Assembly (NCBI GenBank): GCA_951802425.1
Contig: OX637800.1
Coordinates: forward strand, 620,001-684,000
Direction of reading: 5' to 3'
Source of the DNA: Clavaria fumosa
Taxonomy: Eukaryota > Basidiomycota > Agaricomycetes > Agaricales > Clavariaceae
Length of the DNA: 64,000 nucleotides
The notes under the pieces were generated by a model that saw only the letters and a program-made list of their open reading frames with translations, was not told the origin of the DNA and ran no database searches. Both the position numbers and the translations under genes were made by a program. Within the stretch, counting starts at the first letter, position 1. The number at the start of each line of letters is the position of its first letter. Shown here in pieces: positions 1-64,000 of the stretch.

Positions 1-2905
1 CAGCGCTCAGACCATTCGCGTGGTGCAGATACGAGGCGCCGGTCACCAGAGGCTGATACCCATTCAGCGTGTAACCGTTAGGCATATTGACCAGACGATG
101 TTGGTTCTGCGACTTTGGCCGCGGCGGAGACAGGCCGTCCAGACTTGGCACATTGCCGTCCATCTTGGGCTGGGTCGAAAGATTGCCGTTTAGCACAGAA
201 GGTGAATGATGGGCTATGTTGACATCCGCATCGGCTGTGCGAGAGATCACCCCATTAACACCATTTGTCGAAGGAGCAAGAACAGCGGGAGGCGCCGGGG
301 GGGATAAAAACGTTGCTTGAGCATTGGGTAGCCTCATCCCTCCGTTCGCCGAGATACGTAGCGGAGGACCTGTGATTGGTGGGACCATCTTCTTCAATGG
401 CGTAGGCACGGACACTGGCGTAGCCGGAGGTGCGACAGAGGCCGGTGGCGCTGTAGGGGTGGCGGAAGTGGCGGTCGGAGCAGTGGGTGGGGCGTGGTGT
501 TGCGGAGAGGACTGTGTTGGTGGAACGTAGCCAGCAATCAGTGGTCGTGTAACAGCTTCCCTGCGCTGGTTTCCTGGTACACTGAGCCGGATTGGTATTC
601 CCTTTTGAGCAGGGTCGGCACCATGGATGAGAAGGCTGGCATCGGTCAGAAGAGCGGATACATCATGCTCCGTAAGCAACGTGATCGAGTGCCGAATGTA
701 CCTGCACGTGGACAAATCAGATGAGATGCACAAAACGACCACTGTGACGCGCATACTTCGCATCATAATCATCGATCAGTATACGGTCTTGCTCTTCGGA
801 ACCTTCAGGACCGACGGCCGGATGATCATCTAGGTCATACTTCCACCGGTCTGTCATGCGCCACTCCATCTCGGTTTCATCGCGCGATGGTGCTACCGAA
901 TTCCCTGTGTCAAAAAATCTCGCTCGCGAAGGCGAACGCGGAGGCAGCCCGTTCTTTTGAGGCGCGTTCAGCATAGCGGTACGGCGGTCGACGACCAGAC
1001 GACCACCACGCCCGCATCGCAGACGCAATGCCCGCGGTGCTCTGCTTGAAGGTGGCACCCCGTCCGCCGAATCGGGGCTCGATGGACGCCATGGCGATAC
1101 AACCGCACTCGGGATGTATTTGAACAGACGGTGGTGGTACGGAACCGGAGGCGCCTGGTACACGTTCTATGAATAGCGCCATTAGGGGAGGGACCGATAT
1201 TACAAAAGGATAACGCACGTCGATTTGATCCTCCCAGTGGTGATCCCGCTCCTTTTGCCGTAGCATTTCCTTCTCGATCTGACTTTGAATGCGAAAGCTT
1301 CGCACTTTCGGTGGGATAGGATCGGTTTGTGTGGTGGGTGAATGAGCATCCGGGCCCGAATGGATCCGCGGCAACTTGACTCCAGGTCTTGGACCGACAT
1401 TCAGTCAATCGAAGGCAAAATACATCAGATACACATACCGAGAATCAGCCTTCAGTTTCTTGGGAACCCGCTCTTTATCAACCAGGAGCTCCTCGTCCTC
1501 TTTAGAACCAAGGGAAGAGAAAGTCCTCTTCAGTTCGAGTAAAGGTACCCGATAGTTCCAGACGGACTGCGCGTGTCGCGGGACCTCGCGCTTAAGCTCT
1601 TCTCTACGTAGAAGAGTGAGGGCGATCTCAATTCCGGCCGTCATTTCCTGCCGCAAACGCTGGACTTTGTCCGAGGGAGGGGCTTGCTGAGCACGCGTCT
1701 TGCGAACAGCCTTGATCTCGCGGTGTCGGAAGCAGATGTAAGATTCATTAGCGATGTCGGCCTCATTGAACTGGACAAACAATCGACTTGCGTTAACAGT
1801 AATGAGAGAAGATGAGAAGGAACACTCACGTTGAGAGTTGGCATGATGCGATGGCCACCGCGCTCTGTGCAACGCTCTTTCCACCACAGGTATATTGTGC
1901 GTGCGATTTTGACAAGCTGGGTAGGTTGCGGGACCCATACCGGTGTTTGGAACGAAGCGAATAGATGGGGAGGAATAGGACTTGAAAATGCTTCTTGGTA
2001 GTCTGAGAATGGAGGGAAAGGTTGACCCTCTTCCACAGCCTAGTAAGACGTTAAAGTTATGCAAAGAGGGCGTAATGGTGACGCCTTACATGATGTAAAA
2101 AGGGCGTTGTCTCGTGTGTCACTCTCTCGAACAAGCCCATCACCAACTCAAACTCATCCTCGGTAATCACCACGGACTGCCCGGTCTCAGGCTCCTTGCC
2201 TTTGGCCTTGGCGCTCCTCGTCGATGAGCCCGATCTAGTCGTGGTGCCCGACAACGAAGCTGCACCTTGGGCACTAGTCCCTTCACCTCTCGCCTCTTCG
2301 TTGTTCCTATCAAGCCAGTCCTTGTCTCGATCGTCCATGGTGTAGGTAAATTGATCATTGAATCCATTCTCAAGGAAGGCCTCGACAGTCTCCGAAGTCC
2401 GTATGTACGTTGCAGGGTTTTTCCATCGGTTCGAGGGATAGAGCTCCTCATAGTTGTCGACGATACCAGTGGAGTCAGGTGTAGGGATATAGGCGACAGG
2501 TGTAGACTGCGCTCCGTTCGCACAACCGCCTCCACGCGTCGTTCGTTGGCTGAGAGCTTGGTGCCGTTGCGACGCCGCAGAGAGGACAGCTTGCAAGTGA
2601 TGTTCCTTTAAGAGAGAGATTAGTCAGCATTCCATGGAATATTTTCCCACACAAATCAACCAATCATATTGCGCCACGTCGCCACAGCTGCAACGAGAGA
2701 AAAAGCGACGAAGTCTAGGTGAGCTCACATTGGCATCCTCTGCATCGACACCGGCAGTTGAAACAACCCTGGCCTTCTCCTCATCCTCGTCAAGTGCCAT
2801 CGGATCAGCATCGATGTTGCCATGGACGATTCTGAGCCTGGTTTTATTGGTGACCCTATTGCGATTTCGAAGGGTCGAGGCGCCCAGGCTGAGATTGCGA
2901 GGCAT
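1..2905 (-). CDS. EPL1: Enhancer of polycomb-like protein 1 (3' end outside window)
   Basis: Scaffold subunit of the NuA4 histone acetyltransferase and its Piccolo core, acting in the nucleus on histones H4 and H2A. Exons placed by GT-AG sites and matching phase: 2905-2729, 2605-2090, 2039-1830, 1770-1439, 1387-1204, 1166-757 and 701-1. The family start MPRNLSLGASTLRNRNRV fixes the ATG. EPcA-domain blocks follow: YIPTPDSTGIVDNYEELYPS, DKDWLDRNNEEARGEGTS, PFPPFSDYQEAFSS and WWKERCTERGGHRIMPTLN. Later come KERDHHWEDQI and DRWKYDLDDHP with EEQDRILIDDYD. The last visible exon is Pro/Ala/Thr-rich, as in EPL1 C-terminal tails. About 843 residues are visible before the window edge. The intron at 1167-1203 is only 37 nt, so that junction is the least certain. 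Identification rests on remembered family blocks, and these are many and in order. Confidence 0.93.
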
Positions 2906-5260
2906 ATCATGGAAGCTGCACAGATATCGGGGTGGGAGAATAATTTATGGGGACTTGTTGAAGGGCAGGATGCTTCTGTGGCGGGGCGACTGGGGTATGG
3001 TGTAGCGGGGCGCGAGGTGGTCAATGCGTCGGTAAATAGCCCCGAAAAGGGGATCGGGCCGAGAAATATCTTGTGCGTTGGACCGTGACAAAAACTGTCA
3101 CACACACATGCACTCACTGTGACAGAGTGGGATCTGCCACTGACTCAGACGCTGGACACTACTACGGATCTATACTACCACGGGATGCTCACTTGACAGC
3201 GCCCTTTGCAAAAAAGTTGATCGGTTATATCGCAAATGTATGAGTAACTCACCTTTGTGACGCACGATGATCCTCAGACATGATGGTTGTTCCGCGGGCT
3301 CTATTAGGGGCTACCGAAACCACTAGAAGCGTTGCGATCACCACAACGTGTATAGCGAACATTGAGATCCCACTCAATTAACCTCAAAGTATCGATTGGT
3401 AACACACCTTGATTGCACAATAGTGCTCCAAGCCACCTATAGCCTCCTCCACGCTGCGACAAATGAAGCTGCGGTCGATATATCGCATTCCAGTTGATGG
3501 CCACCCACTAAAGGGCTCTCAGCTCGCGAAATGCCCCCTTGTATGATATAAGATCGCCGTCAAGGAATAGTAGCCATGCGTACGTTAGTTCGTTCTGGCA
3601 GACAAAGAGAACTCGAAGCTGAACTTTACAACATATGATCACGGGTGTTATATGCATATGCAGAGACGACGTACGGTTGCCAGCGCGGGTCCCTTGGACG
3701 GACATAGAGGGCTACCGAAGGCGTTCTAATCTCTCATGAGAGCGATTACGCCAGAAAATAGTCTCGAGGCGTCTGTGAGAGACGGTCAGTTGCATTCACA
3801 CGACGGCCTGTCCGAATACCTACGTTCAGAATGGTTCTTGAAAATCACGACGTAGCTGAATCGTTCATGTCTCAATTCCCAAAACACATAACCTCACAGG
3901 CTCAATTGCTCCGGATACTCAAGGCGTCCGAATGCGAACTGATTGTCTGTCTTACTCGCGGACGCGGGGAGTCAAAGCGCATACAAGGTTATAAGCCTAA
4001 TTGATATCAGGTTACATGTAGCTTAGACGGAGATGGACACTTACAAGAGTAAAGCACATGCTCGACCAACGCCGGTGTTACTCATTAGAATTAGGGACAT
4101 ACTCCGTGGAGCGAGTGAGAGATGTCGTGGAGTGAGTGATGGCAGGTCATCGCCGTAGCGACAGGCCATGCAACATCTTTTCAGATATCAAGAGAGAAAG
4201 AGGCAATCATGGATATGCGTCGATGATGCATATATCGCTTGTCGAAGGCTCACCCGAAGGTTTAGAATAGAGCCCTCTAGGAGACCATGCCAGGACAACG
4301 CCGCTACTGGAGGGCGTGTCTCCGACAGATCTATACCAGTAGTGCCAGTGAATCGCAAGAGAGTGATCTCCGACTCGAGCAAAGCAGTATGGATATGGGA
4401 GGAGCCCGCAAGCGATACGAGATTGTCGGATGGTAGGGGGAGAAGGAAAGTGCGCCTACGGCGGAAGGAGGATTGGCTCTGCAGATGGCACGTGCATGTC
4501 TGTTCCCGCCGTCGGCGAACTCCGACATTCGGGTGTTACAAGTCACGACACCGCAATTGAGCTGAGCAACAATTGAAGGTCGATTTCTATGGCGAGTGGA
4601 TGAGGGAAGTTCTTGACGCCTTAGCATGAACTTTCGCATGTCCTTTCATTCAAAACCACGAGGACAGCCCTTGCGTGTATCATGCATGAGGAGCGTGCTA
4701 ATCGCTTGAATCAAAAGCGATGCAACGCACGCCAATGTGCAAGGATTGATATTGCCGACCGCCACGGTTGATGTGCATAAGTCTTCGCCAGTTTCACATC
4801 GGGTTTGAAGCGATCCAGTTCCCCATTGCAAGAGCAGTTGTGCACACGATCCGCAACGTTATATTCTCCTATTTCGGCGATGTCGTGGATCACGCGCCTG
4901 CGCCATAATATCGTGTGCCTTGTTCTCTGGTAAACGCTCACGTGGAATGAAGATCACGATAACCTCCAAAGCATGCGGTCGGTCAGTGTTGCATGGCAGC
5001 AAGAACAAATCCTCCCGTTTATCTGGTACTCGGGCTAACGAGGCAGAACAGTAGGCGCACTGTGGGTACGCTATGACTCTGTAGAGCATGAGGAAAGGTC
5101 CACAGATTACGGCCCGGTTCCATGACTGGCAGGTCGGCGGGACTGAACTTAAGCTTATCTTTGTGCCAGCCATCCTTCGATTGTGGGAATGTCCTCAAGC
5201 GGAGGGGATTTATTTATCTATTGACCCTTGAAGAGAAGGGCTCCCTCTCGTTGGTGTGCC
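2906..5260. other. Divergent intergenic region between EPL1 and azgA
   Basis: This 2.35-kb stretch separates two divergently transcribed genes, so both promoters should lie in it. CpG content is normal. Several open frames of 60-130 codons exist on both strands (for example minus 4859-5173 and plus 4168-4560). None shows a known domain, and I could not join them into a convincing spliced gene. I see no transposon, tRNA or clear repeat. Confidence 0.5.
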
Positions 5261-8046
5261 ATGGACGCTGCATCCACCGCCTCTACTCCCGCGACCGGGG
5301 AACTGAGCTTTCTCGATTCTCTTAATGCGAAGGTCGCGTCTTTTCATGTGCTTTTAGCTGGTGACCTGGAGCTCAAAGTTTCTCCCTGCAAAGATCGCCG
5401 ATTCAGTGTTCGGCAGATGGTTCCGGCTAGAAGGTTCAGGCCATCCCAAGGAGCGTAAGGCCTCCCGCTTCACTGTGCGTTGAGTCTTTGACCTGTAACC
5501 ACCCGCGCTTAGCCTCTCTCTCCTAGACCGAACTTCGGGCTGGTCTTACGACATGGGTAAAGTCTTATGTCTATCTGTTGCCGAAAGCCTCTTGACATGG
5601 ATTTTAGGCCTCAATGGCGTACATTGTGAGTGCATTGACCTTTTGCCATCGGGGGCAGCAGGCTGACGCTTTTCGCTGCTAGATCGCAGTCAACGCTTCC
5701 ATCCTATCTGCTTCCGGAGGAACATGTGTTTGCAAGGCCAGCGATCTCTGCGTGACCGACCCTGTTTACATCGCATGCTTGGCTGAAGTCCAGCGAGACT
5801 TGATAACGACAACGGCTGCTATCGCAGCACTCTCATCTTTCCTCATGGGCCTGCTCGCCAATTTACCCGTGGGATTAGCGCCCGGCTTGGGTTTGAATGC
5901 CTATGCAAGTGTTCTCCTTTAGGTGCATCGGTATTTCGTCTGATACACAAACATATCCAGTTCACCTTCTCCGTTGTGGGCTTCCACGGGAGTGGCACCG
6001 TTACCTATAGGGAAGCTCTGGCCGCTGTGTTCCTTGAGGGGTGTGTACAATGCTACAGGCCTCATCACGGATGCCCAAACTTACTTTGACATTAGATGGC
6101 TATTTTTCATCTTGTCTATACTCGGTCTCCGTCAATGGCTCGCCCGTATTATGCCGCAATCCCTCGTCCTTGCAGTCGGAGCCGGCATCGGCTTATTCAT
6201 CGCGTGAGTCTACTTGTCTAGTTGGATTTTCTCTCAGCAGTTCTCTCAACAACTATCCTAGTTTTATCGGTCTGGGTACGATTGTCCAGTTTTTCTCCTA
6301 CACTCTACACAAGCTGACAAAATGCATCCCCCAGGGCCAAATGGTCTAGGCATTGTTGGTGGCAACACGATCGATCTGGTTGGTCTTGGTGGCTGCAAAC
6401 CTGAAAGTGAGACATTCTCATCACTAGCATTTGCCTGTATTCCTCTGCGTTGCTAATATATGGACCATAGACTTTCAGACCTCACTGCCGCATTATTGCG
6501 CGCGGGGCGTCTTGCGGAGCCCAACTATGTGGCTTGGCATTTTCACTGGCGGGTACGTACACCAAACACCATCCATAGTCTCAAAGTCCATGACGATTGG
6601 AAACAGCATCTTCACTGTGATTCTGATGCTCTACCGTGTCCGAGGCGCGCTCCTGCTAGGCATCTTCCTCACGTCGATCATCTCGTGGCCTCGCCCAACC
6701 CCTGTCACGTATTTCCCGCATACGCCTGCAGGGAATGACATGTTCAACTTCTTCAAACAAGTGGTATCGTTCCACTCTATCAAGCGAATACTTAATGTTT
6801 TGGATGTAAGTGCAGGATTTTCCCTCTGCAGATATATTCTTATCTTGGGACGTAGTATCACTATGGGTATGCTAGGCTAGCCCCTTTACTCGGGAATACT
6901 CCCTGAACCTTGCTGTTTGCAGGAGTGGCCGTGTGTGGTATGCCTTGATTACTTTCCTCTATGTTGACATTTTGGGTATGTGATCCCTCATCGAGAAGGC
7001 GAGACTCAATTCAGAAAAAATCTACAGATACAACTGGGTGAGCCTTTCTCCGTGTTATCTCTAGAAACCGCCTGACCGGCCGCGTCTTGCAGAACTTTGT
7101 ATTCAATGGCTAAGTTTGCGGGCCTGCGCGATCCGGTGACGTTCGATTTTGAGGGATCGACGGTCGCGTACTGCGTAGACGCATTCTCTATCAGCATAGG
7201 CGCACTGCTCGGTACTAGCCCTGTCACAGCATATATCGAGAGTGCGACGGGCATCAGCGGTACGTTCGATGCATCTTTTTATTTCTTTACTTTTTGGCTG
7301 CTGACATGCGTATTCACTTTACTCACACATGCCACTTGTTCATCATTTCAGAGGGCGGGAAGACCGGGATTACAGGAATGGTGATTGGTTTTGCGTTCTT
7401 TGTCAGCGTATTCTTTGCGCCTATATTCGCGTCGATTCCACCTTGGGCAACTGGTGGAGCACTCGTCATCGTTGGGTCACTCATGATCACAAAGTATGCG
7501 TCTCCATATTTGTTCTTGATTTTGACTTTCGCCCTCGCTTTACTGATCTCGATGCCACCACCAGTGTCCGCGAGATCAATTGGGATTACATGGGGGATGC
7601 CATTCCCGCGTTCCTGACGCTCATCATCATCCCGCTAACCTACAAGTGCGTCTTTCGATTTCTCGAAGGCTGGGTTGTGAGGAAGTTTCTGAACCTCGAG
7701 TCGACTCGGCCAGCATTGCATACGGTGTGATCACGGGCATCTTGTCGTTCATCCTCATCAATGGTGTCGCATATGGTCTGCGCAAGCTGAGTGGAGACCG
7801 CATAGTGCCGCCCGACTATGGCAAGTCGGAGGCGTGGGTCGTCCCCCCAGGAGGGATCATCCCCGTCTGGATGTGTGTGACCATTCATACCTTCTCTTGG
7901 ACCGTGAGACTAATGTACATTGTCTTGGCAGGCTCAAGCTTGCTGGCCGAGAAGTCAGTAACGTTGCTGCATCCAATGACTCGGTAGAGGTGACCAACGA
8001 CACGGAAAAAGAAAAAGGGCCAAATGTAAAGGAAGCTGCGACATGA
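5261..8046 (+). CDS. azgA: AzgA-type hypoxanthine/adenine/guanine permease (NCS2 family)
   Basis: Plasma-membrane proton symporter for purine bases. I resolve 19 exons with consistent phase: 5261-5360, 5407-5474, 5527-5556, 5608-5625, 5683-5904, 5961-6040, 6096-6203, 6262-6275, 6335-6406, 6471-6552, 6607-6805, 6856-6866, 6923-6975, 7028-7037, 7093-7259, 7352-7493, 7565-7645, 7714-7872 and 7932-8046. They total 1731 nt, or 576 residues, the usual length for AzgA. Family blocks include [116 protein letters not shown] and [12 protein letters not shown]. Four exons are tiny (18, 14, 11 and 10 nt). The intron at 5905-5960 starts with GC, not GT. The exon 1 donor at 5361 was chosen by phase and is less certain. 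No broken codons, so the gene looks functional. Confidence 0.93.
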
Positions 8047-9109
8047 AACTTGCGGAAATCGTTGATTGGTGGTCTTCAGAATGGTATCCCTTCCCCGATT
8101 CTGCTATGCATGTTGTTCTATCTAGCTTCTTTCACACTGCGGTTGCACATGTATGATCTATACTTTTCTCCCTTGTCTGAAATGATGATGCCCACATTGA
8201 TCAATGATGAAGACATATTTAATCTGTTTAACTTAGGCTTGTGGGGAATGCAAGCGGTATGGTGATCTCATCACTTGTACAACTCTGTCCATACTCCAGC
8301 CAACTCACAACGGCAAGCGTCATTGCCAAACGAGACCCCTCATTGAACCAAACTGACCAATGTAGACTGTGCAGCACTGGTAGAAAACCCTCATCACCTC
8401 TTTGTTTATTATGAGACACAGGTGACAGAAGCATGGGACAAAGTTGAGTGAAATTCTACTTGAGGGCAACAGAATCCTCAACCACACACAGCAATGCTCT
8501 ATAATGAATGCTGCACACCTCTTTGACAACTCCAGCACTCAGGACATCCAAATATTTCCTCAGCCATGTTGTGCCACTCAAGTACACAATAAATATCCCC
8601 ACTGATGACACTCACTTGGCCTCACATGCCTACTAGCCCAAATCTCATAAGAATGGCACCTAACATCAATATACCTAGCTAGCAGTATGTACAGTACAGG
8701 ACATGTATATTGAATTCTAGACAATTGTAAACAACCAACACACTCTATCTGGGATATCTCAAATATCCCCCAACAAGAAATCCAAGGTGTGATAGTTGCC
8801 TTAGTTGCTTGCCATTTCAGCAAGCTAATTAGCTAATCACATCATTCACATGAGGTCCAGGTGTAGTCGAGAATTATGAGGTGTCTGGGGATGATCAAGG
8901 AAGAGGTGAGGGTGAGGTGACTGAGGGTGAGGTGAGGGTGACTGAGGCTGTCAAAGATTAGCACTGCATGCTGACATCTTTCTCATAAAAGGCAATCCTT
9001 CCATTTTTAGGAATTTCTCTGTGGTCTCATCTGATTTTCGAGCTTCATTTTATTTATCCTGCTCATACGTTTTCTTATAGGGCTGACCTCCGTCTTCTCT
9101 TCCACTGTC
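8047..9109. other. Intergenic, partly CpG-poor, no gene seen
   Basis: Gap between the permease stop and the ERG25 start. The middle part (about 8350-9020) is AT-rich and poor in CpG, unlike the genes on either side, which suggests old repeat-derived DNA. A short GAGGTGA-like tandem stretch lies near 8900-8945. The ERG25 promoter should lie in the last few hundred bases. I see no coding region or RNA gene. Confidence 0.5.
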
Positions 9110-10389
9110 ATGGCTTTCAACGTAACCGGCATACCCTCATACCATTTGCATTACTCGCACTATGCCAACCTCGACATCGCCAAAGTCAGCTGGCTCGAGC
9201 TCCAATACGCAGCTTGGTACGTCTGGTGGGCCAATGATATACTCGCAACAGGCGTTCTCACCTTCATCGTGCATGAAGTGAGTGGGGCCGTTCATGACTA
9301 TGTCAGATTCATGGCTCACCCCTTTTGGCCAGCTCGTGTACTTCGGTCGCGCCTTGCCATGGGTCATAATCGACGCTATTCCATACTTCAAGAAATGGAA
9401 GCTGCAGCCCAACAAACTACCTTCAGCGAAGGAACAATGGGAATGCACAAAGCTAGTCTTGCTCTCACATTTCACTATGGAAATGCCAATGGTAATATAA
9501 AATCCGCCATGATTTCCACCCAAATCGTCGACTAATCGGATCGTATGTGTCTAGATCCTGTTTTTCCAGCCCGTCGCAGAACGCCTTGGAATGCAGACGT
9601 GGCAAATACCTTTCCCCACAGCTCGGGACATACTTACGCCATTGGCCTTTTTCTTCGTCTACGAAGACCTATTTCACTACTTCGGTTCGTCCCCTCATAC
9701 TCTCCTTTCTCTTAACCGTCTAGTGTTTGATGATTGTTGGCTTTCCATCACATAGCTCATCAACTGCTGCACACGCCCTACCTTTACAAACACATACACA
9801 AATTGCATCACCGCTTCTCCGCGCCCTTTGGGCTTGCCGCCGAATATGCCCACCCTCTCGAAACGATGATCCTCGGCACGGGCACTATCTCCCCTCCCCT
9901 CCTCTGGTGCTACTTTGGCGGCTCACTACACATCATCGCCGTTCATATCTGGGTCACCCTTCGTCTCTTCCAAGCTATTGATGCTCACAGTGGTTATGGT
10001 ACGTTGAGAACCGGGAGTAGTCAAGATGGCGCTCTCATCATCGCTTCATGACCTTTTTGTTTCTACCAGACTTCCCTTGGTCGCTGCACAATATCCTGCC
10101 CTTCTGGTCTGGCGCAGACCACCACGACTTCCATCATATGTCATTCACTAACAACTACTCGACCTCCTTCCGCTGGTGGGACTACATCTTCGGCACCGAT
10201 GACAAGTACCGTGCATATAAGCGCCGTCTCGCCGAGGCCCGGCAGAAGCAGCAGCAACTCAGCGGTAAGAATGGTGTTCTCTCAAAGGAGGAAGAGCGCG
10301 CGATCGAGCGGCGATTACTCCTCGAAGTTGAGAAGGAGGGCCTCAGGGTCGCTGCTGAAGTCGAGAGTGGTGGGAAAAAGTCGCAATGA
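9110..10389 (+). CDS. ERG25: C-4 methylsterol oxidase (sterol 4-alpha-methyl oxidase)
   Basis: Endoplasmic-reticulum diiron oxidase that oxidises the C-4 methyl groups of 4,4-dimethylzymosterol in ergosterol synthesis, working with Erg26 and Erg27. Exons are 9110-9277, 9333-9491, 9555-9684, 9756-9998 and 10070-10389, all GT-AG and in phase, giving 339 residues, a normal family length. The histidine boxes of the fatty acid hydroxylase superfamily are intact: HQLLH, HKLHH and HDFHH. Conserved surroundings include [32 protein letters not shown] and [11 protein letters not shown] followed by [14 protein letters not shown]. Hydrophobic segments near residues 40-55 and 150-220 fit membrane anchoring. 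The C-terminal tail (about the last 60 residues) is charged and Lys/Glu-rich, without the classic KKXX end. The ATG at 9110 is the first in frame and gives the usual N-terminus. Confidence 0.95.
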
Positions 10390-10880
10390 AATAGTCACGT
10401 TATTTCTGGATACATAGTCCGCTGAGTGACGGAAGTATTATTATAGACATTGCTCATGTCATTGGAAAAGATGATGTCCCATATTTCTCCATTCATGGAG
10501 TTGTGATGGCATTATTGAGTGAGGATAATCTTGTGTAGGTTGTTGGGGAAACTAGAATGTATTTAGTGAAGGTGGGCAGCAAAGTGCACAGAGCAAGGTC
10601 ATTGAGAGTTAGAGCTGGCAAGAGGTAGGTGCAGTGCCATACATACTGGAGGGTGAGGATTAGTGATGTACAGGGTTTGGCTCAGCTTAAAAGCCTGGGC
10701 TTGGGCTCAGCCTTGACTAGGCTCAGGCTTGTATAAACTGTGGGCTAGGCCTTGGTTGAAGGCTCAGGCTTTTTGCAACAAGCAGATTTGGGCAACAAAC
10801 TGTAAGGACAGTAATTAGGCTACTGTCTATCAGCAAAATGCATATATGTAATGTCAAATAGATTTCCTCACCTCAGCCGG
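10390..10880. other. ERG25 3' flank, no gene seen
   Basis: Start of the large CpG-depleted island. The sequence is AT-rich, with runs of related TCAGGCTT/GGGCTTGGGCTC words near 10680-10770, and has no long open frame. No gene or recognised repeat end is visible before the R-family head at 10881. Confidence 0.4.
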
Positions 10881-11075
10881 CACTGTGGACCTAATAGCAG
10901 GTTGATATCACCATCTGTTCAGATGATTTAAGACTTTCACTAAAAAAACAGGTGACAGGTGATTCCAAAGTTAAGGGATATTCAGTTGATATTATTGAGT
11001 GATAGTAAACTGGAGGATAATGAGTGATACAATACACCTCTCAATTTGAAAGCTAAGTGATGGCCTAGCTCCATC
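10881..11075 (+). repeat. Family R fragment (head end)
   Basis: Starts CACTGTGGACCTAATAGCAG and continues with the same subterminal words as the other copies (ATCTG.TCAGATGATTTA, CAGGTGACAGGTGATT, AGGATAATGAGTGATACAA). The orientation matches the copy at 60540. It breaks off after about 195 bp. Confidence 0.7.
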
Positions 11076-11163
11076 AGTGAAACAGTTTGGCTAAATGTAA
11101 GTATGGACTGGTATGTAACACCCCAGGCTTATACTGACTAATTAGCCAAACTATTTCACTGAT
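11073..11163. repeat. Short inverted repeat pair
   Basis: ATCAGTGAAACAGTTTGG at 11073 and its near-complement CCAAACTATTTCACTGAT at 11146 form about 22-bp arms around a 47-bp spacer, with one mismatch. It could be a small foldback element or the ends of a deleted transposon. Nothing is coded inside. Confidence 0.55.
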
Positions 11164-11736
11164 GTTGGTTCCTTTCCTTATATGATTTTCCTTTCATTGC
11201 ACCTGGTGCTTCACATTTGCATGAATTCTCACCTTGTCCAAATCCTTGCCTGTGCTACATAAATAGAACTTGTCAGGATGACCAGTGACTGCTGAATGGT
11301 CCCTACTATGGGCACTGTCTTTGATTCAATTTATTATTACTACTGCCCACATAATGCTCCATCCAGATGGCCATCATCTGAGGTATGGTGTTCTTGCTGA
11401 CCTATGCTCCTGATTGGTGATGATGGGGTTGAGTAAAAATGTATGTACAGTGGAAGTGCAGGTCAATGCCATTGTAGAGGTGTAGTAGAAATGGCAGCTG
11501 TAGACAATTGTCAGTTCTGGACTGAGCACAAAGTGGAGAGTTCCAGGGTGTATAAAACTGGAGAAATTTCAATAAAAAGCAAAATAATTAGAATTACATG
11601 TATGAGTATGTACAAAATGTCCCCTTTCTTCAGATGAATGCTTCTCAATGCTCCACATACTCCCTGACATTCTCAAGGAGGAGGAGGGCCTTGGTGCCCA
11701 CACTTCAGTTCTGCTCCTCTCAGACCAGTTTGCCAT
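11164..11736. other. CpG-free repeat-derived DNA, no gene
   Basis: No CpG is visible here. Open frames are short and unrecognised. It is bounded by the inverted-repeat pair on the left and an R-family end on the right. Probably decayed transposon DNA that I cannot assign. Confidence 0.4.
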
Positions 11737-12110
11737 CACTGTAGGCCCCAAGTTGGGTGAAAGTCACCACACAAAGAATCCTGAAATGTGGTGAATATCA
11801 ATGGTTTCCTAAGTGAAAATCACCATGACTAGTTGATAATCAAGTGTTTATTGAGTACAAAGAATGGTTCAAGTGTCTTTTAAGCTGATCTCTAATAGGT
11901 GGATTTCACTCTATCACAGGTGTCTTTTAAACTGATCTAATAGGTGAATTTCAGGTTAGTTTTTAGGTCATCTTAGCCATAATCTTGGGTGTTTTTCACT
12001 ATCTTTCACCACAAGAAATTGCACAAAATTAATTTGTTGATGATATCTTGAAATGTATGGGTTGATAATCAGGTAAATGAAATGGGTTGTTTTTGGCACA
12101 TATATGACCC
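11737..12110 (-). repeat. Family R fragment (tail end)
   Basis: Begins CACTGTAGGCCCCAAGTTGG, the other terminus of family R, and runs with the copies at 19788 and (reverse strand) 62005. Shared words include GTGGTGAATATCAATGG, ACTAGTTGATAATCAAG, CTCTATCACAGGTG and AAATTAATTTGTTGATGATA. It ends in a T-run near 12110 and lacks the middle and head of the element. Confidence 0.75.
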
Positions 12111-12329
12111 TTTTTTTTTCCCTTAGACTCTTGTTGGGGCTTTGCCCTATGTTGGAGTATGCTACCAGACTGTACACTTCTCTTGTACTCTAGTGTATGT
12201 CATTTACAAGGGCTTTGGTGCTTAGCAAGCACCATTGTGCAAAAGTGCTTGAAATTACTTAAAAGGGGGTCAGAGCCAGGTGCATCAAAACCTCCTGTGG
12301 GGGAAAAGCTACTGGATGCCATGTGAAAC

Positions 12330-12880
12330 TGCTCTAAAGGTTGCTGTTGCCTTCAAGGGTTTGAGCATTCATCTTGTTTGATGGTGCTCCAGGTGCCTGG
12401 GCCAGTGAGTGTTGGTGTTGTGCCATGTTCCTGTTCAACTGTGTATTGTTGTTGGTGGGGGCCAGCCAGTTCATTTGTTTGAAGTGTTTTGAGGCCACTG
12501 CATACTTGATGACCTTTTTAATTGCTGTCAGGTCTGTAAGTAGGTATCTGAGGCTCCAGGTGCCCCTGCCCATGTTGCCCATTATCACATTTCTTCAGGT
12601 GGTTGTGCTCATGCATGTGAGGAGGAAGTATCAAACTGATTCTTCCTCCTGCCTGCAATATGGGCACTGGGGGTCCTTGGAGGCACCTATCCTGAAGAGG
12701 TGTCATTGTAGCAGGGCATGTCCAGTCCATAACTGTAAGAGGATAGATGAGTGTAGTTTTGGTAGTTCATTGACTAACTGCAGGAATCCTTTCAAGGGTA
12801 GGGGGTTGTTGGTGTGCTTCATGTGATAGTATTGTGGTGATCCCCTCCACCATTGTCTTGCTCTGTCCTGTATGGTTTTT
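12330..12880 (-). pseudogene. Non-LTR retrotransposon (LINE) ORF2 C-terminal remnant
   Basis: Read on the minus strand, one frame gives ELPKLHSSILLQLWTGHALL, then HLFRIGASKDPQCPYCRQEEESV, a stop, and YFLLTC. This resembles the post-reverse-transcriptase region of fungal LINEs (Tad1-like group), where a TGH...HLHRIG...CP.CG..E...H(FL)L..C zinc-binding block is usual. The family consensus is from memory. In-frame stops are TGA or TAG, and the position expected to be His is Tyr, consistent with C-to-T decay. No reverse transcriptase core is found next to it. Confidence 0.5.
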
Positions 12881-12934
12881 CTGTGTGTCAGTGATAGTGC
12901 CACTTTGTGTCAGTCCAGGTCCCTCTCTAAGAAT

Positions 12935-13290
12935 GAAAGGGGGAAAGAGCTCAATTTCAACATGGAGAATCAAAACTAGTACAAGGGCAGTATATATACT
13001 AGCAAGTGAGGCTGCATATGTTATGAGTCATGTGGGTAGGAACGAGGCTATGCACACTGAGTTGCAAGGAGTCAGAAAGGCAAGATAGGGAAAGGGGAAT
13101 ACCAAAAGGGAGGGGAGCAGCAAGGGGGAGATAAGGAATGCTGACAAGGAAAATGCTTGGCACAGTCTTGGCTGGCTGAGGGGAGGCCTCAATTAGTCTT
13201 GATTAGGCTAAATTGATTGATGGGGAGTGTCAGTGATGCTATCCTGGATCCACCTCCATCATGAATTTCAAAGTGTGGGAATAGCACCAA
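12935..13290 (-). repeat. LTR-like repeat of the minus-strand gypsy remnant
   Basis: This segment has a diverged second copy, same strand, at about 22080-22365. Shared words include GAGCTCAATTTCAACATGGA, CACTGAGTTGCAAGGAGTCA, GGGGGAGATAAGGAATG and CACCTCCATCATGAATT. It lies just downstream of the chromodomain end of a minus-strand gypsy remnant, where its 3' LTR is expected. The LTR call is inference; exact ends are not resolved. Confidence 0.5.
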
Positions 13291-13397
13291 GCAGTGGGAA
13301 GGGTCACATGACTGTTAATGCTGTTAATGCTTCTGCAAGGTTGCAGGTGGGCACTAAAGGTTGTGAGTGGACACATGACTTCACTTTTCACTATTTG

Positions 13398-14480
13398 CTA
13401 TTGGTCTTTGGAATCCATTAGGGTTCTGTTAGGGTTGCTTAGGCAAGCAGTCCTGACACAAGCCCCCTCTTCAAGGCTGGGTGTCATGATGGCCAGTTTT
13501 GCTTTCTCCAGATATTGCAGGAAGAAGTCACAGAGGAGTATGGATATGTTGGTGAGGTTACTGCAGGGTTCCCAGGTGTTTTCTTTGACTGGGTAGCCTG
13601 CCCACTTCACCAGGTACTTCACTCCACATCCTACTTTCTTGACATCCAGAATCTCTTCAAAATCATATTCCAAATGGTCATCATCAATAGTGGGGGGAGG
13701 AGGCAGGGGTCAGGATTGAGAAGTGAAGGAGGGGGGGTTAGTAGCACCTCATTGAACACATTGTGAATATGCCAAGCTGGTGGTAGCTTAAGGCAATATC
13801 CAGCAGGTGCCCAGTGGCAGAGTGCAGTAGTTCAGTGCAAATTCCACAGTACTCAACCATTCTGCCCAATCATCCTGGAGATGGTCCACATATGCTTGTA
13901 GGTAGGTCTCAACCTCTTGGTTTACTTGCTTGCTTTGTCCATCAGTTTGGGGGTGGAAAGAGGTGCTTGGGTTTGTTTTTATTCCAATCATCTTGTAGAA
14001 TTCCTTCATGAATCATGAAACAAACTGTGGTCCACAATTGCTAATGATTTTCTGTGGAATTCCATGATTTCAGAAAACCTGGTTGAATAGGATTCTGGCT
14101 GCTCCCAGTCCCATGAGATTAAAACCAATCAGTTTGATGAGTGTCTGCTTGGTAAATTTGTCAATGATAGCCAAAATAGAGTCATACCTGCAAGATTGGG
14201 GGAGGGGCCCAACTATATTCCAGCTAATCACTGACCAAGGGCCACTCAGTACAGGGTGTGGGTAGAGGGGAGCAAATCACTTGGTTCTGTCAGGTTTGAT
14301 TCTCTGACAAGTTTTGCACCCATTTACATAGCACTCTACATCCTTCCTTACATCAGGCCACCAGTAAGACCTGAACATTGCACTTTTCATTTTTTTCATG
14401 CCAGGGTGCCCAGCTGCAGGGAGATCATGTTCATAGTTGAGCATGGTCTCTCATATGGCTGTTGGTATCCATGTGATGTT
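13398..14480 (-). mobile_element. Ty3/gypsy (chromovirus) remnant: integrase and chromodomain
   Basis: On the minus strand, 14009-13788 gives integrase sequence (FYKMIGIKTNPSTSFHPQTDGQ, a Q..VNQE block and YLQAYVDHLQDDWAEWL). Then 13673-13398 gives a chromodomain (YDFEEILDVKKVGCGVKYLV, KWAGYPVKENTWEP). Upstream frames to about 14480 contain zinc-finger and core-domain pieces broken by stops. The chromodomain of such elements targets integration to heterochromatin. CpG is almost absent and the reading frame is broken many times. The right side stops at an unrelated LTR fragment at 14503. Confidence 0.75.
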
Positions 14481-14502
14481 GTCCTTCCACCACAGTCCAA
14501 AA

Positions 14503-14631
14503 TGTAAGGCTACAGGCCTTCTGTATTCTTTGATTACATAACCTATATACCATATTTAGTCTATGTCAGCAGCCCTCCAGAGGGCTGCTTGCCTATATAT
14601 ACTATACCATGTCACAACTGTACAGAGAGGG
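14503..14631 (+). repeat. Truncated LTR related to the LTR of element A
   Basis: Starts TGTAAGGCTACAGGCCTTCT and follows the LTR at 43336-43560 through its stem-like AGCCCTCCAGAGGGCT segment, the CCTATATATAC TATA region and CTGTACAGAGAGGG. Similarity stops near 14631, so about 95 bp of the LTR 3' end are missing. CpG positions of the intact LTR are TpG or CpA here. Confidence 0.75.
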
Positions 14632-14639
14632 CATTGCCA

Positions 14640-15240
14640 CAGTGGCACCCACAGCTATATCACATGCCAGCCCAGTGGAGCCAACAACAACAACAACATG
14701 TCCAGTAGCAACAGCAGCCACAGCAACAGCAGCAGCAACCAGCACAGGTACTGCCTGTGGCACAGTGGAATAGGCAAGGACCACCTGGTACTAGACAAGG
14801 CATGCCAATGGACATGAGTCAAGGAGCAGGACCATGCCACCTGTTGGTCTGTTATAATTGTGGCCAAGTGGGCCACCCTGCATGACTATGCCCAGAACCT
14901 CTCCAACATCACTCCATCCCCTGCCAACAGGTTTGAGCTGGTAGCACTTTCAAGTTACAATCTCCCCCTGGTTATTCAACACCCCCTCTGTCTCCCTACC
15001 CTGTTCCCACATGCCCTATGTCACACCTGGCCTCCCTCACATCATTCAACCCATTGTACACAGCTATGAGTGTCAGGCAGAATGACTGAGAAGAGATGGA
15101 GAATGAGATTGCACACCTGCATGACCAGCTAGATATTGTGAGAAGAGCCCACACATCTACACCAGTGCCAACTATGGAAGTGACACCCAATAATGGACAG
15201 CAGGATTTTCATGAAGGATCCACGTGAGTGCTAATGCTGG
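14640..15240 (+). pseudogene. Element C gag remnant, Gln-rich with CCHC zinc knuckle
   Basis: A Gln-rich region from CAA/CAG repeats (14683-14745) is followed by CYNCGQVGHPA, a TGA stop, and LCPEP. With Arg at the stop this would be a CX2CX4HX4C retroviral-type zinc knuckle (14850-14890), used to bind genomic RNA in the particle. A TAG also interrupts the Gln run. Not translatable as it stands. Confidence 0.7.
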
Positions 15241-15843
15241 ATCCATGTACATTGTCCCCACCCATTGACACTGTGTAAAACTAAAGAGCCATTGTTCCCC
15301 TTGTTGAAAGAGGCTGAGAGGGCTAAGCACACCCTTAAGGACCTCACCACCAAAGACTTACCAGACTATGATGACAATATCTATTGGGAGTTCAACATGA
15401 AGACTGTGTTTGGCAAAGGAGGAGAGTGACAGCTATTCATTACAGGATATGTAACCATGCTGGTGGCCACTGGAAAAGTGTTTGTCTACATTGATGACAT
15501 TTTAATCACTACAGAAACCCTAGAAGAACAATGGCAGTTACTATGTGAGGTGTTTAAGGCACTGGAGGACAACAATCTTTGCATTAGGAAATCTAAATGT
15601 GACCTGGAAAAAGACAGAAGTGACCTTCCTCTAGGACTTGTGAGATCAGAAGGTTCTGTGCACCACTCACCAAAGAAATGCAGAGGCATAGCAGACTGGC
15701 CCACCCTGAGGGACAAGCAGGTGTTACAACATGGTATGGGACTCCTAAATTACTTTTGGAGATTCATTGCTGGGTTTGCAACCATTGCCAAGCTGCTTTA
15801 TGAATTACTGTCTAGTGATACCCCATACATTTGGACAAACTGA
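15241..15843 (+). pseudogene. Element C reverse transcriptase remnant
   Basis: The frame from 15457 reads KVFVYIDDILITTETLEEQW, with the YIDD catalytic box (Y15484 region), then FKALEDNNLCIRKSKCDLE, a LGLVRSEG segment like the usual LG..VS..G, and LLNYFWRFIAGFATIAKLLYELL (thumb/connection). The fingers and the first catalytic Asp are absent because of a deletion near 15425. It ends at a TGA at 15841. Confidence 0.8.
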
Positions 15844-17183
15844 CAGGGATGTGCCTGGAAATGCCTGATTGGAATCCTCCAGAGTGACATGGTGCTAGCA
15901 ATCCCACAAGATAAAGGAAAATGGAAAATGGAAGTGGATGCAAGTAATTATGCAACTGGGGGAGTACTGTTACAACAGCAAGCTGATGATGCCTGACATC
16001 CTGTGGACTTTATTTCAAAAAATTTCTCCCTGGCAGAGATGAATTATGCAACATATGACAAAGAATTCCTAGCAATTGTCCAAGGGCTTGAAGAATGGTG
16101 CTGCTACCTATTGGGCATTAAAGAACCCTTTGAAATTCATACTGACCATGCAAACCTACAATATTTCCAGAAAAGCCAAAAATTAAACCCAAGGCAAACC
16201 CAATGGCACTCAAAGCTTCAATGCTTCAACTTCAAAGTAAAATACAAACCCAGGAAAACTAACATGAAGGCCGACACTTTGTCATGGCACCCAGACCACT
16301 GGGAGGGGACAGACAAGTATGAAAAACTTACAGTCCAGATCTTCCCCACCCAATGCCTTGCAATGTTGCTTGTCCCCAAACCCACCATAGACCAGCTACT
16401 GCTAGAAGCACATGTGACCACAACCCCTCCAACATGTATGCCCTATAAAAAGGAAGAAGATGGACTTTTCAGACATGAAAGAAAGGTATGGGTGCCACAG
16501 GGTTTAGTGCATAAAGTACTTGCAGAACTGCATGACTCTCCACTTGGTGGACACCTGGGGCCCAAAAAGACCCTAGAGACTGTCTCCCAACAGTTCACTT
16601 GGCCAGGCATAAAAGAGGATGTGGCAGAATATGTTGGAGGGTGTGAAAGGTGCCAAAGATCAAAACCCAACCACACCAAACAGCATGCCCTGCTATACCC
16701 ACATGTGATCCCACCATACCCATGGCATACAATCACCTGGGATGCCATTGGGCCACTGCCAAAATCAGCCACATATAACTCTATCCTTGTAATATGTGAC
16801 AAACTAATGAAAATGACCCTACTGGAAGCAACTGATATGAAACTTACTGTGCTCAGGGCCATGAAGATCTTACAAGACTGAGTTCTTTGAAGCCATGGAG
16901 TACCTTGCAAAGTAATCAGCAACAATTCATTTCAAATTTCATGGAGGAATTCTATAAAACAATTGGCATAAAGGGAAACCTGAGCACAGCCTACCACCCA
17001 CAAACTGATGGCCAGACTGAAAGAATGAACCAAGAAATTGAAATATACCTTTGCTTGTATGTGGACTTTATGCAAGATGACTGGTCTGACTGGCTAGCCA
17101 TGGAAGAGTTCACCCTGAATAACTGGCAACACTCTGCAATGAAACATAGCCCCTTCTTCTTAAACTATGGGCATCACCCCTGA
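15844..17183 (+). pseudogene. Element C RNase H and integrase remnant
   Basis: RNase H: MEVDASNYATGGVLLQQQ, a TGA, HPVDFISKNFSLAEMNYATYDKEFLAIV and HTDHANLQYF. Integrase zinc domain: HDSPLGGHLGPKKTLE with CERCQRSK. Core: WDAIGPLPKSATYNSILVI (first Asp), SHGVPCKVISNN (second Asp changed, SDRG expected) and AYHPQTDGQTERMNQE (Glu). Stops at 16879 and nearby (TGA twice) and substitutions such as Arg to Cys fit CpG decay. Continuous from 16003 to 16881 (292 codons). Confidence 0.85.
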
Positions 17184-17800
17184 ATGGGAGACATCACTCT
17201 GCCAAACACACCTCATGTGCCTGAAGCCTCTGACTTTGCTGAATAACTACAGAAAGCCCAAGAAAATGCAAAAAACGCAATGGAAAAAGCAGCCCAATAT
17301 ATGAAAACTGCATATGATAAACACAAAAACAAAAAGACACTTAACTACAAGAAAGGGAACCTGGTATGGTTAGACACAACAAACCTGAACACAGAATGAC
17401 CATTGGACAAAAGAGTAGGTCCTTTTGTGGTGACAGAAAAGTAGGGCCTGCTGTGTATTGACTGAACCTACCAGCAACATGGAAGATTCACCTGGTGTTC
17501 AATGAAACCCTACTCACCCCATATGTGGAAGGAAGATTCCCTAATCAGACACTGGATGAATGCCCACCACCAGAGCTTATTGACAATCACCTACAATATG
17601 ATGTCAAGGAAGTGTTGAAAAGCTGAAAGTGCAGACAAAAGCTGCAGTACCTAGTCAAGTGGACAGGCTATCCCCATGAGGACAACATGTGGGAACCAAA
17701 AGGCAACTTCAAAGATGTGGCCAAGGCCATCGCTGACTTCCACTGCAAGCATCCACATGAAGCCTGGTCCCTCTCTGTATCCTTCACCTGAAAAATCACA
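17184..17800 (+). pseudogene. Element C integrase tail and chromodomain remnant
   Basis: After a TGA at 17181 the integrase C-terminal region continues (AAQYMKTAYDKHKNKKTLNY, VGPFVVTEK), broken by TGA and TAG and at least one frameshift. A chromodomain follows near 17590-17760: YDVKEVLKS, stop, KCRQKLQYLVKWTGYPHEDN, MWEPKGNFKDVAKAIADFH. The aromatic and WTGYP...WEP positions of a chromodomain are kept. Confidence 0.75.
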
Positions 17801-18147
17801 TGCTTGCTGACCCTGAGAAAGAAAAAGCCTAAAAATGCAAACAACACCATTCAACCAATCCTTCATTCACTCCCCTCTCAAGCTCTCTCACTTAAACTAA
17901 ACCACCCTGCTATGCCTGCCAACTGCACTCCCCAGACTCCATGCCATGGTGCCCCCAGCCCACCATACTTCACTTGCTGATCCACTGGCTGGCCATGCAA
18001 CCTGCCTCACCCACAACCCTCGCCTACCTCACCAGATGCCTCCCCGACTTCACTGCCTTAGCACCTGCATGAGACATATCCTAGATGCTGTGTGGATCCC
18101 ATGATCATGCTGTAACATGGGACTGGACCCCCCACCTCTCATGACTG

Positions 18148-18591
18148 ATGATCCTCCTACCTGTATGGGACTTGCTCCTACCAGAGGATGACCTGTGGCT
18201 CTGCAGAATGGTGGAACAACTTTCCATGGTCTTCAGCTGTGCTCTCTGGCATGAGATGCAAGGGCTTGAGTTTGAGCAGCAACACCATATCCTCTGGGCT
18301 TCACCAGCCCTGGTGGAGCTGTGGCTCAACTGCTGTAGCTCATGCTTGTGCTATGAAATCCCTCTGCCACCCAAACCAATCCTATGTGAGGAGTGGGCAG
18401 TCCACTATCAATGCGGGGGACCCCCCTTCATTGTAACAATCACCACCAATGTGGCTATGCCATGGATAGTGCCTACAGAAGACTATGAGCACCCCTTCAT
18501 CCCCAACACCTGCAATGCTAGTGTCAACCCCCTGACCAAGATCACACTGCCACCACCCCCACAAGAATGCAAGGAGAGCCTGGAGGCTTGA
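18148..18591 (+). pseudogene. Element C 3' tail reading frame, unrecognised
   Basis: Open for 147 codons between the chromodomain and the polypurine tract. It contains MILLPVWDLLLPEDDLWLCR, a Leu/Trp-rich middle and a Pro-rich end. I recognise no domain. Its position after the chromodomain, just before the 3' LTR, is where some gypsy elements carry an extra frame, but it may be chance or UTR. Confidence 0.35.
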
Positions 18592-18629
18592 TGGGCCCAC
18601 TGAGACATTGGTCCACAGGGAGGGGACTA

Positions 18630-18890
18630 TGTGAGAATCCTACCACATGACCCCCCCTCTCTTATCACATGCCCTGCTCCCCCTTTGTATTATGCACACA
18701 CCCCCTTTTCTCCCATTTCATGTCCCACATGCTATACCCCTTCCACCCTCATCATACAGCCCCATGCCTGCACCCATGTATGACTCATGCTGTGCCTTGT
18801 TCCTTCCTCGTGTGATACATGTTCCATGACTTGCTATGACTCACATCTCCATAGTATATAAGTACCATTACCAGTAACAACTAGTCTCTA
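18630..18890 (+). repeat. Partial 3' LTR of element C
   Basis: Begins TGTGAGAATCCTACCACATG directly after the polypurine tract and contains a TATA-like AGTATATAAG (18853-18862) near its right side. The right end is not certain because an unrelated gag fragment on the opposite strand starts about 18890. No matching 5' LTR is seen in the window. Confidence 0.6.
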
Positions 18891-19420
18891 GGTTGTTAGA
18901 TCATTGAGGAGGTCACAGATATGGTGGTAGGGACCTTGGGTCAAAGAGCAATCCTTGACAAGGTGGGAGGGATCCCCACAGGTGAAGCAGTGATCAAGGA
19001 CCCAGTCAAGGTCTGCATTGGCAGGGATGAGCTGGACCCACCAGTGGAAGGTGTTGCAACCCCAGTGCAAGGGGCAAAGAGTGAGGAACTATGGAAGAAC
19101 TCTACAAGGTGATAACTTTGGAGGCACATTGCAGATTCTGAAGAGACAGCAGGTGGAGGACCCCTATTTATCTCTTTACAGTTGCTGGGGCTGATCTTGA
19201 CCTCAACTGGATGAAGCCTGTATCCATGAGCCACAATCACCCCTAAGGAAGATCTCTGATCAGGAAAATTAGTTTCACTTGATCACCACACTGAGTCACT
19301 TGATTGATCAATTGCCATCTAGAGCAGCTTGATCAGAGATCACCAGATCATCTGATAGACCCATCAGAATCAGACACAGCCAACCATGATGTAATGCATC
19401 AAAGTTGCTCACCTGACAAT
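18891..19420 (-). mobile_element. Fragment of gypsy-type element D (gag and GATC-rich end)
   Basis: The minus strand gives CNTFHWWVQLIPANADLDWV, LDHCFTCGDPSHLVKDCS and QGPYHHICDLL. The same protein is encoded on the plus strand at 63606-63905. CFTCGDPSHLVKDC is a CX2CX4HX4C zinc knuckle of gag type. To the right (in its own sense, upstream) lies a GATC-rich segment (19245-19400), also present beside the second copy. CpGs of the second copy are lost here, so this copy is older. Confidence 0.7.
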
Positions 19421-19787
19421 TCAAGAATTGTGCTCTCATGTCAGAAGGGTCTCACTTGACACCTATGACCTCTGATGGTGAAGGTACAAATGTGGTAAAT
19501 GACAAGGGCTCTATGACAGACATGATACCAAAGCCCCTTGGTGAAGTTGGTCAGCCCAGGTGTGGAGGTTATTCACTTCATTCAGTTGTCCCCCTTCCTC
19601 TCATGTTGATCTCAGATATCAAAGTTATTCTCATGACCTTATTTCTGCATTCTTATCTGATTTAAGACATGGGGATTTGTCAAGGATCAAGTGAAAGATC
19701 ACTTTGACTCAACACTTCCATTTAGTGCACAGGAGAGTGCCTTGGTTCACATTGCTCAAGATACAGTATGTTCATCTGGCCATATAT
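19421..19787. other. CpG-poor DNA, no gene
   Basis: An open frame of 75 codons (19438-19665) has no recognisable content. I see no repeat end until the R-family terminus at 19788. Confidence 0.4.
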
Positions 19788-20288
19788 CACTGTAGGCCCC
19801 AAGCTGGGTGAAAATCACCAGGACTAGTTGATAATCAGGCCTTCATTGGGTAGATGAATGGGTGATTTTGGGTGATTTTCACCACATATATGACTGAATT
19901 CACCTGCTGTTCTCTGGGTGAATAATACTACAATACAAGTGTATTTTAAACTGATCTATAATAGGTGAATTTCACTCTATCACAAGTGCCTTTTAAGCTG
20001 GTCTAATAGGTGAATTTCATGTTAGTTTTTAGGTCATCTTAGCCATAATCTTAGGTGTTTTTCACCTCAAGAAATTACGCAAAATTAATTTGTTGATGAT
20101 ATCTTGAAACTGTATTGGTTTGATAATCAGGCAAATGAAATAGGTTATTTTTGGCATATATATGACCAAATTCACCTGTTGCTCTCCAGGTGAATGTCAC
20201 TGCTACCAAGCACATTTTAACTGGTGGCTTCTACATGGTTTCAGTGATTTTAACTATATCTCCAAGTATTTTTTTAGCCTGTAAATTA

Positions 20289-20373
20289 TGCACTCAGTGG
20301 GAGTTGAACCCAAGTGCTCATGGAATTGGACTCAACCCATAACTGCTGTGTTACCCATTACACTACAGTCCCC
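20289..20373 (-). other. tRNA-like segment with A and B boxes inside family R
   Basis: On the minus strand: GGGACTGTAGTGTAATGGGT..., with an A-box-like TAGTGTAATGG and a B-box-like GGTTCAACTCC about 50 nt later. The D-arm GTGT...ACAC pairs. The acceptor ends do not pair, so it is not a functional tRNA gene. The GTAATGGATAAC core resembles fungal tRNA-Arg with CpG lost; that comparison is from memory. Confidence 0.55.
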
Positions 20374-20384
20374 ATCTAGACAAT

Positions 20385-20600
20385 AAGATTTTGTGGCTTA
20401 ATGTCACTCAAATTGAGAGGTGTATCACTCTATATCCTCCAGTTTAATATCACTTAGATTGAGGGGTGTATTGTATCACTCAATATCCTTCAGTTTAATA
20501 TCACTCAATATCCTCCAGCTTAATATCACTCAAATTGAGAGGTGTTTTGTATCACTCATTACCCTCTGGCTCAATATCCCTTAATTCCAAAATCACCCAT
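20385..20600. repeat. Degenerate tandem array, unit about 45-50 bp
   Basis: Four or so units of the form CTCAATATCCTCCAGTTTAA followed by TATCACTCAAATTGAG and GGTGTATTGTATCA. The same array in larger form lies in the copies at 55150-55620 and 60680-61330. The unit itself contains TATCACTCAA/TTGAGTGATA words that pair between strands. Confidence 0.7.
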
Positions 20601-20674
20601 CACCTGTTTTTTGGGTGAAAGTCATAAATCATCTGACCAGATGGTGATATCCACCTGCTATTGGGTCCATAGTG

Positions 20675-22079
20675 CATGTTCTGAAATTTTGAATTAACCC
20701 AAATTTGTCAGACTGTTATGAAGTTCCCACAACTCAAAAATTTTGTGCATGCCTGGCCCATCCTAGATATAATAAAAATGCAGCTGAAATACAACTCTAC
20801 TAGGCACCAAAGGACTGTGAAGGGTAAGGCAGCTGTCATATTGGATAGCTTGAAAGCTGAGAACACCAAAGGCCATGCACATTTGAAAGTGGCAAAATGT
20901 AAGGTGCACCACTTCCACTCCATTCTTCTCATCCTGACCTGATTCAAGTAGCATTCTTGAGAATGATCTGAAGGGTGTAATGTGTTCACATGATGTCACA
21001 TCAATGTACATACTGCTATGAAAGATCTTATCATGGTGATCGCCAGCTCATGGAGTGCCCACATGCTCACATTGCATGCTGTTGCTTGCTCCACCATCTC
21101 AACTGAAGGGCCAAGGATCACTTGCCCATTAGGCCCTGATTATGAATATGTATCATGAGGATCAGGAACTATCCTAAGACATGGCTATGCCCCCCTCCCC
21201 AATGATGCCTCAGGCATTTTGCAGCCATTACTCACTCAGCACTCATTTGAAGGGCCATTGTGATGCTGTTCTTTCTTGCAATCTCTATAGATGGCCAAAT
21301 GATTGCCAGTGGAGGTAAAGACATTTGTTCTATATGGTGCCAAGACTGAATATAAGAAGGCCTTGACTGTGTCAAGCTGTGGGAATTAGTGTCATACAAG
21401 GAATTGCCAACCCCAGAACAGGGTTTACATGCTGTGTGGCCCACCAAGTACAATGATCTGGGCTAAGCAAAGGGAGGATGTGGGTGAGACACTCATCTTT
21501 GGTGCTTGAAATATTTTCCAAGTGAGTTGTGACTGGTCATGTCATCAGCAAAAAGGTTCAGTGGCTGTAGCCACCAGCCAAGATATATAGCTCTTTTTTT
21601 ACAATATTGCTGGATGGAGTGCCAGTAGACCTCTAAGTTCATGTTTATTACAACAAGTACTACCCTGCAAGCTTGTCTCTATGTAAACCTCCATAAACCA
21701 TTATAAATGTAGCCTTCCTCAGCTTCTTTTCATTAGGGGTTGAGTATGCAGGTTTAAAGAACACACAATCAAATACTCCAACTTTGTCAGGAGCTGTATG
21801 AGTGCCTTCCTTGGTGGGGTTGTGTTTTACCAATCACCTGATCAACCTAACAGTGACAACCCTGTTCTCAAATACCTTGCCATTCAGTATGATAAATATT
21901 CTCTGCCTGAGCAAGGCATTTATCAACATGCTCACACAAGGACAATAACACAGCTAGATGGGAAGTAAAGTGGCTCAGGCTTCACACAAACTTGGCAAGA
22001 AATCAGATGAATCAAAAATCAGCAATAACCATCAGCAGCTTGTTGTCAGTCTAGATCCTCAGCAGGGAGTGCCAAGGAG
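20675..22079. other. CpG-poor repeat-derived DNA, no gene recognised
   Basis: About 1.4 kb with short open frames (for example 20718-20942 plus and 21232-21453 minus) that match nothing I know. CpG is nearly absent, so it is probably old transposon DNA. Confidence 0.4.
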
Positions 22080-22365
22080 AAAGAACTTGATTTCAACATA
22101 TGGAACTAATACAATTACATTTATAGTCACATGAGTAAAATGAGGCTATGTGCACTGAGTTGCAAGGAGTCATAGAAGTGGGATTAGGGAAAGGGAAACC
22201 TAAATAAGGAAGGGAGTGGCCAGGGGGAGATAAGAGATAGTAATGGACAGAATGCTTGGCATGGTCTTAGCATGCTGAGAGGAGAGCTCAATTAGGCTAT
22301 ATTGCTTGATGGGAAACATCAGTGACACTATCCTGGATCACCTCCATCATGAATTCCAAAGTATG
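22080..22365 (-). repeat. Second copy of the LTR-like repeat
   Basis: Matches 12935-13290 in the same orientation, with shared words such as CACTGAGTTGCAAGGAGTCA and GGGGGAGATAAG. No gypsy coding sequence adjoins it, so it may be a solo LTR. Both copies are CpG-depleted and differ by indels. Confidence 0.5.
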
Positions 22366-22957
22366 TAACTCACAGAGCAGGTCTGCATTACTCAGATTGG
22401 GGACATCAAGTGTGCCCTTGATCTGTCATGGCAGCTGTGCCATTTCTGTGGCCATCTATGGAGATGCAAGTTTGCAGCTATGACTTTTGACAGATTTTTC
22501 ACTAGGTGACTCATCACACTGGTCACAGCTCCAGTAGGTGTCATGTGTCATTATGTTACAGTGTCACAGAGCATGGACTGCATAGTATATGATAATGCAT
22601 ACCAATTTTCCCTTCTGACCCTGTGCATTATTACCTAGTCAACTGTACTTGACACCCCAATATAGCAAACAGTGAGGTCTCTCAGCTCCAGAGGTGCAGA
22701 TTCCATGGTTTCAATAAACCCAGAACATGGGGTAACATCTGCAGTGTTGAACTAGACAGTCATTACAAACCCATCAGACCAAGAAATGCCATGTGAATGA
22801 AATCACTGCCAGGCCAACTGGACCTTGTAATGTGATGTGATTGAGTAGTGGGCATGCAGCTGTCATTGAAGAAGTTTGCCATTGGTAGTTATACTCATTA
22901 ATCTGTGTACACCCCATAAGAAGACAAGTCAGCCTCACACTTCCCCCTTGTGCATTC
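22366..22957. other. CpG-poor DNA, no gene recognised
   Basis: No long open frame. It could include the 5' part of the decayed tnp2 transposase that becomes readable at 22958, but I could not see it. Confidence 0.35.
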
Positions 22958-23638
22958 TTGTTGGCTCAAGCTGTGGTCAGCCCCAAAAGCAAAATGTCCT
23001 TGCCACATGATGTTCACACTGCAATGAATACTTTGTCTATTGAGCCAACCATCACATGCTCAATTTGTTGTCCAAAATGCTTTGCAAGCCACTCTCTTGC
23101 TTCACAACCAGATACTTGCCCTTGGCATGAGTCATCCAGAAGCAAACCTTGCAATGAACCACTCTGGATAACTAGATCAACTCAAGGGGGTCCACACCAG
23201 GTTCCTCAGCATCTTTACACCACACAAGACTTTGAGTCATGGCTTGAATTTTTTCTATGTTGCCCTGACATTGAAAATATCATCAACAAATCATATGAAC
23301 ATCATGCAACACCAAAAGCTATGCATGGCATTTGGGATAGTCCAGCCTGGCAAAGCCTAGGATCATTTGACACAACCTCTGGCAATCTAACTACTAGTTA
23401 CTTTATTGACTAGTTCATTCCTTTGACAAACAAGATTGCTGGAAAGTCTGTCTCATGGTGCAATTATGTTATTTTGTCTTAATGAACTTCAGCATCTTCC
23501 TGAAAATACCTTTTTTGCTGGAATTACATCTCCTCCAAAAGAACCAAATATTGTAACAATTACTGCTGTTGCTGATCCCATTGTGAAGCATCTTGTTGCA
23601 ATGTGGCATGGAAAGGTCATTAAAGCACATCATCATCC
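22958..23638 (+). pseudogene. CACTA-type transposase (tnp2 family) remnant
   Basis: Two overlapping frames give the start of a fungal tnp2 transposase: CSICCPKCFASHSLASQPDTC, FESWLEFFLCCPDIENII, MHGIWDSPAWQSLGSF and LTTSYFID, a stop, then NKIAGKS. After a frameshift near 23430 come HGAIMLFCLNELQHLPENTF, FAGITSPPKEPNIVTITAV and DPIVKHLVAMWHGK. The CP.CF, IWDSP and FAGI.PPKEP blocks are typical of the family. Only the N-terminal third to half is present, because element A begins about 23651 and cuts it off. Confidence 0.8.
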
Positions 23639-23650
23639 AAATGATCAGGG

Positions 23651-26115
23651 AACTGTGCTAGTGGCTCCCTTATGGCGGCAATGCCGGGAATCGCTGGAAC
23701 GTGAGGTGGGACTTGCCCCACCTAGCCAGGCATTCACAGGGGTAGCCCCAGAGGCCGGATGGACAGCGCCTGCCGACCACAAGGAAGGGTGGCGAAGGGA
23801 GAACTGCGCGGACAGTTCTCAAACCCCTGGCAAGCCAGGAGTGGAGGGTGGCGGTCCCCGAGAAACAGTGGGGCCAGAACCATGGCCTATCCCGTGCTAC
23901 CCACAGTTGGGTCAGCGAGAGCCAATGGGCTGGATGGAACCGCCCCAGAAGGAGCAGGAGATTACTCAGGAAGTATCCCTGAGTTCTACAAACTACCAGA
24001 GTGATGTATTACATCACTATCTCATGATGATATGAGACCAAACCTCACTATTGCCTGAGGCAATAGCTGAGATTAAGGGGATCAAGATTGACCCCCCTGA
24101 GCTTTATGACAGACGAGATGACCTCGTCATCTGGGAAAGGTGGCTCAATGGCCTCCTTAATTATTTCTACTTTTATAGAGTAGTTGGCCTGCAGTTGGAA
24201 CACCAATGTGTTATGCTAGCGGGGTCGTGCTTAAGCAGAATAGCCACTACTTGGTACAGTTGCAGACAAACAAACTTGGTTAAGTTGCTCCTGGCCCTAC
24301 AAAAAATTTGGCGCAATTCTGAGGCCAGATTCGAACTCGGAATGGCTGAAATAGCCAAAATACATGTTCATTTGAATTTCCCACGACTTTTAGGGTATGG
24401 CCAAATTTTTGAGCCAAAATTCCACCACTATATAGGGTTCATTATCGACTCCAGAGCCATCATGGCACCCTGGGACACCTGCCGATGCTGTTTCTGCTTT
24501 CTAACTGCCCATGCTGCTGCCTTCCCTGTGAGTCCTAGCTGGTATGCACTGAGAAATCGCCACAACTTGTTAATGAACTGTTGAAGGACATCAACCGGAC
24601 ATGCATCAAGCTATTCGATCGCCACTTGTTTGGCATGTGCGAAGGACGTTTTCGGGACTTCTCGGTAACAGTATTTGATCCATCCCCAATACTGTGGGCC
24701 ATCAGTTACATGATTTCAAACTGTCCATCACAACATGCGGCACCCAGTCCTTATCATCTCCATCTCTGTCTGAGTCTCCTTCTGTCGTGTTTTCTGAGCT
24801 CCCATGGAGTTTTTCAAAGTAATCGAACACATTTTTCAAGCCAGTTGTGATTCTGGAGCGTTTTTGAGGTCGTCCAGCCCCCATAGGTCTGAGGATATTC
24901 AGAGTTTAAATATTTGTAATCTGCATTTTTCAATGACTTGGAGTCAAAATTCTGTGCAGCTCTCAGCAGATTCAGATTCAGCTTGGTGAGAGGAGCATTT
25001 CTATATATATTTCATATTTTTAGCTAATTTTTATGGGTACAGCCAAATTTTTGGAGGTTGAAAAGTCAAATTGCTAATTTGAGAAATTGGCTTGTAGAAA
25101 TCAATGAAGCAGGTCCTTAGCAGTGTATTTCAACACAAGAACAGGCAATATGATGATTGCAGCTGCTACGAAAATTCAACCAAGGTGAGCATCATTGTTT
25201 GACCAAGTTTGTTTGTCCACAACTGTATACCCAAGAAGTAACAGGTCTATCCTGTGCTCCTCGAAGGTCCACCTTCAAGGAATTGATAACTGCTATGTTT
25301 AAGCAGTTCCTGACTGAGGTAACAGCCCAGAAGGCAGTGGATGCCTTCTATCAGTGAAGTTTACAAAGGTGAAGGGCACCTTGGGATTCTGGAACAAACT
25401 GGTCCAGGTGGCAGAGAGAATGCTCACCCTGCCTGATGCCAGTACAATGAAAAGGCAGTTCCTTAACAGACTGCCTAATGAGATGGTGGAGGCCATTTTC
25501 AAAACTTGCACGATTAGCATCAAGTTATCCTCGGTTGAGGATATTATTGATGCTAGTCACCAAGTGGAAGCAACCCTCCACTACCTCCAGTAGCAGAGGG
25601 CAGTGCCTTTGTCAGGGAACCAAGCAGGTCCCAAAGGAAACCCACCCACAGGTAGAGTACCTGTGGGGCAGAGGTTTGTGAGACTGGACTGCAGGCCAGG
25701 GGAACCTGTTCCCCTGTGGATCAACCGTGCACAAGACGAGCATGCCCCAGCTGGAAGGAGTAAACCCTGGCTAGAACCACCTAAGGTGGTGCCCAAGATT
25801 GGGGTATGAGGCAGGGAGGAGCAGAAAGCTCCTCTAACATGCTATGTCTGCAGGAAAGCAGGGCACTATGCAAATGTGTGCCCTCAGTCACAGCAAAAGC
25901 CAGAGGCTTTTAAGGGAAATGTAAGGAACTATGCCTTACAGGGGATCCAGGTGAGACGGAGCCCAAGGAACCGCAGGAGACACCTGCAGTTGAAAGCGAG
26001 GAGCCAGAGGGTGAAACCCTACTGGAGGAAGTCGCAGAAGGTGGCTACGCTGGTCGCAGGGACCAGTATGATTCAGACGAGCTCTTTCTCCTTGAAGAGC
26101 TTAAGGAGGAGACGG
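23651..26115 (+). pseudogene. Element A gag, split by a Tc1/mariner-type insertion
   Basis: Readable parts: IKGIKIDPPELYDRRDDLVI and WERWLNGLLNYFYFYRVVG before the insertion at 24257-25225. After it the frame resumes as TQEVTGL, then MFKQFLTEVTAQKAVDAFYQ, KVKGTLGFWNKLVQVAERML and LPNEMVEAIFKT, and a zinc knuckle CYVCRKAGHYANVC (CX2CX4HX4C, about 25840-25881). In-frame stops include TAG at 25591 and TGA at 25807. The sequence before 24050 is CpG-rich but not clearly gag; it may be 5' leader. Confidence 0.75.
24257..25225. mobile_element. Tc1/mariner-type non-autonomous element (969 bp)
   Basis: Ends are inverted repeats starting CAGTTG: CAGTTGCAGACAAACAAACT at the left and, read from the right, CAGTTGTGGACAAACAAACT. 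The next bases (TGGT) also match. A TA dinucleotide flanks each side (24255-24256 and 25226-25227), the target duplication of this superfamily. Excising the element with one TA restores the gag frame across the join. No transposase is visible; the longest frame that looks self-contained is 60 codons on the minus strand (24884-24702). Confidence 0.85.
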
Positions 26116-27021
26116 TGTAAGGATGATATACGGTTTAGACAAGGAAACATCACAGATACTGACTATCTGGATACTTTGGCATCAAAGGCAACAGCGACCG
26201 ATAATGATCCGATACTGTCCGATAACGTCTGGGACATCCAATAAACATCCAATATCGGACTCTCCGGTCTCCAGTCCCCCGTGATGATCACAGCCCGCAG
26301 GTCATACACACCACCCACACCTCTCTATTTCATCACTCCAGCATGGTCAGCACTCGACATACTCACTATTCCATTACCCTTCCTTTATTTCATATACCAT
26401 GCTGTAAATTTCATATTGTGATCCCTTTCAACCATCCGATCATTTAAATGTTTCAAACCCTTTGCAGTGCCTTGCCCATTGTTCCTAATACCCCTTTGCT
26501 GTACCAGCCACACTTTCCTTCATTTTACGAGCAGTCCGGACATATGCTAGTTATCAGACATTTCATCCCTCCAAACTGCATGACTCACTTATGAGTTATA
26601 GCCCTTATATGACCTTGTACACAATACCGCATTGCCTTCTGTAGCTTCCAGAGATTTCCGTAGGATCGGATTTGCTGTACTTAGAAAATTGTACATAAGT
26701 ATGTACCAGACTCTATGGAAATCCAGCTTTTGGAATGCCCACATCATGCTCTGATCTTTAGCAAGCTCACCCTTCGTTGTACCTATTGATCCGCTGGCCT
26801 TCGTTGTCGCCGGCCCCTCGAACTTTCGATCCGAACATCGGACTCTATCGGATCCGATACCGGATACTCCGGACAACATATATTTTTACTCTCTGAACTT
26901 TTTGCACTCAACCTCCACATCCTCCAAGGTTCTGTTTAGTGTTTCCGTCCTGTAACAAGACCCCCTGAAGAACCCGGCCACGAACATCTATTTGCAGCCA
27001 ACACCTGTACAGCCTACTACA
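26116..27021 (-). repeat. Solo LTR of the element B family, inverted relative to element A
   Basis: Starts TGTAAGGATGATATACGGTT and ends CCTACTACA. It is a diverged copy of the element B LTR (reverse complement of 27514-28420), 906 bp. It is flanked by ACGG (26112-26115) and ATGG (27022-27025), a 4-bp target duplication differing only at a CpG cytosine. It was left by recombination between the LTRs of an earlier insertion, and it splits the gag-protease region of element A. Confidence 0.88.
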
Positions 27022-27513
27022 ATGGAAAGTGACCAGGTCACTGGAATCTGGGAAGTGGAAGAGGACAATGTCCCCTATGTGACGGAAGTACATGTTGGCC
27101 ATGTCGATGACAGGCCATTCTGGGCGCATGTCCAGAAAGAACAGATGGGGTCATGTCCGGTAGTAACAAAGGAGGCAAGGCAATGTCTCACAGCCTATAT
27201 CACTGTGAATGGTGTAAAAGCGTACATGCTTTTCGATTTGGGAAGTACCCCGGACCTGATGAGCCCGGATTTTGCCCAGGTGATGAAGGTACCAACCTTC
27301 CAACTGGATAATCCAGTTCCTATTCAACTTGGCTGTATCGGCAGCCAATCAACAATCACATGCGGATGCTGCATAGCATTGGACTTGGGAGGAATACTGG
27401 TGGAAGACCAGTATTTTGATATAGCGAACATAGATCACTATGATATCATAGTAGGAATGGCATTCATGTATGACCGCCATGTGATACTGGATGTGCACCA
27501 ACATGCAATCTGG
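27022..27513 (+). pseudogene. Element A aspartic protease region
   Basis: Reads SDQVTGIWEVEEDNVPYVTE, VTKEARQCLTAYITVNGVKA and then YMLFDLGSTPDLMSPDFAQV, where FDLGST stands at the aspartyl protease active site (DSGS or DTGS usual). IDHYDIIVGMAFMYDRHVIL and DVHQHAIW follow, before element B interrupts the frame at 27514. The frame resumes at 37401 as IRIGKGKGKTLHAM. Leu in place of Ser/Thr in the active-site triplet is unusual and may be inactivating. Confidence 0.7.
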
Positions 27514-28420
27514 TGTAGTAGGCTGTACAGGTGTTGGCTGCAAATAGATGTTCGCGGCCGGGTTCTTCAGGGGGTCTTATTACACAACAGGTACACTAGA
27601 CAGAACCTTGGAGGATGTGGAGGTTGAGTGCAAAAGGTTCAGAGAGTGAAAATATACATTGTCCGGAGTATCCGGTATTGGATCCGATAGAGTCCGATGT
27701 TCGGATTGAAGGTTCGAGGGGCTGGCGACGATGAAGGCCAGCAGATCAATAGGTACGACGAAAGGTGAGCTTGCTAAAAATCACAGCACGATGTGGGCGT
27801 TCAAAAAGCTGGATTTCCGTATAGTCCGAAGTGTGCTTAAGTACAGTTCTGTAAGTACAGCAAATTGGAATGTACGGAAATGTCCGGAAAACATATGGAA
27901 CAGCGCCATGTCGCGTGAAGGGTTATATGGAGGAGTTATATCACAAGGGAATTGAGTAGCTCGGAGGAATGAAATGTCCAATGAGTAGCACATGTCCGGA
28001 CCGTTTGTAAACTGAAGGAAAGTGGGGCTGGTACAGCAAAGGGGTATTAGGAACAATGGGCAAAGTACTGCAAAGGGTTTGAAACGTTCAAATGATTGAA
28101 TGGTTGAAAGGGATCACAATATGAAATTTACAGCATGTTATATGAAATAAAGGAATGGGAATGGAATAGTGAGTATGTCGAGCACTGACCATGCTGGAGT
28201 GATGAAATAGAAAGGCGTGGGTGGTGTGTGAGACCTGCGGGCTGTGATCTTCACGGGGAGTCGGAGACCGGAGAGTCCGATGTTGGATAAGTATCGGTCG
28301 TTATCGGACAGTGTCGGATTGTTATCGGATCGTATTGGACGCGATTGCTTTGGATCCCAAAATATCCGGATGATCGGTATCTGTCATGTTTCTATGTTTA
28401 AACCGCATATTATCCTTACA
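27514..28420 (-). repeat. Element B LTR (3' LTR in element sense)
   Basis: 907 bp, pairs with 36494-37400. It contains clusters of TCCGG/TCGGA words near both ends (27660-27720 and 28255-28390), and TA-rich DNA between. The purine-rich stretch GGGAGAA (minus strand, just outside at 28421-28427) is a candidate polypurine tract. Confidence 0.93.
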
Positions 28421-28582
28421 TTCTCCCGGGGGCTGAAAATGCAACCACCCTCGGTTGCGACCAAACAAGGCCAAATAATTGTTTGTTGATCATGAAGTAT
28501 GTGTTGTGTGGGTGCACATAGGTCCAAACACGCACTTGTGTCTTCTCCAATAACAGCAACGCATCAACCATCCAGAAAAAAA

Positions 28583-30148
28583 ATGGAAAACTTCGACGCT
28601 CTCGTTTTCCGGAACATGGTCCAGGCGATGACGGAGGCGCGGACCATGGCGCCGGGTGAGGAATTACCGGAGCGGGGGCAGGACAGTGAATACGCGGAGT
28701 GGGTGCAGATGTATGGGGGTGATGCGGTGCATGGTGTTTCTTTCTTTTCTTTTTCACTTTGCACTGACAAGTTTTCAGGATGATTTCCTTGTGGGCTACG
28801 TTGCCGCAATCGACGATGATGTGGAGGTGAACGAAGGACTCGTCCTCGTCGCGCGAAGGCTCAAAAAGTGGCGAAGGCTCCGCGGGGACGAATGGACCGC
28901 TGAGCGGATGAGGAAACAGGAGGAGGCCGAAGCCAAACAGGAACGTGCAGACGAGGAGAGGGCGGCCGCCGAGAGGGCCGCAGCGGAGGAGAGGCGGACG
29001 GAGGCGACGAGAGCTGCCGAGAAGAGGGCGTGCCTTGCTCGGGCGCGCCTCATTGTGATCAGTGACAGCGACGATGACGGTGGGGCGGCGGCGGCAACAG
29101 CAACAACAATGACGGGGGCGGCGGAGTCTGGCGCAACGGCAGCGGCGATGACGACAGTATCGTCAGACGCCGCGGAGCTGCGTGGAGACGAGGTTGCGAC
29201 TGCGGAGGAGGAGACAGGAAAGGTATGGGTGGCAGCGGCGGAAGATCGGGACGGTCATCAGACCGTGTGGGGAACTGACGGGGTGACGCCCGTCGGTGTT
29301 ATCGAAGCGGTGGCCGTGGGGGGGCAGCAGACGGTGGAGGTGCCCCTCGCGTTGGAGGCTCGGGTGGGCGGGCGGATGATGGCGACTCCGGTGTGGGTGG
29401 AGATGGCGAGGCGGAAGGCGGCGGAGCGGGGGCGAGGGAGGAGGAGCGGAGCGGGGGCGGACATAAAGTCCCGGGCTGCGCGGCAGCCTGGAGATAAGGT
29501 GAGTGATCGATTAGAATGTGTGAGGGTTTTAGATATCTGATCTGATGAGTAGGAACACGATCTGGTTTGTGAGGAGTGCGCCCGGAAGCGGCGGGCATGT
29601 TACGGAGTGGAGGGGGTAGCGTGCCAGTGGTGCCAGACCTACAAGGTATCGTGTAGTCTGTCGGCTGTACAAGGTAAGTGGTATTCTTTTTTATTTCCAT
29701 GATGAGACAAATGATAGGTGAGTTTTTAGGGATGAAGTCGGAGAGGGCGCCGGTGTCCGGAACGGGAGGTAAGTCAAGAAAGTATCAGGTCCACTTTTGC
29801 TGATGTATTGGAACAGGTCCGAAGGTGGCGGAAGCGACCAGGAGCAAAAGACCGAGGCGAGGTGCGACGCGGGCACCGGTTCGCGAGGAGACGACACCGG
29901 AGGAGGAGGAGGAGGAGGATGAAATTGAGGATGACAGCATGGAGCTGGTGGAGGAGCCGTCAGCGAAGAGGAGGAAGGCGGAGGCGGGTCCTAGCCGGAA
30001 GGGTAAGGAGCGGGAGGCGGCTGCGGGATCATCAGTCAGAGAGGCGCTGGAGCAGGCGCTCCAGATGATGGAGAGGGGGGCCGACCAGGTGAAGGCCGGA
30101 GCCGAGTTGCTCCAGATGCTTCTCCTTGGTGAGCACCTTACTGTATAA
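28583..30148 (+). CDS. Antisense spliced gene inside element B, Zn2Cys6-type zinc cluster protein
   Basis: Five exons with good GT-AG sites and matching phase: 28583-28726, 28779-29498, 29553-29673, 29730-29768 and 29817-30148, giving 451 residues. Introns are 48-56 nt, like those of the host genes. I do not recognise the whole protein. Visible parts: an N-terminal block, a long Arg/Glu/Ala-rich probable coiled coil (about residues 70-125), an acidic IVISDSDDD, and an Ala/Gly-rich middle. At residues 294-322 comes CEECARKRRAC...CQWCQTYKVSC, spacing CX2CX6CX7CX2CX6C. That fits the fungal Gal4-type binuclear cluster (CX2CX6CX5-12CX2CX6-8C), with basic residues between Cys 2 and 3. After it come a KRPRR basic patch, an acidic run, AKRRK, and a C-terminal amphipathic helix. 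A nuclear DNA-binding role is inference. It is transcribed towards the element's integrase, starting 163 bp from the LTR. Confidence 0.75.
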
Positions 30149-30379
30149 GTATTGTATTTTTATATATGTTTTTCTTTTTCCCATTTGCAATGTTATGTCG
30201 TGTCAGAAAAGTGAGTGAGGGATGTGAGAATGTAAGAACATGGTTAAAGAAACGTCTGGTATAAAGTTTTGGACTTGTCCGAAATTTCGATTTTTTTTTT
30301 TTTTTTTTTTTTTGGGCGTTCAAATCAAAAAAAACAATGTAAATTGTAGGGAACTGAGAGATATGATGGAGGAAAGTGC
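30149..30379. terminator. Convergent 3' region with T-run
   Basis: Short spacer between the stop of the plus-strand gene and the integrase stop on the minus strand. It holds an uninterrupted run of about 24 T at 30291-30314 and several ATATAT words. Both transcripts should end here; no exact polyadenylation signal can be assigned. Confidence 0.4.
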
Positions 30380-32809
30380 TTAATGGCAAGGCCGAAGGTT
30401 CTGGGTTGCTCCGGAGCATTGCAGACGAGTTTCCATAGTGTAGTCGTCGGCAGCTTCATTATCAGATTCATCGGATAGTTCGGCGGCTTGGCTTTCCTCA
30501 TCCTCAGTGTCGGTAAAGATATGTGACGCCTCGTTTATTTGATTTGGAGAGATGTCCTCATTTATCTCCGTTGTTTGGTCAATGATAGATGTCACCGGAA
30601 TCGATGTTTGTGACCGCGGATAGTAGGGAATGATGCAGAAAGCAGCATAGTGGATTTTTGAGACGGTGCCGTCGAGTTCCGAGAGGATATATGCGCCGTA
30701 TTGAGTTCGGCGGATGACGATCATCGGTCCGAAGAATCGTGGTTTTGTTTTCCAATTTAATTCCATTTCAACGGCCGAATTGCAGATCAGTACCAACGAT
30801 CCGGGTTGGAAGTCGTAGTCAATAATAGACTTGCGGTGTGCGTCGATAAATTGCTTGACAGATTGTTTGTGGGCAGCGAGCACTTTATCGGCGATTGTTG
30901 CTAGATCTTTTTCTCGTTTTTGCAGTTGGCGGGCACAAAGGGCTATCAGTTCTGGAGTGGTCATCGGGGCATCGGCGGTCGGAATTAGATATGTTGCTTT
31001 GGATATGTCGAAAGGGAAAAGCGGTTCGATGCCGTGTGCGATGTAAAACGGAGAGTGACCAGTGGATCGTTGGATTGTGGTTCGTTCTGCCCAAATGACT
31101 GAGGGTAAAACGTCTGGCCATTTCGATTCGTCTCCGTCTGCTGCTTTGATTAACGACTCGCGGACCAACCAATGGGCATGTTCGATGACACCATTAGCGC
31201 GGGAATTATAACCGGAAATATGGATGTGATGGATTCCATACCGCTTCTTGAGGAAATCGAGAGCTTTGATAAATGGGGCACCGTTATCCGTAATGATCTC
31301 TTCTACTGCTCCCCATTGGCACAGTATGTCTTCAAATATGAAGGTTCCGAGAAGTCGGGCAGTCTCATTTCGTAGTGGTCTTGCTTCCGGATATGCAGAT
31401 AACAAGCATCGGGCATGGACAAGAAGTCAGAAACCGCGGGTTCTGGGTAGGAACATGGTATCTATATGTGCTTGACGGAAAAGACCGGCCGGTGTGGCGA
31501 CCGTCGGTGGAATAAAAATCTTCCGGATTTGCTGAGTCTGGCATTGGTGACAAGTTCGGACAAACCATTTTACGTCTTGATCCAACACCGGCCACCAGAA
31601 CCGATTTAGAATACGTGTTCGGATAACGTAAACGCCTTTGTGGCCAAGTGAATCGTGTGCCTCTGTGATAATTGCGAGCCGTTTGTGGTCCGGAGGCACT
31701 ACCTGGTGGCATCCGTTAGGTCGGCGACGCCATAGCTTGTCATCTAGAATGAAGAACTGGGATGCGGAGCGGACTAATCGTCGGAACTGGTTTGTGTCGA
31801 TGCCGGAAGGACGGATCAGGTTTCGAAGGAAAGATTCGATTTTGCAGATCTGTTCTTCCCTTTTCTTTGCTGCGTCGGGTCGCGGTATAAGGATGGTGGA
31901 GGATTCATCCGGAGTCGGTGAATCATTGGATGGTACCGTCGAATTGAGTAGCATCGATCCTGTGTAAGCTTTGAGGCGAGAATGGGCGATGCCGGCAAGT
32001 GGCGTCTCGGATGGGTAGGAAGCGTCCAGTGCTCGATTCATGTGTTCCATGGCGAATACATAGCTCCGATCGATCCAGTCTTCGTGATCTTCGGACTCGG
32101 TGTCTTCTTCACCATCTGCGGCACGTCGGCATGATAGTCCGTCGGCTCCAGTGTGTTTATCTGCGGGAATATGAACAAGGTCGAAATCGAAGAGTAGTAT
32201 ACCGGCAATCCATCGATTCATGGCAGCGTTTGGTTGAACGTCCGGATTGCTTAGCATACCCTTAATGAACTTTGCGTCCATTTCAACGGTGAATTTCGGA
32301 AGGCCGATAAGGTAAATCCGGTACAACCGAAGTGCACGGAAGAGTCCGTATAATTCGATTTTTGCTTGAGAGTATCGGGCCTCGCGTTCGTTCCAGGTAA
32401 TCGAGCTGAATCTGGATGGGTATCGGATTCCATCTTGTCCAATTTGAAATAGCGCGAAGCCGACGGCGATGTTGGACGAGTCGACGGCCATAATTACGGG
32501 CCGTCCAGAGCAGTAATCGATCGGTTGAATGGCGGATGAGTTGACTATTGTGTGTTTAAGTCGGTCCATCGAATTTTGCTCTTCTTCTTCGAACCTGAAT
32601 GGGACGTCCTTACGAGTTAGGCTGACAAGTGGTCGGGCAAGTACGGCGTAGTTTTTGATGAATATCTGGAGCAGTCCGCAGATGCCTAAAAATGATCGTA
32701 CATCTGTGAGTGTTTCGCACGGAGGCCAGTCTTGAATGCGCTGAACATTAGAAGCGTCCAGAACTCGCCCTTCATATGTGCATCGGTAATGATTGTTTTG
32801 GGGGTGCAA
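30380..32809 (-). pseudogene. Element B RNase H and integrase
   Basis: One frame from 32809 to 30380, broken only by a TGA at 31427. It starts with the reverse transcriptase thumb (CTYEGRVLDASNVQRIQDWP, VRSFLGICGLLQIFIKNYA). RNase H follows with IMAVDSSNIAVGFALFQIG and SQAKIELYGLFRALRLYRIY. The integrase zinc domain has HDSLGHKGVYVI and CHQCQ. The core has QAHIDTMFLP (Asp), EIITDNGAPF (Asp) and GVIEHAHW (Glu). Conserved stretches such as RYGIHHIHISGYNSRANGVI and STGHSPFYIAHGIEPLFPFD are typical of basidiomycete gypsy. The tail is acidic, without a chromodomain. Catalytic residues are intact apart from the stop. Confidence 0.88.
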
Positions 32810-34110
32810 ATTGTCGTTTTCTTGCCATTAAAGGTTCCTCCAACTATTTTGACTCGTTGGAGCACCCGGTTGACGTTATTCAAATGCTCCCAAACAAACT
32901 GCCGTATTTGCGGATTCTCCTGGATCGTCTCGTAAGTGCCGTCCGGAAGCTCGTATCGGGTTTCCGGGCCCTTAATCGCTACATCGTCTACGAATGGGAT
33001 GGTTATGTGCGGAATTTTGTCTTGTAGTATATGCGTGACGTCTCCATGCATAATCTGCGTCGCATTGGTGTATCCCATCGGGACGCAAGTGAGCCGTTTG
33101 GCTCCGAGAGGGGTTTGAAATGTGGTAAGGTCTTGACTTCGCTCGTCGAGAGACCGTTGATCAAAGGAGATGAATAAGTCGAGAGTTCCGTAGCATCTGC
33201 ATCTGGCGAATGATTCCGCAAAAACTTCCATTATCGGGGGAACCGCAGAGTCGCCGATGGTGACTTTGTTTAATGGCTGGAGGTTATGGACAAGTCGGAG
33301 AGACTTTCCGTCCTTCTTTAACACGCAAAACCACTGGGACCGATAGGAGGAGTTGGACTCTTCATAGACTCCGGCCACTATCTTGTCTCGGATAACCTTC
33401 AGGACTTCGTCATAGATGCCGGGAGGAATCGGTATATTTTTGAAGATCCAAGGGATATGTTCGACTGTCGGGATGATAATGGGATCGAAGTATTTTGCGT
33501 TGAATTGTCCTTTCTCGGTCTCCGTCCAAGCGAAGGCATCCTCCTGGGCTTTAATCAGATAGTGAACGAGTTTTTCTTCGTCCGGCTATAAAAATCCGGT
33601 GGGGTTTGCATTATGCGCATCTTTCCGGTCTTGAGTATATCGGAGACCAGGGGTGAAATCGGGTGGGTGTGTTGGAAGTGTCGGTATATTGGCTAGGGGG
33701 TCTGGATGCCGGCGTTGGACAATCCGGAATTCTTCGGGTACCGTTGCTTTGATCGGATTGATGCGGTTCGCTACCTTCTTATATTTCTTTCCTAGGTAAA
33801 CTGGCAAAACGGTGTCCGTAGACGGGAAATTCATTTCGGAGGTATTGTTGTACAGAGGGTATGCGATATTCGGATGCGTCGGTTCACATTCGATATCGAC
33901 CGGGGAATCAACGGAATCAAGAGAAATGTCCGAGAAACTGATACTGGGAATGGGATCGGGAGGTGCTAAATTTACAAGGGAAGACGATGAGAAATTTTGA
34001 ACAGAAGTGGAAAAGATGGCTGGAGTCTCGTATTTGGGTATAGGTTCTGTGTCCGCATCGACCGGAGGTGAGTCCGTAGATTTGCGGATAATTGAGGCTC
34101 CAGCCATCAA
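32686..34110 (-). pseudogene. Element B reverse transcriptase (5' part of pol)
   Basis: Read from 34110 in the frame shifted by -1 relative to gag-protease. A spacer rich in Ser/Pro is followed by a TAG at 33586. Then come FAWTETEKGQFNAKYFDP, SSYRSQWFCVLKKDGKSLRL, VHNLQPLNKVTIGDSAVPP and CYGTLDLFISFDQRSLDE (first catalytic Asp), FQTPLGAKRLTCVPMGYTNA and the catalytic box PFVDDVAIKGP (about 32983-32994). Near 32785 the frame is lost by a one-base indel and continues in the frame that starts at 32809. Confidence 0.87.
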
Positions 34111-36104
34111 AAATCCGGATGCGGTTTCTTGTTATTCAATGTTTTGCGGACCGGGATTCGCTCCTTTGTTGGCACAATGATTCGTTCTCCTGTGTTCGGA
34201 TCATTTAGAATGAGATCCTGGGCTCCGTGGGGATGGTCAATTGTCTGAGAGCCGGTTAGCATAAAAAATGGTCGTCCGACAAGAACCTCGCAGGGTAGCG
34301 TGTCTGCCCTTTGCATTTGAACATGGAACGTGCACGGACCGATCTGTAAAGGGAAATTTTTGATGAGTCCGAGCGTCGGAGCGATGGTGCCATGGGATGA
34401 TTCCATATGGATTACTCGTTTGGAGTGCAACGGATTGCCGAGCTTTTCCCAAACATTTTGCCTCATTGCTACAATAGAGCTACCCTGGTCAAGAAGACAT
34501 TCCGCTGCGATCCGGCCGTCTAGAATGCCCTCTACGATGCGGAGTGGAGCAGCATCGACTGCGACGACGAGATCGGAGGTATCCGGGGCCGTAATGTTCG
34601 TGTAAAGTGTGTCCTGTACGACGGAAGCAGTGACCGGGACGCAGCGGGTGGTGACCATATCCTTCATCTTTTTGCGGACGTCTCCGGAAATGGCGAGTAA
34701 TTCACGGGGTGTCACATGGACCGGAATGTCGAGTGCACGATCGAAGACTTGTTGAACTGTTACCGGATTTTCTATCGGAGCTTGGTAATGATACTGGACG
34801 TCGGATTGTTTGATTCTTTCCGGCTTTGATGGGCGCGTGACCGGAGGCGAGGTAATGACAACGGCGGGCGGAGGAGGTAACCTAGATGGCTGTGGATCGT
34901 TATTTCAGGGTGCGGGCGCTTTCCTTTTGCTCTTGTCTATTTTCTTTGCCACATCGTTTGCAAAGGTGCGAGCCATATTTTCCAGGGCAATCCTCTCGCC
35001 ATCTTCTTCTTCCGAATCGACTTCCGTATCCGGGGGATTTACGAATGATCCGGTCGGCTGTGCTTCAAATACCGCGGTAGTCGCCGGTTGCATGTTCTGG
35101 GATTGGTAAGTAGCGTAGTACTTGTCAAAGCGCTCGGATAAGTTGTTTCCTACAATAGTGCCTGGCAAGTATCATCCGGAGGGAAGGCAAATTCTGCCTT
35201 CGGTGTTCCGTATACATTTACCGGACTTGATGTATTCGAGGGTCTTTGGACAGGCACTAACAAAATGACCTGGTTCCGAACAGAAATTACACGTCCGGCC
35301 TGCTGGGGAATTCGTCGTCCGAGGAGCAGAACATTTTGCCTGTTCGAGAGACTGGGCTGATAAAATTGATTCGAGGCGAGCCATTGTGGAGGCGAATGTT
35401 GCCAAGGCTGCGGACATATCAAATTCTTCCTTCTTGATCACTGGTTTTGTTTCTCTCCCGGGGGTTGCGGATGCGAAGCGGATAGGTCCGGAGAATTGAT
35501 CGGTTGTTACGGAGTGCGGGGACGTTGAGGAGAGTAGAAATTCGGCTGCGGCGTGAACCTCATTCATCAGGTATGGGTCCTCCAGATGGTGATTAGGTAG
35601 TATAATCACAAGCCGGCTCTCGATCCGGCACCTAGTATGATCCCCAAATCCGAGGATGTAAAGCCGGTTTCTGTCATTTGTGGACATACGTTGGGAGGTG
35701 ATCAAGTGCGAAGTGATCCGGAGAAAGTCCCGGTAATATTCTCTGTGTTCTGCGCACGTGTAAACCCCTTTTTGGGCCGAGTCTGATATGAAACGGTCCA
35801 AATCGGCGACAGAAAACAAACGACCGCCATCGGAGCCTGGATAAAGGCGTTGGACAGCCGCTTTGAAGGTTTCCCAGGTCCATACCGGGTCCGGGGCTGG
35901 TGTGAGGGTCTCCCAGAGGAGACATGTGTTCGTGTCGAGGTAGTGCTTTGCGTACCGAATTAAATCGGCTTCCGGAACGTCTGGATTAATGCCAGTGAGT
36001 ACAATGTCAATGTCCTCGAAATACCGGTTGAGATGGGTTGGTACTCCGTCAAAGGCGGGGGCCCTGTGAGCGCCACGGAGCGGATATCTCGGTTGGTTGG
36101 CCAT
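34107..36104 (-). pseudogene. Element B gag and aspartic protease, one frame with two TGA stops
   Basis: From ATG 36104: MANQPRYPLRGAHRAPAFDG, capsid-like segments (HLNRYFEDIDIVLTG, TWETFKAAVQRLYPGSDGG, EHREYYRDFLRITSHLI) and a zinc knuckle CNFCSEPGHFVSAC. A TGA at 35172 is followed, same frame, by ERFDKYYATYQSQNM and an acidic patch; a second TGA at 34905 follows. The protease has ECLLDQGSSIVAM (active-site Asp in DQGS), then CEVLVGRPFFMLTGSQ. The frame ends at a TGA (34107) directly behind a run of five T; pol continues in the -1 frame. Both internal TGAs could be CGA originally. Confidence 0.85.
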
Positions 36105-36471
36105 TGGTATTGCTGCGTGAGGAAGTTCTTGTACGGCGTCGAGAGGATTCTGTGGTTTGTCAGTTGGAAATTGTAAGGTGTTCAGTTCGAGGGGTAGTGG
36201 TGTGAGCGGTGAGTGTGGTTCTTCGAAGATCTGTGGTAATGAGGTAACCGGGGTGGCGAAGCTTGTGTGGGAGTAAACAATGGATGAAATACTGGGAATG
36301 TCCGATGGAAGAAAGTGGGAAGTTTCAATTACTTCTCCAGGAGGTTCGGAGTGCGGTGGTTCTGTGATTCGATCCGGGTTTCGACTTCTCAGACGTTCGG
36401 AGCGTTGATGCTGGAAAGCGGAGGAGCCTCTGGGAATCCTTGAAGGCTGTAGTGAAGACGTTGTTACGACC
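36105..36471 (-). other. Element B untranslated leader
   Basis: About 370 bp between primer-binding site and gag ATG. GTGT/GGTG-rich on the plus strand, no clear frame on the minus strand. It should hold packaging signals; nothing specific is visible. Confidence 0.4.
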
Positions 36472-36489
36472 CCCTCGCGGTGGGCTCCA
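36472..36489 (-). other. Candidate primer-binding site of element B
   Basis: Four bases inside the 5' LTR end (element sense) the minus strand reads TGGAGCCCACCGCGAGGG. It begins with the TGG that pairs with a tRNA CCA end. I cannot name the tRNA from memory. Confidence 0.5.
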
Positions 36490-36493
36490 AAAT

Positions 36494-37400
36494 TGTAGTA
36501 GGCTGTACAGGTGTTGGCTGCAAATAGATGTTCGCAGCCGGGTTCTTCAGGGGGTCTTATTACACAACAGGTACACTAGACAGAACCTTGGAGGATGTGG
36601 AGGTTGAGTGCAAAAGGTTCAGAGAGTGAAAATATATGTTGTCCGGAGTATCCGGTATCGGATCCGATAGAGTCCGAAGTTTGGATCGAAGGTTCGAGGG
36701 GCCGGCGACAACGAAGGCCAGCGGATCAATAGGTACGACGAAAGGTGAGCTTGCTAAAAATTACAGCACAATGTGGGGGTTCAAAAAGCTGGATTTCCGT
36801 ATAGTCCGAAGTGTGCTTAAGTACAGTTCTGTAAGTACAGCAAATTGGAATGTACGGAAATGTCCGGAAAACATATGGAACAGCGCCATGTCGCGTGAAG
36901 GGTTATATGGAGGAGTTATATCACAAGGGAATTGAGTAGCTCGGAGGAATGAAATGTCCGATGAGTAGCACATGTCCGGACCGTTCGTAAACTGAAGGAA
37001 AGTGGGGCTGGTACAGCAAAGGGGTATTAGGAACAATGGGCAAAGTACTGCAAAGGGTTTGAAACGTTCAAATGATTGAATGGTTGAAAGGGATCACAAT
37101 ATGAAATTTACAGCATGTTATATGAAATAAAGGAATGGGAATGGAATAGTGAGTATGTCGAGCGCTGACCATGCTGGAGTGATGAAATAGAAAGGCGTGG
37201 GCGGTGTGTGAGACCTGCGGGCTGTGATCTTCACAGGGAGTCGGAGACTGGAGAGTCCGATGTCGGATACATATCGGTCATTATCGGACGGTGTCGGATT
37301 GTTATCGGATCGTATCGGACGCGATTGCTTTGGATCCCGAAATATCTGGATGATCGGTATCTGTCATGTTTCTATGTTTAAACCGCATATTATCCTTACA
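36494..37400 (-). repeat. Element B LTR (5' LTR in element sense)
   Basis: 907 bp, same ends as 27514-28420. On the plus strand a cluster of CGG/CCG words lies at 36641-36700 (GTCCGGAGTATCCGGTATCG and following) and another at 37235-37380, where TCGGA or TCCGA recurs about eight times. More CpGs are kept here than in the partner LTR. Confidence 0.93.
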
Positions 37401-38516
37401 CCGGATTGGCAAAGGAAAGGGGAAAACCCTTCACGCAATGTTGCCCAGTGAGGAGATGGAAGCGTTAAGCCTCCATATATCGGCTAAGAATGCGCCGAGG
37501 AAGGAAGCTCGAAAGAGCTGACTACACTCGGGCCCCCGGGATAAGGGTGAGCCCTGGAAGGGGGGAGAGGCTAATGCCTCTGTAAAGATAGATGACACCT
37601 ACCTTGAAGGCAGGCATGAGTACTGGTTTAACCAGTACACCAAGCTCTTTGGGGGAGTTCCCCCCAGACCACCACCGTTTTGGGTGATAAACCACCACAT
37701 ACCCTTAATAGACGAAAAGAAAGTCTATAATTATTACCTGCCTTGGTGTGCTGAGGCATTCAAGGAACAATTCCTTCAGAAAGTGAACTGTTATATTACT
37801 AACAGTTGGTGGGAAGCAGGAGTGGCATCACAAGCAGCTCCTATGCTATGCATACCAAAAACAGCCAGAACCCGCTGCTATGGACAGTGGTAGACTGCCG
37901 GAAATGGAATGCGAATACCATACAGGATATTACCCCATTGCCCAATCAGGATCAGATCAGGCAGGACATGGCTAGAGCCGCATATAGGTCAAAAATTGAC
38001 CTATCGGATGCATATGAACAAGTATGCATAGAGCCTGAGGACATGTGGAAGATGGTGTTCGTGACTGTCTTGGGCACCATATTCTCACAGGTGATGCAGA
38101 TAGGGGATTGTAATGTCCCTGCTACCTTCCAGTGCCTGATGATGCACATATTTCGTCATCAGTTGGGAAAGTATGTGCATGTGTACTTAGACAATGTATT
38201 TGTCTTCTCCAAGACCTTGGAGGACCACAACTGTCACTTAAAAACAGTCTTTGAGACCCTCAAAGGCACGAGCCTTTTCTTGAGCAAGAAGAAGTGCTCA
38301 CTATACACGAAGAGTGTAGACTGCTTAGGGCATATTATAGATGCCCAAGGAATTCACATCACAGTGGATAAAATGGAAAAAATCTGTAACTGGAAAACAC
38401 TGACAAGTGTTAACAAGGTACAGAGGTTCCTCAGATTAGTACAGTACATCAGACAGTTCATGCCTGATCTGTCCACATACACTGGCCCTTTAGCCAGTTT
38501 ATGTAGTGAAATGTGA
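37401..38516 (+). pseudogene. Element A reverse transcriptase, catalytic box changed to YLDN
   Basis: Continues the pol frame after element B. A frameshift near 37860 joins two frames: ...GVASQAAPMLCIPK, then LLWTVVDCRKWNANTIQDIT, PLPNQDQIRQDMARAAYRSK, IDLSDAYEQVCIEPED (first catalytic Asp) and GTIFSQVMQIGDCNVPATFQ. The catalytic box reads VYLDNVFVFSKT (TAC TTA GAC AAT at 38184-38195) where YxDD is required. The thumb has CLGHIIDAQGIHI and VQRFLRLVQYIRQF. It ends at a TGA (38514). The enzyme would be inactive. Confidence 0.87.
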
Positions 38517-40690
38517 ACGTTTCACTGGAGGCCACTCCATGATAAATGCATGGAGATGATTAAGGCATTGGCATGTAAGATGCCAATATTACGCCTGGTA
38601 GACATGGCGGTACAGCAGCCAATATGGCTCATGTGCAACGCCTCAGTGTCGGGTGTGGGGGCCATGTATGGCCAAGGAGAGACATGGGAAACCTGCCGCC
38701 CAGTGGGGTTTATGTCTAAAAGGTTCAGCCTGGCCCAGTTTAGCTATGAACCTTGGGACTGGGAGGCCTTAGCGATTGTTGAATCACTACAGAAATGGGA
38801 GGATAAACTCCTCAGTAGATGAATCAACGTGGTCACAGACCATGAAGTGCTGAGGTTCTTTAAGAACCAAACGCACTTGTCTGGCCAGCAGGCCAGGTGG
38901 ATGGAATATATGGAGAGGTTTTACTACTCCATCACTTACATTAAGGGCGAGCACAACAAAGTTGCGGATAGCCTTTCGCATTACCATGAGTGATGCAATG
39001 AATGAAATTCATCTGGATCATGAGTATGTGAAGGCGGATGTTCGCCTTGACCCTGAAGGGGATGAGTTGCCCTGCGGATGCCTGGAGGAGGTGTGTGCAC
39101 TACAAGTATGCACACCTGCCATGGACCAGGAGACTGAGCAGGAGCAACCGCCACCTGTGCCTCAAGCAGATGGGGATGTGAGGGATGAGATGCTCATGCC
39201 CTTAAGGCCCCGCATGGGCATGGAGGGGGGGAATGACAGGATGCTGCAAAGCATCCATGACGGTTATGAACAGGATCGCCTGTTCAAAATAATACTGGAA
39301 AAACTGGGAAATTACACTGGTTTTAAGATTAGGGATGACCTGATCTTTGCTGAGAATAAAAAGGGAGATGAGGTGCTCTGTGTGCCTCATACCCTTCATG
39401 AAGGGAAAAGTATCCCTGGAATAATAATCCAGGAAGCCCATGCAGTCCTAGGACACATGGGGTCATGGATAACGATGGATTATGTCTGCCATTACTACTG
39501 GTGGCCATCAGTGTCTAAGGACATTGATAAGTTTTGCTCATCATGCGGCGTGTGCCAGACGAGCAAGACTTCCCTGCAGAAGCCACAAGGGCTTCTACAC
39601 ACCCTTCCAATCCCCAGGCAGCCCTGGGAATCAATAGGAATGGACTTTGTAGGTCCATTCCCTATGTCAAAAGAGGCGGACTATCTCTGGGTGGTGATTT
39701 GCCACCTCACTTCACTGGTACATTTAGTACCAGTTACAATGTCAGTAACGGCAGCAGAGCTAGCCTGGCTCTTTCTAACCCATGTAGTGAGACTACATGG
39801 GCTGCCAGGATTGATTGTGTCTGACCACGATCCTAGATTCACCTCTGTCTTCTGGCAGGAGATGCACCAACTACTTGGTGTCAAGCTGTGGATGTCCACA
39901 GCTTTCCATCCACAGATGGATGGAGCAACAGAACGGTCGATCTGATCCATGTCTCAGATCCTCCGACCTGTGGTCCAACCAGACCAGATGGATTGGGCAG
40001 AGCGAATCCCAATGGTTGAATTCACCATTAATGCATCAATAAGCACATCGATGGGGTTCGCCCCGTTTGAGCTCACCTATGGGTACATGCCCCAGATGAT
40101 GGCAGAGTTGCCAGACAACCTCCAGGCGGTGCCCAGAGGAGTAAGAATGTTCGCAGAGAAAGCTGCACTCAACCTTGCAATGGCACATGATGCGATTATA
40201 GAAAGTCACATCCACCAGATGTTTTACACTAACCAGCATAGACAGGCAGAGCACCTGTTTAGAGAGGGAGAACTAGTCTACCTCTCAACAGAGAACTTGA
40301 ATCTCCCTAAAAAACAAGCTAGAAAGCTCATGCTGAAGTTCATTGGGCCTTACCCAATATGGTCATGTAGACTGGAAATGTCTATGTATGAGCTGGAGCT
40401 CCCTGACTTGCTAAAGTCGAGGAGAATCCATCTGACATTTCATGTCAGCCAGTTATGGCAACATGAGCCAAACAATGACACATTATTTCCACATTGTGAA
40501 GTGAAAGTCTTTTACGACTTTGGAATGGATCCAAAGGAGGAATGGCTGGTAGACACCATTATTGGCCATAGGTGGGAAGGACGCCACCTAGAATGCGAGG
40601 TCTGATGGAACCTCGGAGATATGACTTGGGAGCTGTATATGGGAGTCAAAGAGCTAGCAGCTCTAGACCACTACCTTGAACTACAAGTTG
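38517..40690 (+). pseudogene. Element A RNase H, integrase and chromodomain-like tail
   Basis: RNase H: PIWLMCNASVSGVGAMYGQG and SQFSYEPWDWEALAIVESLQ-like sequence, TGA at 38820, then VVTDHEVLRFF. Integrase zinc domain: EAHAVLGHMGS with CSSCGVCQ. Core: SIGMDFVGPFPMSKEADYLW (Asp), GLIVSDHDPRFTSVFWQEMH (Asp) and AFHPQMDGATERS (Glu), then TGA at 39943. The frame continues to a TGA at 40603 inside a chromodomain-like EEWLVDTIIGHRWEGRHLEC...WNLGDMTWELYM. All three stops are TGA where Arg (CGA) fits the family. Otherwise the frame is well kept. Confidence 0.87.
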
Positions 40691-40886
40691 TGGACTCATG
40701 GAGGGCACTGCCTAGGCGCCCTCAAGCAGAGCACAGATGGAGCGCCTGTGCGGAGAAGTGAGCGCGATCGAGCCAGATGGTGGGGTCATTAGCCACCATG
40801 ATTGAGTCACATGGTGGCTCCACCGTAAGGTACAAAACCTTAAGAGGGTCCACCCTCTTTTTCTCTTTTCTTCATCAACCATTACC

Positions 40887-43039
40887 ATGGATGATCTGAT
40901 AGGGGAAACCCCATCTCCTCATGCTACCTGCACCACTGCTGCCGCCACTGCTGCCACCGCTACTGCTACCACTGCCGTCCTTGGCCTCGTGCCAGGGAAC
41001 CCACTGCCGATGAGCATCATCAGAACAGCTGGGTTGTCCCAGCCATTGTTGTCGCAAGGGGAGGAGGCCCTCCCCTGGGTCCAGGATCGCATGATCCATG
41101 CGATCATGCACAGATCCCAGTGCTCTCAGTGCATTGGGTTCCATCACCACATCTTCGAGTCGCTGCTGCACTCAGATGAAGCATTTCAGCAAACACTTAA
41201 GGAAGTGCAAGAAAGCACTAAGTGTGAACTCAGGCCAGAGCTCAAGGTGTTGCAGCACAAGTTGGAGGACTTGTGCAAGGATAATGAGAAGGGCAGTGCC
41301 CTTTGTGCAAGTCATTGGCAAAAGCTTGAAAAAGCTTATGATAATTTGGATAGGGTCAAAGAAGACCTTATAGGGGCACAGGAGAAGATTCTCTCCTTGA
41401 TGGAAAAGTTGGCGAGTGCCAATGAGGAACTTGCCATGCTGCAAACTGCAGCAAAGGGAAAGGGACCCGAAAGGGATCTCTTGGAGCTGGACCCAAAATG
41501 GGCCTGCACCACCATCTCGTATGTGGACATAGCACCGCCTATGGGGGACGTTGACATCCCCATGAGTTTTGAAGAGGGATATCCCCCTCTTCCACCTGCT
41601 GGAGTCAGTCAGCAGAATTCTGATGCCTCACTGAGGCATAAGCGAACTTTCGCAGAGATGATCCTTGCACCTCTGACAAGGGGTTATCCCTTTAATGCCT
41701 CCCAACTGGACAGAGCTCTGGATGGCTACCCTTGGCCATCTGGGGTGTCTGTGAAACCTGGTGCATGGGTCATCGAGTTGAAGACAGTTGAGGAGGTGAT
41801 AGCCCTCAACCAGCAGGTGCACCATGGAGTGCCTGACGGCAGTTATGATATGACTGCCATGATGAAGATGCACTGAGCAGTCAAGGAGGCTCAGAAGAAC
41901 ACTGCAGCAGCTAAGCCACCTACACCAGTTGAGGACTGGCTGCTGAGGAACTGGAAAGTTCCTGCCAGCATCGAGAAATCGGCAGACCAGGTAGCACGCC
42001 ATCTGCAGGGGCAGATGTTGCAAGAAAGCGAAGGGATGGGCAACCCATCCCTGAGGGCAGGACCCTTGGAAGCCGCAGGAGGGGGAGTACCCTCCTACCT
42101 GTCATACCAGACATTGCTGCTGGCAACGACAAGAGTGGTTGTGCCTCCCATTAGGGAGTTTATAGAGACTGGGGAGCCATTGCTTCCCAGGAGTTGTGGC
42201 TCTCCTTTGTAGGAGAGAAGGGGGAAATTCCCCCTATGAACCCAAAAGGCAATAGGGGCACAGTGTCAGACCTGCGCTGCTATGTCGAGGAGATAAGGAT
42301 GGGCAGAGTGTCCATCCTTGGCATTGACAAAGACAGGGACTCACCCCTGTCTTTTGCACACAAGGTGGCCATCTGGCGCACCATAATGGCATGTGCACCA
42401 TCCTGGGCCCGGATGCGGTGCCCATTCCTGGCCATGGCCATGGCCCTCTTTGCCTCAAAGGGGGCATACGCACAGGCCATCAAAGGGAGAGTCCTCCCTG
42501 TGTGACAGTCCAGACTCTGGACCACAAAAGCAATGCCAACAGTCACACAGATGATTGAGGCATTTGCTGACACTGGAGTCTCCATTGAAGAAGCGGAGCT
42601 CTGGGACGAATTCATACTCATGTGCCCATGCAAGTACATGTGAAAGGGGAATGCCCCCTTGGATGATGATATCCAGCTAGTGCTGGCTAAATGGGAGAAG
42701 CCTCCTGTACCTCCCCAAACATACGCACTGCTAGAGTGTATCGGGCATGGTGCACATCTGTGCCATCTCCAGGTGGGGGAGAGGACTGGGGATGAACAGA
42801 GGGGCGATGTGCCCCTAGAAGACAGTGGAAGTACATCCACTGTCCAAAACCCCCTGGGGCTGCCTATTGGGGGTTTAACAATTTCCCAAACAGAGGGTGC
42901 AGAGCCCTCTCAAAAACAAAAAAAGAAAGCAGCTAAGTCATCAGCTGCTAAGGCCATGAAGAGGCCTGTTGTGTCGTCACCCAACTGGAGTGACGATGAG
43001 GGCGAGCTGCTATGTGACTATGAACAGGGCTCAGACTAA
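40887..43039 (+). pseudogene. Element A accessory reading frame downstream of integrase, unrecognised
   Basis: A sense-strand frame of about 715 codons between the integrase and the 3' LTR. It opens at ATG 40887 and runs to a TGA at 41874, then on in the same frame to about 42212. A frameshift near 42195-42210 moves it to another frame, with TGA at 42503 and 42641 and a final TAA at 43037. Visible parts: an Ala/Thr-rich N-terminus, a helical Glu/Lys/Leu region that should form a coiled coil (KVLQHKLEDLCKDNEKGS to ANEELAMLQTAA, about residues 110-195), FEEGYPPLPPAG, HKRTFAEMILAPLTRGYPFN, a second conserved-looking part (WLLRNWKVPASIEKSADQVA), and a basic C-terminus (QKQKKKAAKSSAAKAMKRPV) before an acidic end. 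No known domain is recognised. Its position is that of env-like or other third frames. Confidence 0.65.
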
Positions 43040-43323
43040 GCGTCTGAGCCTTATAAAAATGGCCTACCCCACAGGACGAGACAGTGGCATTTGGGGCACC
43101 CCCCCACCGGGGCATGCCACTCGTGACACGCTGTCCAACTGGGGGCAGGTTGCGCAGACCACCAGGCAGGACCTGTCAGCATTAGGCGAAGGCCCCAGGA
43201 GGGGATCACACCTGGTGACATGGTGGCAACCCTGCCCAAGGGGATGCGCCCCTCTAAACTATTACACAATCCTGCTCATCATCCCGTGCGGTTCGCACAT
43301 CATCTTTGGTTAGGGGCCTCTCC

Positions 43324-43335
43324 AGTGGGGGAGGG
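43324..43335 (+). other. Polypurine tract of element A
   Basis: AGTGGGGGAGGG lies directly before the LTR start TGTAAGG at 43336, as expected for plus-strand priming. Confidence 0.75.
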
Positions 43336-43560
43336 TGTAAGGCCCCAGGCCTTCTGTATTTCTTATTACATAATCTACCTACCTTATTTAGTTCCATAAG
43401 CATAGCCGCTTGGCTATGCTTACGTCAGCGGCCCTCTGAAGGGCCGCTCACCTATATATACGCTGTTGCGACTGTACAGAGAGGGTAGATCCCTCTACTT
43501 AGAACTACCAGCTCAATATACAGTTGAGACTGGTTCTTTTGAGGGATAAAAAGTCTTACA
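43336..43560 (+). repeat. 3' LTR of element A
   Basis: 225 bp from TGTAAGGCCCCAGGCCTTCT to AAAAGTCTTACA. It contains a stem-loop-like GCGGCCCTCTGAAGGGCCGC and a TATA-like CCTATATATACGC (about 43452-43464). A truncated, CpG-depleted relative lies at 14503-14631. The LTR of family B also starts TGTAAGG in element sense, but the rest differs. Confidence 0.8.
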
Positions 43561-46500
43561 ACCTTGCATGATGGGGTTTTTGCACTTGGAATCCAGCACT
43601 CACAGAATGCAAGCCATTCTGGGTTTTCAACCCATTGTAGAGGGAAGCCAGCACTGGCTGTAAGACAAGTGAGAGATGTTTCAAATAGAGCCTGCTCCCC
43701 TTTGGACCACCCTGAAGCCACCAGGGCCTCAGCTTCAATGAAACCAGGGGGGTGAGACCAGCAGCTGCATGATTGAGGGAGGCCACTATGTTTGGATTGG
43801 TGTGACCACATCAGCAAAACCTGAAATTGCTTTATAGCACTCTGGAGCACTGTAAAGAGGGGACCTTGCTAGGAGTGCTATGGGTTACTATGGATTACTC
43901 TATAGTGCTATATAGTTCTCCATAGCTAGCCATAGCAGGCAGAAAACCAAGGTTTTACTGATGCAGTTGGTTGTGTCTGATGGTGTTGGGCTAGGAGAGT
44001 GAGAGGGTGGTACTGATATGCTCTCTACAGGTGAGTATTGTGTCAAGAGCAAATCAGACACTGAAGTTGATGTGAAGCTAAAATTTCCAGATACCAGCCT
44101 GGCAGTGAATGCAGTTGGAGGCCATGGAGGATGGGTAGTAGTTATCTGTGGTTGTATACAGCTCTGACCTGGACTTGATAGAGAACACTCAGCTTCTGCA
44201 TTAGCTCTGGTAGACATTGACTGAAGCTCACAGTCATGGAGGTGACAAGTGAGGGTTGTTGTCTGTGATATGAGCCAGCCCCAAGCAGGATCAGTTTGAC
44301 CTTGTGCCCATACTACATATTCTCAGAATACTGGAAAGGCAGTTCAAATTTTGTGAAAAACACACACATGCCCTCTATCACATCCTTTGAATGCACAACT
44401 TCTCAAGTGCCATCAACAACCATCTTTGTGTTGAAGGCTGTTTCATTTGCAATCTGGGCCTCAAAGCATTGCATACACCACACTTTTGCTTTGCTGCCGC
44501 CATCTGTAGACTCTGGAGCTTTAGTTGTATATCCAGGGTGGCCAAAGTAGAAAGCTCACCACCAGCCCCATTTTGTGGAGGGTGACAACATTGGATGCCT
44601 ATTGGACTATCAGTGTGGCATGTACACTTACCTTTTGGCTTTTGATCTTTGTTATGTCCTTCTTACTCACTTATGCTCCCATGATGCTACACAGATCCCT
44701 TCATTCCCTCATTTCTTCTCTTGTGGATCCCACCTAGCATACTTGTCCTTCTTCTTGATCTGCTCTGCCCATACTGTTTATATAGTTTGCTACATTGTAT
44801 CCTGGAGGTTCATGCTCTCTGTCTCACTTGCATAAACCTCTAGGTCAGTACTGTTACATTGTTATATACACACTCTCTGTCTCACTCACATGAACCTCTA
44901 GGTGCAGCTGTGAGAGGGTGGCATGGTTCAAACAGTGCTACGATACCTCCACCAACTTAAGTTTGAGCTGCCATGTGGTTGAGGTGCAGAAACATTGTGG
45001 TTGCAGTGTTTGACTCAGAGTGAGGACATGATAGATTGCAAAACATAGTGATATATTGAGGTGTGACATGTGTGACAAGAGCATAATACAGGAGCAGTGC
45101 AGAGGGCATAAGTGTTATGTATCAGGAGGAAAGAGCCAAGAGTAAATGCATGTGCTAGAGTGAAGCGAGACCCCAGGACTAGCCCACTGCACTGTTGGCG
45201 AGTGTTGACGTCTTTCTCACGCCTCACGGTTGGGTGCTCTCAGTTGGCAACTAGCACAACACTAGCACAACACTGGTACACGAGCCTGTATCGCCTCGGC
45301 TCCATCCCCAAAGAGGCAAAGCCTATTCACTTCACTGTCGGGTTGGCGGGTTGGCCACATGCCATTCCTGTACCCCGCATCAGCACGACGGATAAACAGG
45401 ACACCAATAGGGCGAAATTTGGGGGGGCGGGAACATCGAACTCTATTTCCAGCACCAGACTTCTACACGCGCAGCGGAGCGCTCCGATATGATCGCACAG
45501 ACGAAGGGAAACCCCAAACTGTCCATGTTGCTACCATCAACCGAAGTGATGCTTGTTTTCCCACCTCGTTGTGATGGTGGGAAGTTTGAGAACCGAAGTA
45601 AGGGGACCTGCGACGACGCCGGACGCCGTCTTGCGTTGGGCGCTAGCTCCCATCGGTCAACAATGACAAAAAAGAACTCGGGGCCCGGAGCATGTCACGG
45701 CCAAAGGTACCCGTACCCGTTGCCTCGTTGTTTCGTAAGCCAAAGATCTGAGATTAACCGGTTATACGATACACAAGATCATATGTAACAGTAAAATGTT
45801 TTGTATACGACGCCAAAAGGCAGCAAGACCCGGCCAGCAGCCTAACCAGACACCGCCCGTTGCAAGCAACAGAGGCAGCGTAGTCGGCCGGAAAGGTGAG
45901 GTGGATATGGGGAATGGAAGCAACATACGACCAAACGCGATTGCGAAAACTCGTTTTCGTTCTCTTTTGTTCAAAATCTGTTGGCGAATCTCAAAACGAA
46001 GCATGTCACCGAGAAAAGCCTTGCGAACTCGAACCAGGAAAGGAGAGTAGGGAAAAAAGGGAAACATGTCACAGCGGTTTGGGCGCGCGGCGAACGGCGA
46101 CATGGCGAAACAGAAGGCCGGGGCGAGTATGGGGACTGGTGGAAAAGAAAGGGAAGGGAAGGCGAGTACGCAGCACAGCAGGGCGGCAGAAAACGGAGCC
46201 GGAGTGGGGAGGTAGAAAAAAAGGAAAGCAATTTGAAATTGGTGAAAGTAGAGGGGTGGTCGACCGGGATATGTGGTGAGCCGACGTTTGTGAGCGTAAT
46301 GGAAGGAAAGAAACAAGGCCGGTGGTGGAAACGACCAACAAGAATTGCAAGAGGGACGGGCGCAAACGAATAACGAGGCGAAACGCCAACACAACCCCTC
46401 TCCTTTGTTTTTGGATCTGGAAGAGAAAGATATGTACTTTTTTCCTTCTTGCGCCATGGTAAGTCGAAGGCAACGTCGGATCCAAAATTGAGCATAGATA

Positions 46501-46629
46501 GTCGGCGTAAGCGGACCGAGAGTATAATGTAGTACTTTTTGATGGTCTTCGATGTCCCGAGACGACGGGAAGCGAAGGCGGAATGGTATTGTTATTGAGC
46601 GTCGAAAGAAGGAGACACATCCACCATGT
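43561..46629. other. No gene recognised; CpG-poor left part, CpG-normal right part
   Basis: 43561 to about 45170 is CpG-poor, with short frames only, and is probably old repeat DNA. From about 45170 CpG becomes normal. Frames there, such as 45112-45492 plus and the 291-codon minus frame 46637-45762, show no domains. The latter lies directly behind the Sfp1-like gene and is rich in Phe, Pro, Arg and Ser, as out-of-frame 3' UTR often is. Confidence 0.5.
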
Positions 46630-48703
46630 TCAAGCAATCATACTGCTGTCCCTATTCCCAGCATAGGTCGAACCACCTGTCCCAGTAGGACCCATCGCAC
46701 CTGCCAGGGTGTAGCTCGTAGTCTGGAACGGCGTGAACGATGACAGGGCACACGACGGTGGTGGCGAGGGCGACGATGGCTGTGACGACGAAGACGGCTG
46801 CGCTTGGTACAGCATCCCCCTATACGCGAAAGATGATGGCGACGCGAGCAGTGATGGTGGTGCCTGCGGCTGCTGTTGCAGCGGTGCCTGCAGCGTCACT
46901 CCGTCTTCAAAAGCCTCGTATGCCGGAACCCCGGCTAGGGCCGATGCAAGTGGGGGCGGCGTCTGAGCCCTGCTCTGCGCCCGGCTGCCCCCCCGGCTCT
47001 GCGACCGACTCTTCGTGCCGCCGCCGAGGCACTCATGCACGCCCATCGCGAGCATCTCCAGGCCCTTCCGCCCGTGCTCTCCCGAATGCGAGTAGTGGTA
47101 CCGCAGCCCGTTCATGTTCTTGTACCGTCGCTGGCAGTCCCCGATCCCGCACGCGAATGGCCGGATGCGCTTCTCCAGCATGAGAAGGTCCGCCTGCGTC
47201 ACCTCCACGCCGTCCACAGCGTACTCTCCGTCCTGCAGCGACGTCGGCGACCCTGGGATCGTCGGCGAGCCCGGCATTGAGTTCGACTGCTGCTGCTGTT
47301 GCTGCTGCTGCGCAGACTTGCTCGCAAGCAGCACCTTCACCGCCTCGACCTCCCGTACCGGCTTCAACGAGCAACTTCCGTGCGTCATGTGATACTTGAG
47401 CCCGTTCGCCTGCTTGTAACTCTTGTTGCAGTTCGATTTGGGGCACCGGAATGGCTTGCTCAGCAAGAGAGTGCTCGCGGGGCGAGAAAGCGTCGTTGAT
47501 GGCGCGGAGACGGTCGGCTGGCGCCGTATGATGGAAGGGAGAATGGACGAGGATGGGGAGGATGGCCGTAGCGGTAGCGTGGACATGTGAGAAGGAATAC
47601 GTGAGGCGGTGGCGTTTAGCGTCGACGAGAATAGGGCAGACGGTTGGACACAGTTCCCAGTGGTTCCTGCATCCTCACCGCCAACTGTGACGGAAGCGTC
47701 ATCGTGACTCGTCGGGCTGGGCACGGTACCGGGCATGCTCGAGCTGTAGTCGGAGTAGCCGGCGTAGGCGTTAAAAGGATAGGTAAGCCCTGTTTCGGGG
47801 GTCATAGCGCGTGAACCAGCATGCGAATGAGAAGTAGGGCGGGGGGAAGGTGGTTGCGACTGATAAGGCGGGAAGGGTAACAGGGTATGCGAATAAGGAT
47901 ACCGCGGGGTCGGAACCGGGCTCTCTGGGGGGGAAGGGGAAGATGCACAGGATGAGGGTGCCATCGAGGGTAGGTCCAGCTCCATGTCATCAGGATCGAG
48001 AAGGCCGCCCTGGAAGGGCAGCACTTCCGAGATTGAGTGAGGCGGAGGCGCCTGGGACTTAAGGAAGAAGACGTCCTTCGCCAGATAAGGAGGGTGAGCA
48101 AGGGGCCGAGCGGGGGGGATAAGAGCATTCGCTATTGAGTTGGCAGAAATGGGGGGAGTGACGGCGGAAACAGCTGGCTGCCCGGTGAGATGGGAAAGTG
48201 TCTGGGGATAGGCGTGGGCTGGAACGAAATGGGCCTCCTCGAAGTGATCTACTAGAGCATGCATGTCGGTGAGATTGAGACCACAGCAAGTATAATTGCG
48301 GCACTGGAGGGAAGATATATGAGACTGAGAAAGAGAACGAGAGGGAGGCATGCGTACCAGCTCATCTTGGCGATCGAACACGTGTAGGGCATTCGAGAGT
48401 GATCCACGATCACTTTCGATTGAAGAGGAGATTTTACCACATTTGAAGTCATTCGGACTGTGAAAAGGGTTGGAACAGAACGTGATGGTAATGATGAGAT
48501 GGGACCCACTCTAGAATGGCGGACTGATGACTAGGAGAACCTGGATAATGGAACCTGTTGCTGAATGAGCCCGCTTTCCACGATAAGGGAAACTGCATTG
48601 TGTAAGAGGCGGCGTTGAAAGAGTTTCCATTATACGAGCCCATTGTATGGTCGAATTCGATTGGGTTTGAAGGGGAAGCGAGGGGTTGCGAAGCAGTGGC
48701 CAT
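46630..48703 (-). CDS. Sfp1-like C2H2 zinc-finger transcription regulator
   Basis: Nuclear regulator related to yeast Sfp1, which controls ribosomal protein and ribosome biogenesis genes under TOR signalling. That role here is inferred. Exon 1 is 48703-48510 and exon 2 is 48457-46630, joined by a 52-nt GT-AG intron in phase, giving 673 residues. An N-terminal CRNYTCCGLNLTDMHALVDH plus FEEAHF block is typical of these proteins. Two C-terminal C2H2 fingers are seen: FRCPKSNCNKSYKQANGLKY then HMTHGSC, and FACGIGDCQRRYKNMNGLRY then HYSHSGEH. The rest is low-complexity Ser/Pro and Gln-rich (a Gln run at about 47285-47308). A second intron is possible at GTACGC (about 48349), removing 33 or 54 nt in frame, so the start of the conserved block may differ slightly. 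The ATG at 48703 is followed by a plausible N-terminus. Confidence 0.85.
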
Positions 48704-48774
48704 TGAGTGATTATGAATATGGGTGTGCTAGTAGAATAGCGGTTGTCTAAGGATTAGGAGTCTAAGGAAGAAGT

Positions 48775-48930
48775 AGGGGGACGGGAAGGGAAGAAGGGGA
48801 AGAGAGAGAGACGGATGGAGGAGGAAGAGGAGGAGAGGAGGAGGAGGAGGAGAGAGAGGGGGGGGGGTGTGATGTGGGAGGTGTGGGACACGCGCTCTTG
48901 TGACGGGGGTGTGGTTCATATATAATTGAA
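48775..48930 (-). promoter_or_regulatory. Pyrimidine-rich leader/promoter of the Sfp1-like gene
   Basis: Plus-strand bases 48775-48868 are almost pure purine (GAGGAGGAGG and a G run), so the gene's own strand carries a CT tract 70-165 nt before the ATG. A TATATAAT word lies at about 48918-48925. CT tracts just before the transcription start are common in fungal genes. Confidence 0.5.
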
Positions 48931-51900
48931 GTTATTTGCGCTGTGATTGGTTCGCCGGGATGTTTGCGATTTAGTGTCAAATAAACCATAACAATTAACC
49001 AAAGATGGGATATACACAGCCATACATGAACATTCAATTGAACAAATACGGGTGCAATAGTTGGGGGGTGGGGTCAGCAAGCTCTTCATGTGCCGGTACT
49101 ATACTACTATAAACACTCTCTGGCTTTCTGGTCCTCTCTTTTTGAGATGCTACGAGTGGTCATCGTCGTTGTCCAATTCAATGTCAGACCATGTCCTCGC
49201 GTGAAACGCGTCGCTTGTGCCTGTGGGTGTGCCACCGCCGTTACTACACCCCGACGTCGGTGCGGCCGAAACTCGACAATGAGACCACCACATATTGCTC
49301 GATGTGACGCACAGCCTGTATTGTCGATGTCTTTCGACGTGCCCTTGCTTCAGAATTCACTCCTTTGCCCTTGCCATCAATGACGGGTAACAACACGTGT
49401 CTCAACTTCGGAGCTTGGGATGCCTGGTTTGGTCAAGCGTGAACCGCGACAACAAACGCCTCTTCGAATTCTCTGCCTCGCCCTCACCCTCGTCTTCAAC
49501 TTTTCGCCTTTTCTGCAACCCAGGACGGTACCATCTTGTCCTCCCTGTTTCCCCACAACCACTCCCGTCTACGTTCTTCTCTGTCCCTCGCAGAAACCAC
49601 ACTCAGCGACCCTGATTGACTTAAACCAAATTGGGATGCTCGATTGTGGCCGATCGTCTAAACCTGTTCGTCGATAACCTGGCCTTGCATCGTGTGCAAT
49701 AAAACCTCGCGGTGAATGGCCAAAAGGACCTCAGTGCGAACCTCTTCTGGCGTTCTCGGACAAAGATGCTGTAGTCGAATGGTTGTCCCTGAGAAGAAGG
49801 GTAAAGCTTCCTTTCGTGCCTAGCAAGGGCTCGTTTTGAGGTTGCCAGTTCAAGTTATAGTGTAAATCCTGAGTCGTAACATATCTTGTTCTACATCACC
49901 TTACCATGTAGTACATCGCAGCCCCTGTTCAACACAGCGTGGATTTAATGGATAAACATCACTTCATGGGCAAGTCGGTCCTAACGTCATGATATGATGT
50001 AGCTGATCCACAGCATGCTGTGCTCCCCAGCGAGCAAGGTTCAACCTTTTTCCCTGTCGCCTGGTCAGAGATTGCAAAGAACTTGTTGTGATTATCGTCT
50101 ACGTGGACCTGACGAGGGGACCAAAAAAAAAAGGAGACATCTTTGGTCGTTCTCCGGTACCCCATATAGCATACAATGACGAGAACCTTTCGTTCGACCC
50201 TCAGCCCTCAGCATCCGAGCGTTCACCGTGGCTCTTTGTTTCTGTTAAACTTGAATAACTTATTGTGCTTCGCCGCAGCGATAGTGGGGGAACTATATTT
50301 CACAAGCTGTCTGCCAAATATACATCGAGAGCTTACAATGTTCAAGCTTTCCTCGTCTGGCCTGTCAGTGCATTTCGGATGCACCTTGTGCTCTTGTTGT
50401 TGTTCTCCGCTCTCACGCCTGACTTATCCGTTACGCTTTCACACCACTTACAGTAGACTCCTTCGCCCCGAGCCATCAGCCACCCTTTCGTTCGCTATGC
50501 AGTCGGCAATGCAATGCTTCCAAGTTCTCGTAGACGCGTGTCGTCAGGGCGAAAGTTGTCACGTGCCTGCACACTTGTTCTCATTCATTGGCGCCAAAAT
50601 TCTGCCACGGAGACGAGCGAAAACTCCTTCACGCTCCGCTACCCACCCTGAGCCGAGCAACCCCGTTCGCACGCGCGGACGGTACAAAGTTGGTTCATTG
50701 TCAGGCTGCCTCGCTTCCCTATCTACCTCCGTTTAGCGGGCAGAGACGATGTGCTAGCCGTGGTCCGTGTCTATCTACTGCACATTCCCGCCAATCACGG
50801 GCCCCGGCTTCCTGCGTCCGTGCGAACTTGTCATTGCCCACCAAGGCATCAGAGCCTAGCCGTGGCTACCCGTACACTATAGCAAGGGCTTGGGCGTCAT
50901 AGATACATCACGGTCCCGGTTCCCATGCGTCTGCGTAGAGTCCGGGTTGGCGCTGATCGCCAATCCCCCGTAAACCACGTGGACTTGTCATTTCCGTCTG
51001 TCATGCAAAAACGCGCTGATCTCCTCCCCACCGCCACACCTCCCTATCTGCACCTGCATCCAGACCATGTGGCGGCCCCGATTCCGCTGCATCAAGCCCT
51101 TAGCGGTACCTTCCTCAGCTCCTACGGGGCCACAGCGATATATGCATCGTCCGTGTTCCGGCGACGCTCAACCCTGGCCCGGCGGTGCGAACAAGATGCC
51201 GGTTTTTCTGTCCCTCGGATCGGTGTCTGACTTACCTCCAATCAAGCACGTCGTTGCGACGAGGGATGTCACATCCGTATGGAGTACGCCGTGATCAGCG
51301 CATTGCGCAAATCGGGTAGTTCTGGGGCTGTGCGATCACGCCCCATTTCTCAGTGCGCCCCGCTCACTATCGTCGATGACGAACACGGAACAGTCGACAC
51401 GTCAGCAAGAGCGAAAAGCGAATAGAACACGCTCATTCATTCATCTCCTGTGGGTACTTGAGCCTTTTGTTTTCTTTGTATCCCACCTGGTGTAATGGAT
51501 TGGCTTCCGCCGCCGCCATCAGTTTCAGCTCCAGAGGCAGGTGGTACTTTGCCTGTCAAGGACATGTCATAACACGGGGTCCCATCGTTTGATCATCAAC
51601 AATGTTGATGCCCCAAAAGGCAAAATGCAGAGATAACGTGCTAGCGTGGCGTCACCAGCGCCATCTTTGGCAGGGGGCGTGATATCAGCCGTCCCGCGGC
51701 TTGGCCAGCCCTGCCGTCATGCGTTTCCATACGGCGACACCGCAAGTCAGTCCCTTCGGCTCGCGGCCAACTGGGACCGAGAAGCGGCTACGAGGCCTAG
51801 ACGTGATGTACTGTGTGTGGGGGTGGCGAAGGGCCCAGCGAGGATATGGAAGCCAAGATACTCGAGTAGTTAACACTGCACGACTCGACAGTCCCCTGCG

Positions 51901-52620
51901 TTACATCGAAGCCACAAGGTTCGCGCACGTGCTACTGCTAAGTCCCGCTCCATCCCCTCCTTGCCCCGCGACACAGGCCAACCATTGGAACGGGTCGGGA
52001 CTGCCCCTTGCGTCGGCCCTGTAAGAAAAGACTCTGCATTTTGCAGTGAGTCAACGACAACTCGCGCACCGCCCCGGAGGTCCGACGTTACGTTCGCCCA
52101 CAGGCCCATCTTCGTTATAATAATCTATGAAAGCCTATCTCTTGCCCATGTGCTGTGACCCTGGTCTTCTATCCCCGCTGAGAGTACAAGGCTCGCTTGT
52201 CCGCTGACGCGCCCCCAGATTTTTTTTTTTTTTCATGCAGTTTTGCATGGTTGGCACTGCCGCTGACCGTGATCGCTGATGCTGAAGTGTCAAGCCTCTG
52301 ACCAGGGGAATGGGAGGGGAATGTTTGCGAGGGTTATGATCACTTCTGTCGGGTAAAGAGATGCGCAACGTGCTACACCTTGCAACCGCCGATCACCGAC
52401 GTCGTCGCCTTGATCCGGTATTGATCCCTTCGCCTCCGAGAACCTGCCAAAAGGGGGGAAATGACCTGTGTAGTCTCGCCAAGCGTCTGCTTGTGCAGTC
52501 ATGTCCTCACCTGCGGATACAATCACGCCCATCACGGGCACTGGCGAGAAGGCACGCCACGCGGCGGGAGCCGCCTCGATTGTTTTGACAGCTGTCTGAG
52601 TCGTTTTTGAATATCATGAT
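48931..52620. other. CpG-normal region without a recognised gene
   Basis: About 3.7 kb of CpG-rich, non-repetitive-looking DNA. The longest frames (50176-50736 plus, 186 codons, and 51701-52024 plus) are rich in Arg, Ser and Pro with no domain, and I could not join them by splicing. It includes A- and T-runs at about 50125 and 52218. It may hold a fast-evolving or non-coding gene. Confidence 0.45.
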
Positions 52621-54312
52621 GGCCCTTCGTTTATTGGAATGAACATACTATGAACATAACAGTGAGACATGACACAATCATACTCAATTCAATGCAGCTG
52701 AAAGCACCAGAGCACAACTACCCAAGGCATGAAAAAAAGAGCTGTTAGCCTTCATGCCCTGAAGAAGGGAGTGCTGACCTGAAGATGACACTTGGGAACC
52801 TGTAGAGGGCTAACCAGATTGAGTGAATTACTAAAGGCTTCCACTCAATATATCCTAATAAACCATATGGGATTCTCATGCAGCTTGATTTTCTCCCCAG
52901 CTTTTCATAACTTTCCTTCTCATTCACACTTGCTTCTTCCAGAAAACAAATATATATGAATTAAAAATTAAAAGAACTGAGAAAGGGCAATTAAACTATT
53001 GGTCACAGGCTACCTTGTTTCCCTTCTGCAACCCCTCCCCACTAACCCCCTGCTCTCACTTTTCCTATGAATCTTTCCCCACCACTTCCTCCTCTAATCT
53101 TCCAACAAATTCCCAAATTGCCCTGCAGGCACCAGCCTCTGCTCCAATTCCACCACTCTCATGGAGGAATTGGAAGAAGGAGCAAGAGGTAAGTCTAATG
53201 GTCACAACTATGAAATGGGCTGATTCACATTTATAGGGTTACTGTCAGTGACTGGCCACCAGCTCCACTGGCATTGTGGTGTGACTCAGTCTCAGGTGTC
53301 AGAGTCAAGGGGAGGGGGAAACAAAATCTATAGGCAACTATGGGGAGTCCTACCTATGATACAGGAACTGGTCAGGAATAGACCAGGTTGAAGATGGGGG
53401 AACTAGATGACTGAACAACTGACTACTTATACTACTCAGGCCTTATCTCCTTATCATGGTCCATGTGGTATACCCTGCTTCCATTTCCCAGGCACAGGAA
53501 TAAGTGCCTAAGAAGCAGGGTTGCTGATTGTCTGCAGCATCCGCAGTCCATAGTGCCTCCTAGCATGGTCTTTCATCAGTCACAGAAGCTCTCTGTGGGA
53601 GTTCCCTTGTTATTGTCACTGCCTGTGATCCAGACTCCATGGGAGTTGGTCCAGTCACATGTAGGGCTTTAAGTGCTGGTTGGCACTTTATGGCAGTTGC
53701 CCATTTTGGTGTGCCTAACACTTGGGCTTCTTGGACTAGGTGCCATACCCAGCTGGTCCTCAGCATGGTTAGGGACAAGTTAAGTCCAATAATGCACAGG
53801 TGTTTTATGGTCCATGCAAGCTGATAGTCATGTGGCTTGATATTCCACATGGGCAAGCTGTGCTCAAGCCTTGCTTTGCTAAGCACCTATTATGCTTAAG
53901 TAATACTAGCACTAATATGGGTGCTTAGAGTCATATTAGAGCAGACCTATTACTAAGCATGCTATGTGGTAAGCACTTGGGATGGGCACTTATTATATTA
54001 GGCACTCAAAGGGGGTGCTTGAGTAGTGGGTGCTAAGTGCCTGGTGCCTAAGGGTAAGGAAATTGGAATATCCTTACAGTTACTGGCAATGGTGGAGAAA
54101 ATGCACAGGGAGCTGGTGGAGAGTGCATTGGAGGAAACAAAGAGGGAGGAGGAAAGTAAGCAGTTCCAAAATTGTCAAGGCAAAATTAATAATATTTTTG
54201 GTAGATTTGCACAAGGCTCTCAAACTCATCAGCAAGGAACATAATGACTTCTGGGTTCATGGGCAATGTGCCTTGGAGGTAGCATACTTCAGTTACAATG
54301 AACTGTGGGATA
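52621..54312. other. CpG-poor island start, no gene recognised
   Basis: CpG drops sharply after about 52630. Open frames such as 53886-53560 minus (108 codons) and 54026-54244 plus (72 codons, Lys/Glu-rich) match nothing I know. CTTA/TAAGCAC words recur near 53880-54050 (GTGCTTAG, TAAGCACTT). Likely old repeats. Confidence 0.4.
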
Positions 54313-55727
54313 GATGACCCAAAAACTAACATGAAATTCACCCATTGGTTCAGCATAAAAGGCACCTGTGATAGAGTGAAATCCACCTATTAGAGATCAG
54401 CTTAAAAGACACTTGTGTTGTAGTGGTATTCACCCAAAGAACAGTGGGTGAATTTGGACATAAAAATAGTGAAAATCACCCATTCTTTGTACCCAATAAA
54501 TGCTGATTATCAACTAGTCATGGTGATATTCACCACATTTCAGGGTTCTTTGTGTGGTGAATATCAATGGTTTCCTAAGTGAAAATCACCATGACTAGTT
54601 GATAATCAAGTGTTTATTGGGTACATAGAATGGGTGATTTTCACTATTTTTATGTCTGAATTCACCCACTGTTCTTTGGGTGAATATCACTACAATACGA
54701 GTGTCTTTTAAGCTAATCTCTAATAGGTGAATTTCACTCTATCACAGGTGCCTTTTAAGCTGATCCAAAAGGTGAATTTTATGTTAGTTTTTGGGTCATC
54801 CTAGCCATGATATTAGGTATCTTTCACCACAAGAAATCGCACAAAATTAATTTATTGATGATATGCTGAAACTGTATTGGTTGATAATCAGGTAAATGAA
54901 TTGGGTTATTTTTGGCACATATATGACCAAATTCACCTGCTGCTCTCCAGGTGAATGTCACTGCTATCAAGCACATTTTAATTTGATATTTTAGGTGGCC
55001 TCTACATACTTTCAGTGATTTTAACTATATCTCCAAGTATTTTTTTAGCCTGTAAATTATGCACTCAATGGGAGTTGAACCCAAGTGCTCATGGAATTGG
55101 ACTCAACCCACAACTGCTGTGTTATCCATTACACTACAGTTCCCATCTAGACAATAAGATTTTGTGGCTTAAATGTCACTCAAATTGAGAGGTGTATCAC
55201 TCAACATCCTCCAGTTTAATATCACTTAGATTGAGGGGTGTATTGTATCACTCAAAGTCCTCCAGTTTAATCACTCAATATCTTCCAGCTTAAATTAAGG
55301 GGTGCATTGTATCACTCAATATCCTTCAGTTCAATATCACTCAAATTAAATGGGTGTATTGTATCACTCAATATTTTCCAGTTCAATATCACTCAATATC
55401 CTTCAATTTAATATCACTCAAATTAATGGGGTGTATTGTATCACTCAATATCCTCCAGCTTAATATCACCCAAATTGGGGTGTATTATATAACTCAACCT
55501 CATCATGTTGAATCTCCCTTGATTTCAAGAGTGTTTAACCTAATATCCTCCAGTTTAATATCACCCAAATTGAGGGTGTATTATATAACTCAATCTTATC
55601 TAGTGAATATCCCTTGATTTTCATGGTGATTAGAAATCACCCATCACCTGTTTTGTGCTGATTTTGGGTGAAAGTCATAAATCATCTGACCAGATGGTGA
55701 TAACAACCTGCTATTGGGTCCATAGTG
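54313..55727 (-). mobile_element. Family R copy with a palindromic end
   Basis: The right end is TTGGGTCCATAGTG, as in the copy at 20674. At the left, instead of the CACTGTAGGCCCC end, bases 54313-54530 are an inverted copy of about 54555-54790, meeting around TTTCAGGGTTCTTTG, so the end forms a palindrome with arms of about 220 bp. The middle holds the tRNA-like segment (55060-55143) and a long tandem array (55150-55620). No coding capacity. Confidence 0.75.
55060..55143 (-). other. tRNA-like segment inside family R (second copy)
   Basis: Same sequence and position within the element as at 20289-20373. Minus-strand TAGTGTAATGG (A-box-like) and GGGTTCAACTCCCA (T-arm/B-box-like) are kept; small differences elsewhere. 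Confidence 0.55.
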
Positions 55728-57582
55728 AACATCTTCTGCACAACTCCAATGGACTCTTCTCCATCTTTGGACCCTTGCCTGTGGCATCATGTCTGTCTGG
55801 TAAATTGGGACAGGTATATACATGGTGGCACAACATGTACATTGAGGCTGTAGTCCCACCCCTTTTGAACCTCTCTAGGTTCTTGTATTGTTACTCTAAC
55901 ATCAGACTCCAATTTGGACTCATTCTATTCTACCTGACCTTTGCCTTGTATCTTGACAGAACCATTGCCTGGGTTGGACCTTGATCTGATAATCTATTTG
56001 AGTAACCAAACATGTTATTAATAAGTATGTCAGATGATCTACATTGCACTATGAGTCAAAAGATCAAAGATAGGTAAGGGAAACTGAGTAATAGGATAGA
56101 AATCCAACAGAGCTAAGGATTCATCAGCAAAATCATGGCCCTGTCTTACCACTTTGTGGTATAGAGAAGTATAATGTTCTACTATATTCAGACCAATATC
56201 TGCATTATTGCTGCTAATATTCTCAGAGCTGAGAAACAGTAGTGGTGGGGGTTGAGTCAATGGCAGGGGAATGAAAATCAACTGCTTGAGATTAAATATA
56301 GAAGTAAATGCATTAAACTGGAAGCCATCCTTGCTGCAGATGATCAACAAGGTGTCTGAAGAAGAGGCACCTTTTGTTCTCATCTGTGTCATCCACATCA
56401 ATGTCTGCACAGAAGCCTGTGCCTCAGCAACAATTAAATTTTTGCACAACATCAGACATCAAAACTGGTAATGTATGTATGTCAAGCAAGAGACAGGCTT
56501 TAGGCACACAGAATTGCAAAATGTATACTACTTAGGTGAGCATCTATATGATGGGCTTCCACCATAATAGATGTTGGTGTTGTCTCAAGATGCTGCTTCT
56601 GTGGCTCCACAGGGTTGCCATATCCCACATTATATATGGGCATAGCATGAAATGCACTCACATCAAAGGATGGGTATTCTGGATGAGATGCAGCAGCACA
56701 GATCATTCTTCATGCATTTAGTGTTGCAAGAAGAGAATTTGAGTTGACTGTATGATCATTATCATTTTTGGCAAGTGATAGAAAAGATATGTATGCACAC
56801 TGGCCAATCATGAAGAAGAAACATAGTAGATAAACATATTTGGGGCCAGAATGATCTTTCACAAGGAAGGGTCAGTAATATAGAAGATATCAAAGATACA
56901 AAGCACAGAATACTCACTGAGACAAGACTTGTGACTGCATATATAGTAAGCCAGTATTTACAACAAACATGATCTAACCAAGAAACCATGTCTGACTCTG
57001 GAATGCCATAGAGAAGAAAGATGCACTCAGAAGTCAAGGTGGTTATGTTGAGCCATTCACAATTCTTGTTACTGAAACAGAGCATGTCTCCTATGAAGCA
57101 TTCAGAAATGGAAAGAAGAAAGTACCAAGATTCTACAGAAAAACTAACTATATCATTGAAGAAACAGAATTGGGAGAAGTGAGACTTTATTGGAAAATAC
57201 TTTCCTGAAAGGGATCTCAGTGATGGTAACCATATAAATATCTGAATGTTCATAACTTTAAAAACCCTCCCATTGTTTTTTTCTTCTTGATCTTTCCATT
57301 GTATGATAAACTAAATTAAGGTAAACAACTCATCTCAACAATGCATGGCCCTTTCTCTCTTCTTCAGTCACCAAAACCAAATAGGGACAAGCAATATTGC
57401 TTGAAATCCATTTAATCCTAATAAATAGAATGCATTTGTGCTCTATATTATTCTGTAAGCTCTGGAATCCTTGTATTGTCCAAAGACCTTCAGCCACCAA
57501 AACCAAATAAATCCATACAACACAGCTCAACAATGCACAGCCTCCTCCTTGCCTCTGTGGTTCATTGACACACTGTCAGCAC
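55728..57582. other. CpG-poor DNA, no gene recognised
   Basis: Frames up to 163 codons on the minus strand (57253-56762) and 137 codons (56452-56039) have no known domain. A near-duplicate of about 35 bp containing AGTCACCAAAACCAAATA / AGCCACCAAAACCAAATAAA occurs at 57366 and 57492, together with CTCAACAATGCA words at 57335 and 57528. Confidence 0.4.
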
Positions 57583-60500
57583 CTGTTACGTGCGTGCTCG
57601 GAGGGTCGGGGTGAAGTCCGGTTGGAGTTCGGAGTTTGGGTCTGGAAGGTCCGGAAGTCCAGAATCGGACTTCGGGGTTCGGGTGGGACTTTGGTGAACA
57701 TATTGAAACAACGCCCTTACTGAGTCCTGGGTGTCCCATATTTCGGAGTTGCAGGTGTTTGGGATATTGGGTTTGGTGTCAGGCAGATGTCCAGGGTGGA
57801 CTTCATCATATTAGAGTGTCATGGGAAGAATGACGAAGTCGATTATATAAACAAGGCAGACAATGACAAAGGCAATACGATTAGGACAACTGTGATACTA
57901 AAAGCAAGAAAACCAAAGTACCAATGGCAATCAAGAGCGAGGAGATGCTCCTCACTGTTGATGGCCATTGGGGATTGGTTTATGGAATCAAAGCACCTAA
58001 GTAATACAAGAACCAATCTGGAACCAGAAACTATGTATTACGTCAAACGGAATCTTCGACGTTTGGGCCACTAGACCCAGAGCCTATCCTCGTCCACCGA
58101 CCAAGAAGGAGACTCCCCAACCTGGACATACTTGCCCTCGACATCTGGCAAAGCCACTGTAGCCATTGCAGGGGCTGATGGAGGAGACGATGGTGGAGGG
58201 GTAGAGTTCCACCCCGAGTAAGAGGTGGGGGAGGCCCAGCGAGTAGGGGGAATGGAGTCCCATTCTGCAAGAAAGGAATCAGTAAAGCGAATGAGAAATG
58301 GAAGAAAAGACGGTACTATGGGGGTCCTCAAGTAGGTCACAGATAAGGTTGCCTGGGCGGACGACTCGAGGGCATCCCGACGCAAAATGGCCAGGATGGC
58401 CGCAAGTGTAGCATCATTGGGCAACAGTAAGAATGAGGAGGTCATCGGCTTCCCTCTGAATCACCCAATGGAAGGCCGCACAAGAGAGTACGAGGGGGGC
58501 AACTTGTTGGAAGACATGAGAAGCAGGGAGGAAGTTAAGTTTGTGGGGTCCCCAGCACATAGCAGAGATGGGGAAGGAGAAGTGGTACAAACCCCCTTTA
58601 TATACCACAAAGGATGGGTAAGAGCTGGGAGATAAGCGAGGCAGTGGGAAGGAACCATCACACAAGAGCACATGACAGCTGAAGGAGCATGTGGAGATAA
58701 GCTGCGCCATGCGGTGGACTGCAGAGTAGCACATGGGCCAATAAGCAAAAGGTGATGACATCCAAGATAAGGGGCGACAGAAGAGTGTGGGAACTGCATC
58801 GAAGAGCAGTATCAGGCAGCTGCGGACTGTGCGAGCCTGCGGAATGCTGCAAGAGGCAGCTGCGGACTGAGCAGGCCTGCGGGGAGACACGCCGCAGCAG
58901 ATGGATAGCATCCTTGGGCTGCGGACGATGGGCTGCACCGCAGGAACCCGCAGCACCCCTGGGGTATATAAGGGGTATATAAGGGGTGCAGTGACATGGG
59001 AAACCCCTTAGCGTTGTTCACTTGTCCCTATCACCTTATCATACTTTGGTGAATCACACTGGCTTTCCCTACTGCCGACGAGAGATACCCTATCTCCTCC
59101 TGGCCCGAGGTAGCAACAACGCCAACTTCTGGACGGATCTACCCGATGCTGAGTCAATGACAGGCCCAGATCACACGACTCACACACCACCTGACTGAGT
59201 TCAGTCATTCCATTTGTGTCGATATTCTTGGGTGCAATCACCCAGACCGCCAGGCACTCAAATAGGCATTTGCTCGCAGAGTAGCCAACCTCAGACAATG
59301 AGTCATTGAAGCCAACGACTCTGAGTACAGAGCCAGAGCCACCCTACTTCGCTCTTTCCTAGGCCCCGGAAGACCCAGTGACAGAGTGATATCCCAATTC
59401 GACCCAGTCGACCAGACAGCCTTCAACCCTCTCATTCCGGCACTTGGGACTAACATAGTCCTGGCACCTGATCACCTGACGGAAAGCACATCCGAGCATT
59501 CGGCCCCGCTTCCCATAACATAGAGATGAGGGAAGGACAGGAGGGTGGAGTTCAGAGTTTGGACAGAGTTCAGATTCAACGAGTGACTAAGTAGAGGAGA
59601 CAGAGGCCGGAGTTCCGGAGTTCGGAGACAGTTTCCAGAGGTCAGATGGATTGTGCGGGTTGTCAGGGATTAGCACAACTGGCGTAGGAGACAAGGGACA
59701 AGGGTCAGATTAGACATGATACAAATTACAAGGTGGTGGGCAGAAAGGACAGAGGTGTGGAGATAGACAGAGGGACGGGAGACAGGGGTCGGACAGGGTA
59801 TGGGTACGGAGGTATGGGTATACGGGGGGTGCGAGGGTGTATGAGGGAGGTATCCGGACTACAGACTACTCTACCGAAGTCACTGAGTATATATACTACA
59901 AGTCTGGGGCATTTCTAGCAACCCAGAGTATTGACAGTAGCTATGGAGAATGTCCTGGAGATATGTTGTGGGACTTACTACAGAACAATGGAATAACAAT
60001 GGGGATCAGTTTCCTGATCCCGGAGTCAGATGCTACTACTATCAGGTTGGTAACTACGCTGCCAAGCAACTGCATGGATTGTCTGGTTTCCACGCTCAGA
60101 GTTCGTTGCTGGTGGAGTAACCACAGACGTCGGTTCACAACTGTTGGGAAGTCAGGTTCGGGAATCGGAGATCGGGATCGGGATCGGGAATCGGGATCGG
60201 GACAGCCTCTTGGGGAACTATCCCCAGATGTGGGTTTGGTGCCTGCCCCACATGCGGGGCAGGTACCCTCAGATGCTGAGGCACCAGAGTGGGAGTTTGG
60301 AGATCCGGGTCCAGAGATCGGAAGTCGGGGGCCGGAGATAAGAAGTCCAGGACTGGAGATAGAGTTTCCGGTCCAGACCCGAAGGGAGCAGCATGGACAT
60401 GACAGCACCAGCCCCTGCCAATCCCCAACTGCCTCAGGGGGAGAATGAGATTGGATCTGATGAAACCATGTGAGCCCCTCTGCTTTACCAGCCACATATG
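57583..60500 (+). mobile_element. CpG-containing LTR-element-like remnant, family not identified
   Basis: Composition changes abruptly to CpG-rich at about 57583. Duplicate TATA boxes (GGGTATATAAGGGGTATATAAGG, 58960-58985) fit an LTR promoter. About 150 bp downstream begins a gag-like frame. GTTCGGAGTT-type words occur near 57620 and 59610, and a GGGATC repeat at 60165-60205. I could not find a matching second LTR, so the mobile-element call is an inference. Confidence 0.45.
59100..59520 (+). pseudogene. Gag-like or unassigned frame with two stops
   Basis: One frame reads HLTEFSHSICVDILGCNHPD, then RQALK, a TAG, AFARRVANLRQ, a TGA, and VIEANDSEYRARATLLRSFL, GPGRPSDRVISQFDP and FNPLIPALGTNIVLAPDHLT. 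It is clearly protein-like over about 140 codons, but I do not recognise a domain. Its position after an LTR-type promoter suggests a retroelement frame. Confidence 0.45.
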
Positions 60501-60539
60501 ATGCTAATGTTACTATCTAGAACTATATTGAGTGACAAT

Positions 60540-62005
60540 CACTATGGACCCAATAGCAGGTTATTATCACATCTGGTCAGATGATTTATGACTTTCACCC
60601 AAAGATCAGTGCAAAACAGGTGATGGGTGATTTCTAATCACCATGAAAATCAAGGGATATTCACTAGATAAGATTGAGTTATATAATACACCCTCAATTT
60701 GGGTGATATTAAACTGGAGGATATTGGATTGTGCAAAACACTCTTGAAATCAAGGGAAATTCAACATGATGAGATTGAGTTATATAATACACCCCCTGAT
60801 TTGAGTTAAACCAAGGATATTGGGTTGTACAAAGCACTCTTGCTACAATCTAATCTAATGACTGAGCAGGATCAAAGAGCTTAAGCAAACAGGCTCTACT
60901 ATGGACTCAATAGCAGGCTGATATCACCATCTGGTCAGATGATTTATGACTTTCACCCAAAAAACAGGTGACAGGTGATTAACTGGAGGATATTGAGTGA
61001 TTGCAAACTGCAGGATATCAAGTGATACAATACACCTCTCAACTTGAGTGATATTAAACTGGAGGATATTGAGTGATATTAAACTGAAGGACATTGAGTG
61101 ATACAATACACCCCTTTAATTTGAGTGATATTAAACTGGAGGATATTGAGTGATATAATACACTCCTTAATTTAAGTGATATTAAATTGGAAGATATTGA
61201 GTGATACAATATACTCCTTCAATTTGAGTGATTAAACTGGAGGACTTTGAGTGATACAATACACCCTCAATCTAAGTTATATTAAACTGGAGGATATTGA
61301 GTGATACACCTCTCAATTTGAGTGACATTAAGCCACAAAATCTTATTGTCTAGATGGGGACTGTAGTGTAATGGATAACACAGCAGTTGTAGGTTGAGTC
61401 CAATTCCATGAGCACTTGGGTTCAACTCCCACTGAGTGCATAATTTACAGGCTAAAAGATACTTGGAGATATAGTTAAAATCACTGAAAGTATGTAGAAG
61501 CCACCTAAAATATCAAATTAAAATGTGCTTGATAGCGGTGACATCCATCTGGAGAGCAGCAGGTGAATTTGGTCATATATGTGCCAAAAATAACCCATCT
61601 GATTTACCTGATTATCAACCAATACAGTTTCAAGATATCATCAATATATTAATTTTGTGCAATTTCTTGTGGTCAAAGATAGTGAAAAACATCTAAGATG
61701 ATGGCTAAGATGACCCAAAAACCAACATGAAATTCACCTATTAGATCAGCTTAAAAGGCACCTGTGATAGAGTGAAATTCACCTATAGAGATTAGCTTAA
61801 AAGACACTCATATTGTAGTGATATTCACCCAAAAAACAGTGGGTGAATTCAGACATAAAAGTAGTGAAAATCACCCATTCTTTGTACCCAATAAACACTT
61901 GATTATCAACTAGTCATGGTGATTTTCACTTAGGAAACCATTGATATTCACCACATTTCAGGGTTCTTTGTGTGGTGATTTTCACCCAACTTGGGGCCTA
62001 CAGTG
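60540..62005 (+). mobile_element. Family R, longest copy (1466 bp)
   Basis: Runs from CACTATGGACCCAATAGCAG to TTGGGGCCTACAGTG. The head is duplicated: a second CTATGGACTCAATAGCAGGC start lies at about 60899. A long tandem array (60680-61330), the tRNA-like segment (61357-61440) and the shared tail follow. It lies against the 3' end of a DDE transposase remnant that starts directly to its right. No coding capacity and no clear target duplication. Confidence 0.8.
61357..61440 (+). other. tRNA-like segment inside family R (third copy)
   Basis: GGGACTGTAGTGTAATGGAT..., A-box-like TAGTGTAATGG, paired D-arm GTGT/ACAC, and B-box-like GGTTCAACTCC. The third copy at the same place in the element, 84 nt long. 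The acceptor stem does not pair. Confidence 0.55.
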
Positions 62006-62720
62006 CTGTTGAACTTGTCAACAGTTTCCTGGGTGGTATCATTGTATCCTTCCTCTGCACCAGACACTCTGTCTGCCTTCCTCTTTTCCTGTGCTTCAAT
62101 ACCTTCTCAATCTCATATATTTTGTCATCTTCCATTTTGTCATCCTCTTCTGTGATTTCCAGCTCAAGGAGCTTCCTCCGACATGACAATATCTCACTGG
62201 CATGCTGTCTCTGATCTTGCAAGGTTGTGCTCTCCACAGCTATTTCAGCTGTAGCATCACTGTAGTCAAAGTCTGTCTGAGTCCAATACAGATGATGTGG
62301 CTGAGTTTGTATTTTACCCAGCTCAACAAACTTCTTTATGTTCATCAGCAAAGATGCAAGCTTAAACTGTAGGTTAAAGATTTCACTGCCACATGTTCTG
62401 ATGACTGACTGATTGTTGAACCTTTCAAACACTGCACCCAACTCACCAAACACACTCTCAATCTTAGATCTGTAGCTTCCAAATATCTTGTTATACTTCA
62501 CTTCATCACTTGACAGCTCAATGCCTTTTGACTTGCGAACAGGATGGCAGAAGTTTCCCAAGTTCAAGTCACTGCTTTCTATCACCTTATTAATGTGTTG
62601 GGTATATCCACCATCAAGACCTACACAGTCAAGCTCATGGATGTGCTTTTCCAGCTTCATCTTTGTCAACATGACCCCATCAGTGCTGTCTCCACAAGAG
62701 CTGACTTTGACATGAAAAGG
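62006..62720 (-). pseudogene. DDE superfamily (Tnp4-like) transposase, C-terminal part
   Basis: The minus-strand frame gives CVGLDGGYTQHINKVIE, SSDLNLGNFCHPVRKSKGIE, LSSDEVKYNKIFGSYRSKIE, SVFGELGAVFERFNNQSVIR and IFNLQFKLASLLMNIKKFVE. The FGS.RS.IE..FG.LG..F.RFNN block is typical of the DDE endonuclease family amplified in Agaricomycetes (family memory). An acidic and basic tail follows (EEDDKMEDDKIYEIEKVLKH). The N-terminal DD part is missing, so it is a fragment. The 3' end meets the R-family terminus at 62005. Confidence 0.8.
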
Positions 62721-62737
62721 ATCAAGCTGTTGTTATG

Positions 62738-63121
62738 TCAGGCTTGTGACAGCAAAACCCTTTGGTGTGCAAGGGTAGAGCGAAGGGTCTGTTCAGTTTC
62801 TAACACTAGCTGATAGTCCTGGCAGACTTGTCTCTCGATATGCAGGGAATACTCCTGCAATAGTCGAAGTGTCTGGTAATAGGTCTGTGGATTGGCTCTG
62901 AGTAGTTGGTCCTTTATCTGAGTCCTTGTATACCTCTGGTAATACTCGAACCAATAGAGGTTCTGCTCAATTGATGGGTGGCTGGTGAAACTCTCAGGAG
63001 GGATGACTTGCGACCTTAAAGGTGGGAAGACAAATCCTTCCAGTGTGAAGTTCTCAGCAGCAACGTTTGCTGTCAGACTTAGTTGAGGTCTCTCAAGTAA
63101 GTGTATAGATGAAAAGATCAA
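62738..63121 (-). CDS. Unrecognised open frame (127 codons)
   Basis: Reads LTANVAAENFTLEGFVFPPL, HPSIEQNLYWFEYYQRYTRT and LLRANPQTYYQTLRLLQEYS; helical and Tyr/Gln/Leu-rich. It lies just upstream of the DDE transposase fragment on the same strand, so it may be part of that element's coding region or a separate gag-like frame. No known domain is seen and CpG is partly kept. Confidence 0.3.
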   Translation of the reverse strand: MIFSSIHLLERPQLSLTANVAAENFTLEGFVFPPLRSQVIPPESFTSHPSIEQNLYWFEYYQRYTRTQIKDQLLRANPQTYYQTLRLLQEYSLHIERQVCQDYQLVLETEQTLRSTLAHQRVLLSQA

Positions 63122-63179
63122 AGCTAGGGTACATGTGGGCTGGTCCCAGGTCTTATATACTCTAGCTATGGGCTGTATG

Positions 63180-64000
63180 TGATGGATGAGTCATTGATTA
63201 AATATCAGAATTGATAGATGATCAGGAAAGCTGTGCACTTGCACTGGAATGCTGAGTATGAGCAGTGTCGATTCTTGTTGGGATCTTGTGATGATGATGT
63301 CATCAGTGATCGAATGGGGTCCCCGCTTCGATGCATTATATCATGGTCAGCTGCATCTGATCTTGTTGGGGATTAGATCGGAGGATCAGATGATCTGTGA
63401 TCGAGCTGCTCTGAGTCATGATCACTTGATCAATCAATGTGATGTAGTGATCAAATGAAACTGATCTTTGATCAGAGATCTTCTTAGGGGTGATCATGTC
63501 TGATGGATAGGGGTTTGCTCAATCAAGGTTGAGATCAACCTGTGGTGGTTACTGGATAAAAGGAGGGCTCTCTTCCTCTCACCATCTCTTCAGAGTCTGC
63601 CTGCTATGTGTCTCCAAGGCCACCACCTCGTCGAGTTCTTCCACAGCTCCTCCCTCTTCGCTCCCCATACTGGGGTTAAGCTCTCCTGTGATACCTTCCA
63701 TTGGTGGGTTCAACTCATCCCTGCCAATGCGGACCTTTATTGGGTCCTCGACCGATGTTTCGCCTGTGGGGATCCTTCCCACCTCATCAAGGATTGCTCC
63801 TTGAATCAAGGTCCCTATCAATGTATCTGTGACCTTCTCGAGGACCCTCATGGTGAGTTAGCTGAGTTGCTTTTCCCTGTCTCTGGTGAGTCTGATTCTT
63901 TATAGACTGGGACTGGGCTCCTCCTCGCTCTCCCTCACCAACCATTTGAGCCACCACCCCCTGGGGTGATCAGGGCACTTGGTACCAAGGTGGGCAGGAT
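63180..64000 (+). mobile_element. Element D, 5' part (GATC-rich LTR-like region and gag), runs off the window
   Basis: A GATC-rich segment (63215-63500, with many TGATCA/GATC words) is followed by a gag-like frame at 63606-63905: FFHSSSLFAPHTGVKLSCDT, FHWWVQLIPANADLYWVLDR, a zinc knuckle CFACGDPSHLIKDC (63752-63793 region) and QGPYQCICDLLEDP. The frame stops with TAG at 63903. An older copy lies inverted at 18891-19420. The remainder of the element would lie beyond 64000. Confidence 0.65.

Follow-up and report, generated by a model that had tools for sequence, protein, structure and literature searches.

An intron-bearing antisense gene encoding a Gal4-like cysteine cluster in a Ty3/gypsy-type retrotransposon of Clavaria fumosa

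RESULTS

Structure of the element and its antisense gene

In the whole 64-kb stretch of Clavaria fumosa DNA analyzed here (hereafter, the window), we found a 9.9-kb LTR retrotransposon, the features of which are summarized in Table 1. The element is of the Ty3/gypsy type, having LTRs with TG..CA ends, a short target site duplication, the domain order reverse transcriptase (RT), RNase H and integrase, and a gag zinc knuckle. Both LTRs are 907 bp long, as the first-pass annotation had stated, and share 96.9% identity, with 22 of their 28 differences in a CpG context. The single duplication said to flank them was recovered at 4 bp, yet its two sides, CTGG and CCGG, differ by one mismatch, a C/T difference at a CpG. 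In the longer copy L010, the RT scored 23.8 bits in Pfam, and two longer copies, the ORFs of which are long but incomplete, gave no Pfam match to a chromodomain after the integrase at E ≤ 0.1. Immediately before the element, at approximately 26100–27021, is a further LTR of this family in inverted orientation, which starts at 27021 on the minus strand.

On the strand opposite to gag-pol, between the end of the integrase and the 3΄ LTR, lies a gene (28583–30148, plus strand) whose five exons join in frame into 451 codons plus a stop codon. The four introns (52, 54, 56 and 48 nt) all have GT..AG borders, with phases 0, 0, 1 and 1. This structure, a five-exon antisense frame with introns of 48–56 nt and exact phase at each join, had been proposed previously; it was reproduced from the window, and the splice sites are kept across copies. 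Among 40 aligned copies (window included), GT..AG was retained at all four introns in 37, and at 156 of 160 intron slots overall. The initiation codon ATG was likewise retained in 36 of the 40, and in the other four (L012, L016, L031 and L032) its place is taken by AAG, which closes a run of A residues. An upstream start at position 28499 was rejected: the codons before 28583 exhibited no in-frame conservation (37 of 40 copies anchored), and the ATG at 28583 is therefore the better start. The leader between the LTR and this ATG matched over 126 of its 162 nt in L024 and L026–L028.

Table 1. Positions of the element, its antisense gene and associated sites in the window
Feature	Position	Strand	Remarks
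Left target site duplication	27510..27513		CTGG
Whole LTR retrotransposon	27514..37400	− (gag-pol strand)	Two LTRs, gag zinc knuckle, RT, RNase H, integrase zinc-binding domain
3΄ LTR (element orientation)	27514..28420	−
Second site cluster	27663..27704		In LTR; CCGG/CCGA/TCGG sites
TCGG array	28294..28328		In 3΄ LTR; four sites at 10–11 bp spacing; 255–289 bp upstream of the antisense ATG
Leader, LTR to antisense start codon	28421..28582	+	Matched in 20/20 copies with wide flanks, 82–96% identity
Exon 1	28583..28726	+
Exon 2	28779..29498	+	Predicted long helix, then disorder
Exon 3	29553..29673	+	Gal4-like cluster, its six cysteines all in this exon
Exon 4	29730..29768	+
Exon 5	29817..30148	+	Stretches of basic and of acidic residues; C-terminal segment conserved
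Integrase core and C-terminus	30380..31405	−	Assigned by position; no Pfam match above cut-off in this piece
RNase H and integrase zinc-binding domain	31427..32809	−	Both exceed Pfam cut-offs
Reverse transcriptase piece	32686..33378	−	Pfam 29.5 bits, cut-off 29.6
gag with CCHC zinc knuckle	35172..36104	−	Zinc knuckle below Pfam cut-off
Candidate primer binding site	36470..36489	−	TGGAGCCCACCGCGAGGGGG; 4 nt inward of 5΄ LTR
5΄ LTR (element orientation)	36494..37400	−
TCGG array	starts ~37274		In 5΄ LTR; same array as in 3΄ LTR
Right target site duplication	37401..37404		CCGG

Distribution of the gene among element copies

We searched the genome (48.8 Mb in 17 contigs) and obtained at least 43 matches to the DNA of the gene and at least 175 to the protein, which after merging corresponded to 94 gene loci among the matches listed. 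All 20 copies with wide flanks exhibited the LTR, leader, gene and integrase, with the gene antisense between the integrase and the 3΄ LTR; in two or three of them, other sequence was inserted between these parts or the LTR match was partial. An exact outer LTR start was found upstream on the same strand at 72 of the 94 loci (median distance 1,077 bp), and 89 of the 94 were linked to an element, whether through an integrase among the matches listed, through an exact LTR start or because the copy was read directly. Conversely, 70 of 92 listed integrase loci had a gene match at the expected position among the matches listed, and of eight further loci fetched from the remaining 22, six contained the gene and two (L063 and L067) did not; in these two, the 2.2 kb read where the gene should lie gave no match at all to the window. 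These results, together with the conserved introns and the constraint described below, bear out the view that this is an element gene, located at the same place and in the same orientation in copy after copy. Thirty-three of the 92 listed integrase loci lie within open frames 1,287 codons long, which points to a recent burst.

Six relatives of exon 2 were also found in ENA and JGI contigs, possibly from the same or a near species, at 41–61% identity in the best local alignment. Within the genome, exon 2 of L027 and L028 was 93–95% identical to that of L024 and L026, whereas the integrases in the same comparison were 75–77% identical. The gene segment has moved from one element lineage to another by recombination.

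Selection on the antisense protein

To compute dN/dS, we used the 15 of the 40 aligned copies (window included) whose frame spans 425 codons or more. Of these 15, two lack the ATG and one continues beyond the usual stop; the remaining 25 contain earlier stops or shifts. The median dN/dS was 0.27 (range 0.22–0.52; 99 of 105 pairs, those with dS > 0.05). The mean divergence at codon positions 1, 2 and 3 and in introns was 0.119, 0.130, 0.265 and 0.276, respectively, in the long-frame copies, and 0.140, 0.149, 0.279 and 0.290 in all 40. Since the introns diverge like silent sites, the exon borders and the frame are supported as correct, and the pattern of divergence indicates that the antisense gene is under purifying selection. 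For pol, the median dN/dS was 0.49 at a dS of 0.08, a value obtained from only six pairs of four close, decayed copies and of little use for comparison with the antisense gene.

The cysteine cluster and other features of the protein

The antisense protein contains the spacing CX2CX6CX7CX2CX6C at residues 294–322, as had been noticed in the first-pass annotation. This spacing was intact in 46 of the 47 exon-3 copies found, the exception being L048, in which three residues are lost between cysteines 3 and 4; no exon 3 was found in L042. In six gene copies (the second copy of L025, L033, L034, L036, L047 and L064), the exon-3 zinc sequence is identical letter for letter, in line with the recent burst.

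The consensus of the Zn2Cys6 cluster (PF00172) is CX2CX6CX5-12CX2CX6-8C, which the observed spacing fits, and the cluster encloses a basic loop. The Pfam scores for PF00172 were 11.7–16.6 bits, under the gathering cut-off of 21, and the predicted model of the exon-3 cluster matched Zn2Cys6 structures weakly. The cluster of Gal4 itself is near the N-terminus; unlike it, the present one is mid-protein and under the Pfam cut-off. The likeness to Gal4-type regulators consists of the six-cysteine spacing and a weak fold match. Judging from spacing and model, the cysteine domain resembles a diverged cluster of the Gal4 type. The earlier idea that the element carries a transcription factor of its own gains from the spacing and the model but not from the profile score, and is retained here as a candidate function.

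A homology search with residues 270–345 gave 22 candidates, none at E ≤ 1, and no match was found in NCBIfam. Exon 3 had one sequence match in the PDB, a RING/CHY protein at E = 0.49, which we took as chance. In viral contigs, 509 stretches had the cysteine pattern and none was confirmed. HBZ of HTLV-1 is a bZIP protein; the present protein, in contrast, had no match to the bZIP Pfam domain at E ≤ 1. Similarly, the ORFs of plant Retand elements carry TRP28 (PF04195), to which no match was found at E ≤ 1. The model of exon 2 had a mean pLDDT of 51.9, with a predicted helix at residues 2–96 and low confidence past residue 94.

Arrays of CGG-type sites in the LTRs

The TCGG(A) sites of the array recur at approximately one helical turn. 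When the 5-mers of the LTR were ranked by enrichment, CCGGA/TCCGG came first, ACAGC second and TCCGA/TCGGA third. The first and third pentamers, which were picked after the fact, occur 20 times per window LTR compared with approximately 3.5 expected and a maximum of 10 among 56 tiles outside the element. They occur 7–22 times in 12 other LTRs (the lowest value is from L020, a partial LTR match), and 18 times in a subfamily approximately 82% alike. Enrichment of CGG/CCG by itself extends to pol and gag, whose tiles likewise contain the pentamers. Regarding the spacing, the two window LTRs contained 4 and 6 same-strand site pairs at 10–11 bp; the maximum was 2 among 2,000 shuffles per LTR and 1 among 169 overlapping background tiles. 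In other subfamilies, the TCGG array is longer or shorter by one unit. The array of the 5΄ LTR is near its outer end, which by position is in U3, upstream of gag-pol.

Integration at CpG

We further analyzed the nucleotides adjacent to exact LTR starts. The window's subfamily had 127 such starts, comprising 43 internal ones (preceded by AAT) and 84 outer ones; at positions –3 and –2 of the latter, CG was found in 44, CA or TG in 40 and TA in none. Because deamination turns CpG into CA or TG, we read the CA/TG edges as former CpG. Thirteen copies were fetched, four of which were not readable on both sides; in the other nine, which belong to this subfamily, and in the window, CG was present on at least one side in 9 of 10, and L019 had TG on both.

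A young subfamily yielded 84 starts, half of them internal and half outer, and CG occupied positions –3 and –2 of all 42 outer starts. Both sides were read for 20 young insertions, of which 17 had exact 4-bp duplications, all NCGN; in the other three, the two sides differed by one base (two insertions) or did not match (one). CpG accounts for 3.5% of the dinucleotides in the window. Moreover, 14 of the 17 exact duplications contained CCG or CGG, compared with 47% of the window CpGs (P ~ 0.003); two of the 17 have flanking sequence in common and are possibly not independent, and after dropping one repeated site the P-value was 0.005. The element thus represents a fungal case of near-absolute CpG target choice, and we found no report of strict CpG targeting by an LTR element in the open-licence literature searched.

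DISCUSSION

What antisense accessory genes do in LTR retrotransposons becomes directly testable here, since a candidate DNA-binding domain and a candidate array occur in the same element, whose family has many similar recent copies. We favor the reading, with a probability of about 0.6, that the gene is a long-standing Ty3/gypsy accessory gene, antisense and spliced, which encodes a DNA-binding protein of the Zn2Cys6 kind acting on the LTRs of its own element. Transcription of an antisense mRNA would start from a promoter located at the 3΄ LTR or next to it, and the transcript would then be spliced. The introns would pass into new copies without being removed, because the genomic RNA runs in the other direction; the case would thus illustrate the persistence of an intron-bearing gene inside a retroelement. 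The protein, probably a dimeric DNA binder, would enter the nucleus and bind the TCGG(A) arrays. Given the positions of the arrays in both LTRs, one protein could tune its own gene via the 3΄ LTR and the genomic RNA for gag-pol via the 5΄ LTR, either as an activator or as an anti-silencer at CpG-bearing sites.

The VANDAL elements of Arabidopsis are DNA transposons. As element-encoded proteins reading arrays of tandem motifs, their VANC proteins may serve as a model: according to the portions of PMC5735166 seen, VANC recognizes short motifs of its own element, often in tandem repeats, and the number of repeats varies between copies, as do the units of the TCGG array here. The same portions describe a loss of methylation caused by VANC, which for the present protein is a possibility. 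In a rather speculative extension of the favored reading, the Gal4-like regulator might bind the CpG-bearing array and thereby let the element escape silencing by CpG methylation; with strict CpG integration, one dinucleotide would then link targeting, silencing and self-activation.

The CpG preference could instead be attributed to the antisense protein if it guided the pre-integration complex by reading CGG/CCG targets. Zn2Cys6 domains classically read CGG, and both the invariant CG at the young outer edges and the excess of CCG or CGG in the exact duplications agree with such a helper. However, the CpG occupies the exact center of the 4-bp duplication, a position that points to the integrase itself, and tethered elements usually insert at scattered positions around the site that is bound. 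Drosophila errantiviruses (ZAM and kin) also have palindromic target motifs such as CGCG, as stated in the sections of PMC5408687 consulted; these share the CG core with the present target, whereas their LTR ends are AGT/AnT rather than TG/CA. We therefore regard an integration helper as unlikely. About equally improbable is a basic, coiled-coil chaperone, nuclear import or particle protein that aids transport of the RNA or the complex and uses zinc for folding only. The basic stretches of exon 5, the long helix predicted in exon 2 and the similar accessory roles suggested for plant antisense ORFs in the text seen of PMC7264820 would suit it, but neither the Gal4-like spacing with its basic loop nor the CGG-type array in the LTR would be expected.

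Two further explanations dispense with a long-standing function of the protein in the element. The antisense transcript might work as RNA, through double-strand silencing or interference, with the protein incidental, a role that PMC7264820, in the part seen, proposes for the antisense transcripts that other elements produce. The constraint at the protein level and the conserved splice sites and cysteines argue against this; the dN/dS of 0.27 largely refutes it, and we consider it very improbable. A recently captured host gene or passenger, which had been raised as an alternative from the outset, would have had possible donors, in that PF00172 has sixteen matches elsewhere in this genome. However, the gene spans lineages with integrases only 75–77% alike, occurs in copies whose protein is approximately 53% alike (L065), and is tied to elements at nearly all of its loci; capture was accordingly dismissed as the main reading and seems scarcely credible.

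The present gene has several known counterparts. The brtn gene of Boty-like elements is said to have been the subject of a study by Zhao in 2011. This antisense gene of Boty-like gypsy elements in Botrytis cinerea is mentioned in the passages seen of PMC7264820, PMC8365987, PMC4227169 and PMC5987419; like the present gene, it is antisense in a fungal gypsy element, among ORFs between pol and the 3΄ LTR (PMC7264820). Boty pol has a chromodomain in these passages, whereas none was found in the two long but incomplete ORFs of the present family, and BRTN was compared by description alone. The plant aORF-3R genes of Grande, RIRE2 and Retand are alike in place, orientation and conservation in most copies, and in the excerpts seen a nuclear or DNA-binding role is suspected for them, as for the present protein; the aORF-3R papers searched, as far as their text was accessible, do not mention introns, in contrast to the four introns and Gal4-like cluster here. 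Antisense accessory genes are thus already known from plant elements and Botrytis Boty; the intron-bearing version with a candidate zinc cluster is newly found here, as the open-licence literature searched contained no report of one in a fungal gypsy element. HTLV-1 HBZ, according to the part seen of PMC11963269, is likewise an antisense nuclear regulator of a retroelement, and its antisense promoter is in the 3΄ LTR (PMC7264820, seen in part), similar to the place proposed here.
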